Assembly (NCBI RefSeq): GCF_014138625.1
Contig: NZ_JACJHY010000038.1
Coordinates: 1 to 50,835, forward strand
Source of the DNA: Aminobacter ciceronei
GTDB taxonomy: Bacteria > Pseudomonadota > Alphaproteobacteria > Rhizobiales > Rhizobiaceae
DNA length: 50,835 nt
Direction: 5' to 3'
The notes beneath the pieces were generated by a model, which was given only the letters and a program-made list of their open reading frames with translations, was not told the DNA's origin and did no database searches. The stretch's first letter is position 1, and each line of letters begins with the position of its first letter. The translations under genes were made by a program, and so were the position numbers. Below, piece by piece: positions 1 through 50,835 of the stretch.

Positions 1-18
1 CGCAAAAATGTCCGGTGG

Positions 19-1749
<1,731 letters not shown>

Positions 1750-1767
1750 GAGCGGTTCTCTCTCGGT

Positions 1768-1998
1768 CTAGCTGGTGTCGGAATTGCCGTCGCCGGCTCT
1801 TTCGCCCGGTGGTTCTGCCTTGGGAGCGTGAGATTTGGGGACGTCTTTGCTGTCCGTTGCGTTTGCGAAGCGCTCTCTTGCGATGCTGCGGCCGATCAGC
1901 CAGGCGAGAGCAAGGATCGCCGGATGGGTTTTGGGCCTGTCGGCGCGCTCGTTCGGAGAGTGCCGCGCGTCGGCGGCCGTCATGTTGTCTTCTGCCAT
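1768..1998 (-). CDS. small hypothetical protein upstream of the recombinase
   Basis: 76 aa, starting MAEDNMTAADARHSP, with a good ribosome-binding site (GAGGAAG) 6-7 nt before the ATG. The middle (about residues 28-45, ILALAWLIGRSIARERF) could form a short amphipathic or weak membrane helix; the ends are polar and disordered. It stops 18 nt before the recombinase start, so the two are probably one transcript. Small ORFs in this position are common in front of alphaproteobacterial recombinases, and a role as recombination directionality or accessory factor is only a guess. Confidence 0.6.
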   Translation of the reverse strand: MAEDNMTAADARHSPNERADRPKTHPAILALAWLIGRSIARERFANATDSKDVPKSHAPKAEPPGERAGDGNSDTS

Positions 1999-2278
1999 AG
2001 GCTTCCTCGCTTCGTTGTGTCGAAGCGGGGATGAAGCTGCCAGATATGCTGGCCGGGAAGGGGGAAAATGCGGTCGTAGCAACGTGGCGCGCAAAGACCT
2101 GCATTCGGCGCCCTCTCCTAAGCAGACGCAGGATGCCGACTGTCGCGACGCTGGAAACGCCGGTCAAGGCCTTGGCGCCAACCCGCCTTGACCTTGACCG
2201 GCTCCGCCGTGAAGCCAAATGCAATGAAGCCACCCGGCGAATTGTCCGGTAGGGCAGGGGAGAGACAAGCCTCACCGT

Positions 2279-2950
2279 CTACCCGCCCGGGAAAAACGCA
2301 TGCGGTGTCAGCTGGCGCCCGATCCGCATCAGATCCTCGCGCGCCGAGCGGATTTGTGGCCAGGGAAAGGCAGAACGATCTTCCCAGTCCGCGCCGTTGC
2401 GCAACACCGCATCGAGCTTGCCGACAACGCCTGAAAGCGAGACGGCGGGCGTCCCGGAAAGCGCCTCCAGCAGCGCCGCGACCCGTGCAAAGCCTGCCTG
2501 CTCAGCCCTCAGTCCCTCGAAATAGCCGATCTCCGTCGCAACCACCTCGAAATGTGCTTGTCGCGCGTCGAGTTCAGCTTCGGCCTTGGCGCGGATAGCC
2601 GCCATGTCCGTTCGCTCGCCGACAATCCTGTCTAGCGCTGCCTTCGAGCAAACGATGGTCTCCTCGCCGCCAGGGATGCTCACAACCGTCCACAGTGCAT
2701 CGACTCGTTCGGCAACTGCTGCCTCGAGTTCCTGCAGCCGGTCACAGCGCCACATAGCTTGCTCATATGCAGCATTCCAATCGCGCCACACCGCCACCGC
2801 TGGGTCTAGTGCTGGAGCCGGCACACCGTCTGTCGCCCGGGCCTGCGCATTCCCGCCAAAAGTCCACCCACCGCTGACGACAAACAACCCGCCAAGCGCT
2901 AGCCGCCGCGTGACGCGCCGAAAACTCATGCTATGGTCGGAATCAGTCAT
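2279..2950 (-). CDS. exported hypothetical protein with Tat-like signal
   Basis: 223 aa. The N-terminus has twin-arginine-like FRRVTRRLALGG followed by a hydrophobic stretch and a plausible signal peptidase site after NAQARA (about residue 38), so periplasmic export is likely. The mature part is helical and acidic, rich in Ala and Glu (for example the stretch ELEAAVAERVDALW), with no motif I recognise. The ATG at 2950 has GGAG about 9 nt upstream. It is divergent from the XRE regulator gene at 3102, and the two share the intervening control region with its palindromes. Function unknown. Confidence 0.65.
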   Translation of the reverse strand: MTDSDHSMSFRRVTRRLALGGLFVVSGGWTFGGNAQARATDGVPAPALDPAVAVWRDWNAAYEQAMWRCDRLQELEAAVAERVDALWTVVSIPGGEETIVCSKAALDRIVGERTDMAAIRAKAEAELDARQAHFEVVATEIGYFEGLRAEQAGFARVAALLEALSGTPAVSLSGVVGKLDAVLRNGADWEDRSAFPWPQIRSAREDLMRIGRQLTPHAFFPGG

Positions 2951-3031
2951 GATCCGAGCTCCAAACAGCTTAGATTATGGTTAGGTCGCTAACGGCGGTT
3001 GAACACCCTTGGCGGCCGCTAGGACGATTAA

Positions 3032-3050
3032 ATCGTATCAGGGTTACGAT
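3032..3050. promoter_or_regulatory. operator-like palindrome 1 before the XRE gene
   Basis: ATCGTA-(7 nt)-TACGAT, a perfect 6-bp inverted repeat. A near-identical copy occurs 48 bp downstream. The pair lies in the divergent space between the exported protein and the small XRE regulator, as expected for an autoregulatory operator. Confidence 0.6.
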
Positions 3051-3079
3051 AATGGCAATTGGCCTGAAGATCAACACAA

Positions 3080-3098
3080 ATCGTATCTGCGTTACGAA
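3080..3098. promoter_or_regulatory. operator-like palindrome 2 before the XRE gene
   Basis: ATCGTA-(7 nt)-TACGAA, matching the first copy at nearly all positions of the first 18. It ends 3 nt before the ATG at 3102, so a bound repressor would cover the ribosome-binding region. Confidence 0.6.
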
Positions 3099-3101
3099 AT
3101 G

Positions 3102-3341
3102 AATGCAATTCAATGCAAAATGGCGCGCGTCGCGCTGGGGTGGGGAACGCGAGACCTTGCTCGAAACGCGGAGGTATCGCCTGATACGATCGCCCGTCTT
3201 GAACGGGGCGAACAGCTAAAGAGTTCGACGATCGACGCAATTCGGCTAGCGTTCGAGACCGCCGGCATCGAGTTCATTCCGGCAAATGGTGGCGGCCCAG
3301 GCGTACGGCTGGCTCGAAACTCAGAACCGAAGGGGCCCTAA
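3102..3341 (+). CDS. small XRE-family transcriptional regulator
   Basis: 79 aa from the ATG at 3102, which was chosen because the HTH domain begins right after it (MNAIQCKMARVALGWG) and small alphaproteobacterial regulators of this type are about 75-85 aa. A longer form from 3009 would translate through both operator-like palindromes. The helix-turn-helix is about residues 16-40 (TRDLARNAEVSPDTIARLERG), followed by a conserved tail (FETAGIEFIPANGGGPGVRL) typical of the group. It probably represses itself, and perhaps the divergent exported-protein gene, through the two palindromes upstream. Confidence 0.8.
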   Translation, partial: NAIQCKMARVALGWGTRDLARNAEVSPDTIARLERGEQLKSSTIDAIRLAFETAGIEFIPANGGGPGVRLARNSEPKGP

Positions 3342-3448
3342 AGCCCCGGAGAGGGTTCCTATTTGGGCATTGCTCCGCGCCAACACTGCGACCATTTTCT
3401 CAACCCAGCTGTCATTCATAACGGTGGGCAGCGAATGTCTGGCTCTGC

Positions 3449-3494
3449 CCTCCGAAGGCAGAGGTCACAGCTTCGAATCTTGTCGGGTGCGCCA
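3449..3494 (+). repeat. left 46-bp copy of tRNA-Arg(CCG) 3' end (att-like)
   Basis: Matches 44 of 46 positions of the copy at 13649-13694. It covers the anticodon loop (CTCCGAA, anticodon CCG), the anticodon 3' stem, the variable loop, the T-arm and the acceptor 3' strand with GCCA. No D-arm or 5' acceptor strand precedes it, so it is not a tRNA gene. The T-stem has two changes relative to the right copy (CACAGC and CTTGT), which would weaken pairing, as expected of a decaying attachment-site copy. Confidence 0.8.
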
Positions 3495-4100
3495 TTTTCG
3501 ACATAAATATCAGATAGTTGGTTGAGGATGACTTTGACAGGTGTTCTCGCGCTTTTTGCGCGGAAGCACTACGGAAGCACAAGAGAACGTACCAATTTCG
3601 ACGCACTCTCCTGTGGAAAAAAATGCCATCGAAGTCTGCTCGACGATGACGCGGTGCACGATGGCGGCCCATTTCGGGGCGAATAGGATGCATCGGCTCA
3701 TGAAATTGGTTTGGTTGATTATGGTAGCGCTAGAACGCCACCGCCTTTCCCACTACCCACCCTCGCCGCGTTTTGCACTTCGTTGCCGAGCGTAGCGCCC
3801 AATAGGTTTCAGAGACCGCGCGACATCTTGTTTCAGCTTGATCTTGAGAAAAAGAACCATGTTCGGCGTCAATCGCAGTGGCCAGCGAAATCCCCCTCCG
3901 GCCGACCCTATGCTGACGGTCCTATGGCTGTCCCGTTCACCGCCCGCGGCGGGGGCCAATGTCCTCCGTCCTACGCGCGACAACCGCCCGCTATTGCCGG
4001 CCGCGCGCAGCGCTACGGTTTATGGGCCGTTCTTCCTTTATCGTCATACACGGGAAGGATGAGGAACAATCAACAAGTCGTGGCGCTCACCCTTGCCATC
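3495..4100. other. 606-bp stretch without a recognisable gene
   Basis: No reading frame here has coding character that I can defend, and no tRNA or clear terminator was seen. Short overlapping frames occur on both strands but lack ribosome-binding sites or motifs. It is probably residual DNA next to the integration scar. Confidence 0.5.
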
Positions 4101-4454
4101 TTAGCGGTCGTCGTTCTCCTCGTTCTCGCGCAACTCCGCGACTTCGCGGCCAATCAGCGGCTGGTCACTAAGACGTTCGACCGCCCGCTTATGCTCTGCG
4201 GCAGCGATTTCGCATCTCGCGGGCAAATCGCCAACCGGGTATCCGCGCGTCATGGCCGTCCACCACCCGTTCATCAGCATCACCAAATCCAACCCTCTCT
4301 CCGCCGCCTCCTGAGTTCGGTACAGCCACTCGGAAGGACCCAGCATAAGACCTGTTTCCCCTTTCTGGGCACATGAAACGAGATATCCGCGTGGTATACG
4401 CGTGACACGGTAGCGGTGATCGGTGTCGCTTTCGCTTCGAAGCAGTTCTGCCAT
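4101..4454 (-). CDS. hypothetical protein
   Basis: 117 aa, starting MAELLRSESDTDHRYRVTRIPRGYLVS. The ATG at 4454 is preceded by GAGAGCG about 6-12 nt upstream. The protein has a beta-rich N-terminal half (YRVTRIPRGYLVSCAQ), then a helical charged half ending in an acidic tail (ELRENEENDDR). No family recognised. It lies between the att-like repeat and the NERD-NACHT gene, and is divergent from the latter across about 290 bp. Confidence 0.55.
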   Translation of the reverse strand: MAELLRSESDTDHRYRVTRIPRGYLVSCAQKGETGLMLGPSEWLYRTQEAAERGLDLVMLMNGWWTAMTRGYPVGDLPARCEIAAAEHKRAVERLSDQPLIGREVAELRENEENDDR

Positions 4455-4745
4455 CTTGAACGCTCTCGAATAAGTGAATCAGGGTCAGCCTACTGAGAGG
4501 ACTGTATTTTCGTCAACGAAGGAAGCTCCCGAAAACGCTTTTAGGCTGGGCGAGTTTGCATGTACGATCAATGTCAATAGAGACAACAAATCCGACTAAA
4601 GGGTAGAGAAGGTCTAGTCACCCTTAGGGAAGACTCGTTCCCGAGGCGGCGGTGTTTTGGCGGCTGCGCGAAGCAAAGCAGAAACGCCGGGATGCGAAGC
4701 AAAGCGAGGAACACTGCTGGGGCGTCCAGGAGTCTTGAGAAGAAC

Positions 4746-7700
4746 ATGACCGAAACGCAAACAGCGAACTGGCCTCATGCGCTGGCAGCAAAGCCTAGCC
4801 AGATCGAAATCTATTTCGGGGAACCTGTCACACAGCTTTCGGAGCGGCGCTTTCTCAGCCGTCTCGTCGCCGATCTGGAAAAAGCCGGTAGGTCGGCAAT
4901 CATTCTCGCCAACGTCGTTTTAAAGACCGGGGGCGTATCGCGGCAGATCGATTTCATCGTGGCGACCGAGCACGCTGCTGCTGTAGTCGAAGTGAAGGGT
5001 TTTGCAAGGGCGGTCCGGGGCGGCGAAAACGGAGCATGGGAGGAAAGGGGTGACGCTCCCGAGAACTGGACGCCATTGCGCGGCGAAAACCCGTATAGGC
5101 AGGCAGTCAATGCCCGATTTGCTGTGAGCGACGCGCTGAAGGAAGCAGGACTGGCGCCCGCAAACGGAAGCCAGCCGTATCTTGCGCTACATGGTGTACT
5201 CTGCGGCTACCCGCAACTGCCAGCCGGTTCGGCTGTTCCGTCGGGCGACCAGAAGGTAGCAATTGGCGGATACGACCTTGCCTTAACGAAGCTGAGTATG
5301 CCGACACCAGGGACGCCATATCCCCTTGATGCTTGGCGCGACCTGGCATCCAGACTTGGCCTCCAGTCTGAGGCCCATGTCATTGCTCCCGAGGAACACG
5401 CGGAGATCGCCGCATACATCAAGCGCCTCCGCGAACTCGTACGACGTGACCTTGGCCCCTATGTGCAGCTTCCGCTCCAGTCGACCGACGGCTCCATGAC
5501 GCTTTCCGACCTCGCGGGTTCGCTACGCGATGGCCGCAACCTGCTGGTCTCAGGTCCGTCAGGCAGCGGCAAATCCCACCTTCTTGCTCATCTTAGCCTG
5601 CTTCTGGATGAATCCGCATACGTGCCCATTCCACTTCGTGCCGCTGAGTTTCAAGGCAAGCTCGGTCTGCTGCTCGCCGAGACGACGGCGGCCTCGACGC
5701 TGTTGAGTCCGGTGCAGCTGCTGGGCACTTGCGCGAAGACCGGCAAGGTGCCGGTCTTGATTGTAGACGCTATCAATGAATGCCCGGCCGATCTTCGAGA
5801 CAAGCTGATCCGGTCGCTGCAGGCGTTACGACTGCGCCACCTTTGTCCAGTCATCCTCTCGAGCCAGCAACCTCTGCCACTTCCACCGATCCTTGCGGGT
5901 AGCGAGGTACAAATGCCGCCTCTGACCGCGGAGCTGAAAGACGCGCTTGTCACCGCGCACTCTGCCCAGCTTGTGGTTCAGCTCGCGTTTCCCGCTGCGG
6001 ACATTGTCTCGACGGCTCATGATGCGATGGTCCTGGCCAACGTGCTCGGCGATGATGAGGCAACTTCGAGCCGCTTCGCGCTCTACCAGTCATACTCCAG
6101 GGCAAAGCTCGGCTCTGACCGGGACAGTGCGGTTGCCTTTCGGGCGCTGCGCCAGCTCGCCGTCTTGATGCGCGAGAGATTTACGTACAGCGTATCAACC
6201 GCAGAGTTCCGGCGCGTGTTGGCCACCGCGTGCGGGGATCTTGCTCACGAGGGAAACGTGCATGAGATAGCCGTGCGCTCCGGCTTGCTCGAAATCAAAG
6301 GTATGCGCGTTTCTTTCAGGCATGAAATGCTACAGCTGTTCTTTGCCGCCGAACATCTGCTTCTTCATGCGGTGAACTCGGCCTCTATCGGAAAATTGCT
6401 GGCCGACCCTATCAACGAGGAGCTTGCCGAATATGTGCTGGGCTCACTTTCGGCGGCGCGCGAGATTGATGCTGCGCTTGCGTCAGTAAAGTCCCTTGAG
6501 CTTCTGGCGGACGCGCTGATGGGACGCTGCGGAAGCCCGGTTCGCCGCACCATCATCGACCGAACGAAGGCAGCACTTATCGTGTTGGGCCGACGATACG
6601 GGGAAATGGATGCCCGTTATGACGAGCAGAAGGAGGAGCGTGGCAGATATTCGCCGGTGACGATACATGCCGGTGGCGCCGCCACGCTTTCCCAAGAGGA
6701 TCGATCCTATCTTCGATTTGCCGTCTTCGCAGCACAGGACAGCGAGCTGTTCGAGGCCATGCTTTCAATGCTCGCCGTGGTGGATGCCGCGATCGGGCGC
6801 ACGGTTGCCGAATTGAGAAGAAAGCATCCTGACAAAAGGATTGGCTGGCGAAGCGCAATCTTCGCATCGGTCTACGTGACGCCCTACAATTCGGAGCTGG
6901 GCGAACTCTCGAACCTTCTTCAGAACTGCCGGATGGCGCAGATTAAAGCCGATCACGATCTTTCTTACAAACACGTCGCCGCGGCGCTGACGGGTGTTGC
7001 GAAGCTAAGCTACGGGCAACTCTATTTCCTGATTGAAAATTGCCACCCTTGGAGGCAGCAGGGTGAACCGCCTTACGATGCCGTGGCAATCACCATCCAT
7101 GCCTGGAGAAGCGGCATCTATCATATCAGGCTTGCCACAGAAATGTTCGTTCACACCCACGCGGATCATATGAGCGACGAGGCACGCACCGCATTAGCCC
7201 AGGAAGCAGAGACGTGGCTGACAGACCGCGATGTTATCCTTAACAGCATGGTCATCGAGATCATGAAAGCACTGGACGCCTTGGGGGACGGGCTCACGAT
7301 CGACGATGTTCGCCGCGAACGAGATCTCATCGTTTTCGGCGAACCGCATGAGTATACGAACGATCTCGCGTACGCCTTCTACGGCTGCATTTATGACCAT
7401 CCGTTCGATGGTCTATACGCGGAAGCGTTCAACGAAATGAACCCAGCCGACAGGGACAAGCTCCTGCTGTTCGCTCTTCACACGTCGAACAGCGAATCAA
7501 TGTTCTTCTCATTCCTGATCGCGGAGATAGCGCAGCACCCATTCATCGAGGCAGCCCCCCGGCTCCAGGAGCTCGCCAGGCTGCCGCGTGTACCGACGCA
7601 TTCCGTACAGGATTCTGTCGGTTGTTTCACAGTTGCCGTAAAGGCACTGGCGGCGCTCCGCGCGTCAGGGAGTTCGACTTCAGAAGCGAAGAGTGCCGTG

Positions 7701-8186
7701 GAACAGGCCTGGCACCTCGCCGCATCCATTCTGCGCGCGTTCTATGAACCCGACATATCGAAGGAAGAGTACATTCAGCGAACATTAGGCGACTGGCAAA
7801 ATTTGAGCAGGCTCCATCCGGCTTCGCTCGATGTCGTCATTCGGATCAGCAGGGACCGCTGGAACAGCCAAGACGCCGATGAAGCCAAGCTTCTGGAATG
7901 GTCGGCTGGTTCTATCCTGAGTATTTGCAGGCTGGTGCTGGACAGCGACGATGATCCAGTTTCCCTGTTTCCGGACGGTCCTTTCGGTGTGGGGACTCGG
8001 CCTGAGCAGATTGGTTTTTGCCTGCGGGTTGTCGGAGCATATGGCGATCGTTCGGACCTGCCGAGGATTGTGCCGCTTCTAAATGACCCGGCCCACGGAA
8101 GCGCCGCGCTAAACGCGGCGCGCAGGATTGAGTCGCCAGTTCCCGATGTGGTGGCATCAACCGAACGGCGTGCGGTTCATAAATAA
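4746..8186 (+). CDS. NERD-nuclease / NACHT-like STAND ATPase (candidate antiphage protein)
   Basis: 1146 aa from the ATG at 4746 (GAGAAGA just upstream); a start at 4692 would add 18 unconserved residues. The N-terminal NERD nuclease domain is about residues 20-180, with a D69 / E82-V-K84 catalytic pattern in QIDFIVA...VVEVKGF. The NTPase has Walker A GPSGSGKSH (270-278) and Walker B VLIVDAINEC (337-346, D341 and E345), then a winged-helix/NACHT-like segment ending RHEMLQLFFAAEHLL. The remaining 600 residues are helical and probably a repeat-type sensor. Known STAND immune proteins (for example Avs) couple a nuclease effector to an NTPase and a sensor in this order; the antiviral role here is inferred. 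The next gene starts 19 bp downstream and is very likely co-transcribed. Confidence 0.85.
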   Translation: MTETQTANWPHALAAKPSQIEIYFGEPVTQLSERRFLSRLVADLEKAGRSAIILANVVLKTGGVSRQIDFIVATEHAAAVVEVKGFARAVRGGENGAWEERGDAPENWTPLRGENPYRQAVNARFAVSDALKEAGLAPANGSQPYLALHGVLCGYPQLPAGSAVPSGDQKVAIGGYDLALTKLSMPTPGTPYPLDAWRDLASRLGLQSEAHVIAPEEHAEIAAYIKRLRELVRRDLGPYVQLPLQSTDGSMTLSDLAGSLRDGRNLLVSGPSGSGKSHLLAHLSLLLDESAYVPIPLRAAEFQGKLGLLLAETTAASTLLSPVQLLGTCAKTGKVPVLIVDAINECPADLRDKLIRSLQALRLRHLCPVILSSQQPLPLPPILAGSEVQMPPLTAELKDALVTAHSAQLVVQLAFPAADIVSTAHDAMVLANVLGDDEATSSRFALYQSYSRAKLGSDRDSAVAFRALRQLAVLMRERFTYSVSTAEFRRVLATACGDLAHEGNVHEIAVRSGLLEIKGMRVSFRHEMLQLFFAAEHLLLHAVNSASIGKLLADPINEELAEYVLGSLSAAREIDAALASVKSLELLADALMGRCGSPVRRTIIDRTKAALIVLGRRYGEMDARYDEQKEERGRYSPVTIHAGGAATLSQEDRSYLRFAVFAAQDSELFEAMLSMLAVVDAAIGRTVAELRRKHPDKRIGWRSAIFASVYVTPYNSELGELSNLLQNCRMAQIKADHDLSYKHVAAALTGVAKLSYGQLYFLIENCHPWRQQGEPPYDAVAITIHAWRSGIYHIRLATEMFVHTHADHMSDEARTALAQEAETWLTDRDVILNSMVIEIMKALDALGDGLTIDDVRRERDLIVFGEPHEYTNDLAYAFYGCIYDHPFDGLYAEAFNEMNPADRDKLLLFALHTSNSESMFFSFLIAEIAQHPFIEAAPRLQELARLPRVPTHSVQDSVGCFTVAVKALAALRASGSSTSEAKSAVEQAWHLAASILRAFYEPDISKEEYIQRTLGDWQNLSRLHPASLDVVIRISRDRWNSQDADEAKLLEWSAGSILSICRLVLDSDDDPVSLFPDGPFGVGTRPEQIGFCLRVVGAYGDRSDLPRIVPLLNDPAHGSAALNAARRIESPVPDVVASTERRAVHK

Positions 8187-8205
8187 TGACTGCGGAGCAT
8201 AAGAA

Positions 8206-9066
8206 GTGAATTTCAACGGACAGTGGCGATTTGACTCACCGGGTAAGATTCCGGACGGAGTGAACCGCGAGTTCAATACACTCGTTGGCAAGATCGCGAG
8301 CCAGGGCAACAGCCGGCAGGCCATCCTCGAGCACTTCAAGCGCTATTTTGCGGGTGTAATCGGTGCAACCTCGTCAACCAGTTCCAGCGAGAGCTGGGCA
8401 GAGTCTGACCTTGATAGATACATGTCCCACGCCGCTGACAATGCGCCGCTCTTTATCGAAGCTTTTTTCGATGGCTGCGAAGGTCTGGCGCATTCCGGAT
8501 TCGTCGTGCCCGATGTTGGACGGATGAACCGCATTCTCGCCGAGAACAACGCGGGATATGAAATCCGACCGCCGGACCTTGTGGTAATCGGTCTTCACCA
8601 GCCGATTCCGGTTCCCGAGCGATATGTGTCATTGGATGAAAGGGCGCAGGAGACAATCCGCGAGTCGTTCAAGAACTCCGAACAGCTTCTCGCAGAAGGC
8701 AGGCCGAGGCAGGCTGTGCAAGAAATCCTTTGGCTGATGGAGTCGGTGGCGACCGCGTTTCGAGGCTTAAGCGCCGGAGACACGACAATCGAAGGGAAAT
8801 ATTTCAACAAGATCGCTGACGCACTGAGAAAGCACCACAAGGGTACGACCTTCGAGCAGGTCTTGAATTGGCTCACTACGCTGCATGGATACCTCTCCTC
8901 ACCCACAGGCGGTGGCATTCGCCACGGCCGGGATCTGAAGGAAGGCATTGAGATTGGACCGTCTGAGGGACGGCTCTATTGCAACTTGATCCGGACGTAC
9001 GTGACCTTCCTGATCGCCGAGCATGAGCGATTGTCCACAGCCGAGACCACTCGCTTTTTGGCATAG
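8206..9066 (+). CDS. Abi-C-like protein, partner of the NERD-NACHT gene
   Basis: 286 aa from a GTG at 8206 with AAGAAG directly upstream; 19 bp separate it from the NERD-NACHT stop. The protein is mostly helical. The C-terminus has a short Gly-rich loop followed by RHGRDLKEG and then a long hydrophobic helix (CNLIRTYVTFLIAEHERL). This resembles the C-terminal domain of abortive-infection proteins (Abi_C, HEPN-like), but I cannot confirm the match. Its tight spacing suggests a two-gene unit with the ATPase, possibly as effector or regulator. Confidence 0.7.
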   Translation: MNFNGQWRFDSPGKIPDGVNREFNTLVGKIASQGNSRQAILEHFKRYFAGVIGATSSTSSSESWAESDLDRYMSHAADNAPLFIEAFFDGCEGLAHSGFVVPDVGRMNRILAENNAGYEIRPPDLVVIGLHQPIPVPERYVSLDERAQETIRESFKNSEQLLAEGRPRQAVQEILWLMESVATAFRGLSAGDTTIEGKYFNKIADALRKHHKGTTFEQVLNWLTTLHGYLSSPTGGGIRHGRDLKEGIEIGPSEGRLYCNLIRTYVTFLIAEHERLSTAETTRFLA

Positions 9067-9101
9067 TCGACAATTTGGCAGCCTCCGGCGGACGGCGGAC
9101 T

Positions 9102-9458
9102 TCAGTCCTGCAACTTTACCCATGACTTATCCCAGACGGTCACAGATTTCCTCGACCGGGATCGTTCAAGCGGCGTGAAGCGGCGCTGATACTTCTGACC
9201 TTCGTACTCCACGATCTCCTTGCTGCGCGCGTTTGGAAATATCCGGTCGAGCATGTTTTCGAGCGTCTCGTGCTCGCTTTTCGGAATAGCGCCGTCCGCC
9301 TTGAGTGCGAATTCAATCTCGCGAACCCTTGCACGTGCGGACTTTATGTCAGCCTGATATTTGTCCGGATTGTTGCCGCTGTAATCGTCAAAGCGCTTAT
9401 TCCAAGCCGCTAGTCCGGCTTTCGCCTGCTCCAAGTCCGCCAGCGTATAATTCGTCAT
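9102..9458 (-). CDS. small helical protein coupled to the CoiA-like nuclease
   Basis: 118 aa (MTNYTLADLEQAKAGLAAWNK...). It contains alternating charged residues over about 10-60 that suggest a helical hairpin, and a basic C-terminus (LERSRSRKSVTVWDK). The ATG overlaps the stop of the upstream nuclease gene (TAAATGA junction at 9455-9458), a translational-coupling arrangement. No family recognised. The pairing with a nuclease suggests an accessory or immunity subunit, which is inference only. Confidence 0.65.
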   Translation of the reverse strand: MTNYTLADLEQAKAGLAAWNKRFDDYSGNNPDKYQADIKSARARVREIEFALKADGAIPKSEHETLENMLDRIFPNARSKEIVEYEGQKYQRRFTPLERSRSRKSVTVWDKSWVKLQD

Positions 9459-10948
9459 TTAATGGTCTCTCCTTCTGAGGACGCCGCTGCGTTAATGGAG
9501 TTCGCCTTCGCTATCAGGCTTTGCAACTTTTCACCCACCTCCGGGATCAACAACACGAGAAGGGGGAGGCTTGCGGCATCGGGCATGAATTTCGGCTCAC
9601 GCTTTTCCAAGGAACGCCGGATCGCGACTTTGCGTGCCTTCCATTTTCCAGTGCGATCTTGAGCATCCAGAAGATTCTCCATGCCGAAATGCCGGATCGC
9701 GTGGCCGAAGGCCACCACGTGATGTGGGTAGGCCTCAGCGATACGATGCCCCACTTCGATCAGGTGCTTGAAACTCCACCCTACCGGATGGCCTTCCTTC
9801 GCGCTCGCTAACCCGTTCATGAGAGCGACCAGACTGCTGTCGTCGTCGGGCGACGGCGGCAGCGCAAGGCCATGATGCGCCGCGCTTGCACGACGCAGAG
9901 CGGACCATGCGAGTATGGAGTCGCGATCGGGACGGCTGTTTGGCGCTCGCTCTAGCCAGAAGGAGAACAATCCCTCGCGTAGAGCCTGGCTAGCAGCTTC
10001 CTCGCATTGGAGGCGGTCTCTTTCGATCTCTGCGCGAACCGCTTCGGCCTGTCCGTCATAGTCGAAGTGCCAGCAGCGCTGGGATGCGGTTTCGTAAGTC
10101 AGTTCGTCAAACGGGATTAGTGACGACTCCCAGCTGTCAACAAGCTGATTTCCGTTCCGGGCAGGCCGCCGAAAATGGCAGCGCACATGAAACTTGCCCG
10201 AGTTTTCAGACAAGGCTGTCGTTTCTTCGTCGATCACAAGAAAATTCGAATTGTTCGAAAAGAAGAGATCGTCAGTCGTCAGTCGCCGATAGTCCGGATC
10301 AAAGCCGCCCATGATCCACACAAGGAGAGCGTCCTCCTGCCGGTAGAAATTTCGGCGAGCGGCGACAACATCGAGAAAGGTGGTTGAGAGCTGTACCTCG
10401 AAAGCTACTCGGCCCAGGGGGCCAATCGCCTGCACGTCCGGCTGACGGCGGCTGCGGGGATCGTGAGATGATCGCCACTGGCGTTCGCTCAGAACGCCCG
10501 AGAACGCCGGGTCTGTCAGCAGGCTGCGAACAATCAGCGCTTTGATGCGCCGATGCGGCGCGCTTTCTCGCACGCCATCATACTTGCGCGCGAGAATTTC
10601 TTCGCGAGTGAGAGGGCTGCGGGTCTCACCCGGGCACGATCCGTCTTCCATGGCATGCCGGAAGAAGAAACGCTTGAACTGGTTTGAGACGAGATAGACG
10701 GGAACGGAACATAGAGAGCATCGGAAGCGGGGCTGCTCCAGCTGCCTCTCCTTGATCTCCAGACGTTCGCGGATCAGTTGTTCGTAGCGCCAGCCGCCGA
10801 TCCAGCTTTTTGCGTCAACAAATTCGCCGCTATCGCAGTCGAGCAATTCGATGATCGCCGGGTCGTCCACCGCCAATGCTGCAGACAAAGGATCGACCGT
10901 GACATTCCCGCGCGTGAACCAACTACCTTGATTCATACCCCTGTCCAT
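9455..10948 (-). CDS. CoiA-like / DUF6035-type nuclease
   Basis: 497 aa. A zinc-ribbon-like N-terminal part has C77-x2-C80 (FRCSLCSVPVYL), H98 and C105. A CoiA-type restriction-endonuclease-fold core follows, with H132/K136 (PHRRIKALIV), D171 (RRQPDVQA) and E184-V-Q186 (VAFEVQLST), matching the D...ExQ active-site variant of this superfamily. The rest is a helical C-terminal region. CoiA-like proteins act on DNA in competence; DUF6035-type relatives are of unknown function and frequent in accessory regions. The start is uncertain: ATG 10948, or ATG 10936, which has AGGGG close upstream. It is divergent from the mobile-mystery operon, with that operon's operators only about 100-155 bp upstream of its start. 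Confidence 0.75.
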   Translation of the reverse strand: MDRGMNQGSWFTRGNVTVDPLSAALAVDDPAIIELLDCDSGEFVDAKSWIGGWRYEQLIRERLEIKERQLEQPRFRCSLCSVPVYLVSNQFKRFFFRHAMEDGSCPGETRSPLTREEILARKYDGVRESAPHRRIKALIVRSLLTDPAFSGVLSERQWRSSHDPRSRRQPDVQAIGPLGRVAFEVQLSTTFLDVVAARRNFYRQEDALLVWIMGGFDPDYRRLTTDDLFFSNNSNFLVIDEETTALSENSGKFHVRCHFRRPARNGNQLVDSWESSLIPFDELTYETASQRCWHFDYDGQAEAVRAEIERDRLQCEEAASQALREGLFSFWLERAPNSRPDRDSILAWSALRRASAAHHGLALPPSPDDDSSLVALMNGLASAKEGHPVGWSFKHLIEVGHRIAEAYPHHVVAFGHAIRHFGMENLLDAQDRTGKWKARKVAIRRSLEKREPKFMPDAASLPLLVLLIPEVGEKLQSLIAKANSINAAASSEGETIK

Positions 10949-11050
10949 TGCCGGGCGTTCGAAGAAATGCAGATTAGTGAGATTCGGCCTAGGAACGAAA
11001 GGAAACGGATTTCGCGTTTAGCCCTTGAGTGGCCCTTTGAGGCTCTGAAA

Positions 11051-11070
11051 TGTCAATAAATATATTGACA
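11051..11070. promoter_or_regulatory. perfect operator palindrome 1 (mmpA control)
   Basis: TGTCAATA-AATA-TATTGACA is a perfect 8-bp inverted repeat. A second copy starts 33 bp downstream. Both lie between the divergent nuclease gene and the XRE-type mobile mystery protein A gene, which is the likely binding protein. The flanking DNA is strongly AT-rich, suiting a promoter. Confidence 0.75.
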
Positions 11071-11083
11071 AATCGGCGTGAAG

Positions 11084-11103
11084 TGTCAATAAATATATTG
11101 ACG
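11084..11103. promoter_or_regulatory. operator palindrome 2 (mmpA control)
   Basis: Repeats the first operator over 19 bp (TGTCAATAAATATATTGAC), the last base being G instead of A. Starts are 33 bp apart, about three helical turns, which would place two dimers on the same face of the DNA. It ends 33 bp before the ATG at 11137. Confidence 0.75.
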
Positions 11104-11136
11104 TAATATAATTATTCGTCAACATATGAGTTTACA

Positions 11137-11595
11137 ATGAGTGTCAAGCAGGCAGTCCGAGAACAGTACCAAGCAATTGTCGATACGTCTCAGGGCAGCA
11201 ATATCGAGACACCGACCGAAGGCTGGATTCGAACCGTGCGCAAGGCGCTCGGCATGTCCGGCGCGCAGCTTGCAAAACGGATGGGCGTCACGCGAGCACG
11301 CATCGCTCAGGCGGAGAAAGCCGAGCTCGAAGGCGGCGTAACCCTGAAATCCATGCAGGCTGCCGCAGAAGCAATGGGCTGCCGGTTCGCCTACGCCTTC
11401 GTTCCACCCGACACCATCGAGAATGTAATTATCGGCCAGGCACGGAAAAAGGCCCGGGCGATTGTCAACACTGCGGGCAAGCATATGGCGCTTGAGGATC
11501 AAGCCGTATCCGACAGCCGGACCCAACACGAAGTTTCCAGGCTGATGCACGAGCTGATCTACGAAATGCCTCCTGACTTCTGGGAGGACAAGTGA
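11137..11595 (+). CDS. mobile mystery protein A (XRE-type antitoxin/regulator)
   Basis: 152 aa. The helix-turn-helix is about residues 36-60 (MSGAQLAKRMGVTRARIAQAE), followed by a conserved segment (KSMQAAAEAMGCRFAYAFVP) typical of the mobile mystery protein A family, which is found paired with a Fic-domain protein B. It probably neutralises or represses its partner and binds the two palindromes upstream. The stop codon overlaps the GTG start of the Fic gene (GTGA), so translation is coupled. Confidence 0.85.
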   Translation: MSVKQAVREQYQAIVDTSQGSNIETPTEGWIRTVRKALGMSGAQLAKRMGVTRARIAQAEKAELEGGVTLKSMQAAAEAMGCRFAYAFVPPDTIENVIIGQARKKARAIVNTAGKHMALEDQAVSDSRTQHEVSRLMHELIYEMPPDFWEDK

Positions 11596-12203
11596 CCATT
11601 AAACTCGAATATCCCGAAGGCGCGACACCTCTTGACCCGAATGAACTTGACGGGCTGAAGCACAAGCACATCACCACGCAGGGCGAACTGGACGAGCTTG
11701 AGCAGGCCAACATCGCTTCCGGGCTGCGCTGGCTTTCCCGCACGCGACGCAAGGACGTCCTTACGGATGACTTTGCGATCGAGCTTCATCGTCAGCTCTT
11801 CGGCGAAGTGTGGGGTTGGGCTGGAGCGTTTCGTAAGACCGGGAAGAATATCGGCGTCGACCCAATTCAGATCGGCATTCAGCTACGTGGCCTGATGGAT
11901 GACGCGCGCTATTGGGCGGAGCACAAGACGTATCCCCCTAAAGAGGCCGCAGTCAGGTTTCATCACCGCCTTGTCTTCATTCATCCGTTTTCTAACGGAA
12001 ACGGGCGTCATGCGCGCATTATGGCGGACACCGTGCTGGACAAGATATACGGGACAGAACCCATAGATTGGACTGCCGGCTCTGATCTGCAAAAGATAGA
12101 CGAAAGGCGTGCCGCGTATATCGCGGCCCTGAAGGCTGCTGACGGTCACGACATGGGGCCGCTTCTGGCCTTTACCAATCTAGCTGCTGACCAAGCACGG
12201 TGA
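11592..12203 (+). CDS. mobile mystery protein B, Fic-domain protein
   Basis: 203 aa from a GTG in the GTGA overlap with the previous gene. The Fic motif is HPFSNGNGRHAR (H131-R142). The usual acidic residue of HxFx(D/E)GNGRxxR is Asn135 here, so metal and nucleotide handling may differ from AMP-transferases; I recall Asn in this position in other mobile mystery B proteins. Fic enzymes transfer nucleotide or phosphate groups to target proteins, often as toxins. No inhibitory (S/T)xxxE(G/N) helix was recognised. The stop overlaps the next gene by a second GTGA junction, making a three-gene coupled operon. Confidence 0.88.
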   Translation: MTIKLEYPEGATPLDPNELDGLKHKHITTQGELDELEQANIASGLRWLSRTRRKDVLTDDFAIELHRQLFGEVWGWAGAFRKTGKNIGVDPIQIGIQLRGLMDDARYWAEHKTYPPKEAAVRFHHRLVFIHPFSNGNGRHARIMADTVLDKIYGTEPIDWTAGSDLQKIDERRAAYIAALKAADGHDMGPLLAFTNLAADQAR

Positions 12204-13402
12204 CTATGACGGCAAGTGTTATGCGAACAGATTTGCCCCCTGAGCTAGAAGCGGTTCGAAACGTGGCCAGGCGCGCGCTCGGCCCGGTGACGCCTACTAC
12301 CGACAATACCAAAGCGGACAAAGACTTCTTGTTCAAGGCAAAGAGAACGGAAGCGGGACGAAAGTTGCCCGCACAGCACCTAGTCTATTTCGTTTTGGCC
12401 GATCTTCTCGGGTTCAAAAATCTTGGGAAATTTGAGAAAGTCGCTTGGTCTATCCCCGTTGATTTTAACGGACGCGCCTTCCTGATTGAACACAGGAAAT
12501 TTGGCGTCGGCGTCTTTGCGCACGATCCAGCGACCGAGGAAGCTGACGCCGAGAAAATTGTTAATCACATCCATAAGGCCGTGAAGGTGGCCCGACCGTT
12601 CTTCGACTGGCTCGCCGGAAAAGCGGTTGAAGATTCTTCGGTCAACGTCAACAACAACAGCACCGCCTTGTTCGATCGCTTCGAGTACTTTGTTGAAGCA
12701 CACCGCAACAAGGCGAAGGAGGCTGATGACCGCAAGGGCGAGCGCGTCGTCAAAAAAGGTGGGACAGAAGGGCACAGTTGGGAGAGCATCACCTATCCTG
12801 CAATGCGCTTGCGCACCGAAGCCCGGTGGCTTGGCCTTGCTGCAATTGAAGCATTCTTCAGTTGGACCGAGCACGTCCTCATCCATATCGGCATTCTGTC
12901 CGGCGGCATGCGAACCGCGGGTGATGTTGCCAAACTTGCGGAAGCGGATTGGGCGACCAAATACAAGAGCGCACTCGATCTCGCAGACCCTGCATCAAAG
13001 GATTTCTATGACAGGCTGCTTGTTGTCCGTAAGGAACTTCGCAATTTCCTGGCGCACGGCTCATTCGGGAAGCAGGGCGAGGCTTTCAGTTTCCATTCCT
13101 CCGCGGGGGCCGTACCCGTCTTGCTCCCCGATCCTATCGGCAGCCGCAAGTTCTCGTTTGGCCAGCACCTCTCATTCGATGTCGCGGGTCCGATCCGGAC
13201 CATCGAAGAATTCATTGGGCATTTGTGGAGCGGCCCACGAGCCCCCGCCGAAATTTACATTCAACGGTATCAGTTGCCTCTGATCCTCACGATGGTTGCG
13301 GATGGCAGCTATGCACAAGCAATGGCGTCACCGGAAGAAATGGAACAGTTTGCGCACTATCTCGCAGGCCGATTTGACCAAGCAACTGACATGGACTGGT
13401 AG
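12200..13402 (+). CDS. HEPN-like protein, third gene of the Fic operon
   Basis: 400 aa from GTG 12200 (GTGA overlap) or ATG 12206. The central part contains two long helices (ARWLGLAAIEAFFSWTEHV and YDRLLVVRKELRNFLAH). The second ends in R281-NFLA-H286, the Rx4H pattern of HEPN ribonucleases. The N-terminal 130 residues contain a basic, mixed alpha/beta segment. No family is recognised for the full length. Coupling to Fic and antitoxin genes suggests a third component of the same toxin-antitoxin or defence unit. Confidence 0.7.
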   Translation: MTMTASVMRTDLPPELEAVRNVARRALGPVTPTTDNTKADKDFLFKAKRTEAGRKLPAQHLVYFVLADLLGFKNLGKFEKVAWSIPVDFNGRAFLIEHRKFGVGVFAHDPATEEADAEKIVNHIHKAVKVARPFFDWLAGKAVEDSSVNVNNNSTALFDRFEYFVEAHRNKAKEADDRKGERVVKKGGTEGHSWESITYPAMRLRTEARWLGLAAIEAFFSWTEHVLIHIGILSGGMRTAGDVAKLAEADWATKYKSALDLADPASKDFYDRLLVVRKELRNFLAHGSFGKQGEAFSFHSSAGAVPVLLPDPIGSRKFSFGQHLSFDVAGPIRTIEEFIGHLWSGPRAPAEIYIQRYQLPLILTMVADGSYAQAMASPEEMEQFAHYLAGRFDQATDMDW

Positions 13403-13600
13403 GGAATAAGAAGCAGGTATTACGAGAATAGCACTGAGGAAGAACGAGTCCTCATTTTTCAGGACCATTTTTATCGGGACTTGGAGTCGTTCTTTTCTTC
13501 CCAAATAGCCTGCTGCGACGAATGCTATAAATCTCGACCTGTCATAGCCTACAAAATTCGGCGGTGGTGTAAAAATAAATATGTGAAATCAAATGGATAG
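13403..13600 (+). pseudogene. Cys-rich 65-codon frame directly after the HEPN gene
   Basis: In frame with the preceding gene and separated from it only by its TAG stop, 65 codons run without interruption through AT-rich DNA. The translation includes FYRDLESFFSSQIACCDECY and a basic tail (YKIRRWCKNKYV). The CCDECY cluster looks like part of a real protein, perhaps zinc-binding. There is no standard start codon before the TTG in the middle. It may be a remnant of a truncated gene, or a readthrough extension of the HEPN-like protein. Weakly supported. Confidence 0.3.
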
Positions 13601-13648
13601 AGAGCTATGGCGTACAAAGAGAAACGCGACGGAAAGTCCGAAAAATTT

Positions 13649-13694
13649 CCTCCGAAGGCAGAGGTCACAGGTTCGAATCCTGTCGGGTGCGCCA
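13649..13694 (+). repeat. right 46-bp copy of tRNA-Arg(CCG) 3' end (att-like)
   Basis: Direct repeat of 3449-3494 with two differences. Here the T-stem pairs perfectly (ACAGG with CCTGT), so this copy is closer to the functional tRNA-Arg sequence. The sequence before it, an ATG at 13607 with MAYKEKRDGK, is not tRNA but resembles the beginning of some tyrosine integrases. It marks the right edge of the 10.2-kb defence-like block. Confidence 0.8.
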
Positions 13695-14401
13695 AATACC
13701 GCCGATTGCCCTCCGCAATACACTATAGCCGCCGAACGTACGCCCTTGCATCTGGTAGAGGCCGGCCCGCGCGCAGAAGAGCGTAGAAACGGCGGCGTTC
13801 AGGGGCGGAAAAGTTTGAATCGCTTTCGGTCGACTGATTGCCACAAGAATACGTTGCGGCCTGGTATGGCGGGAATGCGCCTCCATCTGGCCGTGGAAGC
13901 AGTCGCTGCCTCCTCCCACAAGCGGACGCCTAGAAGTGGCACTGCCGATGTTTGGCCCGGGCGGAGAGGTACGGCTCGAAGGATGCCTCGTTGTTGTTGG
14001 CAACGGATCGTTGGTCTTGAGCCGAGTTCCTGATACCTGCAACGAAAGCTTCTCGATTCTCTGTCCAGGCATCGAGGATCCCGTTTGGCGGTTGATCCGC
14101 ATCGTTAGATTTGGCTTTGTCGAGGCGGGAAGCTTCAAAGAGCGCACGGCCGGCGTCGCTGAGGCCCTGGCTCACCTAGCATACACGGATCGCCATTCAA
14201 GAGGACCGTCAACCCCTGCCTGGGACCTTGCGCATGGTTCGCGTCCGAGCCCGAAGGCTGGTGCAATTACTGGTCGGGAAGAAGACGCTCCCACAACGCG
14301 GGGCAATCTTCTGCGGGCAGGGCAGCCACGCCCAACATACTGGCGTTGTGAAAATAACGATCCATATCGCGCGGCGCTTGTGGGTGTGATACTTGTGCGA
14401 A
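13695..14401. other. about 700 bp without a convincing gene
   Basis: Several overlapping short frames on both strands lack ribosome-binding sites, motifs or consistent coding character. A minus-strand frame at 13930-14175 (including LDAWTENREAFVAGI) could be a gene remnant. It probably contains the promoter of the PHP-ATPase gene near its right end. Confidence 0.45.
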
Positions 14402-17059
14402 ATGCTCCCCGATCAACAAAAGGCAAATAGCTTCGAAACATTCTTCCCTAACGGTTCCGCCTGGGTCCGGGTAGACTTCCATCTGCATACCAGGGCCGAC
14501 AAAGAGTTCGCCTATACAGGGCAAGACAACGATTTCGTCAGCGCATACATCGCTGCCCTTAAAGCCGCCGGAATCCGCCTCGGCGTGGTCACCAACCACA
14601 ACAAGTTCGACCTCCAGGAATTCAGAGCTCTCAGAAGAGCTGCGAGGCAAGAAGGCATCGGCCTGCTCCCGGGTGTCGAACTCTCTGTCAACGACGGGGC
14701 AAATGGTGTCCATGCCCTCATTATGTTTTCCGACGAATGGCTCGAAAACGGCCATGACTTCATCAACGCGTTTCTCGGAAACACCTTCAGCGGCCGCACG
14801 CCAACGCAGTACGAAAACGAGAATGCCCGCTCGAACGAAGACATCGTTTCAACTCTAAAGACCCTTGAGCAGTTCAACCGCGATTTCCTCGTTGTCTTCG
14901 CTCATGTTGAGGCGTCTAGCGGGCTCTGGAACGAAGTAAAAGGCGGGCGCATGCAGGAGCTGGCCGCCAATCCGCTCGTGCAGAAATACTGCCTCGGCTT
15001 TCAGAAGGTCCGCACGCACGATGTGCCGGATCGCGTCGGCCGGACGAAGGTCAAACAATGGTGGCCGCAGTACCCGGCGGAAGTCGAAGGTAGCGACCCG
15101 AAGAGTATCGAGCAGATTGGCAAAGGCGAGCATACCTTTCTTAAGCTCGGTGACCTCACCTACGAGGCCGTGAAGTTCGCTCTGCGCGATTTCGAGTTCC
15201 GCGCAGCGGGCGCTGCACTCAAACTGACACACGGCTATATCGAGGCCGTACGCTTTGAAGGCGGGCTGCTGGATGGTGTCCGCATTCCGCTCTCGCCGCA
15301 CCTCAACTGTCTGATTGGCATCCAAGGCAGTGGTAAGTCATCCGCGCTCGAATGCCTTCGATGGGCGCTCGACATTCCATTCGGCGATAGACCTCAAGAT
15401 CGAAAGTACAAAGAAGACCTCGTCCCGTTCGTACTGAAGAGTGGCGGTCGCGTTACCGTCGAGGCGGTTGACCACCTCGGATCAAAATATGAGGTTCGCA
15501 GGATCTTGGGACACGATCCGGAAGTCTACTTGAACGGCGTCCTACGCAGAGGCGTCGCCGTCAGACAAAGTGTGATCCGAAACCCGCTCTACTTCGGGCA
15601 GAAAGACCTCTCGGCCGCAGGCCAAGATTTTGGAAAGGACCTGGTCGAGAAGCTAGTCGGTGAATCTCTGCGGTCTATCCGTGAGTCGATTGCGACTGAG
15701 GCTGGTGAGCTTAAGTCAGCGGTTACGCTACTGCAGGCGATCCAAACCGACACCGAAAAGCTTACCGGTTTTCGCCAAGAGCTTGCTGCCCTCGAATATC
15801 AGATCGAACAGTTTGACAAGCATGGTGTGAAGGACAAGCTGGAAAAGCAGCTTGCCTATAATCAAGACGCCTCGTTCGTGACCTCGGTCGATGAGAAGGC
15901 GGAAAGTTGGAGTGAAGCCGTCGGTGATTTAGCCGACGAAGGCATCGAGCTGCTCGATGCTCTCGCTGTCCCGGGCTCAAAATACAACGCCGCTTTCTTC
16001 GCCGACTACGCGCTAGCTCTTGCCGAACTGAAAGCGTCTGTAGCCTCGATCAAGGCTGTTCAAACAGCCATCGACATCGTCCGCGACAAGCTTGGCGAAA
16101 AGCACGCCGCTCTGAACGGCACGATCGGTGGTCTCAAGGAAGAATTTGCCTCTGTTGAGCGCGAGCTCCTCGAAACCCTCGCCGACAAAGGTGTTACCGC
16201 GCTTCAGCCCGACGACTATCTCAAGAGCACTGACCGAAAAAGGGGGATCGAAGGGAAGATCGCTGAGCTCGTGACTGCAACCTCTAAGGCTGCGGATCGT
16301 AGAGAACTCGTCGCCAACACGAGCAGTGCGCTCAACGAAAAGTGGCTCGAAGAGTATCGGGTGACAGCCGCCGCCCTCGACAAGATCAATAATGTCCAAT
16401 CTGAGCTAAAGATCACCTCGACGTTCAAGGGCGACAAGAAAGCCTTCACGATGCGGCTAGAGGCCGCCCTCAAGGGTAGCAGCGTACGAAGTGAGAGCAT
16501 CGAAGCCATCTGTGGAAAGTACGTGGATTTCGCGGCTATCTACGCCAACCTCGACGAGGCAGCAGCCTTGGCGAAAGGACGTGCAGATGCCTTTCGTGAA
16601 TACTTCTTGAGAGCGCTACCCACGCTCCTGACCTTCCAGGTGCCCAACACCTACGAAATCAACTATCACGGACGCCCTCTACGTTCGCATTCCCTCGGTC
16701 AGCGTGCCTCCGCGATGATGCTCTTTTTGCTGAGCCAGCAGGAACACGACCTCGTTCTGATCGACCAGCCTGAAGACGACCTCGACAGCCAAACGGTTTA
16801 CGAAGAAGTTGTGAAGCGCATCCGCAAGATCAAATCCAACAGGCAGTTCATCTTCGCGACCCACAACGCAAATTTCCCGGTACTGGGAGACTCAGAGTCC
16901 GTCTCCGCGTTCAGCGCATCCGATGACAGGATTGCCGTTTCCTCTGCCAGCATCGACGCCGCCGACACCCAGAAGCTAATCATCAGGATCATGGAAGGCG
17001 GCCCCGAGGCGTTTGCCCGCCGCAAAACAATCTACGAACATTGGAAAGCAGGGCGATAG
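14402..17059 (+). CDS. PHP-phosphoesterase + SMC-like ATPase (TrlF/Ppl-type defence protein)
   Basis: About 885 aa from ATG 14402 (TTG at 14393 is an alternative). The N-terminal PHP phosphoesterase domain has metal ligands in DFHLHTRAD (H27, H29), TNHNKFD (H66), GVELS (E93), VHALI (H104) and FAHVE (H168). The ATPase has Walker A GIQGSGKSS (306-314), a long coiled-coil middle (about 430-690), an LGQRAS signature-like segment, Walker B LVLIDQPEDDLD and a FATHNANF switch. This SMC/RecN-type plan with an N-terminal PHP domain is that of TrlF-family proteins and the Ppl antiphage gene. It likely hydrolyses a nucleic acid or nucleotide under ATPase control. A GNAT gene begins 3 bp after its stop. 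Confidence 0.85.
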   Translation: MLPDQQKANSFETFFPNGSAWVRVDFHLHTRADKEFAYTGQDNDFVSAYIAALKAAGIRLGVVTNHNKFDLQEFRALRRAARQEGIGLLPGVELSVNDGANGVHALIMFSDEWLENGHDFINAFLGNTFSGRTPTQYENENARSNEDIVSTLKTLEQFNRDFLVVFAHVEASSGLWNEVKGGRMQELAANPLVQKYCLGFQKVRTHDVPDRVGRTKVKQWWPQYPAEVEGSDPKSIEQIGKGEHTFLKLGDLTYEAVKFALRDFEFRAAGAALKLTHGYIEAVRFEGGLLDGVRIPLSPHLNCLIGIQGSGKSSALECLRWALDIPFGDRPQDRKYKEDLVPFVLKSGGRVTVEAVDHLGSKYEVRRILGHDPEVYLNGVLRRGVAVRQSVIRNPLYFGQKDLSAAGQDFGKDLVEKLVGESLRSIRESIATEAGELKSAVTLLQAIQTDTEKLTGFRQELAALEYQIEQFDKHGVKDKLEKQLAYNQDASFVTSVDEKAESWSEAVGDLADEGIELLDALAVPGSKYNAAFFADYALALAELKASVASIKAVQTAIDIVRDKLGEKHAALNGTIGGLKEEFASVERELLETLADKGVTALQPDDYLKSTDRKRGIEGKIAELVTATSKAADRRELVANTSSALNEKWLEEYRVTAAALDKINNVQSELKITSTFKGDKKAFTMRLEAALKGSSVRSESIEAICGKYVDFAAIYANLDEAAALAKGRADAFREYFLRALPTLLTFQVPNTYEINYHGRPLRSHSLGQRASAMMLFLLSQQEHDLVLIDQPEDDLDSQTVYEEVVKRIRKIKSNRQFIFATHNANFPVLGDSESVSAFSASDDRIAVSSASIDAADTQKLIIRIMEGGPEAFARRKTIYEHWKAGR

Positions 17060-17061
17060 CG

Positions 17062-17481
17062 ATGGAGTTGACACACGCTTCCCAGATTGCCGAGCTGCTC
17101 AATGAGCAGAACCAACTCGCGATAAAATACGACACCCGGCGCGTTCTTGATCTGCAAAAGAGTATCTAGTCGATCTTTCGGAAGACGATCGCGTCGTGTG
17201 CTGTGCTCAACTCAAGCGCGTGCAGTGGTACCAGGCCGAGATTTCCCATGTGACCACGCATGTGGACTTTGTTCGCCAAGGCCGAGGCGCACGGTTAATG
17301 GGGGCAGCAGAGCAACGCGCGCGAAGATGGGGCGCGGTTGCTTCAATGCACGGTACGGACTGGAAACGGCCCGAGCGAGGGCATGTTCGCAAAGGCCGGA
17401 TTCCAGCGTGGCCCGACGTTTGGGAATCCTCAGACCGGAAACAATGTGACGGTCTGGAGCAAAGCGCTCTACCATCCTTGA
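17062..17481 (+). pseudogene. GNAT acetyltransferase gene with two frameshifts
   Basis: The product is readable in three successive frames. Frame 1 from ATG 17062 gives MELTHASQIAELLNEQNQ...TRRVLDLQK. Frame 2 from about 17155 gives EYLVDLSEDDRVVCCAQL, the acetyl-CoA loop-like VRQGRGARLMGAAEQRA and RRWG. Frame 3 from about 17335 gives LLQCTVRTGNGPSEGMFAKA, GFQRGPTFGNPQ and WSKALYHP, stopping at 17481. The shifts fall at an AAAA run (one base missing) and a GGGG run (one base extra). Joined, it is a single-domain GNAT of about 140 aa. It is tightly spaced behind the PHP-ATPase gene, suggesting a former two-gene operon. Confidence 0.75.
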
Positions 17482-17700
17482 GCTCACGGTAAGCGTGCCA
17501 TCGAAATTAACCTCGGCACTGTTACTGATGGCCTTGCATTGCTTGTAGCTAGTGTCCGCGAGAGTCGCATTCATCATCACTATTAATGCGGCCATGCCGC
17601 GGCTAATCGCAAGAGATTTTGCACGCCCCGACCCCAACCGATTGCGGTCCCAACGATACACGCATTTGTTGCACATTGTTCACTTGGGTTGCCTCAGACG

Positions 17701-18261
17701 CTAACCTGTCCGCTTCTTAGTCATATGCTGCCGTGCATCGCGCTCGAGCGCGTTAGCCCACGATTGCAATCCTACATCTAAACGGTCAGGCATTTGCCCG
17801 AGAACCCCTTTGGCTGCAGCCTCGGCCTGGCGGCAGAAAAACTTGGTACATAGAAGGGGGCTTCCTTTGGCGTCGCGGAAATCCACGCCAAGTTTCAACA
17901 ATATCGTCACCGCCTCGTCGTCACACGCTCGTCCGGTATCGAAGCTCTCTTCATGTTCGAAGAACCGAGAGTCCGCCTCTTGCCGTTCGTCGGACCAAAG
18001 GGGCCAGTCTTCATAGCCGGGCGGGTCCTGCCAGAAGGTCTCGCTCGCGGCAATGCCAAATGTCTTGACCGAAAGTTCGTTGATCAGAAATTCAAGCTCT
18101 GGGTTCAGCTCGCCTCTGATCGATGAATAGAGCAAGATCTTGTCCTCAATCTCCTGAAAACCGGGAAGATCCCTCAGGCGGATAGGAGGTTGCTGGGATG
18201 TGGCGGTGGAACTCTGAACATTGGCCGTGAGATTAAGCCAGTCTGCATGCCTGTTCTTCAT
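17701..18261 (-). CDS. hypothetical protein
   Basis: 186 aa from ATG 18261 with GAGGA about 9 nt upstream. It is acidic and helical, with a Pro/Trp-rich middle (FWQDPPGYEDWPLWSDE) and three Cys residues, two of them in LLCTKFFCRQAEAAAKG. No signal peptide or membrane segment. The C-terminus is basic (QHMTKKRTG). No family recognised. It converges with the GNAT remnant and precedes the transposon-scar region. Confidence 0.6.
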   Translation of the reverse strand: MKNRHADWLNLTANVQSSTATSQQPPIRLRDLPGFQEIEDKILLYSSIRGELNPELEFLINELSVKTFGIAASETFWQDPPGYEDWPLWSDERQEADSRFFEHEESFDTGRACDDEAVTILLKLGVDFRDAKGSPLLCTKFFCRQAEAAAKGVLGQMPDRLDVGLQSWANALERDARQHMTKKRTG

Positions 18262-18879
18262 CGGAGTGTCCTCGAATCGAAAACATGCTGAAGACTCTAT
18301 CTTGCGTTTGGGGTGAACAAAAAAGAAACAAAGCGTTGTCCTCGCTGTTCACAGTCATGCACAGGCGTAACGAGCGGCGGTCAATCGCCAAATCTGGTGA
18401 TGGACGGTTGTCAGGCGGCCGGGCACCCCTTTGCTTTTCAAAAGAGTGCTGAGCATGAAGCCCAATACGTGCGTCCTGGTTTCGATGCCTTCCTCGTCCA
18501 GCTTGGACAGAAATTCCCGCGTCACTCGGCAACTCAGCGAAGCGCTCGGCGGTGCCGCGCCCGGCGGGTCTCTGTCAGGTGCCACGGCTGAAAAGGCTGG
18601 GAGAGCATGGAACGTTTGCTCGATATTGAGAGTTAATCGGGCTGTTTAGGGAGGCGAAAATGGCGACCGATCTGAAGTCGTCTCGCAGCGACAATGACCT
18701 TCGAAGACGCGCTGTATATCTCCGTGGTTCTGGGGGCTCTCGTGTCGATCACATGGCACCTATCGACCATTTGAGCGACGTTCCGGGACCGCTTTGGACG
18801 GACCTGTTCTACATTGCCATGGCGTTTGGTGCGGCTAGCGGCATCTTCTGGCTGGCGGGCTAAGTGATCTTGCACGCCG
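18262..18879. other. 618-bp stretch with only doubtful small frames
   Basis: A minus-strand frame at 18355-18585 (SLSCRVTREFLSKLDEEGIE...) and a plus-strand frame at 18660-18863 ending in a hydrophobic segment (LFYIAMAFGAASGIFWLAG) are the only candidates. Neither has a family match I recognise nor a strong ribosome-binding site. The second could be the relic of a small membrane protein. Confidence 0.4.
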
Positions 18880-19029
18880 CGATGAAGAGCCACTCGACGG
18901 TCTCGTCGGCTAGCCCTAGCTCGATCGCCAGCGCCGCTAGGTGGGGATGATCGCGCGCGATCGGGTGCGCGCCAGTCGATGCCCTCGATCAGCATTGCGA
19001 GATGCGCAGGCGTCAGTGTGATCGAGCCG

Positions 19030-19593
19030 TCATAGCCTGTCATACGAGGCCACACACAACCCGTTTCCGTCCCAGAACAGGATCTTGAGCAACCACGCTT
19101 TCTTTCCCCGGAAGGCAAACAGATGACCCGAGAACGGGTCCTGCTTCAGCATTGCCTGGACCAGCATGGCGAGCCCGTCGAGGCCTTTCGTCATGTCGGT
19201 GTGACCCAACACCAGGTGCACCTTCACTCCCGCCGCAACGATCATCATGATGCAGTCCCTCCGCTCGCGACGAACACTCGTGCCGCAAACAGGATCATTG
19301 CCTGCAGGTGCAAAGACACGCCACCCATCCGGCAGTTCGATTGCCATCATCCCGTCAGGCGGCTGCCCAAGGTTTTGCAACGCGAGTGCTGTTGCCGTGT
19401 CCGTTACCAGCGTCACCGATGCCAAGTTAGCCCGCTTCTTCTGTGCAAGCCGAACTGCACGCGCCAACGGAATAGCATCCCAGTGACGATGCCATGCTTG
19501 CGCGCGACGGCTGAGACACTCACGCCTGGCTGGTCGCTTTCCGGTGCGATGGCAAGCTTCTGCGCGTCCGTGAAGAACCGGCGGAAGTGTCAT
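19030..19593 (-). pseudogene. IS66 tnpA C-terminus / tnpB remnant
   Basis: This frame runs from a tnpA C-terminal segment (AQKKRANLASVTLVT, PDGMMAIELPDGWRVFAPAG) into a tnpB body (AAGVKVHLVLGHTDMTKGLD, GLAMLVQAMLKQDPFSGHLF) and then leaves the tnpB frame. The tnpB end (GSITLTPAHLAMLIEGIDW) continues in another frame at about 18950-19030. In intact elements these are two separate proteins, so this frame is a product of decay. Confidence 0.75.
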
Positions 19594-19605
19594 CTGGACG
19601 CGCTG

Positions 19606-20120
19606 TCAAGCCGTTTTCGGACGTCGCGCCGTTAGTGATATCACTAACGGTCCGGCGGGCGGCGGGATGAAGATGCGCGCGCTAGCCTCCAAGTGGTCAC
19701 GCCAACGCCGCAGCGCGTAGGGCGAAAGATGCAGTGCCGCGGCGTATTCGCGAACGCCCATGCCGCTCCAGTTCATCGCCTCGACATGCATTGCCCAGAA
19801 CGCCCTGAGCGCACGATTGCGCACATCCGTGCTCACGCCAAAACGTTGGCGTTGGCGCCGGCGCGGCCCTTTCTGGCGTTGTTGCGGACACGCTTCTCGG
19901 AGCAATTGTGCCTGCGATTCCGCATGTTCGCGCGCTGCTTCCTTGCCCATCAGGTGGTCAAGCCAGCGCTCGAACGACGCCGGTTGAGAAGGTGATGGCG
20001 GCAATAGGTTGTGCGCGCCAGCCCGCTCTGACGCCACGCTTCGACGTGAACCACCCAGAAGGACTTAGGCGCCGTGTTCTCGAATGTCTCAAATTCACCG
20101 GAGACCCTCCACGCTACGAA
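19606..20120 (-). pseudogene. IS66 tnpA N-terminal remnant
   Basis: The segment up to about 19985 encodes FERWLDHLMGKEAAREHAES...MNWSGMGVREYAAALHLSPY in one frame. The true N-terminus (GEFETFENTAPKSFWVVHVE, QSGLARTTYCRHHLLN) is in another frame just upstream. A frameshift near 19985 separates the two. The protein is the DNA-binding accessory TnpA of IS66-like elements. Confidence 0.7.
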
Positions 20121-20180
20121 GGAACTCCACATACAGCGATTTTGCACTACGCCAACGAGGTGTCAGGACCGGACGCTTAC

Positions 20181-20475
20181 GAAACGACAGAGGACGGCGA
20201 GATAAAAGCGCATGCCCGAAACGCGTTAAGCCATTGGCATGGCTTGCGTTTTCCGGTGCACGTCGGTCGGTCGTGTGCATGTAGCACAGTTTATGTGGGT
20301 GATTTCAGTATCTTAGCATGCACTTGGTAATTGGCAGCTGGCAGCCTCGCGTAAGGTTGGAAGATCCGGGAAATAGCGCTTGAGCTGCAGTTCGGCCCGC
20401 AAAGCGGGGAGTCAAAATCGTCGAGGAGGAGCTATGGCCTCCTTTCGAATCCATCGTCAAAATCGAGGTTTGCGG
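20181..20475. other. 295-bp gap between IS66 remnant and LysR gene
   Basis: No gene, RNA or obvious terminator recognised. It separates the transposon scar from the catabolic region. Confidence 0.5.
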
Positions 20476-21417
20476 TCAATGCTCGCTCATAGAAGTCTGC
20501 GGCTTCAAAGCTGAGGCCGCGTGCGTCACGAGATGATCCACAAGGTTGCGTGCAAACATAGGCAGGCTATCGAGCCTCTGCGTGCAGATCTTAAGTTCAC
20601 GAACAGCCCAGGAATTGTTCAATGGGACGATGGATATGGAATGACTTGACCTAAGTCGCGATGCGGCAGATTCCGGCAGAAGTCCAACACCCACGCCCGA
20701 TTCAACCATTCGGCAGAGCGACTCGAAGCTCGATACCCGTATGCGGATGTGGGGAGTTAGGCCCACACTGCCTGCAACGTTTTCGATGAAAGCATGGATC
20801 GCGCTCCCTCTCTGCAGGGACACGAAGCTCTCACGGACTACGTCTGCAAAATCGACACTCGCTTCCTTAGACAAACGGTGCCCGAGCGGCACCGCCAGAG
20901 CGAGCCGATCGCTCCTATATGGGATGAGCTCAACACCTTCCGTCTCAGTGTCGCCTGCGAGTATGCCGATGTCCACGGTGCCGTCAGCAACCGCTCGAGC
21001 GATCTCGGGACTGAGCCGCTCTTCAAGATCGATGTCCACCATTGGGTGAGATGCCAAGAAGGTCCCAAGCGCGGCAGGCAAGATTTCGGTAATTGCGGTC
21101 GTATTCGCAAAAATTCGGACTTGTCCTTTCAGACCGCGAGAGAATGCCTGGAGGTCTCCGTGAAGCCGCTCTAGGTCTTGAAAGACGCGGCGGGCATTTA
21201 ATAGCAGCGCCTCTCCTGCTGGAGTGAGCGTTACGCCTTGGCTGTGACGCAAGAACAAACGTGCACCCAATACTTCCTCAAGATTCTTGATGCGCATTGA
21301 TGCGGCGCCGATGGACAGGCACGTATTGGTGGCGCCTCGCGTGAGATTGCCGACCTCTGCGACGTTCATAAAGAGCCGCAGATCCAATAGGTCGTAGCGG
21401 ATGCTCGCCATGCACAA
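20476..21417 (-). CDS. LysR-family transcriptional regulator
   Basis: 313 aa. The N-terminal winged HTH (LDLRLFMNVAEVGNLTRGA, SIGAASMRIKNLEEVLGARL) is followed by a substrate-binding domain from about residue 95. The start is ATG 21417 or the ATG two codons on. It is divergent from the MmgE/PrpD gene across about 115 bp, the classic arrangement for a LysR regulator of the adjacent operon. In Pseudomonas the itaconate gene cluster also has a linked LysR regulator. The inducer here is not known. Confidence 0.9.
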   Translation of the reverse strand: MCMASIRYDLLDLRLFMNVAEVGNLTRGATNTCLSIGAASMRIKNLEEVLGARLFLRHSQGVTLTPAGEALLLNARRVFQDLERLHGDLQAFSRGLKGQVRIFANTTAITEILPAALGTFLASHPMVDIDLEERLSPEIARAVADGTVDIGILAGDTETEGVELIPYRSDRLALAVPLGHRLSKEASVDFADVVRESFVSLQRGSAIHAFIENVAGSVGLTPHIRIRVSSFESLCRMVESGVGVGLLPESAASRLRSSHSISIVPLNNSWAVRELKICTQRLDSLPMFARNLVDHLVTHAASALKPQTSMSEH

Positions 21418-21531
21418 TCCTACTCTGTTCAGCTACGCCAAAAGCGCAGTTCCCGAATAACGAATTGCACCAGATCACGCCACATGTTGCTTCTAGGTGC
21501 GAAAGGCATTTTGACTTTAGGAGGGACGGTC

Positions 21532-22953
21532 GTGTCACAGCCAAAGCAGCAAACGCATTCTTTCAGTGCACTTCTGGCTGGATTTGCTTCCGAATTGACT
21601 TTCGCCGCTGTTCCGGCGGCCGTCATCGATCGAGCGCAAGATTTGTTCGTCGACTGGGTAGGGTCGGCCCTTGCTGGAAAGGGAGGCCGACCAGTCGAGA
21701 TCATCGCCAATTTCTGTCGATCGATGGGCCCGGCAGACGGGCCGTGTGAGATATTGATCGAACGGAGAGGCACCAGTGCTCTGTTTGCCGCCATGGTGAA
21801 CGGTGCAGCATCGCACTATGTCGAACAGGATGACGTACACAGCGGCTCGGTGTTGCATCCCGGTGCTGTGGTGTTTCCTGCGGCTCTAGCCATCTCGCAG
21901 GAGATCGGCTCTTCGGGGCACGATTTTCTTACCGCCTGCGTAGCTGGCTACGAAGTTGGTATCCGTGTCGGTGAATACCTCGGCCGATCGCACTACAAGG
22001 TGTTCCACACTACTGGTACTGCAGGTACGATCGCCGCAGCCGCTGCAACTGGGCGCCTTCTAAAATTATCCCCGGACCAAATGCTGGACGCGTTTGGGTC
22101 AGCAGGAACTCAAGCGGCGGGCTTGTGGGAGTTTCTGCGTGATGCGGCAGACTCCAAACCACTCCATGTCGCGAAAGCAGCCGGGAGTGGACTAACCTCA
22201 GCCTACTTGGCCAAGAGCGGATTCACTGGGGCAAAACGGATTCTCGAGGGCCCCCAGGGAATGGCGAAGGGGATGTCGACGGACGCCAATCCAGACAAGC
22301 TTGTGGATGGACTAGGCTCTCGATGGGCGTTGGCAGAAACGTCGTTCAAAATACATGCTTCGTGTCGTCACACGCATCCGGCCGCAGACGCTTTGCTAAA
22401 AGCAATGCGTGAAAACGATCTGAGTGCAGGGGACATTGCCGAAGTAACTGCCCTGGTCCATCAGGGTGCGATCGACGTCTTGAGTGCCGTGGTCAGCCCT
22501 GCAAACGTGCACCAAGCCAAATTTTCCATGGGCACTACTCTTGGCCTCATCGCGGTCTACGGGCAAGCCGGGTTGTCCGAATTCGAGCACGGCTTTCGTA
22601 ACCAGGAAGTTGCTGAATTTCAGCAATGCGTGCGGATGGCCCTGGATGCCGAAGTTGATCAAGCTTACCCAGTGCGATGGATAGGAAAGGTCCGCTTGCG
22701 CACTCGCGACGGGCGCATAATCGAAGTGAGAGTGGACGCGCCAAGGGGAGACCCTGTCAACGCGCTCTCCCGCAGTGAGATTGAGGACAAGTTCCGCAGA
22801 CTTGCGGCCTTCAGCCAAGCAACTGACACAAGTGAGACGAATACCTTGCTGTCTCGCCTTTGGCAGGTCGATCGCGCCAGGCAGGTCAGTCTTTTGATTC
22901 CGCGGAATCCTTCTCGAAGACGATCCCCCAACGGACCCAAGCCACAGGCTTGA
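21532..22953 (+). CDS. MmgE/PrpD-family protein
   Basis: 473 aa from a GTG at 21532, chosen because AGGAGG lies 7-12 nt upstream; an ATG at 21484 would add 16 residues that do not fit the family start. Typical features include FVDWVGSALAGKGG, VNGAASHYVEQDDVHSG, a GYEVGIRVGEYLG helix, and ASCRHTHPAADALL in the C-terminal half. The family holds 2-methylcitrate dehydratase, cis-aconitate decarboxylase and uncharacterised isomerases. A member of this family also lies in the Pseudomonas itaconate cluster (PA0881-type). It is followed by the acyl-CoA dehydrogenase 38 bp downstream. Confidence 0.9.
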   Translation: MSQPKQQTHSFSALLAGFASELTFAAVPAAVIDRAQDLFVDWVGSALAGKGGRPVEIIANFCRSMGPADGPCEILIERRGTSALFAAMVNGAASHYVEQDDVHSGSVLHPGAVVFPAALAISQEIGSSGHDFLTACVAGYEVGIRVGEYLGRSHYKVFHTTGTAGTIAAAAATGRLLKLSPDQMLDAFGSAGTQAAGLWEFLRDAADSKPLHVAKAAGSGLTSAYLAKSGFTGAKRILEGPQGMAKGMSTDANPDKLVDGLGSRWALAETSFKIHASCRHTHPAADALLKAMRENDLSAGDIAEVTALVHQGAIDVLSAVVSPANVHQAKFSMGTTLGLIAVYGQAGLSEFEHGFRNQEVAEFQQCVRMALDAEVDQAYPVRWIGKVRLRTRDGRIIEVRVDAPRGDPVNALSRSEIEDKFRRLAAFSQATDTSETNTLLSRLWQVDRARQVSLLIPRNPSRRRSPNGPKPQA

Positions 22954-22991
22954 GAAATCGATCATCAGTCGTCGAAGGAGGTTCAATTACC

Positions 22992-24164
22992 ATGGCAATC
23001 AAAGACATCGATCAAGGCGAGGATATAACCCAAATTCGACATGGGATTCGGAAACTGTGCGAGAGCTTTACAAATGAATATTGGCGGAGGCTGGACCGGG
23101 AAAGCTCGTATCCAACTGAATTCGTGAGATCCCTCTCGGATGCTGGCTATTTGGCGGTGCTCATTCCGGAGGCGTACGGAGGTTCTGGCCTGTCTCTTGC
23201 GGCAGCTGCGGCAATCTTGGAAGAAATCCAGCGCGCTGGCGGAAATGGAGGCGCGTGCCATGCCCAGATGTATATCATGGGCGCCCTGCTCAGGCACGGC
23301 AGCGAGGCGCAGAAGCTAAGATACTTGCCAGCCATCGCGAGCGGCGAGCTTCGATTGCAGGCCTTTGGCGTAACAGAGCCGACGAGCGGGACTGACACGA
23401 CTTCGATCAAGACCTTCGCTCGGCGCGAAAAAGATCATTACATCGTCAGAGGGCAAAAAGTCTGGACCTCACGAGCAGAGCACTCAGACTTGATGTTGCT
23501 GCTTGCCCGGACCACCCCAAAGGAGGCAGTAGCCAAGCGGACCGACGGCATTTCCGTCTTTATCGTCGACATGCGGGAGGCGCTCAAGGGTGGCATGACC
23601 ATCAAGCCGATCCGGACCTTGATGAACCATGCGACGACAGAGGTATTTTTCGATGACGTGCGAATCCCGGCTGAGAATCTAGTTGGCGAAGAGGGGAAGG
23701 GTTTCCGCTACGTCCTCTCCGGAATGAATGCCGAACGCATTCTGATTGCTGCCGAATGCGTAGGGGACGCAAAATGGTTCATCGAAAAAGCGTCGGAATA
23801 TGCGAGCAATCGTGTGGTGTTCGATCGGCCTATCGGCCAGAACCAAGGGGTACAGTTTCCTATCGCCCGCGCATACGCGCAAATGCGAGCTGCCGAACTA
23901 ATGGTTCGCCAGGCAACTATTCTTTTTGAGAGTGGCCAGGACTGTGGCGAGCAAGCCAATATCGCAAAAATGCTGGCTGCAGACGCATCATGGGCTGCGG
24001 CCGAAGCTTGTGTTCAGACACACGGTGGCTTTGGCTTCGCTGAGGAATATGACATCGAGCGCAAGTTCAGGGAAACTCGGCTGTATCAGGTCGCCCCCAT
24101 CTCCACCAACTTGATCCTTTCCTACATTGCCGAACATGTGCTCGGCATGCCGCGTTCATATTGA
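22992..24164 (+). CDS. acyl-CoA dehydrogenase
   Basis: 390 aa from ATG 22992, preceded by AAGGAGG about 10 nt upstream. The family layout is clear: N-terminal helical domain, middle strand domain with QAFGVTEPTSGTDTTSIKT, and C-terminal domain with NRVVFDRPIGQNQGVQFPIA and QTHGGFGFAEEYDIERKFRE. It oxidises an acyl-CoA at C2-C3 with FAD and passes electrons to ETF. The Pseudomonas itaconate locus contains an acyl-CoA dehydrogenase in the equivalent position next to the MaoC-type hydratase. It is co-directional with the flanking genes and likely in one operon. Confidence 0.92.
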   Translation: MAIKDIDQGEDITQIRHGIRKLCESFTNEYWRRLDRESSYPTEFVRSLSDAGYLAVLIPEAYGGSGLSLAAAAAILEEIQRAGGNGGACHAQMYIMGALLRHGSEAQKLRYLPAIASGELRLQAFGVTEPTSGTDTTSIKTFARREKDHYIVRGQKVWTSRAEHSDLMLLLARTTPKEAVAKRTDGISVFIVDMREALKGGMTIKPIRTLMNHATTEVFFDDVRIPAENLVGEEGKGFRYVLSGMNAERILIAAECVGDAKWFIEKASEYASNRVVFDRPIGQNQGVQFPIARAYAQMRAAELMVRQATILFESGQDCGEQANIAKMLAADASWAAAEACVQTHGGFGFAEEYDIERKFRETRLYQVAPISTNLILSYIAEHVLGMPRSY

Positions 24165-24234
24165 GGAATCTGGCCGTCGGCTTGCCGGAATAAGTAAGTC
24201 AGGAACGGGCCAGTGAAGCGATTGCGGAAGCACA

Positions 24235-25079
24235 ATGATGGACATAGCTGAACTGCAGGGGTGGATAGGCAAATCCGAACAGAGAACCGAGGAACTGACT
24301 GGCGGCTTGGTTGAGCGCTTTCGTGCAACGATCGGGCACCTAGCGCCAAACGAGACGGAAAGCGTGCCGCCTGGAGTGCACTGGTGTCTGGCTATCTCGG
24401 CGGCGGCTGCAAGTGAGATCGGTCCGGACGGGCATCCTAGCGATGGCCACTTTCTCCCCCCGCTAAAGTTGTCTCAACGTTTGTGGGCAGGATCTACGCT
24501 GAGGTTCGTGGAGCCTTTGCAGATTGGTGATCGTGTAAGGCGTACATCGCGAATAACGGACATCTTGGAGAAGAACGGACGGAGGGGGCGACTAGTCTTT
24601 GTGACCGTCCAGCATGAGATCACGACAGATCGCGGAATTGCGATCAGTGAGCGCCAAGACATAGTTTTTGCGGAAAAGAGACTGAGCAACGCTACGTCGA
24701 ATGAGCTGCGAGTTGATATGCCCGTAGCTGAGCACAACCTTTGTGTCGATGCGACGACAACTCTCTTGTTCCGGTACTCGGCGTTGACTTTCAACGGGCA
24801 TAGAATCCACTATGATCGTGACTATGCGTGTGAGGTTGAAGGCTATCCAGGCCTCCTCGTACATGGCCCTCTCCAAGCCACTTTACTGATGAACCTGGCT
24901 GCGCGGATAGAAAAAGGGGCAGTCTGAAGACATTCACATGTCGGGGATTAGCGCCGCTCTTCGACGGCCAAAAGTTTACATTGAATGCCACTCATACCTC
25001 ACCGGAGACGTTGATGCTTTGGTGTGCGGATGGCCAGGGAGGGATTACCATGAAGGCAGTAGCCGAACTGAACGGCTAA
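24235..25079 (+). pseudogene. FAS1-like/MaoC-type acyl-CoA hydratase (itaconyl- or mesaconyl-CoA hydratase type), frameshifted
   Basis: The open frame (24235-24927, 230 aa) contains the two hotdog folds of the HTD2/FAS1-like dehydratase group: LKLSQRLWAGSTLRFVEPLQ, then LFRYSALTFNGHRIHYDRDY and PGLLVHGPLQATLLMNLAAR. It stops early, but the next frame continues the expected C-terminus (FTCRGLAPLFDGQKFTL, LWCADGQGGITMKAVAELNG) to TAA at 25079. The shift is at GAAAAAGGGG (24910-24919); one extra base would restore about 281 aa, the family's usual length. In itaconate or methylaspartate-type pathways this enzyme hydrates itaconyl-CoA or mesaconyl-CoA to citramalyl-CoA-type products. It is either a recent null mutation or a homopolymer sequencing error. 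Confidence 0.8.
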
Positions 25080-25286
25080 CTGTTGATAATCCTGGGAAGC
25101 CACGTGGGCAAATCCAACGTGGGCTTCTCCGATCTGCAACGTCACCCGGTTGTCCAAGATGCGCCAAATGCGCGCAAGGGTGGTTTTCCTTTACGCAAGG
25201 TAATGAGCCGACTTGCAAAACGCTAGAGCTCCGCAGTAGAACGCCTTGCTATTCAAGCTGAAGTTAATAGGTTGGCGCTAGGAGGG

Positions 25287-25320
25287 GCCGTGCTCTGGTT
25301 CAGAGCACGGCTCAGCTTTT
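25287..25320 (+). terminator. probable rho-independent terminator
   Basis: An 11-bp perfect stem (GCCGTGCTCTG, 25287-25297, with CAGAGCACGGC, 25301-25311) and a 3-nt loop, followed by TCAGCTTTT. It lies after the hydratase gene and just before the second LysR gene. The weak T-run leaves some doubt. Confidence 0.6.
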
Positions 25321-25365
25321 GAGTTGACTGCCCTGCGGGAGGTGCGGCGACGGCGGGAGAACAGT

Positions 25366-26307
25366 TTGGATATTCGGCAGCTACGCTATTTTGTTGCAAT
25401 CGCGGAAGAAGGGTCGATGACCGCCGCGGGAGAGCGGCTCCACATCGCGCAGCCGTCGCTGTCCTTGCATGTGCGTCAATTGGAGGAATCACTGGGGGCG
25501 AAGCTGGTCACTCGGTCAGCGAAGGGAGTCGTTTTGACTGAGCAGGGGCAAATACTGTTGGCCCGAGCTCGGGACATCCTTCAGATGATCGAGAGAACCG
25601 AAGAGGATGTCCGCGCATCCTATGGGAATGTGACGGGGAGCGTTGCGTTCGGCATGCCTAGCTCTGCAGCGCTTGTCATGGGCGTGCCCTTGGCAGAGAC
25701 TGTTCGGCTCGCTGCCCCTGGAGTGAACCTGCGAATTGCAGAGGCCATGAGTGGGTCAATTCTTGATTGGGTCACTACTGGGGAACTGGATCTAGCAGTT
25801 TTGTACGACGTAGCGGGCATCCGTCAGCTTTCGCTTCGGCCTATGCTAACTGAAATTGCGCACTTCTTCTCAGCGCCAGATAGTTGGCCTCTGAAATCAG
25901 AGCCCGGCGTGCCTGTATCTTTGAAAGAAATCGCACGTCTGGACCTGTTTTTACCGTCGCGCGCGCATGGCTTGCGTAAGCTAATCGACAGTGTTGCGAG
26001 ATCAAACGGTGTGACGATTTCGCCCGTTCTTGAAATCGATTCACTGGCAAATATCAAAGCGCTTGTATCTCGCGCAAGTGGATATTCGATCTTGATGCCC
26101 GCAGCAGCGCATGAAGCACTGGCAGCTGGAAATTTGGTTTGTTCGCCAATTTGTGATCCATTGATCGAGCGAAAAGTATACTTGGCGCGCAACCCAGAAA
26201 AAACAATGACGCGTGCCTGTGATCTTGTGGAGCGCAATGCGATAAGCGTCGTAGAGGATCTGCTGGCGCGGGATTTATGGTATGGCGGTAAGAGAATTGA
26301 AAGGTAG
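25366..26307 (+). CDS. LysR-family transcriptional regulator
   Basis: 313 aa from TTG 25366, giving LDIRQLRYFVAIAEEGSMTA, the standard family start, with CGGGAGA about 7 nt upstream; an earlier TTG at 25324 would add 14 basic residues. The HTH is ERLHIAQPSLSLHVRQLEES. The effector domain (about 92-300) resembles the Nac/GltC-type group (YGNVTGSVAFGMPSSAALVM). It is close behind a terminator-like hairpin, and may control either the upstream operon or the divergent lyase operon. Confidence 0.88.
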   Translation: MDIRQLRYFVAIAEEGSMTAAGERLHIAQPSLSLHVRQLEESLGAKLVTRSAKGVVLTEQGQILLARARDILQMIERTEEDVRASYGNVTGSVAFGMPSSAALVMGVPLAETVRLAAPGVNLRIAEAMSGSILDWVTTGELDLAVLYDVAGIRQLSLRPMLTEIAHFFSAPDSWPLKSEPGVPVSLKEIARLDLFLPSRAHGLRKLIDSVARSNGVTISPVLEIDSLANIKALVSRASGYSILMPAAAHEALAAGNLVCSPICDPLIERKVYLARNPEKTMTRACDLVERNAISVVEDLLARDLWYGGKRIER

Positions 26308-26353
26308 CTCCCTCGGGCTTATCTAGCCCTCAGATTGTTGCTCCTAGAATACT

Positions 26354-26704
26354 CTAGTCGGAACTATCCGCATTCATGTATTCGCGTCGTATAAAACGCC
26401 ACACTGTGTCCTGTGACACTTTTACTCCGCGCGCTGCGAGCTCGGTCTGAAGCGCATGTACTGACGGGCGCGGGGTCTGGCTAACTCTCTCCAGAATGAA
26501 TGCGCTGTATGGCTCTAGCAGTCGCTTGCGGTGCCCTCCGATTTTTCCGTGATCGAATGAACCGCACATACGATAGCGTTGCGACCACTTCGCTACCGAC
26601 GATATGGCTATGCCAAGTCGGGCGGCGACAGCTCGGCGGCTTTCTCCGGCTTCGGTCGCGTTGACGAGTCGTTCGCGCAGGTCTTTCGGCAGTGGTCGCG
26701 TCAT
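26354..26704 (-). pseudogene. truncated IS630-family transposase N-terminus
   Basis: 116 aa. The segment MTRPLPKDLRERLVNATEAG, SRRAVAARLGIAISSVAKWS and GGHRKRLLEPYSAFILERVS is the N-terminal DNA-binding region of IS630-family transposases. Full proteins, or their first ORF, continue after FLRRE into the DDE domain; here the frame ends soon after WRFIRRE. No DDE part follows, so this is a remnant inserted between the LysR gene and the lyase gene. Confidence 0.8.
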
Positions 26705-26717
26705 CCTGGATCAGGTC

Positions 26718-27518
26718 TCAAGCATGGCTTCTAGCAAGGATCGAGCGCGCACGAATACGGACGGGCTCATCGACCATCGCTCCGTCAACAGCAGTAGCTC
26801 CTTCCCCGCTAGCGATAACCTTGTGGGCCCACGCAATTTCTGCTGCGTCGGGGTGAAAGGCGTTCTTCACAGGCTCAATTTGGTTGGGGTGAATGCACAG
26901 CTTTCCACCGAAGCCCAAGTTCGACGCGTACCGGGCATCGTCGATAACCATGGCAATGTCAGCGATTGATGTCGTGACACCGTCAATAGGTGCCAGTTTT
27001 CCTGCCAGACAGGATGCAAGGACTAGTTCTGAGCGCGCCAACAGCAACGAATCTCGTGTGTGTGAGCATCCGACGTCGGCACAAAAGTCCACTGAGCCGA
27101 ACGCAAGACGGCCTATGCCGGACAGCGCTGCGATCTGCCTGGCGTCGGCAAGTCCTCTCGCCGTTTCGATTAACGCGACAACGCCGAATGTCCGCGCGAA
27201 CGGGTAAGCGCAGATCTTTTCCAGAGTCCGTCCCAGCTCAGCCTTTGGGACGACAAGTCCGGACAAAGGCTTGTCAACGGCTGCAGCAACATCATCCCAA
27301 TGCCACACTGTTCCCGCTGCGTTGATACGAACTAGGACTGGCAGTGTAGTGAAGTCCGCCCGCAAGTTCGATCTAGCTGTCTCCTTGGCATCGGCCGGGA
27401 CCGCATCTTCTAGGTCGATGATGATGGCGTCCGCACCGGACGCAGCTGCCTTTCCGAACAATTCAGGGCGATGCCCGGGCACGAAAATTGGCGCCACGAA
27501 ATTTAGGTTCGAAGTCAT
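26718..27518 (-). CDS. HpcH/HpaI-family CitE-like lyase (citramalyl-CoA lyase type)
   Basis: 266 aa from ATG 27518, preceded by CAGGAGG about 5 nt upstream; a longer form to 27581 is unlikely. CitE-type motifs include VPGHRPELFGKAAASGADA, IIIDLEDAVP (acidic metal site), LVRINA, VVPKAE, VVALIETARGL (Glu ligand), LAFGSVDFCADVG (Asp ligand) and GGKLCIHPNQIEPV. The family cleaves CoA thioesters of citramalate, malate or citryl groups. With the hydratase and CoA transferase in this window it fits (S)-citramalyl-CoA to pyruvate and acetyl-CoA. It lies 138 bp downstream of the fumarase in the same direction. Confidence 0.9.
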   Translation of the reverse strand: MTSNLNFVAPIFVPGHRPELFGKAAASGADAIIIDLEDAVPADAKETARSNLRADFTTLPVLVRINAAGTVWHWDDVAAAVDKPLSGLVVPKAELGRTLEKICAYPFARTFGVVALIETARGLADARQIAALSGIGRLAFGSVDFCADVGCSHTRDSLLLARSELVLASCLAGKLAPIDGVTTSIADIAMVIDDARYASNLGFGGKLCIHPNQIEPVKNAFHPDAAEIAWAHKVIASGEGATAVDGAMVDEPVRIRARSILARSHA

Positions 27519-27656
27519 CTGGCCTCCTGAGCCGTTGAAAGTGCAAAAATAGTCCACCCCTCCTGATCGTGCCCGATACAAGAGTAGTTTTGAGATGGCC
27601 CCGTTCCGACCACTTTGCCAAAGGCTCAGTGCGGAGTACGCTCCAGGGAATGCCGA

Positions 27657-29177
27657 TTAAGTGAGCGCAAGTGCCTTGTGGCGCCCTCGCCAGAGCATGG
27701 GTCCACTCTGGTGGATAGAGTTTCCCAGAGTATCGACGGCCACCATTACTGGCATGTCCTCGACCTTGAGCTCGTAAATTGCTTCCATCCCGAGGTCAGG
27801 CCACGCTGCGACACGGGCGGATTTGATAGCCTGAGCTACCAAATATGCCGCGCCGCCTACCGCAACGAGATACGCAACCCTATTCTTCGCAATGGTTTCC
27901 AATGCAGCCGGACTGCGTTCTGCCTTGCCGATCATCACGAGAAGGCCCGTGTTGGGAAGAACGGTTTCCAAGTAGCGGTCCATGCGGGTGGCCGTAGTTG
28001 GGCCAGCTGGACCGATGATTTCATCGCGCACTGGATCTACGGGACCAACATAGTAGATCGCCTTGTTCAGCAGGTTGACAGGTAGGGCTTCGTTTCGAGC
28101 GATCGCATTCGACATGCGTCGGTGAGCAGCATCACGACCTGTGTAAAGAGTACCTGATAACAGAAGTGTTTCTCCAGGTGCCCAACCTGAAATCATCTCC
28201 CGGCTTAAGTCATCCAAATTAATTCGCCGGAAGGGCTCGGAGGACATCTGCCCTATCTGCGGCCAGTGGGCTAGGCTCGGAGCAGGGAAGTGTGCCGGAC
28301 CGGTGCCGTCTAACCGGAAGTGGACGTGCCTCGTGGCGGCGCAATTGGGTATCAGGGAAACGGGCAGAGACGCGGCATGACATGGGAAACTGCGCAGTTT
28401 CACGTCGAGAAGGGATGTCAGGCCGCCTAGGCCCTGTGCGCCAATGCCAAGGGCGTTGACACGGTCATAGATTTCGACCCGAAGTTTTTCGGCCTCCGTC
28501 GATGGACCTTTCGCACGGAGTTCAGTCATGTCCAAAGGTTCGTTCAACGCCTCCTTGGCGAGCAGCATCGATTTTTCGACGCTGCCACCGACTCCAATTC
28601 CAAGAATACCTGGAGGGCACCAACCTGCTCCGAGTGTCTCGACAGTCTTTACCACCCAATCGCTCACAGACTCGCCCGGGTCGAGCACAGCAAATTTGGC
28701 TTTGTTTTCTGAGCCGCCCCCTTTGGCGGAGACATCGACCTCGATCGCGTTGCCAGCTACCAGCTCCACGTGCACAATTCCGGGAGTGTTGTCCCCGGTA
28801 TTGCTTCGATCAAAGAGCGGATCGCGGACCATTGATGCGCGCAATGGATTGTCTGCGGCTTGGTAGGCATCCCGCACGGCATCGTCGACTATCTCTTGCA
28901 GGCTACGCATACTGTTGATGCGAACGCCAATTCCGACCTTGAGGAAGACATTTGCAGTACCGGTGTCCTGGCACATCGGCCGATGGCCTAGGGCGCTCAT
29001 CCTCGAGTTTTGAAGAATCTGGGCGATTGCATTCTTGGCAGCTGGAGCCTCCTCACGCTCATAGGCACTGAAGAGATGCTCGATGAAATCCTGCGGATGG
29101 TAATAGCTGACGAACTGAAGCGCTTCAGAAATGCTCTGGCGCAGATCGTTTTCTGAGATCACTGTCGCCGTGTCCAT
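27657..29177 (-). CDS. class I (iron-sulfur) fumarate hydratase / mesaconase
   Basis: 506 aa, a fusion of the alpha and beta parts as in FumA/FumB. The three [4Fe-4S] ligands can be placed at C69 (HRPMCQDTGTANVF), C187 (GAGWCPPGILGIGVGG) and C279 (SLIPNCAATRHVHF); their spacing (118 and 92) closely matches that of E. coli FumA. The beta part contains GPTTATRMDRYLETVLPNTG. It is a reversible hydratase of fumarate, often also active on mesaconate to citramalate, which would link it to the C5-dicarboxylate genes nearby. The start has GGAGGAG upstream. It is part of the minus-strand operon between the aldehyde dehydrogenase and the CitE-like lyase. Confidence 0.93.
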   Translation of the reverse strand: MDTATVISENDLRQSISEALQFVSYYHPQDFIEHLFSAYEREEAPAAKNAIAQILQNSRMSALGHRPMCQDTGTANVFLKVGIGVRINSMRSLQEIVDDAVRDAYQAADNPLRASMVRDPLFDRSNTGDNTPGIVHVELVAGNAIEVDVSAKGGGSENKAKFAVLDPGESVSDWVVKTVETLGAGWCPPGILGIGVGGSVEKSMLLAKEALNEPLDMTELRAKGPSTEAEKLRVEIYDRVNALGIGAQGLGGLTSLLDVKLRSFPCHAASLPVSLIPNCAATRHVHFRLDGTGPAHFPAPSLAHWPQIGQMSSEPFRRINLDDLSREMISGWAPGETLLLSGTLYTGRDAAHRRMSNAIARNEALPVNLLNKAIYYVGPVDPVRDEIIGPAGPTTATRMDRYLETVLPNTGLLVMIGKAERSPAALETIAKNRVAYLVAVGGAAYLVAQAIKSARVAAWPDLGMEAIYELKVEDMPVMVAVDTLGNSIHQSGPMLWRGRHKALALT

Positions 29178-29280
29178 TCACTCGCTCCCTGTACTCCTCC
29201 TGGTCCACCACGCCCTGCATCGCGTCCGATATGCCTGCAGGGGCAGCGGACGCTCGTCCTAGACCATGGCCACGATCGCG

Positions 29281-30681
29281 TTAGTTCAACGCCTCAGACC
29301 GCCAGACCAGCATCTTTTCGACCTGCATTTCGCGCAGTGTATGCGGAATGCCGCCCGTACCTAGGCCGGAATATCGTGCCCCGGCGAATGGCATCCAATC
29401 CACCCTGAAAAGCGGGTGCTCGTTGACCATGATTGCTGTGCCGTCGAGATGACGATAGCACTTCATGGCGGTATCGAGGTGGCTTGTAAAAACGGACGCT
29501 TGGAATGAGAAAGGCAGGGAGTTAGCTCGCGCCAACGCACTGTCGATGTCGTCATAGCCGTACACGCATATCACTGGTCCGAATACCTCGAGGCGAGAGA
29601 CATCCGCTTCGGGATCAGCATTGAGAAGTACGGTGTTTGAGTACGTGCTGTCTCCCAAACGCTTGCCACCCGTTGCCACCTGCGCACCAGAGCGGGACAC
29701 CCAGTCCGCGACACGTGCCACTTCAGCGTGGGTGATAAGAGGGCCTACTTCCGTCTCGATCTTTGACGGATCTCCCGTGATCATCGTGTCGGCGACGCGT
29801 GACAATCCGTGAACTACGTCATCTAGAACTGAATTGTCGCAAAAGACCCGTTGCACGGACACGCATGCCTGTCCCGCATGCCAGAAACCTGCTCTGCCGA
29901 GGCGAGTGACAGCCTGCCCAAGGTCAGCGTCCGCCGCCACAATCACCGGGGCGGAACCACCATGTTCGAGGGCGCACCGCGCGCCTGGCGCCAAGTGCGA
30001 CCGCAGTTTCCAACCGACAGACGCCGAGCCAATGAATGTCAAAAACGCGACCCGTGGATCGGAGACCATGGTTTGTACCACGTCAAGGTCGAGCGGCAGG
30101 AGCATCTGAGCCCACCCTTCAAGGAGTCCGGCTTCGCGAAATATCTCTATGATGGAACGGCAGCTAAGTGGGGTTTTCGGCGACGGCTTGACGATCACGG
30201 GGGCACCCGCGGCAACGGCAGGGGCTACCTGATGGATGACTAGGTTAAAGGGGTGGTTGAACGCCGAGATTGCGAGGACTACGCCAATCGGCTCCATCTG
30301 CGTGAATGCAACACGACCCGCCGATGTGATGTTGGTGTCCATTGGTACGACGTGGCCTGCTTCGTGCCTTAGACACTCAGCCGACAGTTCGATGCCGTCG
30401 ATGCCGCGATCGACCTCGATAAGGGCATCGCGCAGGGGCTTTCCGGATTCCAAGGCAACCTGGAGTGCGAGCTCCTCGCGGCGCGCTCGCGTCAGCCCCG
30501 CTGCCCGACGCAAAATGGCTATTCTCTCGGGCTTTGGGATCCATGCTTTCCGGTCACGATAGAGCCGATAAGCGAGCTCAAGGGCCGCCTCGATTTCCGT
30601 GGCCGTTGAGACATTCATGGTGTCTAGCAGGGCCCCATCGTAGGGGGCGCGGACTTCGAGAGTTGTGGTCATTGTAATCAC
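29281..30681 (-). CDS. NAD(P)-dependent aldehyde dehydrogenase
   Basis: 466 aa. Active-site features: N141 in SAFNHPFN, general base E239 in LEHGGSAPVIV (His instead of the usual Leu after Glu), and nucleophile C273 in GQACVSVQR, then EVFGPVICVYGYDD. It is nearest to the lactaldehyde/glyceraldehyde-3-phosphate (GapN-like) branch. It oxidises an aldehyde to a carboxylate, and placed beside P450 and ferredoxin reductase genes it likely completes oxidation of a hydroxylated methyl or primary alcohol. The GTG at 30681 overlaps the stop of the reductase gene (GTGA); ATG 30672 is an alternative. Translation is probably coupled. Confidence 0.9.
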   Translation of the reverse strand: MITMTTTLEVRAPYDGALLDTMNVSTATEIEAALELAYRLYRDRKAWIPKPERIAILRRAAGLTRARREELALQVALESGKPLRDALIEVDRGIDGIELSAECLRHEAGHVVPMDTNITSAGRVAFTQMEPIGVVLAISAFNHPFNLVIHQVAPAVAAGAPVIVKPSPKTPLSCRSIIEIFREAGLLEGWAQMLLPLDLDVVQTMVSDPRVAFLTFIGSASVGWKLRSHLAPGARCALEHGGSAPVIVAADADLGQAVTRLGRAGFWHAGQACVSVQRVFCDNSVLDDVVHGLSRVADTMITGDPSKIETEVGPLITHAEVARVADWVSRSGAQVATGGKRLGDSTYSNTVLLNADPEADVSRLEVFGPVICVYGYDDIDSALARANSLPFSFQASVFTSHLDTAMKCYRHLDGTAIMVNEHPLFRVDWMPFAGARYSGLGTGGIPHTLREMQVEKMLVWRSEALN

Positions 30682-31898
30682 GCGGCTTTCTGCAAAAGGA
30701 GGGATTTCAAGTCGGTATTCGGGTCACGCAAGGTCTCGGCTGTAACCGCATGGTTTGCTGCGACGAGGCGCCGAGCGCACATATGGTCGGCAGGGCTGTT
30801 AATGCTGTCGGCCGCGATCACCCTGCCGCCCTTAAGATGAAACACGGTAAAACGGCCACTTTCAGGATCTCCGCGCGTCACGTAGCTCTCTGTACCTATC
30901 GGCAGACCCGTAGTTTGAAGTTTGACGCTACCTTGATCTGACCAGAACCAAGGGACAGAATCGTAGGGTTTGGGATCACCCAGCAAGGCGCCAGCAACTG
31001 TCTTGGCCTGGTCGATTGCATTCTGCACGCTTTCAAGTCGAAACTCACCACCCGCAAATCTATTGGGGTGCAGGGTGCAGTCGCCCGCCGCAAGTATCCG
31101 TGGATCGGAGGTTTGACCAAACTCGTTGACAGTTATGCCATTTGGGCACTCAAGGCCCGCGTCCTTGGCGATCTCGACATTGGGAACGCCACCCACACCA
31201 ACTAACACCAAGTCCGCACGGACCTCGTCGCCGTTCGTTAGGCGCACACTTTGAACGCGCGAACAGCCGCCCAGGGAAGCTACGGCGTGCCCCTTTAGAA
31301 TGCGAGTTCCCATGCTGCTGTGCATCGCCTCGAGCCATGACGAAACTAATGGCGCGACGGCTCGCGCCATGACACGGTCTGCGCCCTCGATTACGGTGAC
31401 CGACTTTCCCATCGCTGCTGCCGTCGCAGCTACTTCGAGGCCAATAAAGCCGCCTCCTACGATCGCAACCTGGTGCGCGCACTCCAAGGCTGAGCGAAAG
31501 GTTAAGGCATCTGAGATGCTTCTAAGCGACATAACCCCTGCGAGGTTGCTGCCGGGTACTTGGAGGTTACGGGCGCGTGCTCCAGTGGCCATCACAAGAT
31601 AGTCGTATCCCACTGTGCGATCGTTGGTTTGGACGAGCTGTGCGTCACGGTCAATCCGAGTGACTCGGGAGTCTATCAAGAGGTCAATTCGTTGCTCTGC
31701 GAGCGCCGCTGCCGAGCGCAGGAGCAGCCCCGCGGGCTCGACTTGCCTTTTGATAAACGCCTTGGACAATGGGGGACGTTGATACGGCAGTTGCTGTTCG
31801 TCGCCGATTAAGACCAGGTCGCCGCCAAAACCATTCTGCCGCAACGACGAGGCTACCTGCATACCCGCTTGGCCAGCGCCAATGATAACGATGCGCAC
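30678..31898 (-). CDS. NADH-dependent ferredoxin reductase (putidaredoxin reductase type)
   Basis: 406 aa from GTG 31898 (VRIVIIGAGQAGMQVASSLR), with GGGAG about 8 nt upstream. A much longer open frame extends to 32174 but its first 92 residues are not family-like. The FAD site is GAGQAG; the NADH site is VAIVGGGFIGLEVAATAAAM; ATGARARNL and RILAAGDCTLHPN are the other signatures. It passes electrons from NAD(P)H through a [2Fe-2S] ferredoxin to cytochrome P450, both encoded just upstream on the same strand. It shares an operon with the aldehyde dehydrogenase. Confidence 0.93.
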   Translation of the reverse strand: MRIVIIGAGQAGMQVASSLRQNGFGGDLVLIGDEQQLPYQRPPLSKAFIKRQVEPAGLLLRSAAALAEQRIDLLIDSRVTRIDRDAQLVQTNDRTVGYDYLVMATGARARNLQVPGSNLAGVMSLRSISDALTFRSALECAHQVAIVGGGFIGLEVAATAAAMGKSVTVIEGADRVMARAVAPLVSSWLEAMHSSMGTRILKGHAVASLGGCSRVQSVRLTNGDEVRADLVLVGVGGVPNVEIAKDAGLECPNGITVNEFGQTSDPRILAAGDCTLHPNRFAGGEFRLESVQNAIDQAKTVAGALLGDPKPYDSVPWFWSDQGSVKLQTTGLPIGTESYVTRGDPESGRFTVFHLKGGRVIAADSINSPADHMCARRLVAANHAVTAETLRDPNTDLKSLLLQKAA

Positions 31899-32221
31899 AA
31901 CTAACTCCCAGTTCTTGACCCGATTGTGTCTAAGTCTCTTAACGTTCAGATCCGCGGTTCGCCGTGCCGCAGTTTCCATCACTGTCTCAGAGCCCACACT
32001 TGGGAAAAGGGCGAATGACGTTTGGAACGAAACACCCGATAGTCGATGTGGTCCAATAGGGTTTGCGCATACGGGCCATAACAACGGCGACTGAACATGA
32101 AGGTCAGCCGCTGGAATCCGCGTGAATTGCGGGCCTGGCCGACGTTCGCATGCAACTGGTATGGCGGAATGCACTTGTAACCAGCCAAAGGCGCAGCTTG
32201 CCGATCGTTTCGAGGCTTCAC
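31899..32221. other. leader region of the reductase operon
   Basis: The upstream extension of the reductase frame shows no conserved protein sequence and lies behind a terminator, so it is more likely a promoter and leader region of about 320 bp for the reductase/aldehyde dehydrogenase operon. No clear -35/-10 pair was picked out. Confidence 0.45.
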
Positions 32222-32259
32222 AAAAAAATTGCGGGCCGCGATAGTCATGCGGCCCGCAA
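32222..32259 (-). terminator. rho-independent terminator after the P450-ferredoxin operon
   Basis: An 11-bp perfect stem (TTGCGGGCCGC, 32229-32239, with GCGGCCCGCAA, 32249-32259) is followed, reading the minus strand, by seven or more T residues (the AAAAAAA at 32222-32228 on the plus strand). It sits about 20 bp after the ferredoxin stop and separates that operon from the reductase genes. Confidence 0.85.
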
Positions 32260-32279
32260 GGAGCACTGGGTGTCTAAGA

Positions 32280-32600
32280 TTACTGGCTATCTGGAATAGT
32301 AACCGTAAGAGGCGGGTCGTCAGGATGTACCTTTACCTGGCAACCGAGCCTGCTTGTGCTCCGGGCTTCAGCCGTTGCGAATTCCAACATGTCCTTCTCG
32401 AATACATTTGGTGAACCGTATTTTTCAAATGCTTCGCTACTCAAATAGATATGACAAGTAGCGCATGCACACGCGCCTCCACATTCGCCAATAATTCCTG
32501 GGATGTTATGGGCAATGGCAGCTTCCATTACACTCATTCCGACGTCAGTGCGGACTTCGCGAGGTGAGTCGTTATTGCTAATATAAGTGATAGTAGACAT
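32280..32600 (-). CDS. [2Fe-2S] ferredoxin (putidaredoxin/adrenodoxin type)
   Basis: 106 aa. The cluster ligands are C40, C46, C49 and C87 (ECGGACACATCHIY and LGCQVKV), with an extra C44 between the first two. The spacing C-x5-C-x2-C is that of the vertebrate-type ferredoxins that serve bacterial P450s. It carries electrons from the reductase (30678-31898) to the P450 encoded directly upstream, 23 bp away. A strong terminator follows it. Confidence 0.95.
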   Translation of the reverse strand: MSTITYISNNDSPREVRTDVGMSVMEAAIAHNIPGIIGECGGACACATCHIYLSSEAFEKYGSPNVFEKDMLEFATAEARSTSRLGCQVKVHPDDPPLTVTIPDSQ

Positions 32601-32623
32601 AACCTACGACTTTCTTTTTATGA

Positions 32624-33826
32624 TTACGGAAGCAGGTTGACCTTCATCGTGGCAACGCGAGAAACAAAGGGATCGTGTTCAGTTTCGAGAGTCTCCATTT
32701 GCGTGTTTGGGAAGCGCTCAACCAGCGCCCGCAACATTTCTTCCATCTCGATCTCAGCAACAAACTGGCCCAGGCAGCTGAATACGCCACCTCCATATGT
32801 TTGGATGTTTGGAGCGCGCTCTCGGTGGAGATCAAACTCGTCCGGGTTCGGAAACACTGTAGGGTCTCTGTGGGCCGCCCAGATGACCATTGAGACTGGC
32901 GTTCCTGCAGGAATAGAGATCCCGTCTACTTCGATCGGCTCGAGTGTTTCGCGGGTCGCCCGGACCGACCGAGAATGCAGGCGGATAGATTCCTTCACGG
33001 CGGCGGGTACCAATTCCGGGTCTGCTTTCACCGCCTCCCAAACATGAGGCCGGGAGAGAACCATCGCTGCAACCATGGCGATCTGGTTGGCCGTGTTGTC
33101 TGTGGATGCTTCCAAGATCATGGCCGCGAAGTCCCTTAAATGACCCTCGGTCCATACATCCTTGTCGGTTTCCGCAATCAGGGCACCCAAAAGGTTGTCC
33201 TGCGGATTTCGACGTGCGTCCGCGATTTGAGCGTCAATGTAGTCAAACAGCTCATGATAGCCGGACTCGATCGAGGGCATGAACGATGTGTCGCGTGTGA
33301 ACACGCGCAACACCTGGTCTGAGATACGAGCGACAAAAGGCGCGTCTTCTTTTGGCGCTCCAACCCAATGGCAATACAGTCTCGACGGAATCAGGACCGC
33401 GAGGTCGTCGTAAAATTCGATTCCCCTGGTTTTCCCCTCAGCTACGAGGCCATCAAGGATGTCGTTGCAAATCACGCGGATAGTCTGGCGCATCTCCTCT
33501 GCCCTCGAGGGGCCAAGGTGGCGAACAAAGACCTGACGTATCGTAGTTCTGTCTTGAGTGAAGCCTTGCCCAACCAGCATCCGGCAGCGAAATTCGTATG
33601 TTAGTGTGCCTTGGATTCCCATGTCGTTCATGAACGACACCTGGTTGGTGCGCAGCCGTTTGTCGCGCATCAACTCTTGGGCAAGCTTGTAGGATACTAC
33701 CTCTGCGCCATGTTTGCCGCGGTGGATGCGTCCGGTTGAGAGCGCTCGATCGTGCAACTCATTGGGGTTTTCTCGAAACTCCTTGCCTCGGAGATTCAAG
33801 ATCGGCAGTTCTGAAAACGCAATCAT
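32624..33826 (-). CDS. cytochrome P450 (class I bacterial)
   Basis: 400 aa, soluble. The K-helix EXXR is E279-SIR282 and the heme-binding loop is YGGGVFSCLG, with Cys351 as the axial ligand and Tyr in place of the usual Phe. The I-helix reads EASTDNTANQIA: the acid is D243, but the conserved Thr after it is replaced by Asn244. The same replacement is known in P450cin (CYP176A1), a 1,8-cineole hydroxylase, where Asn contacts the substrate. It probably hydroxylates a small apolar compound such as a terpenoid, using the ferredoxin and reductase encoded alongside. It is first gene of a two-gene operon. Confidence 0.93.
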   Translation of the reverse strand: MIAFSELPILNLRGKEFRENPNELHDRALSTGRIHRGKHGAEVVSYKLAQELMRDKRLRTNQVSFMNDMGIQGTLTYEFRCRMLVGQGFTQDRTTIRQVFVRHLGPSRAEEMRQTIRVICNDILDGLVAEGKTRGIEFYDDLAVLIPSRLYCHWVGAPKEDAPFVARISDQVLRVFTRDTSFMPSIESGYHELFDYIDAQIADARRNPQDNLLGALIAETDKDVWTEGHLRDFAAMILEASTDNTANQIAMVAAMVLSRPHVWEAVKADPELVPAAVKESIRLHSRSVRATRETLEPIEVDGISIPAGTPVSMVIWAAHRDPTVFPNPDEFDLHRERAPNIQTYGGGVFSCLGQFVAEIEMEEMLRALVERFPNTQMETLETEHDPFVSRVATMKVNLLP

Positions 33827-34150
33827 TCGCTTGCTAGTCCTCTAATTGTTGACCGAGAGCCTAGCATGCAAGGGCAGCCAACGGTTCATATGGATTTATG
33901 ATCACGGGCATTAAGAATGCCGATAATAAAGTGAAATCAATGCATTGGAGATTTTGTGAGCCGGCCGCTGCATGGGCGCGCGTGGCTAGCTGTGAGTGGG
34001 ATTGGCAGTGGTGTCATGCGCCTATTGGCGGCGTTAGCGGGCTAATTTGCTTATGTGCCGATATGGCGAAGCCTTTGAACAAATGCCTTTTGGGGGAGCG
34101 CGTCTCATGCTCGACCGCGTAAAGCCCCGCTATATGGGTCTATCCAACAT
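33827..34150. other. 324-bp intergenic region upstream of the P450 operon
   Basis: No gene recognised. It should hold the P450 operon promoter; the DUF2384-like protein gene lies upstream in the same orientation and ends here. No distinct operator repeat was seen. Confidence 0.45.
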
Positions 34151-34885
34151 TCACGGAGACGTAGTGCGGCCTTCCTGCGAAAAGGCGCGCGCGGCCGCGA
34201 TGACTTCCGCAACACGATCACGCCTGAGCATGTCGATAGGCACGCAACCATCGAGATCTGAAGAAGGGCGGCTTAGCCAATACCAACTGACACGTGGATC
34301 AGAGATTATCGAAAGCACATCCCGTATTCCGGAGACGGGCCGTCCATCGATGAATTGAGCCAGAGGGAATACGTGTTTGCGCCGCCCTGTGCGCAGTGCA
34401 ATCACTTCGTTAAGTCGCTTCCACGAATGCAATGTCGATCGTGGAATACGAAGATATTCTTCCAGATACGTCTGCCCAACAACCTGTCCTGCCCAATCTT
34501 CCATCAACATGGAATCGAGCTCCCCACTCGGGCCACGGGCGTTTCTAGATGCGGACACGGACGAGTCAGGCGCCTTCAACGTGGCGCCAACTAGCTGGCC
34601 TTCATTCAACGTAAAACGACGGACTGCTTCGGTCGCGATCGCATGGACGACTTTTGTTGCTAAATCGGCCAGGTGGTTTTGAGTGGTGCTGGGGGAAAGG
34701 TCATTGATTGGCGGTAGAACGGAGATCGATGCTGCCTCCCGCCAATCAAGACTTCCCGCTGAGCTTAGCTCGTTTGGGCCAAAAACATTGCCCAAATGCA
34801 CTAAGGCTCGATCTATCTCATCGCTAATAAATCTTGCGAATTCGCGTTTGCTGTTTTCGGACACATGTTCAGTTTCTATGCTCAT
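34151..34885 (-). CDS. HTH + MbcA/ParS/Xre-like (DUF2384-type) protein
   Basis: 244 aa from ATG 34885 with GAGG about 8 nt upstream. The N-terminal 130 residues are divergent and partly disordered. A helix-turn-helix-like part (YLRIPRSTLHSWKRLNEV) is followed by a C-terminal segment (VSWYWLSRPSSDLDGCVP, IDMLRRDRVAEVIAAARAF) resembling the toxin-binding domain of MbcA/ParS/Xre antitoxins. No RES-type toxin gene is next to it, so it is either an orphan or a regulator of the adjacent P450 genes. Substitution of Cys within the usual GxxPxxL segment is notable. Confidence 0.65.
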   Translation of the reverse strand: MSIETEHVSENSKREFARFISDEIDRALVHLGNVFGPNELSSAGSLDWREAASISVLPPINDLSPSTTQNHLADLATKVVHAIATEAVRRFTLNEGQLVGATLKAPDSSVSASRNARGPSGELDSMLMEDWAGQVVGQTYLEEYLRIPRSTLHSWKRLNEVIALRTGRRKHVFPLAQFIDGRPVSGIRDVLSIISDPRVSWYWLSRPSSDLDGCVPIDMLRRDRVAEVIAAARAFSQEGRTTSP

Positions 34886-35125
34886 TTTGCAACCTCGATA
34901 TGTCTCTTGACGTCGAGATTGCCCAACGCCTCCTGTTCACCATTTCCCAATGTCGACAAGCCTGTTGCCGTGGCGGCGTGTCTATGAGCCCAATGCATGC
35001 GCGAGCCGTCGTCCAGGCGGCCCCTCGCCGAAGGGATACCTGATAGCTGTTCGCAGGCCAGTTTGCTGTTTCGCAATTTGGCACCAACGCCTTTGTGTCT
35101 GGCGGATGGCGCCGGGTTTTCCGTA

Positions 35126-35890
35126 CTAGGCCCGTACTGCGGAGAGAAACTCGCGCGTACGTTCATTGCGCGGGTTTGATATCAGCTCGTCAGCGGTTCC
35201 CTCTTCGACGATTTGGCCGCCATCCATGAATACGACACGATCCGCGGCTTCACGTGCGAAACTTATTTCGTGCGTCACGACTATCATCGTCATCCCGGAG
35301 GCCGCCAAGCGACGCATGACTTGTAACACCTCGCCGACCAGTTCTGGATCCAGTGCTGATGTGGGCTCATCGAAAAGGATCAGGCGGGGCTCCATTGCCA
35401 GGGCGCGTGCAATTGCAACGCGCTGCTGCTGACCTCCCGAGAGCTGACCTGGATAGTAATCAGCTTTTTCTGCTAGGCCAACCTGCTGCAGCAGCTCCTT
35501 GGCCTTTGCGCGGCTTTCGGCCGGGTCCTTGCGCCTCACTATAATCGGCCCTTCGACTATGTTCTCGGTGACCGTCTTGTGTGGGAACAAATTGTATTGC
35601 TGAAACACCATGCCAATTTGGGCGCGCTGCTGTGCGATTTCCCGGTCAGGCAGTTCGTGCAATACAGAACCCGTCAGTCGATAACCGATCACGTTATCGG
35701 CCACTTTGATCAATCCACCATCCACCGTCTCGAGGTGATTGATGCAACGAAGCAAGGTGCTTTTGCCGGATCCCGATGGTCCGATAATGCAGACGACTTC
35801 CCCTTCGTTGATGTCCAATGAAACACCGCGAAGCGCCTGGAACGAACCGAATGCCTTTACGACGTTGTTAATTTCAACCAGCTTTTTCAA
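35126..35890 (-). CDS. polar amino acid ABC transporter ATP-binding protein
   Basis: 254 aa. Walker A GPSGSGKSTLL, Q-loop GMVFQQYNLFPHKTVTENI, signature LSGGQQQRVAIARAL, Walker B LILFDEPTSALDPE, and switch His in VVTHEISFAREAADRVVFM. This is the GlnQ/HisP group. It energises uptake with the permease encoded just upstream (overlapping at 35874-35890) and the solute-binding protein encoded divergently at 37371. The substrate class is polar amino acids or similar small cations/zwitterions. Confidence 0.95.
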   Translation of the reverse strand: MKKLVEINNVVKAFGSFQALRGVSLDINEGEVVCIIGPSGSGKSTLLRCINHLETVDGGLIKVADNVIGYRLTGSVLHELPDREIAQQRAQIGMVFQQYNLFPHKTVTENIVEGPIIVRRKDPAESRAKAKELLQQVGLAEKADYYPGQLSGGQQQRVAIARALAMEPRLILFDEPTSALDPELVGEVLQVMRRLAASGMTMIVVTHEISFAREAADRVVFMDGGQIVEEGTADELISNPRNERTREFLSAVRA

Positions 35891-36767
35891 CGGAGTTCTC
35901 CACCCTGCTCGAATGAGTTTGATTAGACTTGTTGTAATGTTTCTCGATTTTGGATTGGAAATAGCTCAGAGTTGCAACTACGAGCAGATACCAGAATGCG
36001 CACACAATCAGCATTTCAATAACGAGGCCGTTCGCGTAATAAATGGTTTGCGTACTGTAGACGATGTCTTGGTACTGAATAATGCTGGCGAGGGACGTGT
36101 ACTTGAGCATGCCGATGGTTTCATTGCCAAGCGGAGGTACGATTACCCTCATCGCCTGTGGCAATACGATCCGGCGTAGGGTCGCCCCTCTAGTCATTCC
36201 GATCGATTTGGCGGCCTCAACCTGTCCGCGACCAACGGAGAGCAGTCCACTCCTGATCACTTCACTGGTGTACGCGCCTTGTGAGATACCAAAAGCAAGA
36301 AGCGCTGCTACAAAGGGTGTAATCACTTGCGTTGTTTCGAATGATGCGATTCCAGGAACCACTATCCGAGGAAAGACCAACGCGAGATTATACCAAATAA
36401 GTAGCTGCAATAGTATTGGTATCGATCTGAAGAAGAAACGATAGCCGCTGGAGACGGAGCGCATCAAAGGATTTTGCGAGTCCGTCATTAGTGCACTTGC
36501 AAGTCCAAGCGCAATACCAGCAACCATCGAAAAGAACGTGAGGATGATCGTATTGATCATTCCATTCATGATGGCGCTATCAAATAGATATTGCCTCACC
36601 ACAAGCCATTGTATTTGACCAACCGCAAACGCGTGTGCAATCAAAGCTAGGGCGACGATGAGAGCCGCCGATATTACATAGCGAGCGTACGGTATGTGCT
36701 TGGCAACCACATAGGGTGACGCGCTGATGGGCGCCCCCGTTGGTTTGGTGGCTGATATCGTGTTCAT
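35874..36767 (-). CDS. polar amino acid ABC transporter permease
   Basis: 297 aa from ATG 36767, with GGGAGG about 5 nt upstream; a longer frame to 36863 is unlikely. Membrane segments are at about residues 30-50, 70-100 and further on, with the family EAA loop EAAKSIGMTRGATLRRIVLP and TIILTFFSMVAGIALGLASA in the core. It has a longer N-terminal cytoplasmic stretch than most HisM/GlnP proteins. The 3' end overlaps the ATPase gene by 17 bp, indicating co-translation. Only one permease is present, so the channel is probably a homodimer. Confidence 0.93.
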   Translation of the reverse strand: MNTISATKPTGAPISASPYVVAKHIPYARYVISAALIVALALIAHAFAVGQIQWLVVRQYLFDSAIMNGMINTIILTFFSMVAGIALGLASALMTDSQNPLMRSVSSGYRFFFRSIPILLQLLIWYNLALVFPRIVVPGIASFETTQVITPFVAALLAFGISQGAYTSEVIRSGLLSVGRGQVEAAKSIGMTRGATLRRIVLPQAMRVIVPPLGNETIGMLKYTSLASIIQYQDIVYSTQTIYYANGLVIEMLIVCAFWYLLVVATLSYFQSKIEKHYNKSNQTHSSRVENSVEKAG

Positions 36768-37370
36768 AGAACCTCCCATGCGTACTGTGGAGCATCTGCC
36801 CCAATTCGAATTTCCGTACGCCAACACACCACCGTTGCGCGCTGAGTCAAATAACAAGATCACATGGCCGCCATAGGAATCCTCAAGGACGAACGGTGAT
36901 CCTGGCGGCGAGCGCGATCCTGGGAGGGCTTAGAGGGTTAGCTGGATCATGGCGCGCATGCCACCTGATCGTCTTTCCAGGCAGGGCGTAAAGACCGGTC
37001 TGCAGGCCGTTTGCCTGGGTTCGATGCCGCTCGCGATTCAATCGTGACGACACAAGATGTCTCTGGAGCGTAGGGTGCCTCCCGACCCCTGCGGTCCGCC
37101 GGCGCCAGCGGCCACTGGCTCGTCGTAGCCTAGTTTTATCACATGTCCCCCATAGCGACTATCTATTGGACTGTGGGCCGTTTGGGACATCCAATGCGGC
37201 GGAGAGTGCATAGATGGCTGCACGACCGGATTGCGCACTGATCAGTTATCCCAGCCTCTCGCATGAGAACTGCTGGAGCAGGCCTTGCCTATCAGGTTCT
37301 CGGAGCCAACGACGCTTGCGCCTAGACAGCAACTCTCGGCGTGGTTGGCAATTTTTTGGAGGAGAATGAT
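36768..37370. other. 603-bp divergent intergenic region of the ABC transporter
   Basis: It lies between the permease/ATPase genes (minus) and the binding-protein gene (plus), and so contains two promoters. No gene was recognised in it. A GGAGGAG ribosome-binding site precedes the binding-protein start. Splitting of the transporter across this unusually long region is uncommon. Confidence 0.5.
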
Positions 37371-38219
37371 ATGAAGAATCGTGCCGGGATTACCTTGGGA
37401 CTGATCAGTGGATTTATGGGCGCTATGCTTTCTGGAGGCGCGTTTGCTCAGGAAGTCCAGTTGCCTCAAAAATTTAAGGATGCAGGCGTAGTTAATGTCG
37501 GGATTGAATTGACCTATCCGCCGATGGGTTATTCGGATCCGGAAACCAAGAAGCCAACCGGTGTGAATATTGAGCTGCTGCACGCATTGGAGGCGAAGCT
37601 CGGAACGAAATTCGAGTATGTCAATGTTAGTTTCGCCCAGATTGTACCTGGACTGACTACGGGTCGACTGGATTTTCATGGCGGGTCCCTGAACGATTTT
37701 CCGTTTAGGCGCGATAACTTGTCGTTCCTCGATTTCTTCAAGTCGGGACCTCAGTTCTTTGTGCGTGATGCGGATTCCAAAGACATCCAGGCGCTGGCAG
37801 ATTTGTGTGGCCGATCGGTGGGGAACGCCCGCTATCTCTCTGTTTTCAGCGATGTCATCAAGCAGGTCAGCAAATCGGAATGCGTGGACAAAGGCAAAGA
37901 ACCAATCAAGGAGATTACCGAGGATCTGCCTGTGCAGCTTGGTCTGTTGCAGAAGAGGTATGATGCGGCAATCGTGACTACCGAGGCTCTCGTTTATGCC
38001 AAGAAGCTTGAGCCGAACAAGTTCCGGAACTTGGGTGGGGTTGTCCGAGAGTGGCGTGCTGGGATGGTTTTCTCCAAAAACTCGGCTGAGCTTCGTGACG
38101 CGGTTCAGGCCGCGATGAACGCCCTGATCGCAGATGGTACCTATTCGAAGGTGCTTGCAAAGTACGGCATTGCCGACTCAGCACTTGCGACCACTTCTAT
38201 CGACGCAGGCGAACTCTAG
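37371..38219 (+). CDS. ABC transporter substrate-binding protein (amino acid type)
   Basis: 282 aa from ATG 37371 (GGAGGAG about 8 nt upstream). A Sec signal peptide MKNRAGITLGLISG...GGAFAQE ends near residue 28. The mature protein is of the SBP_bac_3 fold: VVNVGIELTYPPMGYSDPET, SFAQIVPGLTTGRLDF and a C-terminal MNALIADGTYSKVLAKYGI. It works in the periplasm with the permease and ATPase encoded divergently. It is close to the amino-acid group, but its ligand is not predictable here. Confidence 0.93.
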   Translation: MKNRAGITLGLISGFMGAMLSGGAFAQEVQLPQKFKDAGVVNVGIELTYPPMGYSDPETKKPTGVNIELLHALEAKLGTKFEYVNVSFAQIVPGLTTGRLDFHGGSLNDFPFRRDNLSFLDFFKSGPQFFVRDADSKDIQALADLCGRSVGNARYLSVFSDVIKQVSKSECVDKGKEPIKEITEDLPVQLGLLQKRYDAAIVTTEALVYAKKLEPNKFRNLGGVVREWRAGMVFSKNSAELRDAVQAAMNALIADGTYSKVLAKYGIADSALATTSIDAGEL

Positions 38220-38386
38220 GTTCCAAGCCGACGAGCTGAGTCTGGGGTGTCCGGTCTAGTCCGTGATCCCGTGGATTCCCTGCTGCTCTCGATAGACGGC
38301 AGCCGCCAGGCCATGGGGCTAAATGCCCTCATGGTTCTGGCGGAGAACCTTTTCACGACGTCAACATCTGAGGATGGAGGGCAACC

Positions 38387-38785
38387 TTGCCAATTCACGG
38401 TTCATGCCAATGCCAACGCGTTCGCTATGAAGTCAAGCAGCTGAACGGACCAATGTTCCATTGCTTTTGCCAAAGTTGCCGTAAGTCGCATGCATCAGAC
38501 CATAATACTGCGGCACCAGTCGCAAGGAGTGACTTCCAAGTTGTGAGTGGAGGTGACGCATTGAATAGCTACGAATCTACTCCCGGCAAGCTGCGATGGT
38601 TCTGCTCTTCCTGCGGGACACATATTTATGCTGAGCGTCCGCAAAAACCTGAGGTTGTTGTAGTTCGCGCAGGCACCTTTGATTCTGACCCTGGTGTTGT
38701 GCCAACGCATAGCGTGTGGATGTCTCATGCCAGGCCTTGGTTGTCATACGACGCAAGCAAGCCGACGTATCCGGAATGGCCATAG
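38387..38785 (+). CDS. GFA-domain (CENP-V/GFA family) zinc protein
   Basis: 132 aa from TTG 38387 with GGAGGG upstream. Zinc ligands are visible as GSCQCQRVRYEV (C7, C9), FHCFCQSCRKSH (three Cys) and FCSSCGTHIY (two Cys), the family's standard pattern. Relatives include glutathione-dependent formaldehyde-activating enzyme, but most members have unknown reactions. A role in handling formaldehyde or another small reactive product of the catabolic enzymes here is possible. Confidence 0.85.
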   Translation: MPIHGSCQCQRVRYEVKQLNGPMFHCFCQSCRKSHASDHNTAAPVARSDFQVVSGGDALNSYESTPGKLRWFCSSCGTHIYAERPQKPEVVVVRAGTFDSDPGVVPTHSVWMSHARPWLSYDASKPTYPEWP

Positions 38786-38938
38786 TTCCTTTGGGGGCAA
38801 TTGACGCGACGCGCTAGGTGTTCGCGACTCAGGCACCCGCGAGCTTTGGCGTTCGAGCGACATTGCTGTCGCATGCTTTGATCCTAGTAGGAACTGCGCG
38901 GCGATGGCCAGCGTTTCCGATCAGAAAGAGAAGAACAC

Positions 38939-39961
38939 ATGGAAGGCCTCTACGCTTTCATTGATGGCTTGCCAAAGGCAGAGCTTCACATGCACCTGGA
39001 GGGTAGCCTGGAGCCCGAAATGGTGATGGAGCTTGCGAGGCGCAATTCGGTAGATGTGCCCTGGGCATCTGCTGATGAACTTAGGTCAGCGTACAGCTAC
39101 ACTGATCTAGATTCCTTTCTCGCTGTATTTTGGGGTGGCTGTCGCGTGCTGCGTCATGAGCAAGATTTCTATGAAATGGCCATGGCGTACTTCAAGCGTG
39201 CTCGACAGCAGAACGTACTTCATGCTGAAGTATTCATCGGTCTTCAGAGTTTCATCCCATTAGGTGTGGAAATGGCGTCTATACTGGACGGCATTACGCG
39301 AGCTCGTATCGACGCCGAAAAGGAAGTTGGGATAACTTCAAGATTGATGGTCAACATTCACCGTCATCGTCCGGAATCTGCGGCCTTCGATCTTTTGAGC
39401 CAGGTTGCTCCTTGGTGGGATCAGATCGCTGCATTCGGACTTGCCGGACCAGAGATGGGCAATCCTCCGTCTCGCTTTGCCCGGTTTTTCGGTGCCTGTC
39501 GAGAAAGCGGATTTCGAGTCGTCGCTCATGCGGGCGAGGAAGGGCCCTCGTCATATGTGCGAGAAACGGTCTCGCTGCTGAATGCAGATCGTGTCGACCA
39601 CGGGAACGCCTGTATCGATGACATGGAACTTGTTCAGGAAATTGCACTTAAGCAAATTCCATTAACTCTTTGTCCGTTCTCAAATCTAAAACTGAATGTT
39701 GTCAATTCGCTTCGGGATCATCCTTTGAAGAGATTGATGAATCATGGTGTAAAAGTAACTATTAATTCCGACGATCCATCTCTGTTTGGCGGATACATCA
39801 ACGAAAATTTCAAGGCGTGTTGCGATGAGCTTGAACTATCTAAAGATCAAGTCGTGGAGATTGCTCGGAACAGTTTCACAGCGTCTTTTTTGTCAGAGGC
39901 AGAAAAGCACAGATATTTGGGCATTTTGGACGGATATGTCGCCGGAGGCACTGCTGTTTGA
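38939..39961 (+). CDS. adenosine/adenine deaminase-family aminohydrolase
   Basis: 340 aa. The metal and catalytic residues of the family are all visible: H17/H19 (KAELHMHLEGSLEP), H197 and E200 (VAHAGEEGP), H221 (RVDHGNA) and D278/D279 (TINSDDPSLFGG). It is zinc-dependent hydrolytic deamination of a purine or related aminoheterocycle. The short length and sequence style resemble bacterial adenine deaminase-type members (HAGEEGP, RVDHGN). In this context it may act on a substrate other than adenosine. It has an ATG with AGAGAAG upstream. Confidence 0.9.
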   Translation: MEGLYAFIDGLPKAELHMHLEGSLEPEMVMELARRNSVDVPWASADELRSAYSYTDLDSFLAVFWGGCRVLRHEQDFYEMAMAYFKRARQQNVLHAEVFIGLQSFIPLGVEMASILDGITRARIDAEKEVGITSRLMVNIHRHRPESAAFDLLSQVAPWWDQIAAFGLAGPEMGNPPSRFARFFGACRESGFRVVAHAGEEGPSSYVRETVSLLNADRVDHGNACIDDMELVQEIALKQIPLTLCPFSNLKLNVVNSLRDHPLKRLMNHGVKVTINSDDPSLFGGYINENFKACCDELELSKDQVVEIARNSFTASFLSEAEKHRYLGILDGYVAGGTAV

Positions 39962-40225
39962 TCCGACGACAGGGTCATACGTGCATTTTCTCAACAATGA
40001 CCGACCCGTCAACGGGCTATGGAACCGACGGGACAGCTCGTCGTTGCGAGAGCCGGCCGAGCAGCAGGCTTCTGAGGCAAAACTCGCTTCGGGTGCCAAG
40101 CGATAGCAATACTGTATGACGGCCCTATGGCCTAACTATTTGCTGTTCTGCTGAATGTCAGCAATGTGATTAAAGCGGGCAAAACGCTCCTTTCAAAAAT
40201 AACACTTGTATAATTGGCATGGGCG

Positions 40226-41392
40226 ATGAAAACAGATCTTGAAGGAATCCTGGTTGTTTCCATTGAGCAAGCGGTTGCAGCACCGTACTTGTCCTGCAAG
40301 TTGGCAGATGCGGGGGCCAGAGTATTGAAAATTGAAAGGCCGGAAGGAGATTTTGCTCGGCAATATGACCATTTGGTGCATGGGGAAAGCGCGTATTTCG
40401 TCTGGCTGAACCGCGGCAAGGAATCCATCTGTCTCGACCTGAAGCAAGAGTCGGATAGAGCCGTACTTATGAACATGGTTAGCCGAGCCGACGTATTCAT
40501 CCAGAACCTCGCCCCTGGCGCAATCGATCGAATGGGTTTTGGTGTGGATCTGCTGCGTCAAAGGTTCCCGCGGCTTATTACCTGCTCGATCTCTGGGTAC
40601 GGTGACGAGGGTCCTCGGCGCGAGGCAAAGGCATACGACCTGTTGGTGCAGGCTGAGAGTGGTCTCTCCGCAATCACGGGTAACGAGCACGGTTTGGCAC
40701 GGGTGGGTGTCTCAGTTTGCGATATTGCCGCTGGCATGACAGCGACGCAGGCGGTGCTGCAAGCTCTTTACGCTCGAAGGGAGACAGGAGAGGGGCGCCA
40801 CGTGGCCGTGTCGCTCTATCACGCGTTATCCGATTGGATGAACGTCCCCTATCTACAGTTCGTTTACGGCGGGAAGACACCCGTTCGAAGCGGCTTGAAC
40901 CATCCTACCATCGCGCCATATGGGGCTTACACATGCGCCGACGGCAAGGCGCTGCTGTTCTCAATTCAGAATGAGCGTGAATGGGTCAACTTCTGCGGCG
41001 AGGGGCTCGGGCGGCCGGAACTGGCCACTGACGAACTATACTCTTCCAACAGTCGTCGCGTGCAGAACCGTGAGAAGCTGGACAGCGAGATCGTGGCAAT
41101 CATCTCGACCTTGGACCGAGATCAATTTGAGGCCAAACTTCAGAAGGCAAGCATTGCCTTCGGGCGAGTCAGTACGCTTGATGAGGTCGTCGTGCACCCG
41201 CAGAATCGCTATGTGTCCGTCGATACTCCGACGGGGCCCGTTCAGATGCTAGCGCCAGGAGCGGTGGTAAACGGCAATGCCCCCACACTTGGTTCGGTGC
41301 CAGCACTAGGCGCAGATACAGAACGGCTTCGACGTGAGTTTTCTGCGCTGAATGCAGCAGCTTACGCCGACAATCCCTCGAAGGTTGCTTGA
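40226..41392 (+). CDS. CaiB/BaiF-family CoA transferase (itaconate/mesaconate type)
   Basis: 388 aa from ATG 40226 (a TTG at 40214 is an alternative). It begins LEGILVVSIEQAVAAPYLSC, with KIERPEGDFARQYD, FVWLNRGKESICLDLK, the GYG-type loop SISGYGDEGPRR followed by KAYDLLVQAESGLSAITGN (family Asp at the D in AYD), and IQNEREWVNFC. These stretches match my memory of itaconate CoA-transferase (Pseudomonas Ict) and mesaconyl-CoA transferases better than the carnitine or formate types. It would activate a C5 dicarboxylate with succinyl-CoA, feeding the hydratase and CitE-like lyase 13-16 kb to the left. Confidence 0.85.
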   Translation: MKTDLEGILVVSIEQAVAAPYLSCKLADAGARVLKIERPEGDFARQYDHLVHGESAYFVWLNRGKESICLDLKQESDRAVLMNMVSRADVFIQNLAPGAIDRMGFGVDLLRQRFPRLITCSISGYGDEGPRREAKAYDLLVQAESGLSAITGNEHGLARVGVSVCDIAAGMTATQAVLQALYARRETGEGRHVAVSLYHALSDWMNVPYLQFVYGGKTPVRSGLNHPTIAPYGAYTCADGKALLFSIQNEREWVNFCGEGLGRPELATDELYSSNSRRVQNREKLDSEIVAIISTLDRDQFEAKLQKASIAFGRVSTLDEVVVHPQNRYVSVDTPTGPVQMLAPGAVVNGNAPTLGSVPALGADTERLRREFSALNAAAYADNPSKVA

Positions 41393-41998
41393 AAAGGCTG
41401 CCGATAGGATGCGGGTGCGTCCTCGATAGAAGAAACGTTGAGACGGCGTTCGCGAACAAGCCATCGTCGTCTCCATACTGTTCGCAAGCCAGGCTTCCTA
41501 GCGCGCTGGCAGTGCTGAGATGGCATTGTGCCGCGCTTGGTCAACCTAATGGCTAAGCGGTCAACTCTTCGTCTGGATCTGGGTCACCGCGGGTCGAGGG
41601 GAGTTGACGTACCGTTCCGCCCTGGCTCCTCTCCCGGCCAGGGCGGAACGAGTTTGCGAAGCATACCCATGTTTCCAAACTTGCACCTTGGTGAGATCGC
41701 CTGCGTCCGCTTGCTGTTGAGCGATGGCTCCACAGGCCGGGATAGTGGCCCCCCAATCGATCTATCTTCTACCGCGCTTCGATTGCTGTCCCACAATGCG
41801 ACGCGAAACGCGCAAGCCGTGTCGCCCCGCTAGCGTGGCATCTTCTTGTGCGAACCTGACGACCGATGCCTAGGCCTGGTCCGCCTTCGAGCGTTCGCGC
41901 TGCTTTTGAGGCAGCGCAGTGAAGCGAAATTGATCCTTGATGCTAGAGCAGAAAAGCGCGCAACAATATGCGCGTATTCTGAAACAGAGGCGGGACAT
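41393..41998. other. 606-bp region with a long hairpin
   Basis: No protein gene recognised with confidence. The main structure is a perfect 13-bp inverted repeat (CGTTCCGCCCTGG at 41613-41625, its complement at 41638-41650). Short frames across it on both strands lack family features. It may be an old insertion-sequence relic or a control region for the monooxygenase operon. Confidence 0.5.
41613..41650. repeat. perfect 13-bp inverted repeat (hairpin)
   Basis: CGTTCCGCCCTGG and its exact complement enclose a 12-nt pyrimidine-rich loop (CTCCTCTCCCGG). No T-run follows on either strand, so it is not a standard terminator. It could be an IS end or an RNA structure. Confidence 0.6.
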
Positions 41999-43321
41999 AT
42001 GAAGAGGAAGATGCACCTAGGCCTGTTCCTTCATGGAACAGGAAGTCACATCGCGGGCTGGAGGCCTACGGGTGCTATAGCCAGCAACCAAGATTTCGAG
42101 GCGTTGAAAGCGATTGTTCTTGAAGCTGAGCGCGCCAAATTTGACATGGTGTTTGTTGGAGACTCGTTGAGCTCAGACCCGTATGCACATCCGTCTTATG
42201 CTGCACGGCTCGAGCCTCTGACGCTCCTGGCTGCCCTGGCAGCCAGCGGGACGAAGTTCATCGGATTGGCGGCGACTGCATCAACTACTTATTGCGCTCC
42301 GTACACCATTGCCCGTGCATTCGCGTCCTTGGATCACATTAGCGGAGGTCGGGCTGCATGGAACGCAGTTACTACGACGGATGCAGCGGCCGCCGCAAAT
42401 TATGGTGTCGAGCACCCAAATCACGCCCAGCGATACCAAATCGCCGGGGAGTTTATCGATATCGTCAAAGGTCTTTGGGACTGCTGGGAAGACGATGCAA
42501 TTGTCGCTGATCGACAAACTGGAACTTACATCGATCCCGAAAAGGTACGTCCCCTTGGGCATGAGGGGCAGTATTTCAAAGTCAAAGGTCCGCTGAACAT
42601 TGGCCGCTCGCCGCAAGGCCGTCCTATTGTAATTCAGGCGGGCGGTTCGGAGGCGGGAAGAGCTCTGGCCGCACGAGTAGCCGATGTCGTCTTCTCCGTA
42701 GTCCAAGACTTTGGCGAGGCACAAAAGGACTACGCAGCCCTCAAAAGTCTGGTGGAGGCTTCAGGAAGGCCGCGCGATGCAGTTACCGTGATGCCAGGGG
42801 TGATGCCAGTGGTCGCCAAGTCGGACAAGGAGGCCCTAGAAAAGCTGAACATGCTCCAGAGCTTCGTGGACAACAAAAACGGGATCCACATTCTTTCCGA
42901 CAGACTGGGCATCGACCTAACTGACTACAATCTAGACGGTCCAATACCTGAGGCTGGATCTACGGATACCAGTCACGCTTTTGCGCGGGCAATTTTGTCC
43001 AAAGCTCGGCGCGAAAACATGTCCTTGCGCGACGTTTACAATCTCGTAGCGGCATCGCGTGGGCATTGGGTGCTATGCGGATCGCCCGAAACGATAGCCA
43101 CGACGCTCATCGATTGGTTTGAAAATGGTGCTGCGGACGGGTTCAATGTAATGCCTGCCTATTTTATAGATCAACTGACGGAATTTGCAGACCAAGTTGT
43201 GCCAATTCTACAAGAAAAAGGCGTTTTCAGAAAAGAATACACTGGAAGAACGTTGAGAGATCATTTTGGATTGGAGCGCGCTAAGAGAAATAATGCGCTA
43301 CCGCTCGGCACACAGATCTAA
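41999..43321 (+). CDS. LLM-class flavin monooxygenase (NtaA/SnaA/DszA family)
   Basis: 440 aa from ATG 41999, the family's typical length. It begins MKRKMHLGLFLHGTGSHIAG and contains DMVFVGDSLSSD, LAATASTTYCAPYTIARAFA, LDHISGGRAAWNAVTT, EFIDIVKGLWDCWEDDA and RPIVIQAGGSEAGRALAARV, all hallmarks of this branch. Enzymes of the group use FMNH2 and O2 to cleave C-N bonds (nitrilotriacetate, EDTA) or C-S bonds (dibenzothiophene sulfone). The stop overlaps the ATG of the flavin reductase (TAATG), its likely FMNH2 source. A peptide-type ABC transporter follows, an arrangement like that of the EDTA genes emo/epp. Confidence 0.92.
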   Translation: MKRKMHLGLFLHGTGSHIAGWRPTGAIASNQDFEALKAIVLEAERAKFDMVFVGDSLSSDPYAHPSYAARLEPLTLLAALAASGTKFIGLAATASTTYCAPYTIARAFASLDHISGGRAAWNAVTTTDAAAAANYGVEHPNHAQRYQIAGEFIDIVKGLWDCWEDDAIVADRQTGTYIDPEKVRPLGHEGQYFKVKGPLNIGRSPQGRPIVIQAGGSEAGRALAARVADVVFSVVQDFGEAQKDYAALKSLVEASGRPRDAVTVMPGVMPVVAKSDKEALEKLNMLQSFVDNKNGIHILSDRLGIDLTDYNLDGPIPEAGSTDTSHAFARAILSKARRENMSLRDVYNLVAASRGHWVLCGSPETIATTLIDWFENGAADGFNVMPAYFIDQLTEFADQVVPILQEKGVFRKEYTGRTLRDHFGLERAKRNNALPLGTQI

Positions 43322-44325
43322 TGTCAAACAATTCTGGTGAATGGAAAAAGAGGATGGTTCTTCAATCTCCCAGCAAATCAGAGGATCTTCTAAAGAGCCT
43401 CCGGCGCTGTCTAAGCCAATATTCGACGGGGGTCTCGGTCGTCACCGCATGCGTCGACGGAGTGCGGATTGGCATCACGATGAACTCATTTGCATCAGTG
43501 TCGCTCGATCCGCCCCTAATCTTGTGGTCAATCCGTAAGCAGTCGACCAACTTTCAAGCGTTTAAGAGCGCGCAGTACTTCGCGATTAACGTTATGTCGT
43601 CAGAGCAAATTGATGTGTCTCAGCACTTCAGTAAATCTGGTGAGGACAAATTCAGTTCGGTGAAGGTGACGGATGGCAAGTTCGGTTCGCCAGTGATCGA
43701 AGGTTCTTTGGCAGTTATCGAGTGCAGTACCGATACGATGTTTCCGGGCGGTGATCATATGATCGTAGTCGGGCGAGTCGAGCATTTCGAAACCAGCCCA
43801 GGTGAGGCACTGATCTTTTCCCAGGGACGGTATGTCGTCGCTCAAGATCATCCAGCGATGGCCGCAGACCCAGCGCTGCTACCCAGATCGAGTACAAACG
43901 GTGCGCAGAAGCAATCTGCCGAGTTATTCCCCAGTCTATATTGGGCATTTAATTCGATGTCGCTAAAATTCGAAAGTCATAGACAAGAACTCGGCCTCGA
44001 CATTCCGAAAACACGGGTGCTTATCCAGCTTTTTAACAATCCAAACATCAGCGACGAAGCGCTTTGCGGACTTTGCTATCTATCGCGAAGTGCGACGACG
44101 GCCGCTGTTGAGCAGCTTCTGGCATCTGGGCACGTGAGCAGAGGGCAAGGAAGGCTTCTGGCGCTTTCTGAAGCAGGCGTTGCGCTTCGCAAGATACTGG
44201 CGGTGAGAGAAGTCGAATACGAGAGGACGCGCGTCAAGCACGTTCCAAAGCATGATCTCGATGTAGCAAGAGGCGTTCTCGACGCAATCGTCTCGGGGGA
44301 GTTCCGCGTTCAATACCAGAAATAA
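43321..44325 (+). CDS. flavin reductase fused to a MarR-type domain
   Basis: 334 aa. The first half (about residues 24-180) is a flavin-reductase-like domain (VVTACVDGVRIGITMNSFAS, DPPLILWSIRKQS, MIVVGRVEHFE). The second half (about 200-325) is a winged helix of MarR type (ALCGLCYLSRSATTAAVEQL, GRLLALSEAGVALRK). The same fusion is known in the C1 reductase of 4-hydroxyphenylacetate hydroxylase, where the MarR-like part lets the aromatic substrate stimulate flavin reduction. It starts within the stop codon of the monooxygenase gene, so it is the likely partner. Confidence 0.88.
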   Translation: MSNNSGEWKKRMVLQSPSKSEDLLKSLRRCLSQYSTGVSVVTACVDGVRIGITMNSFASVSLDPPLILWSIRKQSTNFQAFKSAQYFAINVMSSEQIDVSQHFSKSGEDKFSSVKVTDGKFGSPVIEGSLAVIECSTDTMFPGGDHMIVVGRVEHFETSPGEALIFSQGRYVVAQDHPAMAADPALLPRSSTNGAQKQSAELFPSLYWAFNSMSLKFESHRQELGLDIPKTRVLIQLFNNPNISDEALCGLCYLSRSATTAAVEQLLASGHVSRGQGRLLALSEAGVALRKILAVREVEYERTRVKHVPKHDLDVARGVLDAIVSGEFRVQYQK

Positions 44326-44356
44326 AAACAAATGCTTAGTTAAATGGGAGGAAATA

Positions 44357-45943
44357 ATGAAACACGTAGGAGTTTATCGTTCACTGGCCTTGGCACTAGC
44401 CATCGCTGTTTCGTCGGTCCAATTCGCCAACGCAGAGCAAAAAAATGAAATGGTGTGGGGAGAATTACTTCCTGAAACGCTAGACCCGCACTTGGCATCT
44501 CATTCCCAGATGCAATTTTACATGCTCAACACGTATGACGGCCTCTACCGTTATGAGGGAAATCCGCCGCAGGTAGTCCCCTGGCTTGCGACTGCCCATG
44601 AGGTATCTCAAGATGGGAAAACGTGGACATTCAAGTTAAGGAAGGATGTTCAGTTCCATGACGGTACCGTCCTTGACTCGTCAGACGTCGTCTACAGTTT
44701 TCGGCGCCTGCTAGCTATGGGCCGTGGCCCAGCTAGCGCCTTCAGCTCCTATCTCAAGCCGGAGAATATCTCGGCGCCAGACAACGAAACCGTCCGGTTC
44801 GTGCTCAATGAGCGGTATGCACCGTTCTTGTCGGCGTTGCCTCTGGTCTCGATTGTAAATGAAGGACTCTTGTCGAGTCACCAAGTGGGCAACGATTGGG
44901 GTGCAGCATGGCTTTCATCAAATGAGGCAGGATCAGGTGCATATGCACTCGACACCAAGACCTATCGGCCTCTGGAGGCTATGGACGTTCACCGCTTCGC
45001 CGAACACTTTCACGGTTGGAGCGACAATCCGCGCCCGATCGAGACGGTGAGAGTTCGCCCATCCAAAGAGACATCAACTAGCGTTTTAGTGCTGTTAAAG
45101 GGCGCAATTGACGCGACGGACTCCTTTCTTCCGCCGGACCAGGTGAAGAGGGTAGAAGCGGATGAAGGCCTACGCGTGTCGAAAGACGAATCGATGCGGA
45201 TACTTGTTATCAGAATGAATAACAAGAAGCCTCCATTTGACAACGTCAACTTCAGAAAGTGTCTAAGCTACGCATTCAACTATGATGGTTACATCGCGGC
45301 CATCTTGCAGGGATACGCAGTACGGAACCCGGGGCCAATTCCTCAAAATCTGTGGGGGGCCCCCAAGGATCTCGAGGGATACACATTCGACATGTCTAAG
45401 GCGAAGGAGTTTTGTGATCGAGCGAAGGCAGAAGGGGCACCAATCGACCGCAAATTGAAACTCTTTGCCCCATCCGAACATGTGCAAATGGCACAAACGG
45501 GGCAAGTTCTGCAGGCGGAAACTCGCAAGCTTGGCCTCGACATTGAAATCATCCCTGCGACCTTTCCGTCGCTGGCTGGTAGCATGGGAACTCCCGAGTC
45601 TACGCCGGACATGTGGGTTCATTGGGTATCAACATACTTTGCAGATCCGGAAAACTGGATCGGTCAAATGTACGACAGCCGCTATCATGGAACGTGGAAG
45701 GCATCCTCCTGGTATGAGAATGCTCAGGTGGATGAAATCCTTGGAAAGGCGCGTTCCGCGCTCTCTCAAGAAGATCGTCGGAGCCTATATGAAGAGGCAT
45801 CGCGTATCATAGTAAAAGATGCTGCAGATATCTGGGTGTACAACACTATTCAACTGCGAGGAATTAATAAGCGGGTTAACAATTTCCATTTCACGCCAGT
45901 CGGCGCGGGTGGCGAGTTGCGATGGATGTCGCTTGGGCAGTGA
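44357..45943 (+). CDS. peptide/opine-type ABC transporter substrate-binding protein
   Basis: 528 aa from ATG 44357 with GGGAGG upstream. A signal peptide ends around VQFANAEQK (about residue 27). SBP_bac_5 features: LDPHLASHSQMQFYMLNTYD, GLYRYEGNPPQVVPWLATAH, TFKLRKDVQFHDGTVLDSSD and VVYSFRRLLAMG. It delivers a peptide-like, opine or aminopolycarboxylate solute in the periplasm to the permeases encoded next. The position directly after the monooxygenase/reductase pair suggests it imports their substrate. Confidence 0.93.
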   Translation: MKHVGVYRSLALALAIAVSSVQFANAEQKNEMVWGELLPETLDPHLASHSQMQFYMLNTYDGLYRYEGNPPQVVPWLATAHEVSQDGKTWTFKLRKDVQFHDGTVLDSSDVVYSFRRLLAMGRGPASAFSSYLKPENISAPDNETVRFVLNERYAPFLSALPLVSIVNEGLLSSHQVGNDWGAAWLSSNEAGSGAYALDTKTYRPLEAMDVHRFAEHFHGWSDNPRPIETVRVRPSKETSTSVLVLLKGAIDATDSFLPPDQVKRVEADEGLRVSKDESMRILVIRMNNKKPPFDNVNFRKCLSYAFNYDGYIAAILQGYAVRNPGPIPQNLWGAPKDLEGYTFDMSKAKEFCDRAKAEGAPIDRKLKLFAPSEHVQMAQTGQVLQAETRKLGLDIEIIPATFPSLAGSMGTPESTPDMWVHWVSTYFADPENWIGQMYDSRYHGTWKASSWYENAQVDEILGKARSALSQEDRRSLYEEASRIIVKDAADIWVYNTIQLRGINKRVNNFHFTPVGAGGELRWMSLGQ

Positions 45944-45978
45944 GGGATGAAAGAAGTTAGGAACAAGCGAGTGCCAAA

Positions 45979-46980
45979 ATGCTTGAATTCATATGTCGTA
46001 GAATTCTTTCGTTGTTTCCGGTTATACTAGGACTTCTAGTTCTAACGTATGCATTGCTTTATCTTGCGCCATCCGATCCGGCCACCATTCTTGCAGGTGA
46101 AAATGCAAGTGTCGAAGACATACAAGCGGTTCGGAAAGAATATGGCCTTGATCGGCCCGTGTACGTTCAATTCGGAATGTATCTGAAGCAGGTTTCGGTT
46201 GGAAATCTTGGTGTGTCTATGTATTCCAACAGGCCTGTTTTGGAGGATATCGCTCAGAGGTTACCCGCCACTATCGAGCTGGCCTTGGTGTCGTTGGTGC
46301 TTATGGCTATCGGTGGCATTACACTTGGCACCATGGGAGCGGTTTGGCACAACTCGCCGATCGACCACGTAACCCGGATGATTTCCGTCGCGGGCCTTGC
46401 GATTGCCACGTTTTGGCTCGCGATCATGCTTCAGTTGGTCTTTGCGATGGTGCTTGGGTGGTTTCCAGTACGGGGGCGGATTCCGCCTGAAATGGTGCCG
46501 CCGGTTCAGATTACAGGTCTCTACCTGCTTGACTCGATTCTGACGCTTAACTTCTCAGCGTTCCGAGATGCTGTCCGTCACATTACCCTTCCAGCAATTA
46601 CCCTTGCGTTTGGTGGGCTCGCCACCGTGGCTCGCTTCACCAGGTCCTCGATGTTGGAGAATCTGACCAAGGAATATGTGTCGTACCAGCATGCAACGGG
46701 CGTTCCGTTCAGGCGAATTATTGTTCCTTATGTACTACGAAATTCGGTAATTACAGCGGTAACGCAGCTTGGACTTCTTTTCGGCTCTCTAATATCCGGA
46801 GCTGTTGTCGTCGAGATGATATTTGATTGGCCAGGCATCGGGTCGTACTTGGTGAACGCAATATTCACGTCCGACTACAAGGTGATATTGGCGGTAACGA
46901 TAGTAGTTGGAGTTATTTATGCGCTGGTCAACATCATTGTTGATGTTATCCACGCGATGATCGATCCGCGTTTGAGGTAG
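45979..46980 (+). CDS. DppB-type ABC permease
   Basis: 333 aa, six membrane segments. It starts MLEFICRRILSLFPVILGLL and contains the large periplasmic loop and the GLDRPVYVQFGMYLKQVSVG stretch of the DppB group. The coupling segment is AGVPFRRIIVPYVLRNSVIT-like (ATGVPFRRIIVPYVL). It pairs with the DppC-type permease starting 9 bp downstream, in a single operon. Confidence 0.95.
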   Translation: MLEFICRRILSLFPVILGLLVLTYALLYLAPSDPATILAGENASVEDIQAVRKEYGLDRPVYVQFGMYLKQVSVGNLGVSMYSNRPVLEDIAQRLPATIELALVSLVLMAIGGITLGTMGAVWHNSPIDHVTRMISVAGLAIATFWLAIMLQLVFAMVLGWFPVRGRIPPEMVPPVQITGLYLLDSILTLNFSAFRDAVRHITLPAITLAFGGLATVARFTRSSMLENLTKEYVSYQHATGVPFRRIIVPYVLRNSVITAVTQLGLLFGSLISGAVVVEMIFDWPGIGSYLVNAIFTSDYKVILAVTIVVGVIYALVNIIVDVIHAMIDPRLR

Positions 46981-46988
46981 GGGAAATT

Positions 46989-47825
46989 ATGGTTGTGAAG
47001 AAGTTCTCCCGTGATTTGCCCGCTACATTCGGCCTGATAGTTGTGATGTCGATCTTGACAGTCGCAGTATTCGGCTGGTGGCTGGTGTCCGGCCCATCCG
47101 ATGTCTATGACTCGAATCTGCTGGCAAGGCTTTCACCCCCATCCGCGCAAAATCCGTTCGGGACCGATGATTTGGGGCGCGACGTTTATTCTCGTGTGAT
47201 CATCGGAGCGCGTTCCGCGCTCCTGGTCGGAGTTGGGGTCGTCGCCGCGTCTATGTTGATCGGAGTTCCGATTGGCCTCTATGCGGGCTACACGCGAACA
47301 ATTGGTTCCGAAGTAGTCATGCGGATTACCGACATTTTTCTTGCGGTGCCGCAGTTAGTGTTGGCTCTTGCGATCGCGCAAATTCTGTCGCGAGGATTGG
47401 AGAGTGCGATGCTTGCCCTCGCGCTCACATATTGGCCAGCATTTGCTAGAACCGTTTATGGTGAGGTGCGACACCAGAAGACTTCTCTTTATGTCGAGGC
47501 CCTAGAGGGGCTCGGTGCAAGTCCGTTTCGTATCGCTGTGCTTCATCTTCTGCCGAACGTGGCGCCCGCGATCATTATTCGCGCCACCATCGGGGTAGGA
47601 TTTGCAATCCTCACGGCAGCGACCTTGGGCTTCCTTGGTATTGGTGCGACACCGCCAAGCCCAGACTGGGGGCTCGCAATTGCAGAGAGCCGTCAATTCC
47701 TCCCAGAAAGCTGGTGGCTGGCGCTTTTCCCGGGTTTAGCGATCTTCATTACGGTGTTGGGTTTCAACTTACTCGGTGACGGTTTGCGCGACATATTAGA
47801 TCCTAAGTTGAGGCGATCGCGATGA
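46989..47825 (+). CDS. DppC-type ABC permease
   Basis: 278 aa. It starts MVVKKFSRDLPATFGLIVVM and includes NPFGTDDLGRDVYSRVIIGA and YVEALEGLGASPFRIAVLHL, the usual DppC/OppC landmarks. The ribosome-binding region is GGGGAAATT. It forms a heterodimer with the DppB-type permease. The stop overlaps the ATG of the next ATPase gene (ATGA). Confidence 0.95.
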   Translation: MVVKKFSRDLPATFGLIVVMSILTVAVFGWWLVSGPSDVYDSNLLARLSPPSAQNPFGTDDLGRDVYSRVIIGARSALLVGVGVVAASMLIGVPIGLYAGYTRTIGSEVVMRITDIFLAVPQLVLALAIAQILSRGLESAMLALALTYWPAFARTVYGEVRHQKTSLYVEALEGLGASPFRIAVLHLLPNVAPAIIIRATIGVGFAILTAATLGFLGIGATPPSPDWGLAIAESRQFLPESWWLALFPGLAIFITVLGFNLLGDGLRDILDPKLRRSR

Positions 47826-48829
47826 AAGATACTCTTCCTCTCCTGAGCGTTCGAAACCTCCAGTTGGTTATTCCGACAGATGAAGGAACCGCAAAAATCC
47901 TGGATCGCGTCACTTTTGAGGTAGCAGAAGGTGAAGTGGTTGGGCTTGTGGGGGAGTCGGGCTGTGGGAAATCGACGCTTATTAAGGCGATACTAGGCAT
48001 CCTACCCAACCAAGCTGAAATAGTGAGTGGAGAAATCAAGTTCGGCGGCCTGGACCTCCTCGGGTCCGCGACGCGTCGCACGTGGCATGCCGCCAAAGAT
48101 ATAGGTTTCATTCCGCAGGATCCCTTTACCGCTCTCAATCCTGTTTTCAAGGTTGGGGTCCAAATGATGGAAATTCTGCGTTGGAGTGGCCTGCCCGGCG
48201 AACCGCCAGGATACATTGGTGGAAATACCAGGCAGCGCCACCGTGAACATTTGATAAAAATGCTCAAAGCAGTGCAGATTCCCGATCCCGAGGACGCGTT
48301 CGAGCGTTACCCCCATCAGTTTTCAGGCGGCCAGCGACAGCGAATACTGATTGCTTCGGCCTTGTCTTCACGTCCCAAGTTGATCGTTGCTGACGAACCT
48401 ACAACTGCCCTCGATGTCACGACACAGCGCGAGATCCTAATTCTACTTAGAGAACTCATCGAAGACGACAAAACCTCGATGCTTCTGGTAACTCATGACT
48501 TCGGTGTAGTAGCTCAAATGTGTGACAGCGTGTCCGTAATGTACGCCGGGCAAACCATGGAAAATGGCACTGCCAAAGACATTATCCACACCCCCATCCA
48601 CCCCTACACGAAACGTCTTCTGGCCTGCCATCCTGAACTCAGCGATGAGATAGTTGGGATTCCTGGAACTGTCCCCTCACCGATCTTCGCTCCCCCGGGA
48701 TGCCGCTTCGGGCCGAGATGTACCTCATGTCGTCCAGCGTGCAGTGAACAGAGGCCGCCGCTGATGAAGCCAGTTGGCGGGCAGCGTGATGTGGCTTGTG
48801 TTTTGCTCGATCAAGGAGTGAGGGTGTAA
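47822..48829 (+). CDS. DppD-type ABC ATP-binding protein
   Basis: 335 aa. Walker A GESGCGKSTLI, Q-loop IGFIPQDPFTALNPVFK, signature SGGQRQRILIASAL, Walker B LIVADEPTTALDVT and the C-terminal oligopeptide-type Cys motif FGPRCTSCRPACSE. It energises the peptide-type transporter with the DppF-type partner whose ATG lies in its stop codon (TAATG). Confidence 0.95.
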   Translation: MKDTLPLLSVRNLQLVIPTDEGTAKILDRVTFEVAEGEVVGLVGESGCGKSTLIKAILGILPNQAEIVSGEIKFGGLDLLGSATRRTWHAAKDIGFIPQDPFTALNPVFKVGVQMMEILRWSGLPGEPPGYIGGNTRQRHREHLIKMLKAVQIPDPEDAFERYPHQFSGGQRQRILIASALSSRPKLIVADEPTTALDVTTQREILILLRELIEDDKTSMLLVTHDFGVVAQMCDSVSVMYAGQTMENGTAKDIIHTPIHPYTKRLLACHPELSDEIVGIPGTVPSPIFAPPGCRFGPRCTSCRPACSEQRPPLMKPVGGQRDVACVLLDQGVRV

Positions 48830-49686
48830 TGGCAATTCTTGAGGTAGAGCATCTTGTAACAGAGTTTGCTGGGGGAAAGAGCCTGTTCAAGACAACTCCT
48901 GGAACGCGTGCCGTAGACGATGTCAGCTTTAGTCTCGCGCAAGGGGAAGTGCTTGGCATCGTCGGAGAGTCCGGGAGCGGAAAAAGTACGCTCGCTAAAA
49001 CCGTTTTGGGGATCATACGTGAATCGGCGGGACAAATTCGTCTGGATGGCACGACGGTTTCCGGGGTGGACAAACGGCAAGCCAGAAGAATCCGTGCGGA
49101 CATCCAGTATGTGCACCAAGATCCTGGAGCGGCTCTGGATCCTTGGTGGAGTGTGGGGCGTTCGCTGCACGAGTCATTGATAATTCACCAGCCAGCGCTT
49201 TCAAGCGAAGATCGCGAAGCAATCATCGATCGGATGCTGTCGGCAGTTGGTTTGGATAAGGCTTTTAAGATCCGGTACCCGCACGAACTTTCGGGCGGAC
49301 AGCAAAGGCGAATTGGACTTGCAAGAAGTTTGATATTGAATCCCCGTATTTTGATACTGGATGAACCAACGTCAGGTCTAGACTTGTCTGTTCAGGCAAC
49401 CGTTGTGCGCCTTTTCGAGGAAATAAAACAGGAATACGGGTTGTCTTATATATTTATTACCCATGACTTGTCACTAGTTAGGCGCATTTCGGATCGAATA
49501 GCAATTATGTATCGTGGGAAGATTGTCGAGGCTGGCGAAACGAGGCAAATCTTTAGTAATCCGCAGCACGAATATACGCGATCGTTGCTTGCGGCAGCCC
49601 CGCCGCTGAGCCCCTCTCTAGAATATCTGGGTCTTAGAACCGAACGGTTGCCAAACAAAACTACTGTCATGAGCGCTGTGAGCTAG
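48829..49686 (+). CDS. DppF-type ABC ATP-binding protein
   Basis: 285 aa from ATG 48829 (overlap TAATG). Walker A GESGSGKSTLA, QDPGAALDPWWSV in the Q-loop region, signature SGGQQRRIGLARSL, Walker B LILDEPTSGLDLS and switch His in FITHDLSLVRRISD. It ends soon after the ATPase core (PHEYTRSLLAAAPP-like); it lacks the C-terminal Cys motif seen in the DppD-type partner. Fifth and last gene of the transporter operon. Confidence 0.94.
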   Translation: MAILEVEHLVTEFAGGKSLFKTTPGTRAVDDVSFSLAQGEVLGIVGESGSGKSTLAKTVLGIIRESAGQIRLDGTTVSGVDKRQARRIRADIQYVHQDPGAALDPWWSVGRSLHESLIIHQPALSSEDREAIIDRMLSAVGLDKAFKIRYPHELSGGQQRRIGLARSLILNPRILILDEPTSGLDLSVQATVVRLFEEIKQEYGLSYIFITHDLSLVRRISDRIAIMYRGKIVEAGETRQIFSNPQHEYTRSLLAAAPPLSPSLEYLGLRTERLPNKTTVMSAVS

Positions 49687-49856
49687 CGCGCGGTGACGCG
49701 CCGGCGCTCATTTGGGCGGCGTTGCCAGCGGGGATGGCCCGCCTGGTGGGGGGCAAAGTTAGCCCCGTTCCTGGAAAAGTGGCAGCGTATCCGCCGATGC
49801 AGAGGCTGAGGCGAATTATCTCCAGAACGGACGCTTGGTCTGCGGAAGGTAACGCA

Positions 49857-50804
49857 ATGAAGGAGCCATGCGATCTCATTCTGAGCCAGGGCGCAGTACT
49901 GCCTATCGCGCCACCTAGGACATTGATTTTTCCAGGCTCGGTTGCAGTGCGAGGTGGAAGTATTGTCGGAGTTGGGGCTAGCAGTGAGATAGACCGCAGG
50001 TTCAGCGCTCAACGAGTCTTGGATTGCGGCGGACAGGTCATTCTACCAGGGTTGGTCAATGTCCATGCTCAAGCAGGCATGAACCTGATTAGAGCGTATG
50101 CGGTAGACAAGCCATTTCATCGGGTCAGCTCTATTGCCAAGCGGTATGTCGAGGTGATCGACAGCTGGTCGACTTTTGTTGCTGCGCAACTCACTTGCAT
50201 TGAGTTTGTCCGCGGAGGAATTACCACCTTTGCGGACGTATTTCACTACGCCGATGCTACGGCCGAGGCTGTCGCTCGGGTTGGGATACGGGCTACCGTC
50301 GCGCCCCTTGTCGGTGACGATTTGGCTCAGATCCAAAACGACCTGAGCGCTATCGGGCAATACGCCAAGTGTGGAATCTCGTCAGCGATCGGAGTTTCAA
50401 TCAGAGGTCGCGATCTGTGTGGATCGTTGGAGGGCGTAGTTGCTTTCGCGCGGGCTGCCGGGGTGCCAATACACTTCACCGATTTTGATCATTCTCAACG
50501 GCAGGCATATGGCGACCCCTTCGCGCAGTTGGTCGGCGGAGGGTTTGCACCACATGGAGACGTTCTGGCAAATCCTGCCAGTCTTGACGTTGAAGACCTA
50601 AACCGCCTTCGAGCAACTGGCCTCGGAGTGGCGCATATCCCATCAAATGCCCAGATGGGCGAGCAAGCTGCTGTTGCTGGAGGCTGTATTCGCCAGCGGG
50701 TGCCAGTGGGGCTCGGCACAGGTAGTGCAGCGAGAGGTGGTGACCTGCCACTGAACTGTCATCCATTGGCGATTAGAGCCTCGGCCGTTTTTGTTACGCC
50801 CTGA
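49857..50804 (+). CDS. amidohydrolase-fold protein with degraded active site (truncated)
   Basis: 315 aa from ATG 49857 (GGAAGG upstream). The fold is that of the cytosine-deaminase/ATZ-TRZ-like amidohydrolases: GQVILPGLVNVHAQAGMNLI, GGITTFADVFHYADATAEAV, RVGIRATVAPLVGD and GVPIHFTDFDHS. However, the strand-1 HxH is H70-A-Q72, the strand-5 HxH is H206-F-T208, the strand-6 His is missing (HGDVLANPASL), and the strand-8 Asp is replaced (GLGTGSAARG instead of GTDG). Most metal ligands are lost, so deaminase activity is doubtful. Members are about 450 aa; this one stops at 50804, close to the window edge, so the end may be truncated. Confidence 0.75.
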   Translation: MKEPCDLILSQGAVLPIAPPRTLIFPGSVAVRGGSIVGVGASSEIDRRFSAQRVLDCGGQVILPGLVNVHAQAGMNLIRAYAVDKPFHRVSSIAKRYVEVIDSWSTFVAAQLTCIEFVRGGITTFADVFHYADATAEAVARVGIRATVAPLVGDDLAQIQNDLSAIGQYAKCGISSAIGVSIRGRDLCGSLEGVVAFARAAGVPIHFTDFDHSQRQAYGDPFAQLVGGGFAPHGDVLANPASLDVEDLNRLRATGLGVAHIPSNAQMGEQAAVAGGCIRQRVPVGLGTGSAARGGDLPLNCHPLAIRASAVFVTP

Positions 50805-50835
50805 GGCGCGGTGAAAGCAACCGGCGGAGGCGCGG

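Follow-up and report, generated by a model that had tools for sequence, protein, structure and literature searches.

The window, the whole 50,835-nucleotide stretch of Aminobacter ciceronei DNA that was analysed (contig NZ_JACJHY010000038.1), carries two neighbouring genes on the forward strand, identified by ORF calling and translation. Gene 1 (4746-8186, +) encodes a NERD-NACHT (STAND) protein of 1146 aa and gene 2 (8206-9066, +), which begins with GTG, encodes an HEPN-like rider protein of 286 aa with an AbiJ_NTD4-like N-terminus and an HEPN-like C-terminus, as judged from a structure model and profile comparison. The ORF lister also offers 4692 as the start of gene 1, which is less likely because position 4746 agrees with the starts of the aligned relatives. 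The two genes are separated by 19 bp; a ribosome-binding-like GGAG recognised by eye (8194-8197, +) lies 8 nt 5' of the GTG of gene 2, and no promoter-like or terminator-like site was found in the gap by a sequence scan, whose yield over 4.75 kb, a single site of each type, did not exceed that from shuffled sequence. A candidate att site at the end of a tRNA-Met was rejected, its second copy being absent from the window.

The NERD domain of gene 1 (residues 33-132; 4842-5141, +), proposed in the first-pass annotation from D69 and E82-x-K84, was confirmed by a match to PF08378 with an E-value of 3.9e-10 and 40.6 bits against a cut-off of 22.1. Glu33, Asp69, Glu82 and Lys84 are invariant in six aligned proteins including that of the window, such that the domain has both the residues of the D...ExK motif and a score above the Pfam cut-off, and it is the single NERD match above cut-off in its own genome. 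The ATPase core (5529-5960, +) is matched below cut-off by both NACHT (PF05729; E 9.5e-5, 22.7 bits against 26.7) and AAA_16 (30.2 bits against 32.6). Within it the P-loop (Gly270-Lys276), part of the Walker A sequence GPSGSGKS at residues 270-277, and Asp341, Asn344 and Glu345 of a Walker B sequence ending VDAINE at residue 345 are invariant in eight aligned proteins including that of the window; with Walker A and B both intact, the earlier call of a P-loop STAND ATPase holds. Among the best 60 of 298 chains found in a search of solved-structure sequences, NLRC4 included, the matches lie around this P-loop. The C-terminus (6543-8183, +) had been described as sensor-like: its approximately 550 residues are free of any Pfam domain up to E 0.1, its all-helical character comes from a low-confidence structure model (pLDDT 47) that was set aside, and its role as a sensor is presumed. 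Neither gene 1 nor gene 2 was matched over its full length in PADLOC or NCBIfam, in agreement with the suggestion that the pair lies outside the catalogued systems; the match of gene 1 to MAD6 in NCBIfam is partial. As predicted from these motifs, gene 1 represents a rare NLR-like architecture of a NERD nuclease, a NACHT-type STAND ATPase and a C-terminal region.

Avs (AVAST) proteins are STAND ATPases with an N-terminal nuclease and a C-terminal sensor. Gene 1, for which an Avs-like logic was suggested previously, has the same order of nuclease, STAND ATPase and presumed sensor, but no full-length match to an Avs model: similarity to Avs2 is local to the P-loop (14.8 bits over 86 residues, 260-345) and NF041813 scores 8.9 bits against a threshold of 1000, well short of the full length. 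Gene 1 also resembles bNACHT25/32, described in the available portion of PMC12169576 as an antiphage protein shown experimentally to degrade DNA, with a PD-(D/E)xK nuclease at the N-terminus, a central NACHT and a C-terminal sensor region. The likeness is one of architecture, as the effector of gene 1 is a NERD domain, its NACHT falls below the Pfam cut-off and its C-terminus has no Pfam domain. NERD is reported as an attached nuclease domain in DndF variants, PglW, MAD6 and Mokosh type I, in PMC10952713, PMC10853773 and PMC12839542; these share the domain with gene 1, with other fusion partners. In the literature searched, mainly open-access and in part as excerpts, neither the NERD-NACHT fusion nor the family of gene 2 is described.

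Relatives of gene 1 are few and divergent, the seven others in the eight-protein alignment being 24-28% identical to it over the aligned positions. The NERD-NACHT family is present in at least three of 385 genomes of the class and at least two of 398 of the phylum, counting the window's own genome in each, these being lower bounds because two candidates were scored per genome. It was also found in eight of 72,556 plasmid records, seven of which match 80% or more of the query; with two genomic relatives this makes nine of that length. One of the nine, from Phaeobacter (L012), is without the NERD part and has an IS3 transposase gene directly upstream. No NERD-NACHT locus was present in IMG/VR and a scan of genome contigs with P0001 as the sole query gave no match. 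A phage origin was rejected for both genes, neither protein being matched in 50,697 phage records.

The first-pass annotation had taken the two genes for a two-gene defence system, a view that rare co-occurrence would contradict, and the neighbourhood survey does not support it. In none of the nine other NERD-NACHT loci with relatives of at least 80% length is gene 2 in tandem with the NERD-NACHT gene. Three loci from Rhizobiaceae (L006, L015 and L016), which represent one lineage with NERD-NACHT proteins 90-95% identical, have gene 2 approximately 2 kb away, where it is the last gene of a divergently oriented operon that also has genes of cyclase and NucC type, and in Xanthomonas an AbiJ_NTD4 gene, of the same superfamily as gene 2, lies 12 bp upstream of the NERD-NACHT gene. 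For five of the nine loci, the surrounding stretch examined has no gene 2 and no AbiJ_NTD4 gene, one of these being the NERD-NACHT plasmid of S. chiapasense, on which gene 2 is about 16 kb away; with this plasmid set apart, both genes are absent from the stretches of the remaining four of the nine. Gene 2 was absent throughout G597 and G599. Approached from the other side, with up to 10 kb examined on each side of gene 2 and less at contig ends, a NERD-NACHT gene is nearby in 5 of 61 genomic loci (L027, L042, L047, L051 and L070), and in all five it is on the opposite strand. A fixed two-gene system was rejected on these grounds.

Gene 2 had been called Abi-C-like. Its HEPN/Abi-type character and its spacing behind gene 1 stand, whereas an identity with Abi_C does not: PF14355 gave an E-value of 0.12 and 12.9 bits against a cut-off of 24, with a match in one of nine members scanned, and a profile-profile comparison gave a probability of 0.3%, a weak negative in itself because Abi_C was represented by three sequences. 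AbiJ_NTD4 (PF18863) also falls below its cut-off with the window's protein (12.9 bits against 34), with matches in three of the nine members (best E 0.089). The profile comparisons were made with an alignment, A3, of 44 rows picked by hand from 72 loci as near-full-length, unbroken gene 2 frames, leaving out fragments, broken copies and some near-duplicates. Against 14 AbiJ_NTD4-type proteins A3 gave a probability of 97.3% (E 2.6e-11, 198 columns), the 14 including L103, which is the same as L005, a match of the gene 2 search itself at E 4.5e-5, as well as L104 and L106, which score below the Pfam cut-off. The probability was 93.8% against a five-protein subset, four of which have a GRH/GIRH motif, and 33.2% against the seven proteins of RNxxGxHG type alone. 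All seven other comparisons (Abi_C, AbiEi, AbiEii, DUF6602, TIGR02391 and two further neighbour clusters) gave less than 1%.

The signature of the family, GYLS[SA]PxGG[GR][VI]RHG with either tyrosine or phenylalanine at position 229, is found in the window at residues 228-241 as GYLSSPTGGGIRHG (8887-8928, +). Ser231, Pro233, Gly235, Gly236, Arg239, His240 and Gly241 are invariant in all 44 rows of A3, as are Arg168, Glu173, Glu179, Tyr199 and Phe200. A classical HEPN RNase has an Rx4-6H motif, which AbiJ proteins also carry, and some HEPN families that lack part of it may use other conserved residues (PMC3710099, in the sections available). This motif is absent from all 44 rows, Ser231 followed by serine or alanine at 232 taking the aligned position and Arg239 and His240 being adjacent, which leaves RNase activity of gene 2 uncertain. 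In a structure model of gene 2 (39 rows; pLDDT 81.4, pTM 0.47) both halves are mainly helical, and confidence is low at residues 234-241, inside the motif. Foldseek returned nothing for this model at an E-value of 0.001 or better; at the head of the best 50 of 134 matches stands a designed binder (E 0.33 and 0.63), and the HEPN structures 2q00 (named as such in the accessible part of PMC3710099), 1wol, 3o10, 2hsb and 9bj5 occur at E 0.90-4.7 amid unrelated helical proteins, which would be weak support at most for an HEPN fold. A search of solved-structure sequences with gene 2 gave one designed protein at E 0.69 and nothing else. No PADLOC model matched most of the window's protein and NCBIfam held no full-length match, but among the 44 relatives PDC-S32, a PADLOC candidate with the same two-part build, matched three weakly (best 3.4e-5) and ZorC one weakly. 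The sequence comparisons place gene 2 in the AbiJ_NTD4-HEPN superfamily, with which it shares its two-part build, as a putative subfamily that differs in lying below the Pfam cut-off and in having LSSPxGGGxRHG in place of RNxxGxHG, with Rx4-6H replaced.

Searches with gene 2 gave relatives in 47 of 72,556 plasmid records, at 61 genomic loci and at 3 loci of IMG/VR; within the order they occur in 4 of 297 genomes, where one match is weak and another is the window's own. They often sit just 3' of unrelated defence genes. At 27 loci the closest gene upstream was scanned with Pfam, and in some cases also with PADLOC, and 13 of the 27 have, on our reading, a clear defence-type match: AbiEii (L007, L031), LmuB of Lamassu (5.1e-197; L019), NucC of CBASS (L042), AriAB of PARIS (9.2e-145; L028), PDC-M68B (1.9e-225; L037), HEPN_Toprim_N (L034), EcoRII-C (L041), an Eco57I-type methylase (L044), the trypsin-like PDC-S45 (L045), PD-Lambda-3_B (L057), a toxin-antitoxin gene of Gp49-HTH type (L076) and, weakest of the 13, a PDC-S70-like gene whose operon includes QatC (1.1e-30; L021). 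Three are doubtful (an S8 peptidase in L040, GIY-YIG in L043 and DUF2971 in L046) and eleven are unmatched or unrelated to defence (L011, L025, L033, L056, L061, L062, L063, L066, L068, L073 and L077). Most kinds of partner are represented by one locus each. Downstream, four of nine genes scanned are of defence type (Mrr, KAP, AAA_15/21 and HSDR_N), and in Acetobacteraceae a TIGR02391 gene, which matches PD-Lambda-3_B in L040, lies 3' of gene 2. AbiJ solos are reported from restriction-modification operons in the available sections of PMC3710099.

By the ORF calls, the upstream gene may overlap gene 2 or end as much as about 340 bp before it. The gap is 9 bp in all six loci where gene 2 follows the NucC cluster, and 12-23 bp in four of the eight where it follows the AbiEii cluster. 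The cyclase and NucC of the CBASS operon were matched with PADLOC (3.9e-95 and 1.9e-102) in L070 and L042, the other loci with that operon being assigned by cluster. A same-strand gene lies within 150 nt upstream of gene 2 in 32 of 55 loci, against 43.4% of 800 other genes (p 0.036), a mild effect obtained from rough ORF calls and non-independent loci; a same-strand gene downstream (21 of 55 against 44.6%, p 0.40) is not enriched. Since its relatives adjoin many unrelated anti-virus systems, gene 2 would seem to be an exchangeable addition, not tied to one partner. A similar behaviour is known for nuclease-protease pairs, a single accessory gained repeatedly by unrelated immune systems, namely Hachiman, Avs, Lamassu and DRT (PMC12799240, as far as its text was available); the proteins are different, and gene 2 is likened to them by its neighbourhoods.

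Exchange of partners can be followed in a 39-row tree of gene 2. The smallest well-supported clade that holds the window's copy has 11 rows and mixes AbiE, Lamassu-type (ABC-3C) and unlabelled contexts, and linkage to AbiE has changed at least twice on the tree. Partner labels are nonetheless clustered, so that exchange is not free: five groups need four changes, the minimum, against a mean of 6.5 after shuffling, with labels that we set on 12 rows and 27 of the 39 rows in no group. In one clade, four copies that come from different families (L035, L038, L044 and L072) share DNA that is 92-98% identical, starting some 45 nt ahead of the start codon and continuing for 2.6-7 kb. Upstream of this point there is no alignable DNA in five of their six pairs, and in the L038-L072 pair similarity extends to about -475. 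A close same-strand upstream gene is absent in three of these four copies. Among Acetobacteraceae copies the DNA becomes alignable at a point between -36 and -66. The abrupt upstream loss of shared DNA suggests that the neighbour on that side was replaced recently.

The explanation we favour, at about an even chance, is that gene 1 is a sensor-nuclease immune protein accompanied by an interchangeable HEPN-like accessory. The helical C-terminus would detect a product of infection, the NACHT ATPase would switch and probably oligomerise, and the N-terminal NERD domain, of PD-(D/E)xK type, would then cut DNA, so that infection is stopped or the cell killed. Gene 2 would be a divergent AbiJ_NTD4-HEPN accessory, added often at the 3' end of unrelated defence operons, and here it would probably act against RNA as a second line of defence, expressed together with the NERD-NACHT protein. 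More tentatively, the whole subfamily, with LSSPxGGGxRHG as a rebuilt active site, may be an immunity plug-in, a second effector for at least ten unrelated kinds of defence gene that fires once the primary system is triggered or defeated. The partners seen are AbiE, CBASS-NucC, Lamassu, PARIS, the QatC operon, restriction-modification, PD-Lambda-3_B, NERD-NACHT and others, several of them at one locus each.

It is also possible, if somewhat doubtful, that gene 2 works by itself as an abortive-infection gene that happens to lie in defence islands, its neighbours, NERD-NACHT included, being incidental. In 15 of 64 loci none of the four nearest upstream ORFs is a same-strand ORF of at least 120 aa lying within 500 bp, some of these loci, such as L039, being misses of ORF calling; the DNA shared by one clade runs downstream and, in five of six pairs, not upstream; and the enrichment in operon position is mild. 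The constant, short spacing behind NucC, and behind AbiEii in half of its loci, however, argues for co-expression with gene 2. That gene 2 is a brake, an antitoxin-like HEPN fold that has lost its RNase activity and restrains costly nuclease systems, seems unlikely. Serine at the arginine position of Rx4-6H in every row and the nucleases or toxins among several of its neighbours would fit this, but the motif that replaces Rx4-6H is likewise invariant, more in keeping with an active or ligand-binding site than with decay. Less probable still is an obligate pair in which NERD-NACHT function requires gene 2. The 19-bp spacing on one strand without promoter- or terminator-like sites between, the AbiJ_NTD4 neighbour in Xanthomonas and the three one-lineage Rhizobiaceae loci favour such a requirement, against which stand the lack of any other tandem, the five stretches examined that are without gene 2 or AbiJ_NTD4, and G597 and G599.

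Of greater interest than the unsupported two-gene system is the accessory family to which gene 2 belongs. The NERD-NACHT protein adds a nuclease type to the bacterial NLR-like proteins. Should gene 2 turn out to be a back-up effector in common use, many immune systems studied separately until now would be connected by a single small protein, and comparing it across these systems would reveal any common trigger, such as failure of the first line.

The gene for a CoiA-like protein of the DUF6035/DUF7830 type lies on the reverse strand (window 9455-10948), convergent with gene 2, the gene for the HEPN-like protein, and a homologue of this protein (E 2.8e-21) is encoded 27 bp upstream of the NERD-NACHT gene of a Bosea locus (L014). 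Three overlapping forward-strand ORFs follow at 11137-13402, the first of which was recognised by eye as HTH-like. It overlaps by 4 nt the gene for a Fic protein (PF02661, E 1.5e-13), which in turn shares 4 nt with a 400-aa ORF that gave no match in a Pfam scan. An AAA ATPase protein is encoded at 14393-17059 (+), matching the PADLOC Ppl model (E 4.2e-27) as well as further defence ATPases. Near the start of the window (19-1749), a gene for a serine recombinase, with Resolvase, Recombinase and Zn_ribbon_recom domains, overlaps a tRNA-Met with its 3' end. This junction is possibly an island end; a second copy of the tRNA-Met end was sought within the window and not found.

Relatives of gene 2 are also found in other settings. 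On an Agrobacterium Ti plasmid (locus L008, 8001-8852), one is flanked by AbiEi-AbiEii genes and by an annotated type I restriction endonuclease. In five Acetobacteraceae loci (L010, L036, L040, L054 and L067) the relative is followed by a TIGR02391-type gene, with an overlap of 32-38 nt in all except L036, where the two are 1 nt apart; the TIGR02391-type gene of L040 corresponds to a PD-Lambda-3_B match.

In loci L006, L015, L016, L042, L051 and L070, a gene-2 relative is the last gene of a compact CBASS-type cyclase-NucC operon, from which a NERD-NACHT gene diverges. The cyclase and NucC were tested in L070 and L042 and assigned through their protein clusters in L006, L015, L016 and L051. 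The cyclase-NucC/gene-2 operon with its divergent NERD-NACHT gene is a recurrent double-defence cassette in the Rhizobiaceae.
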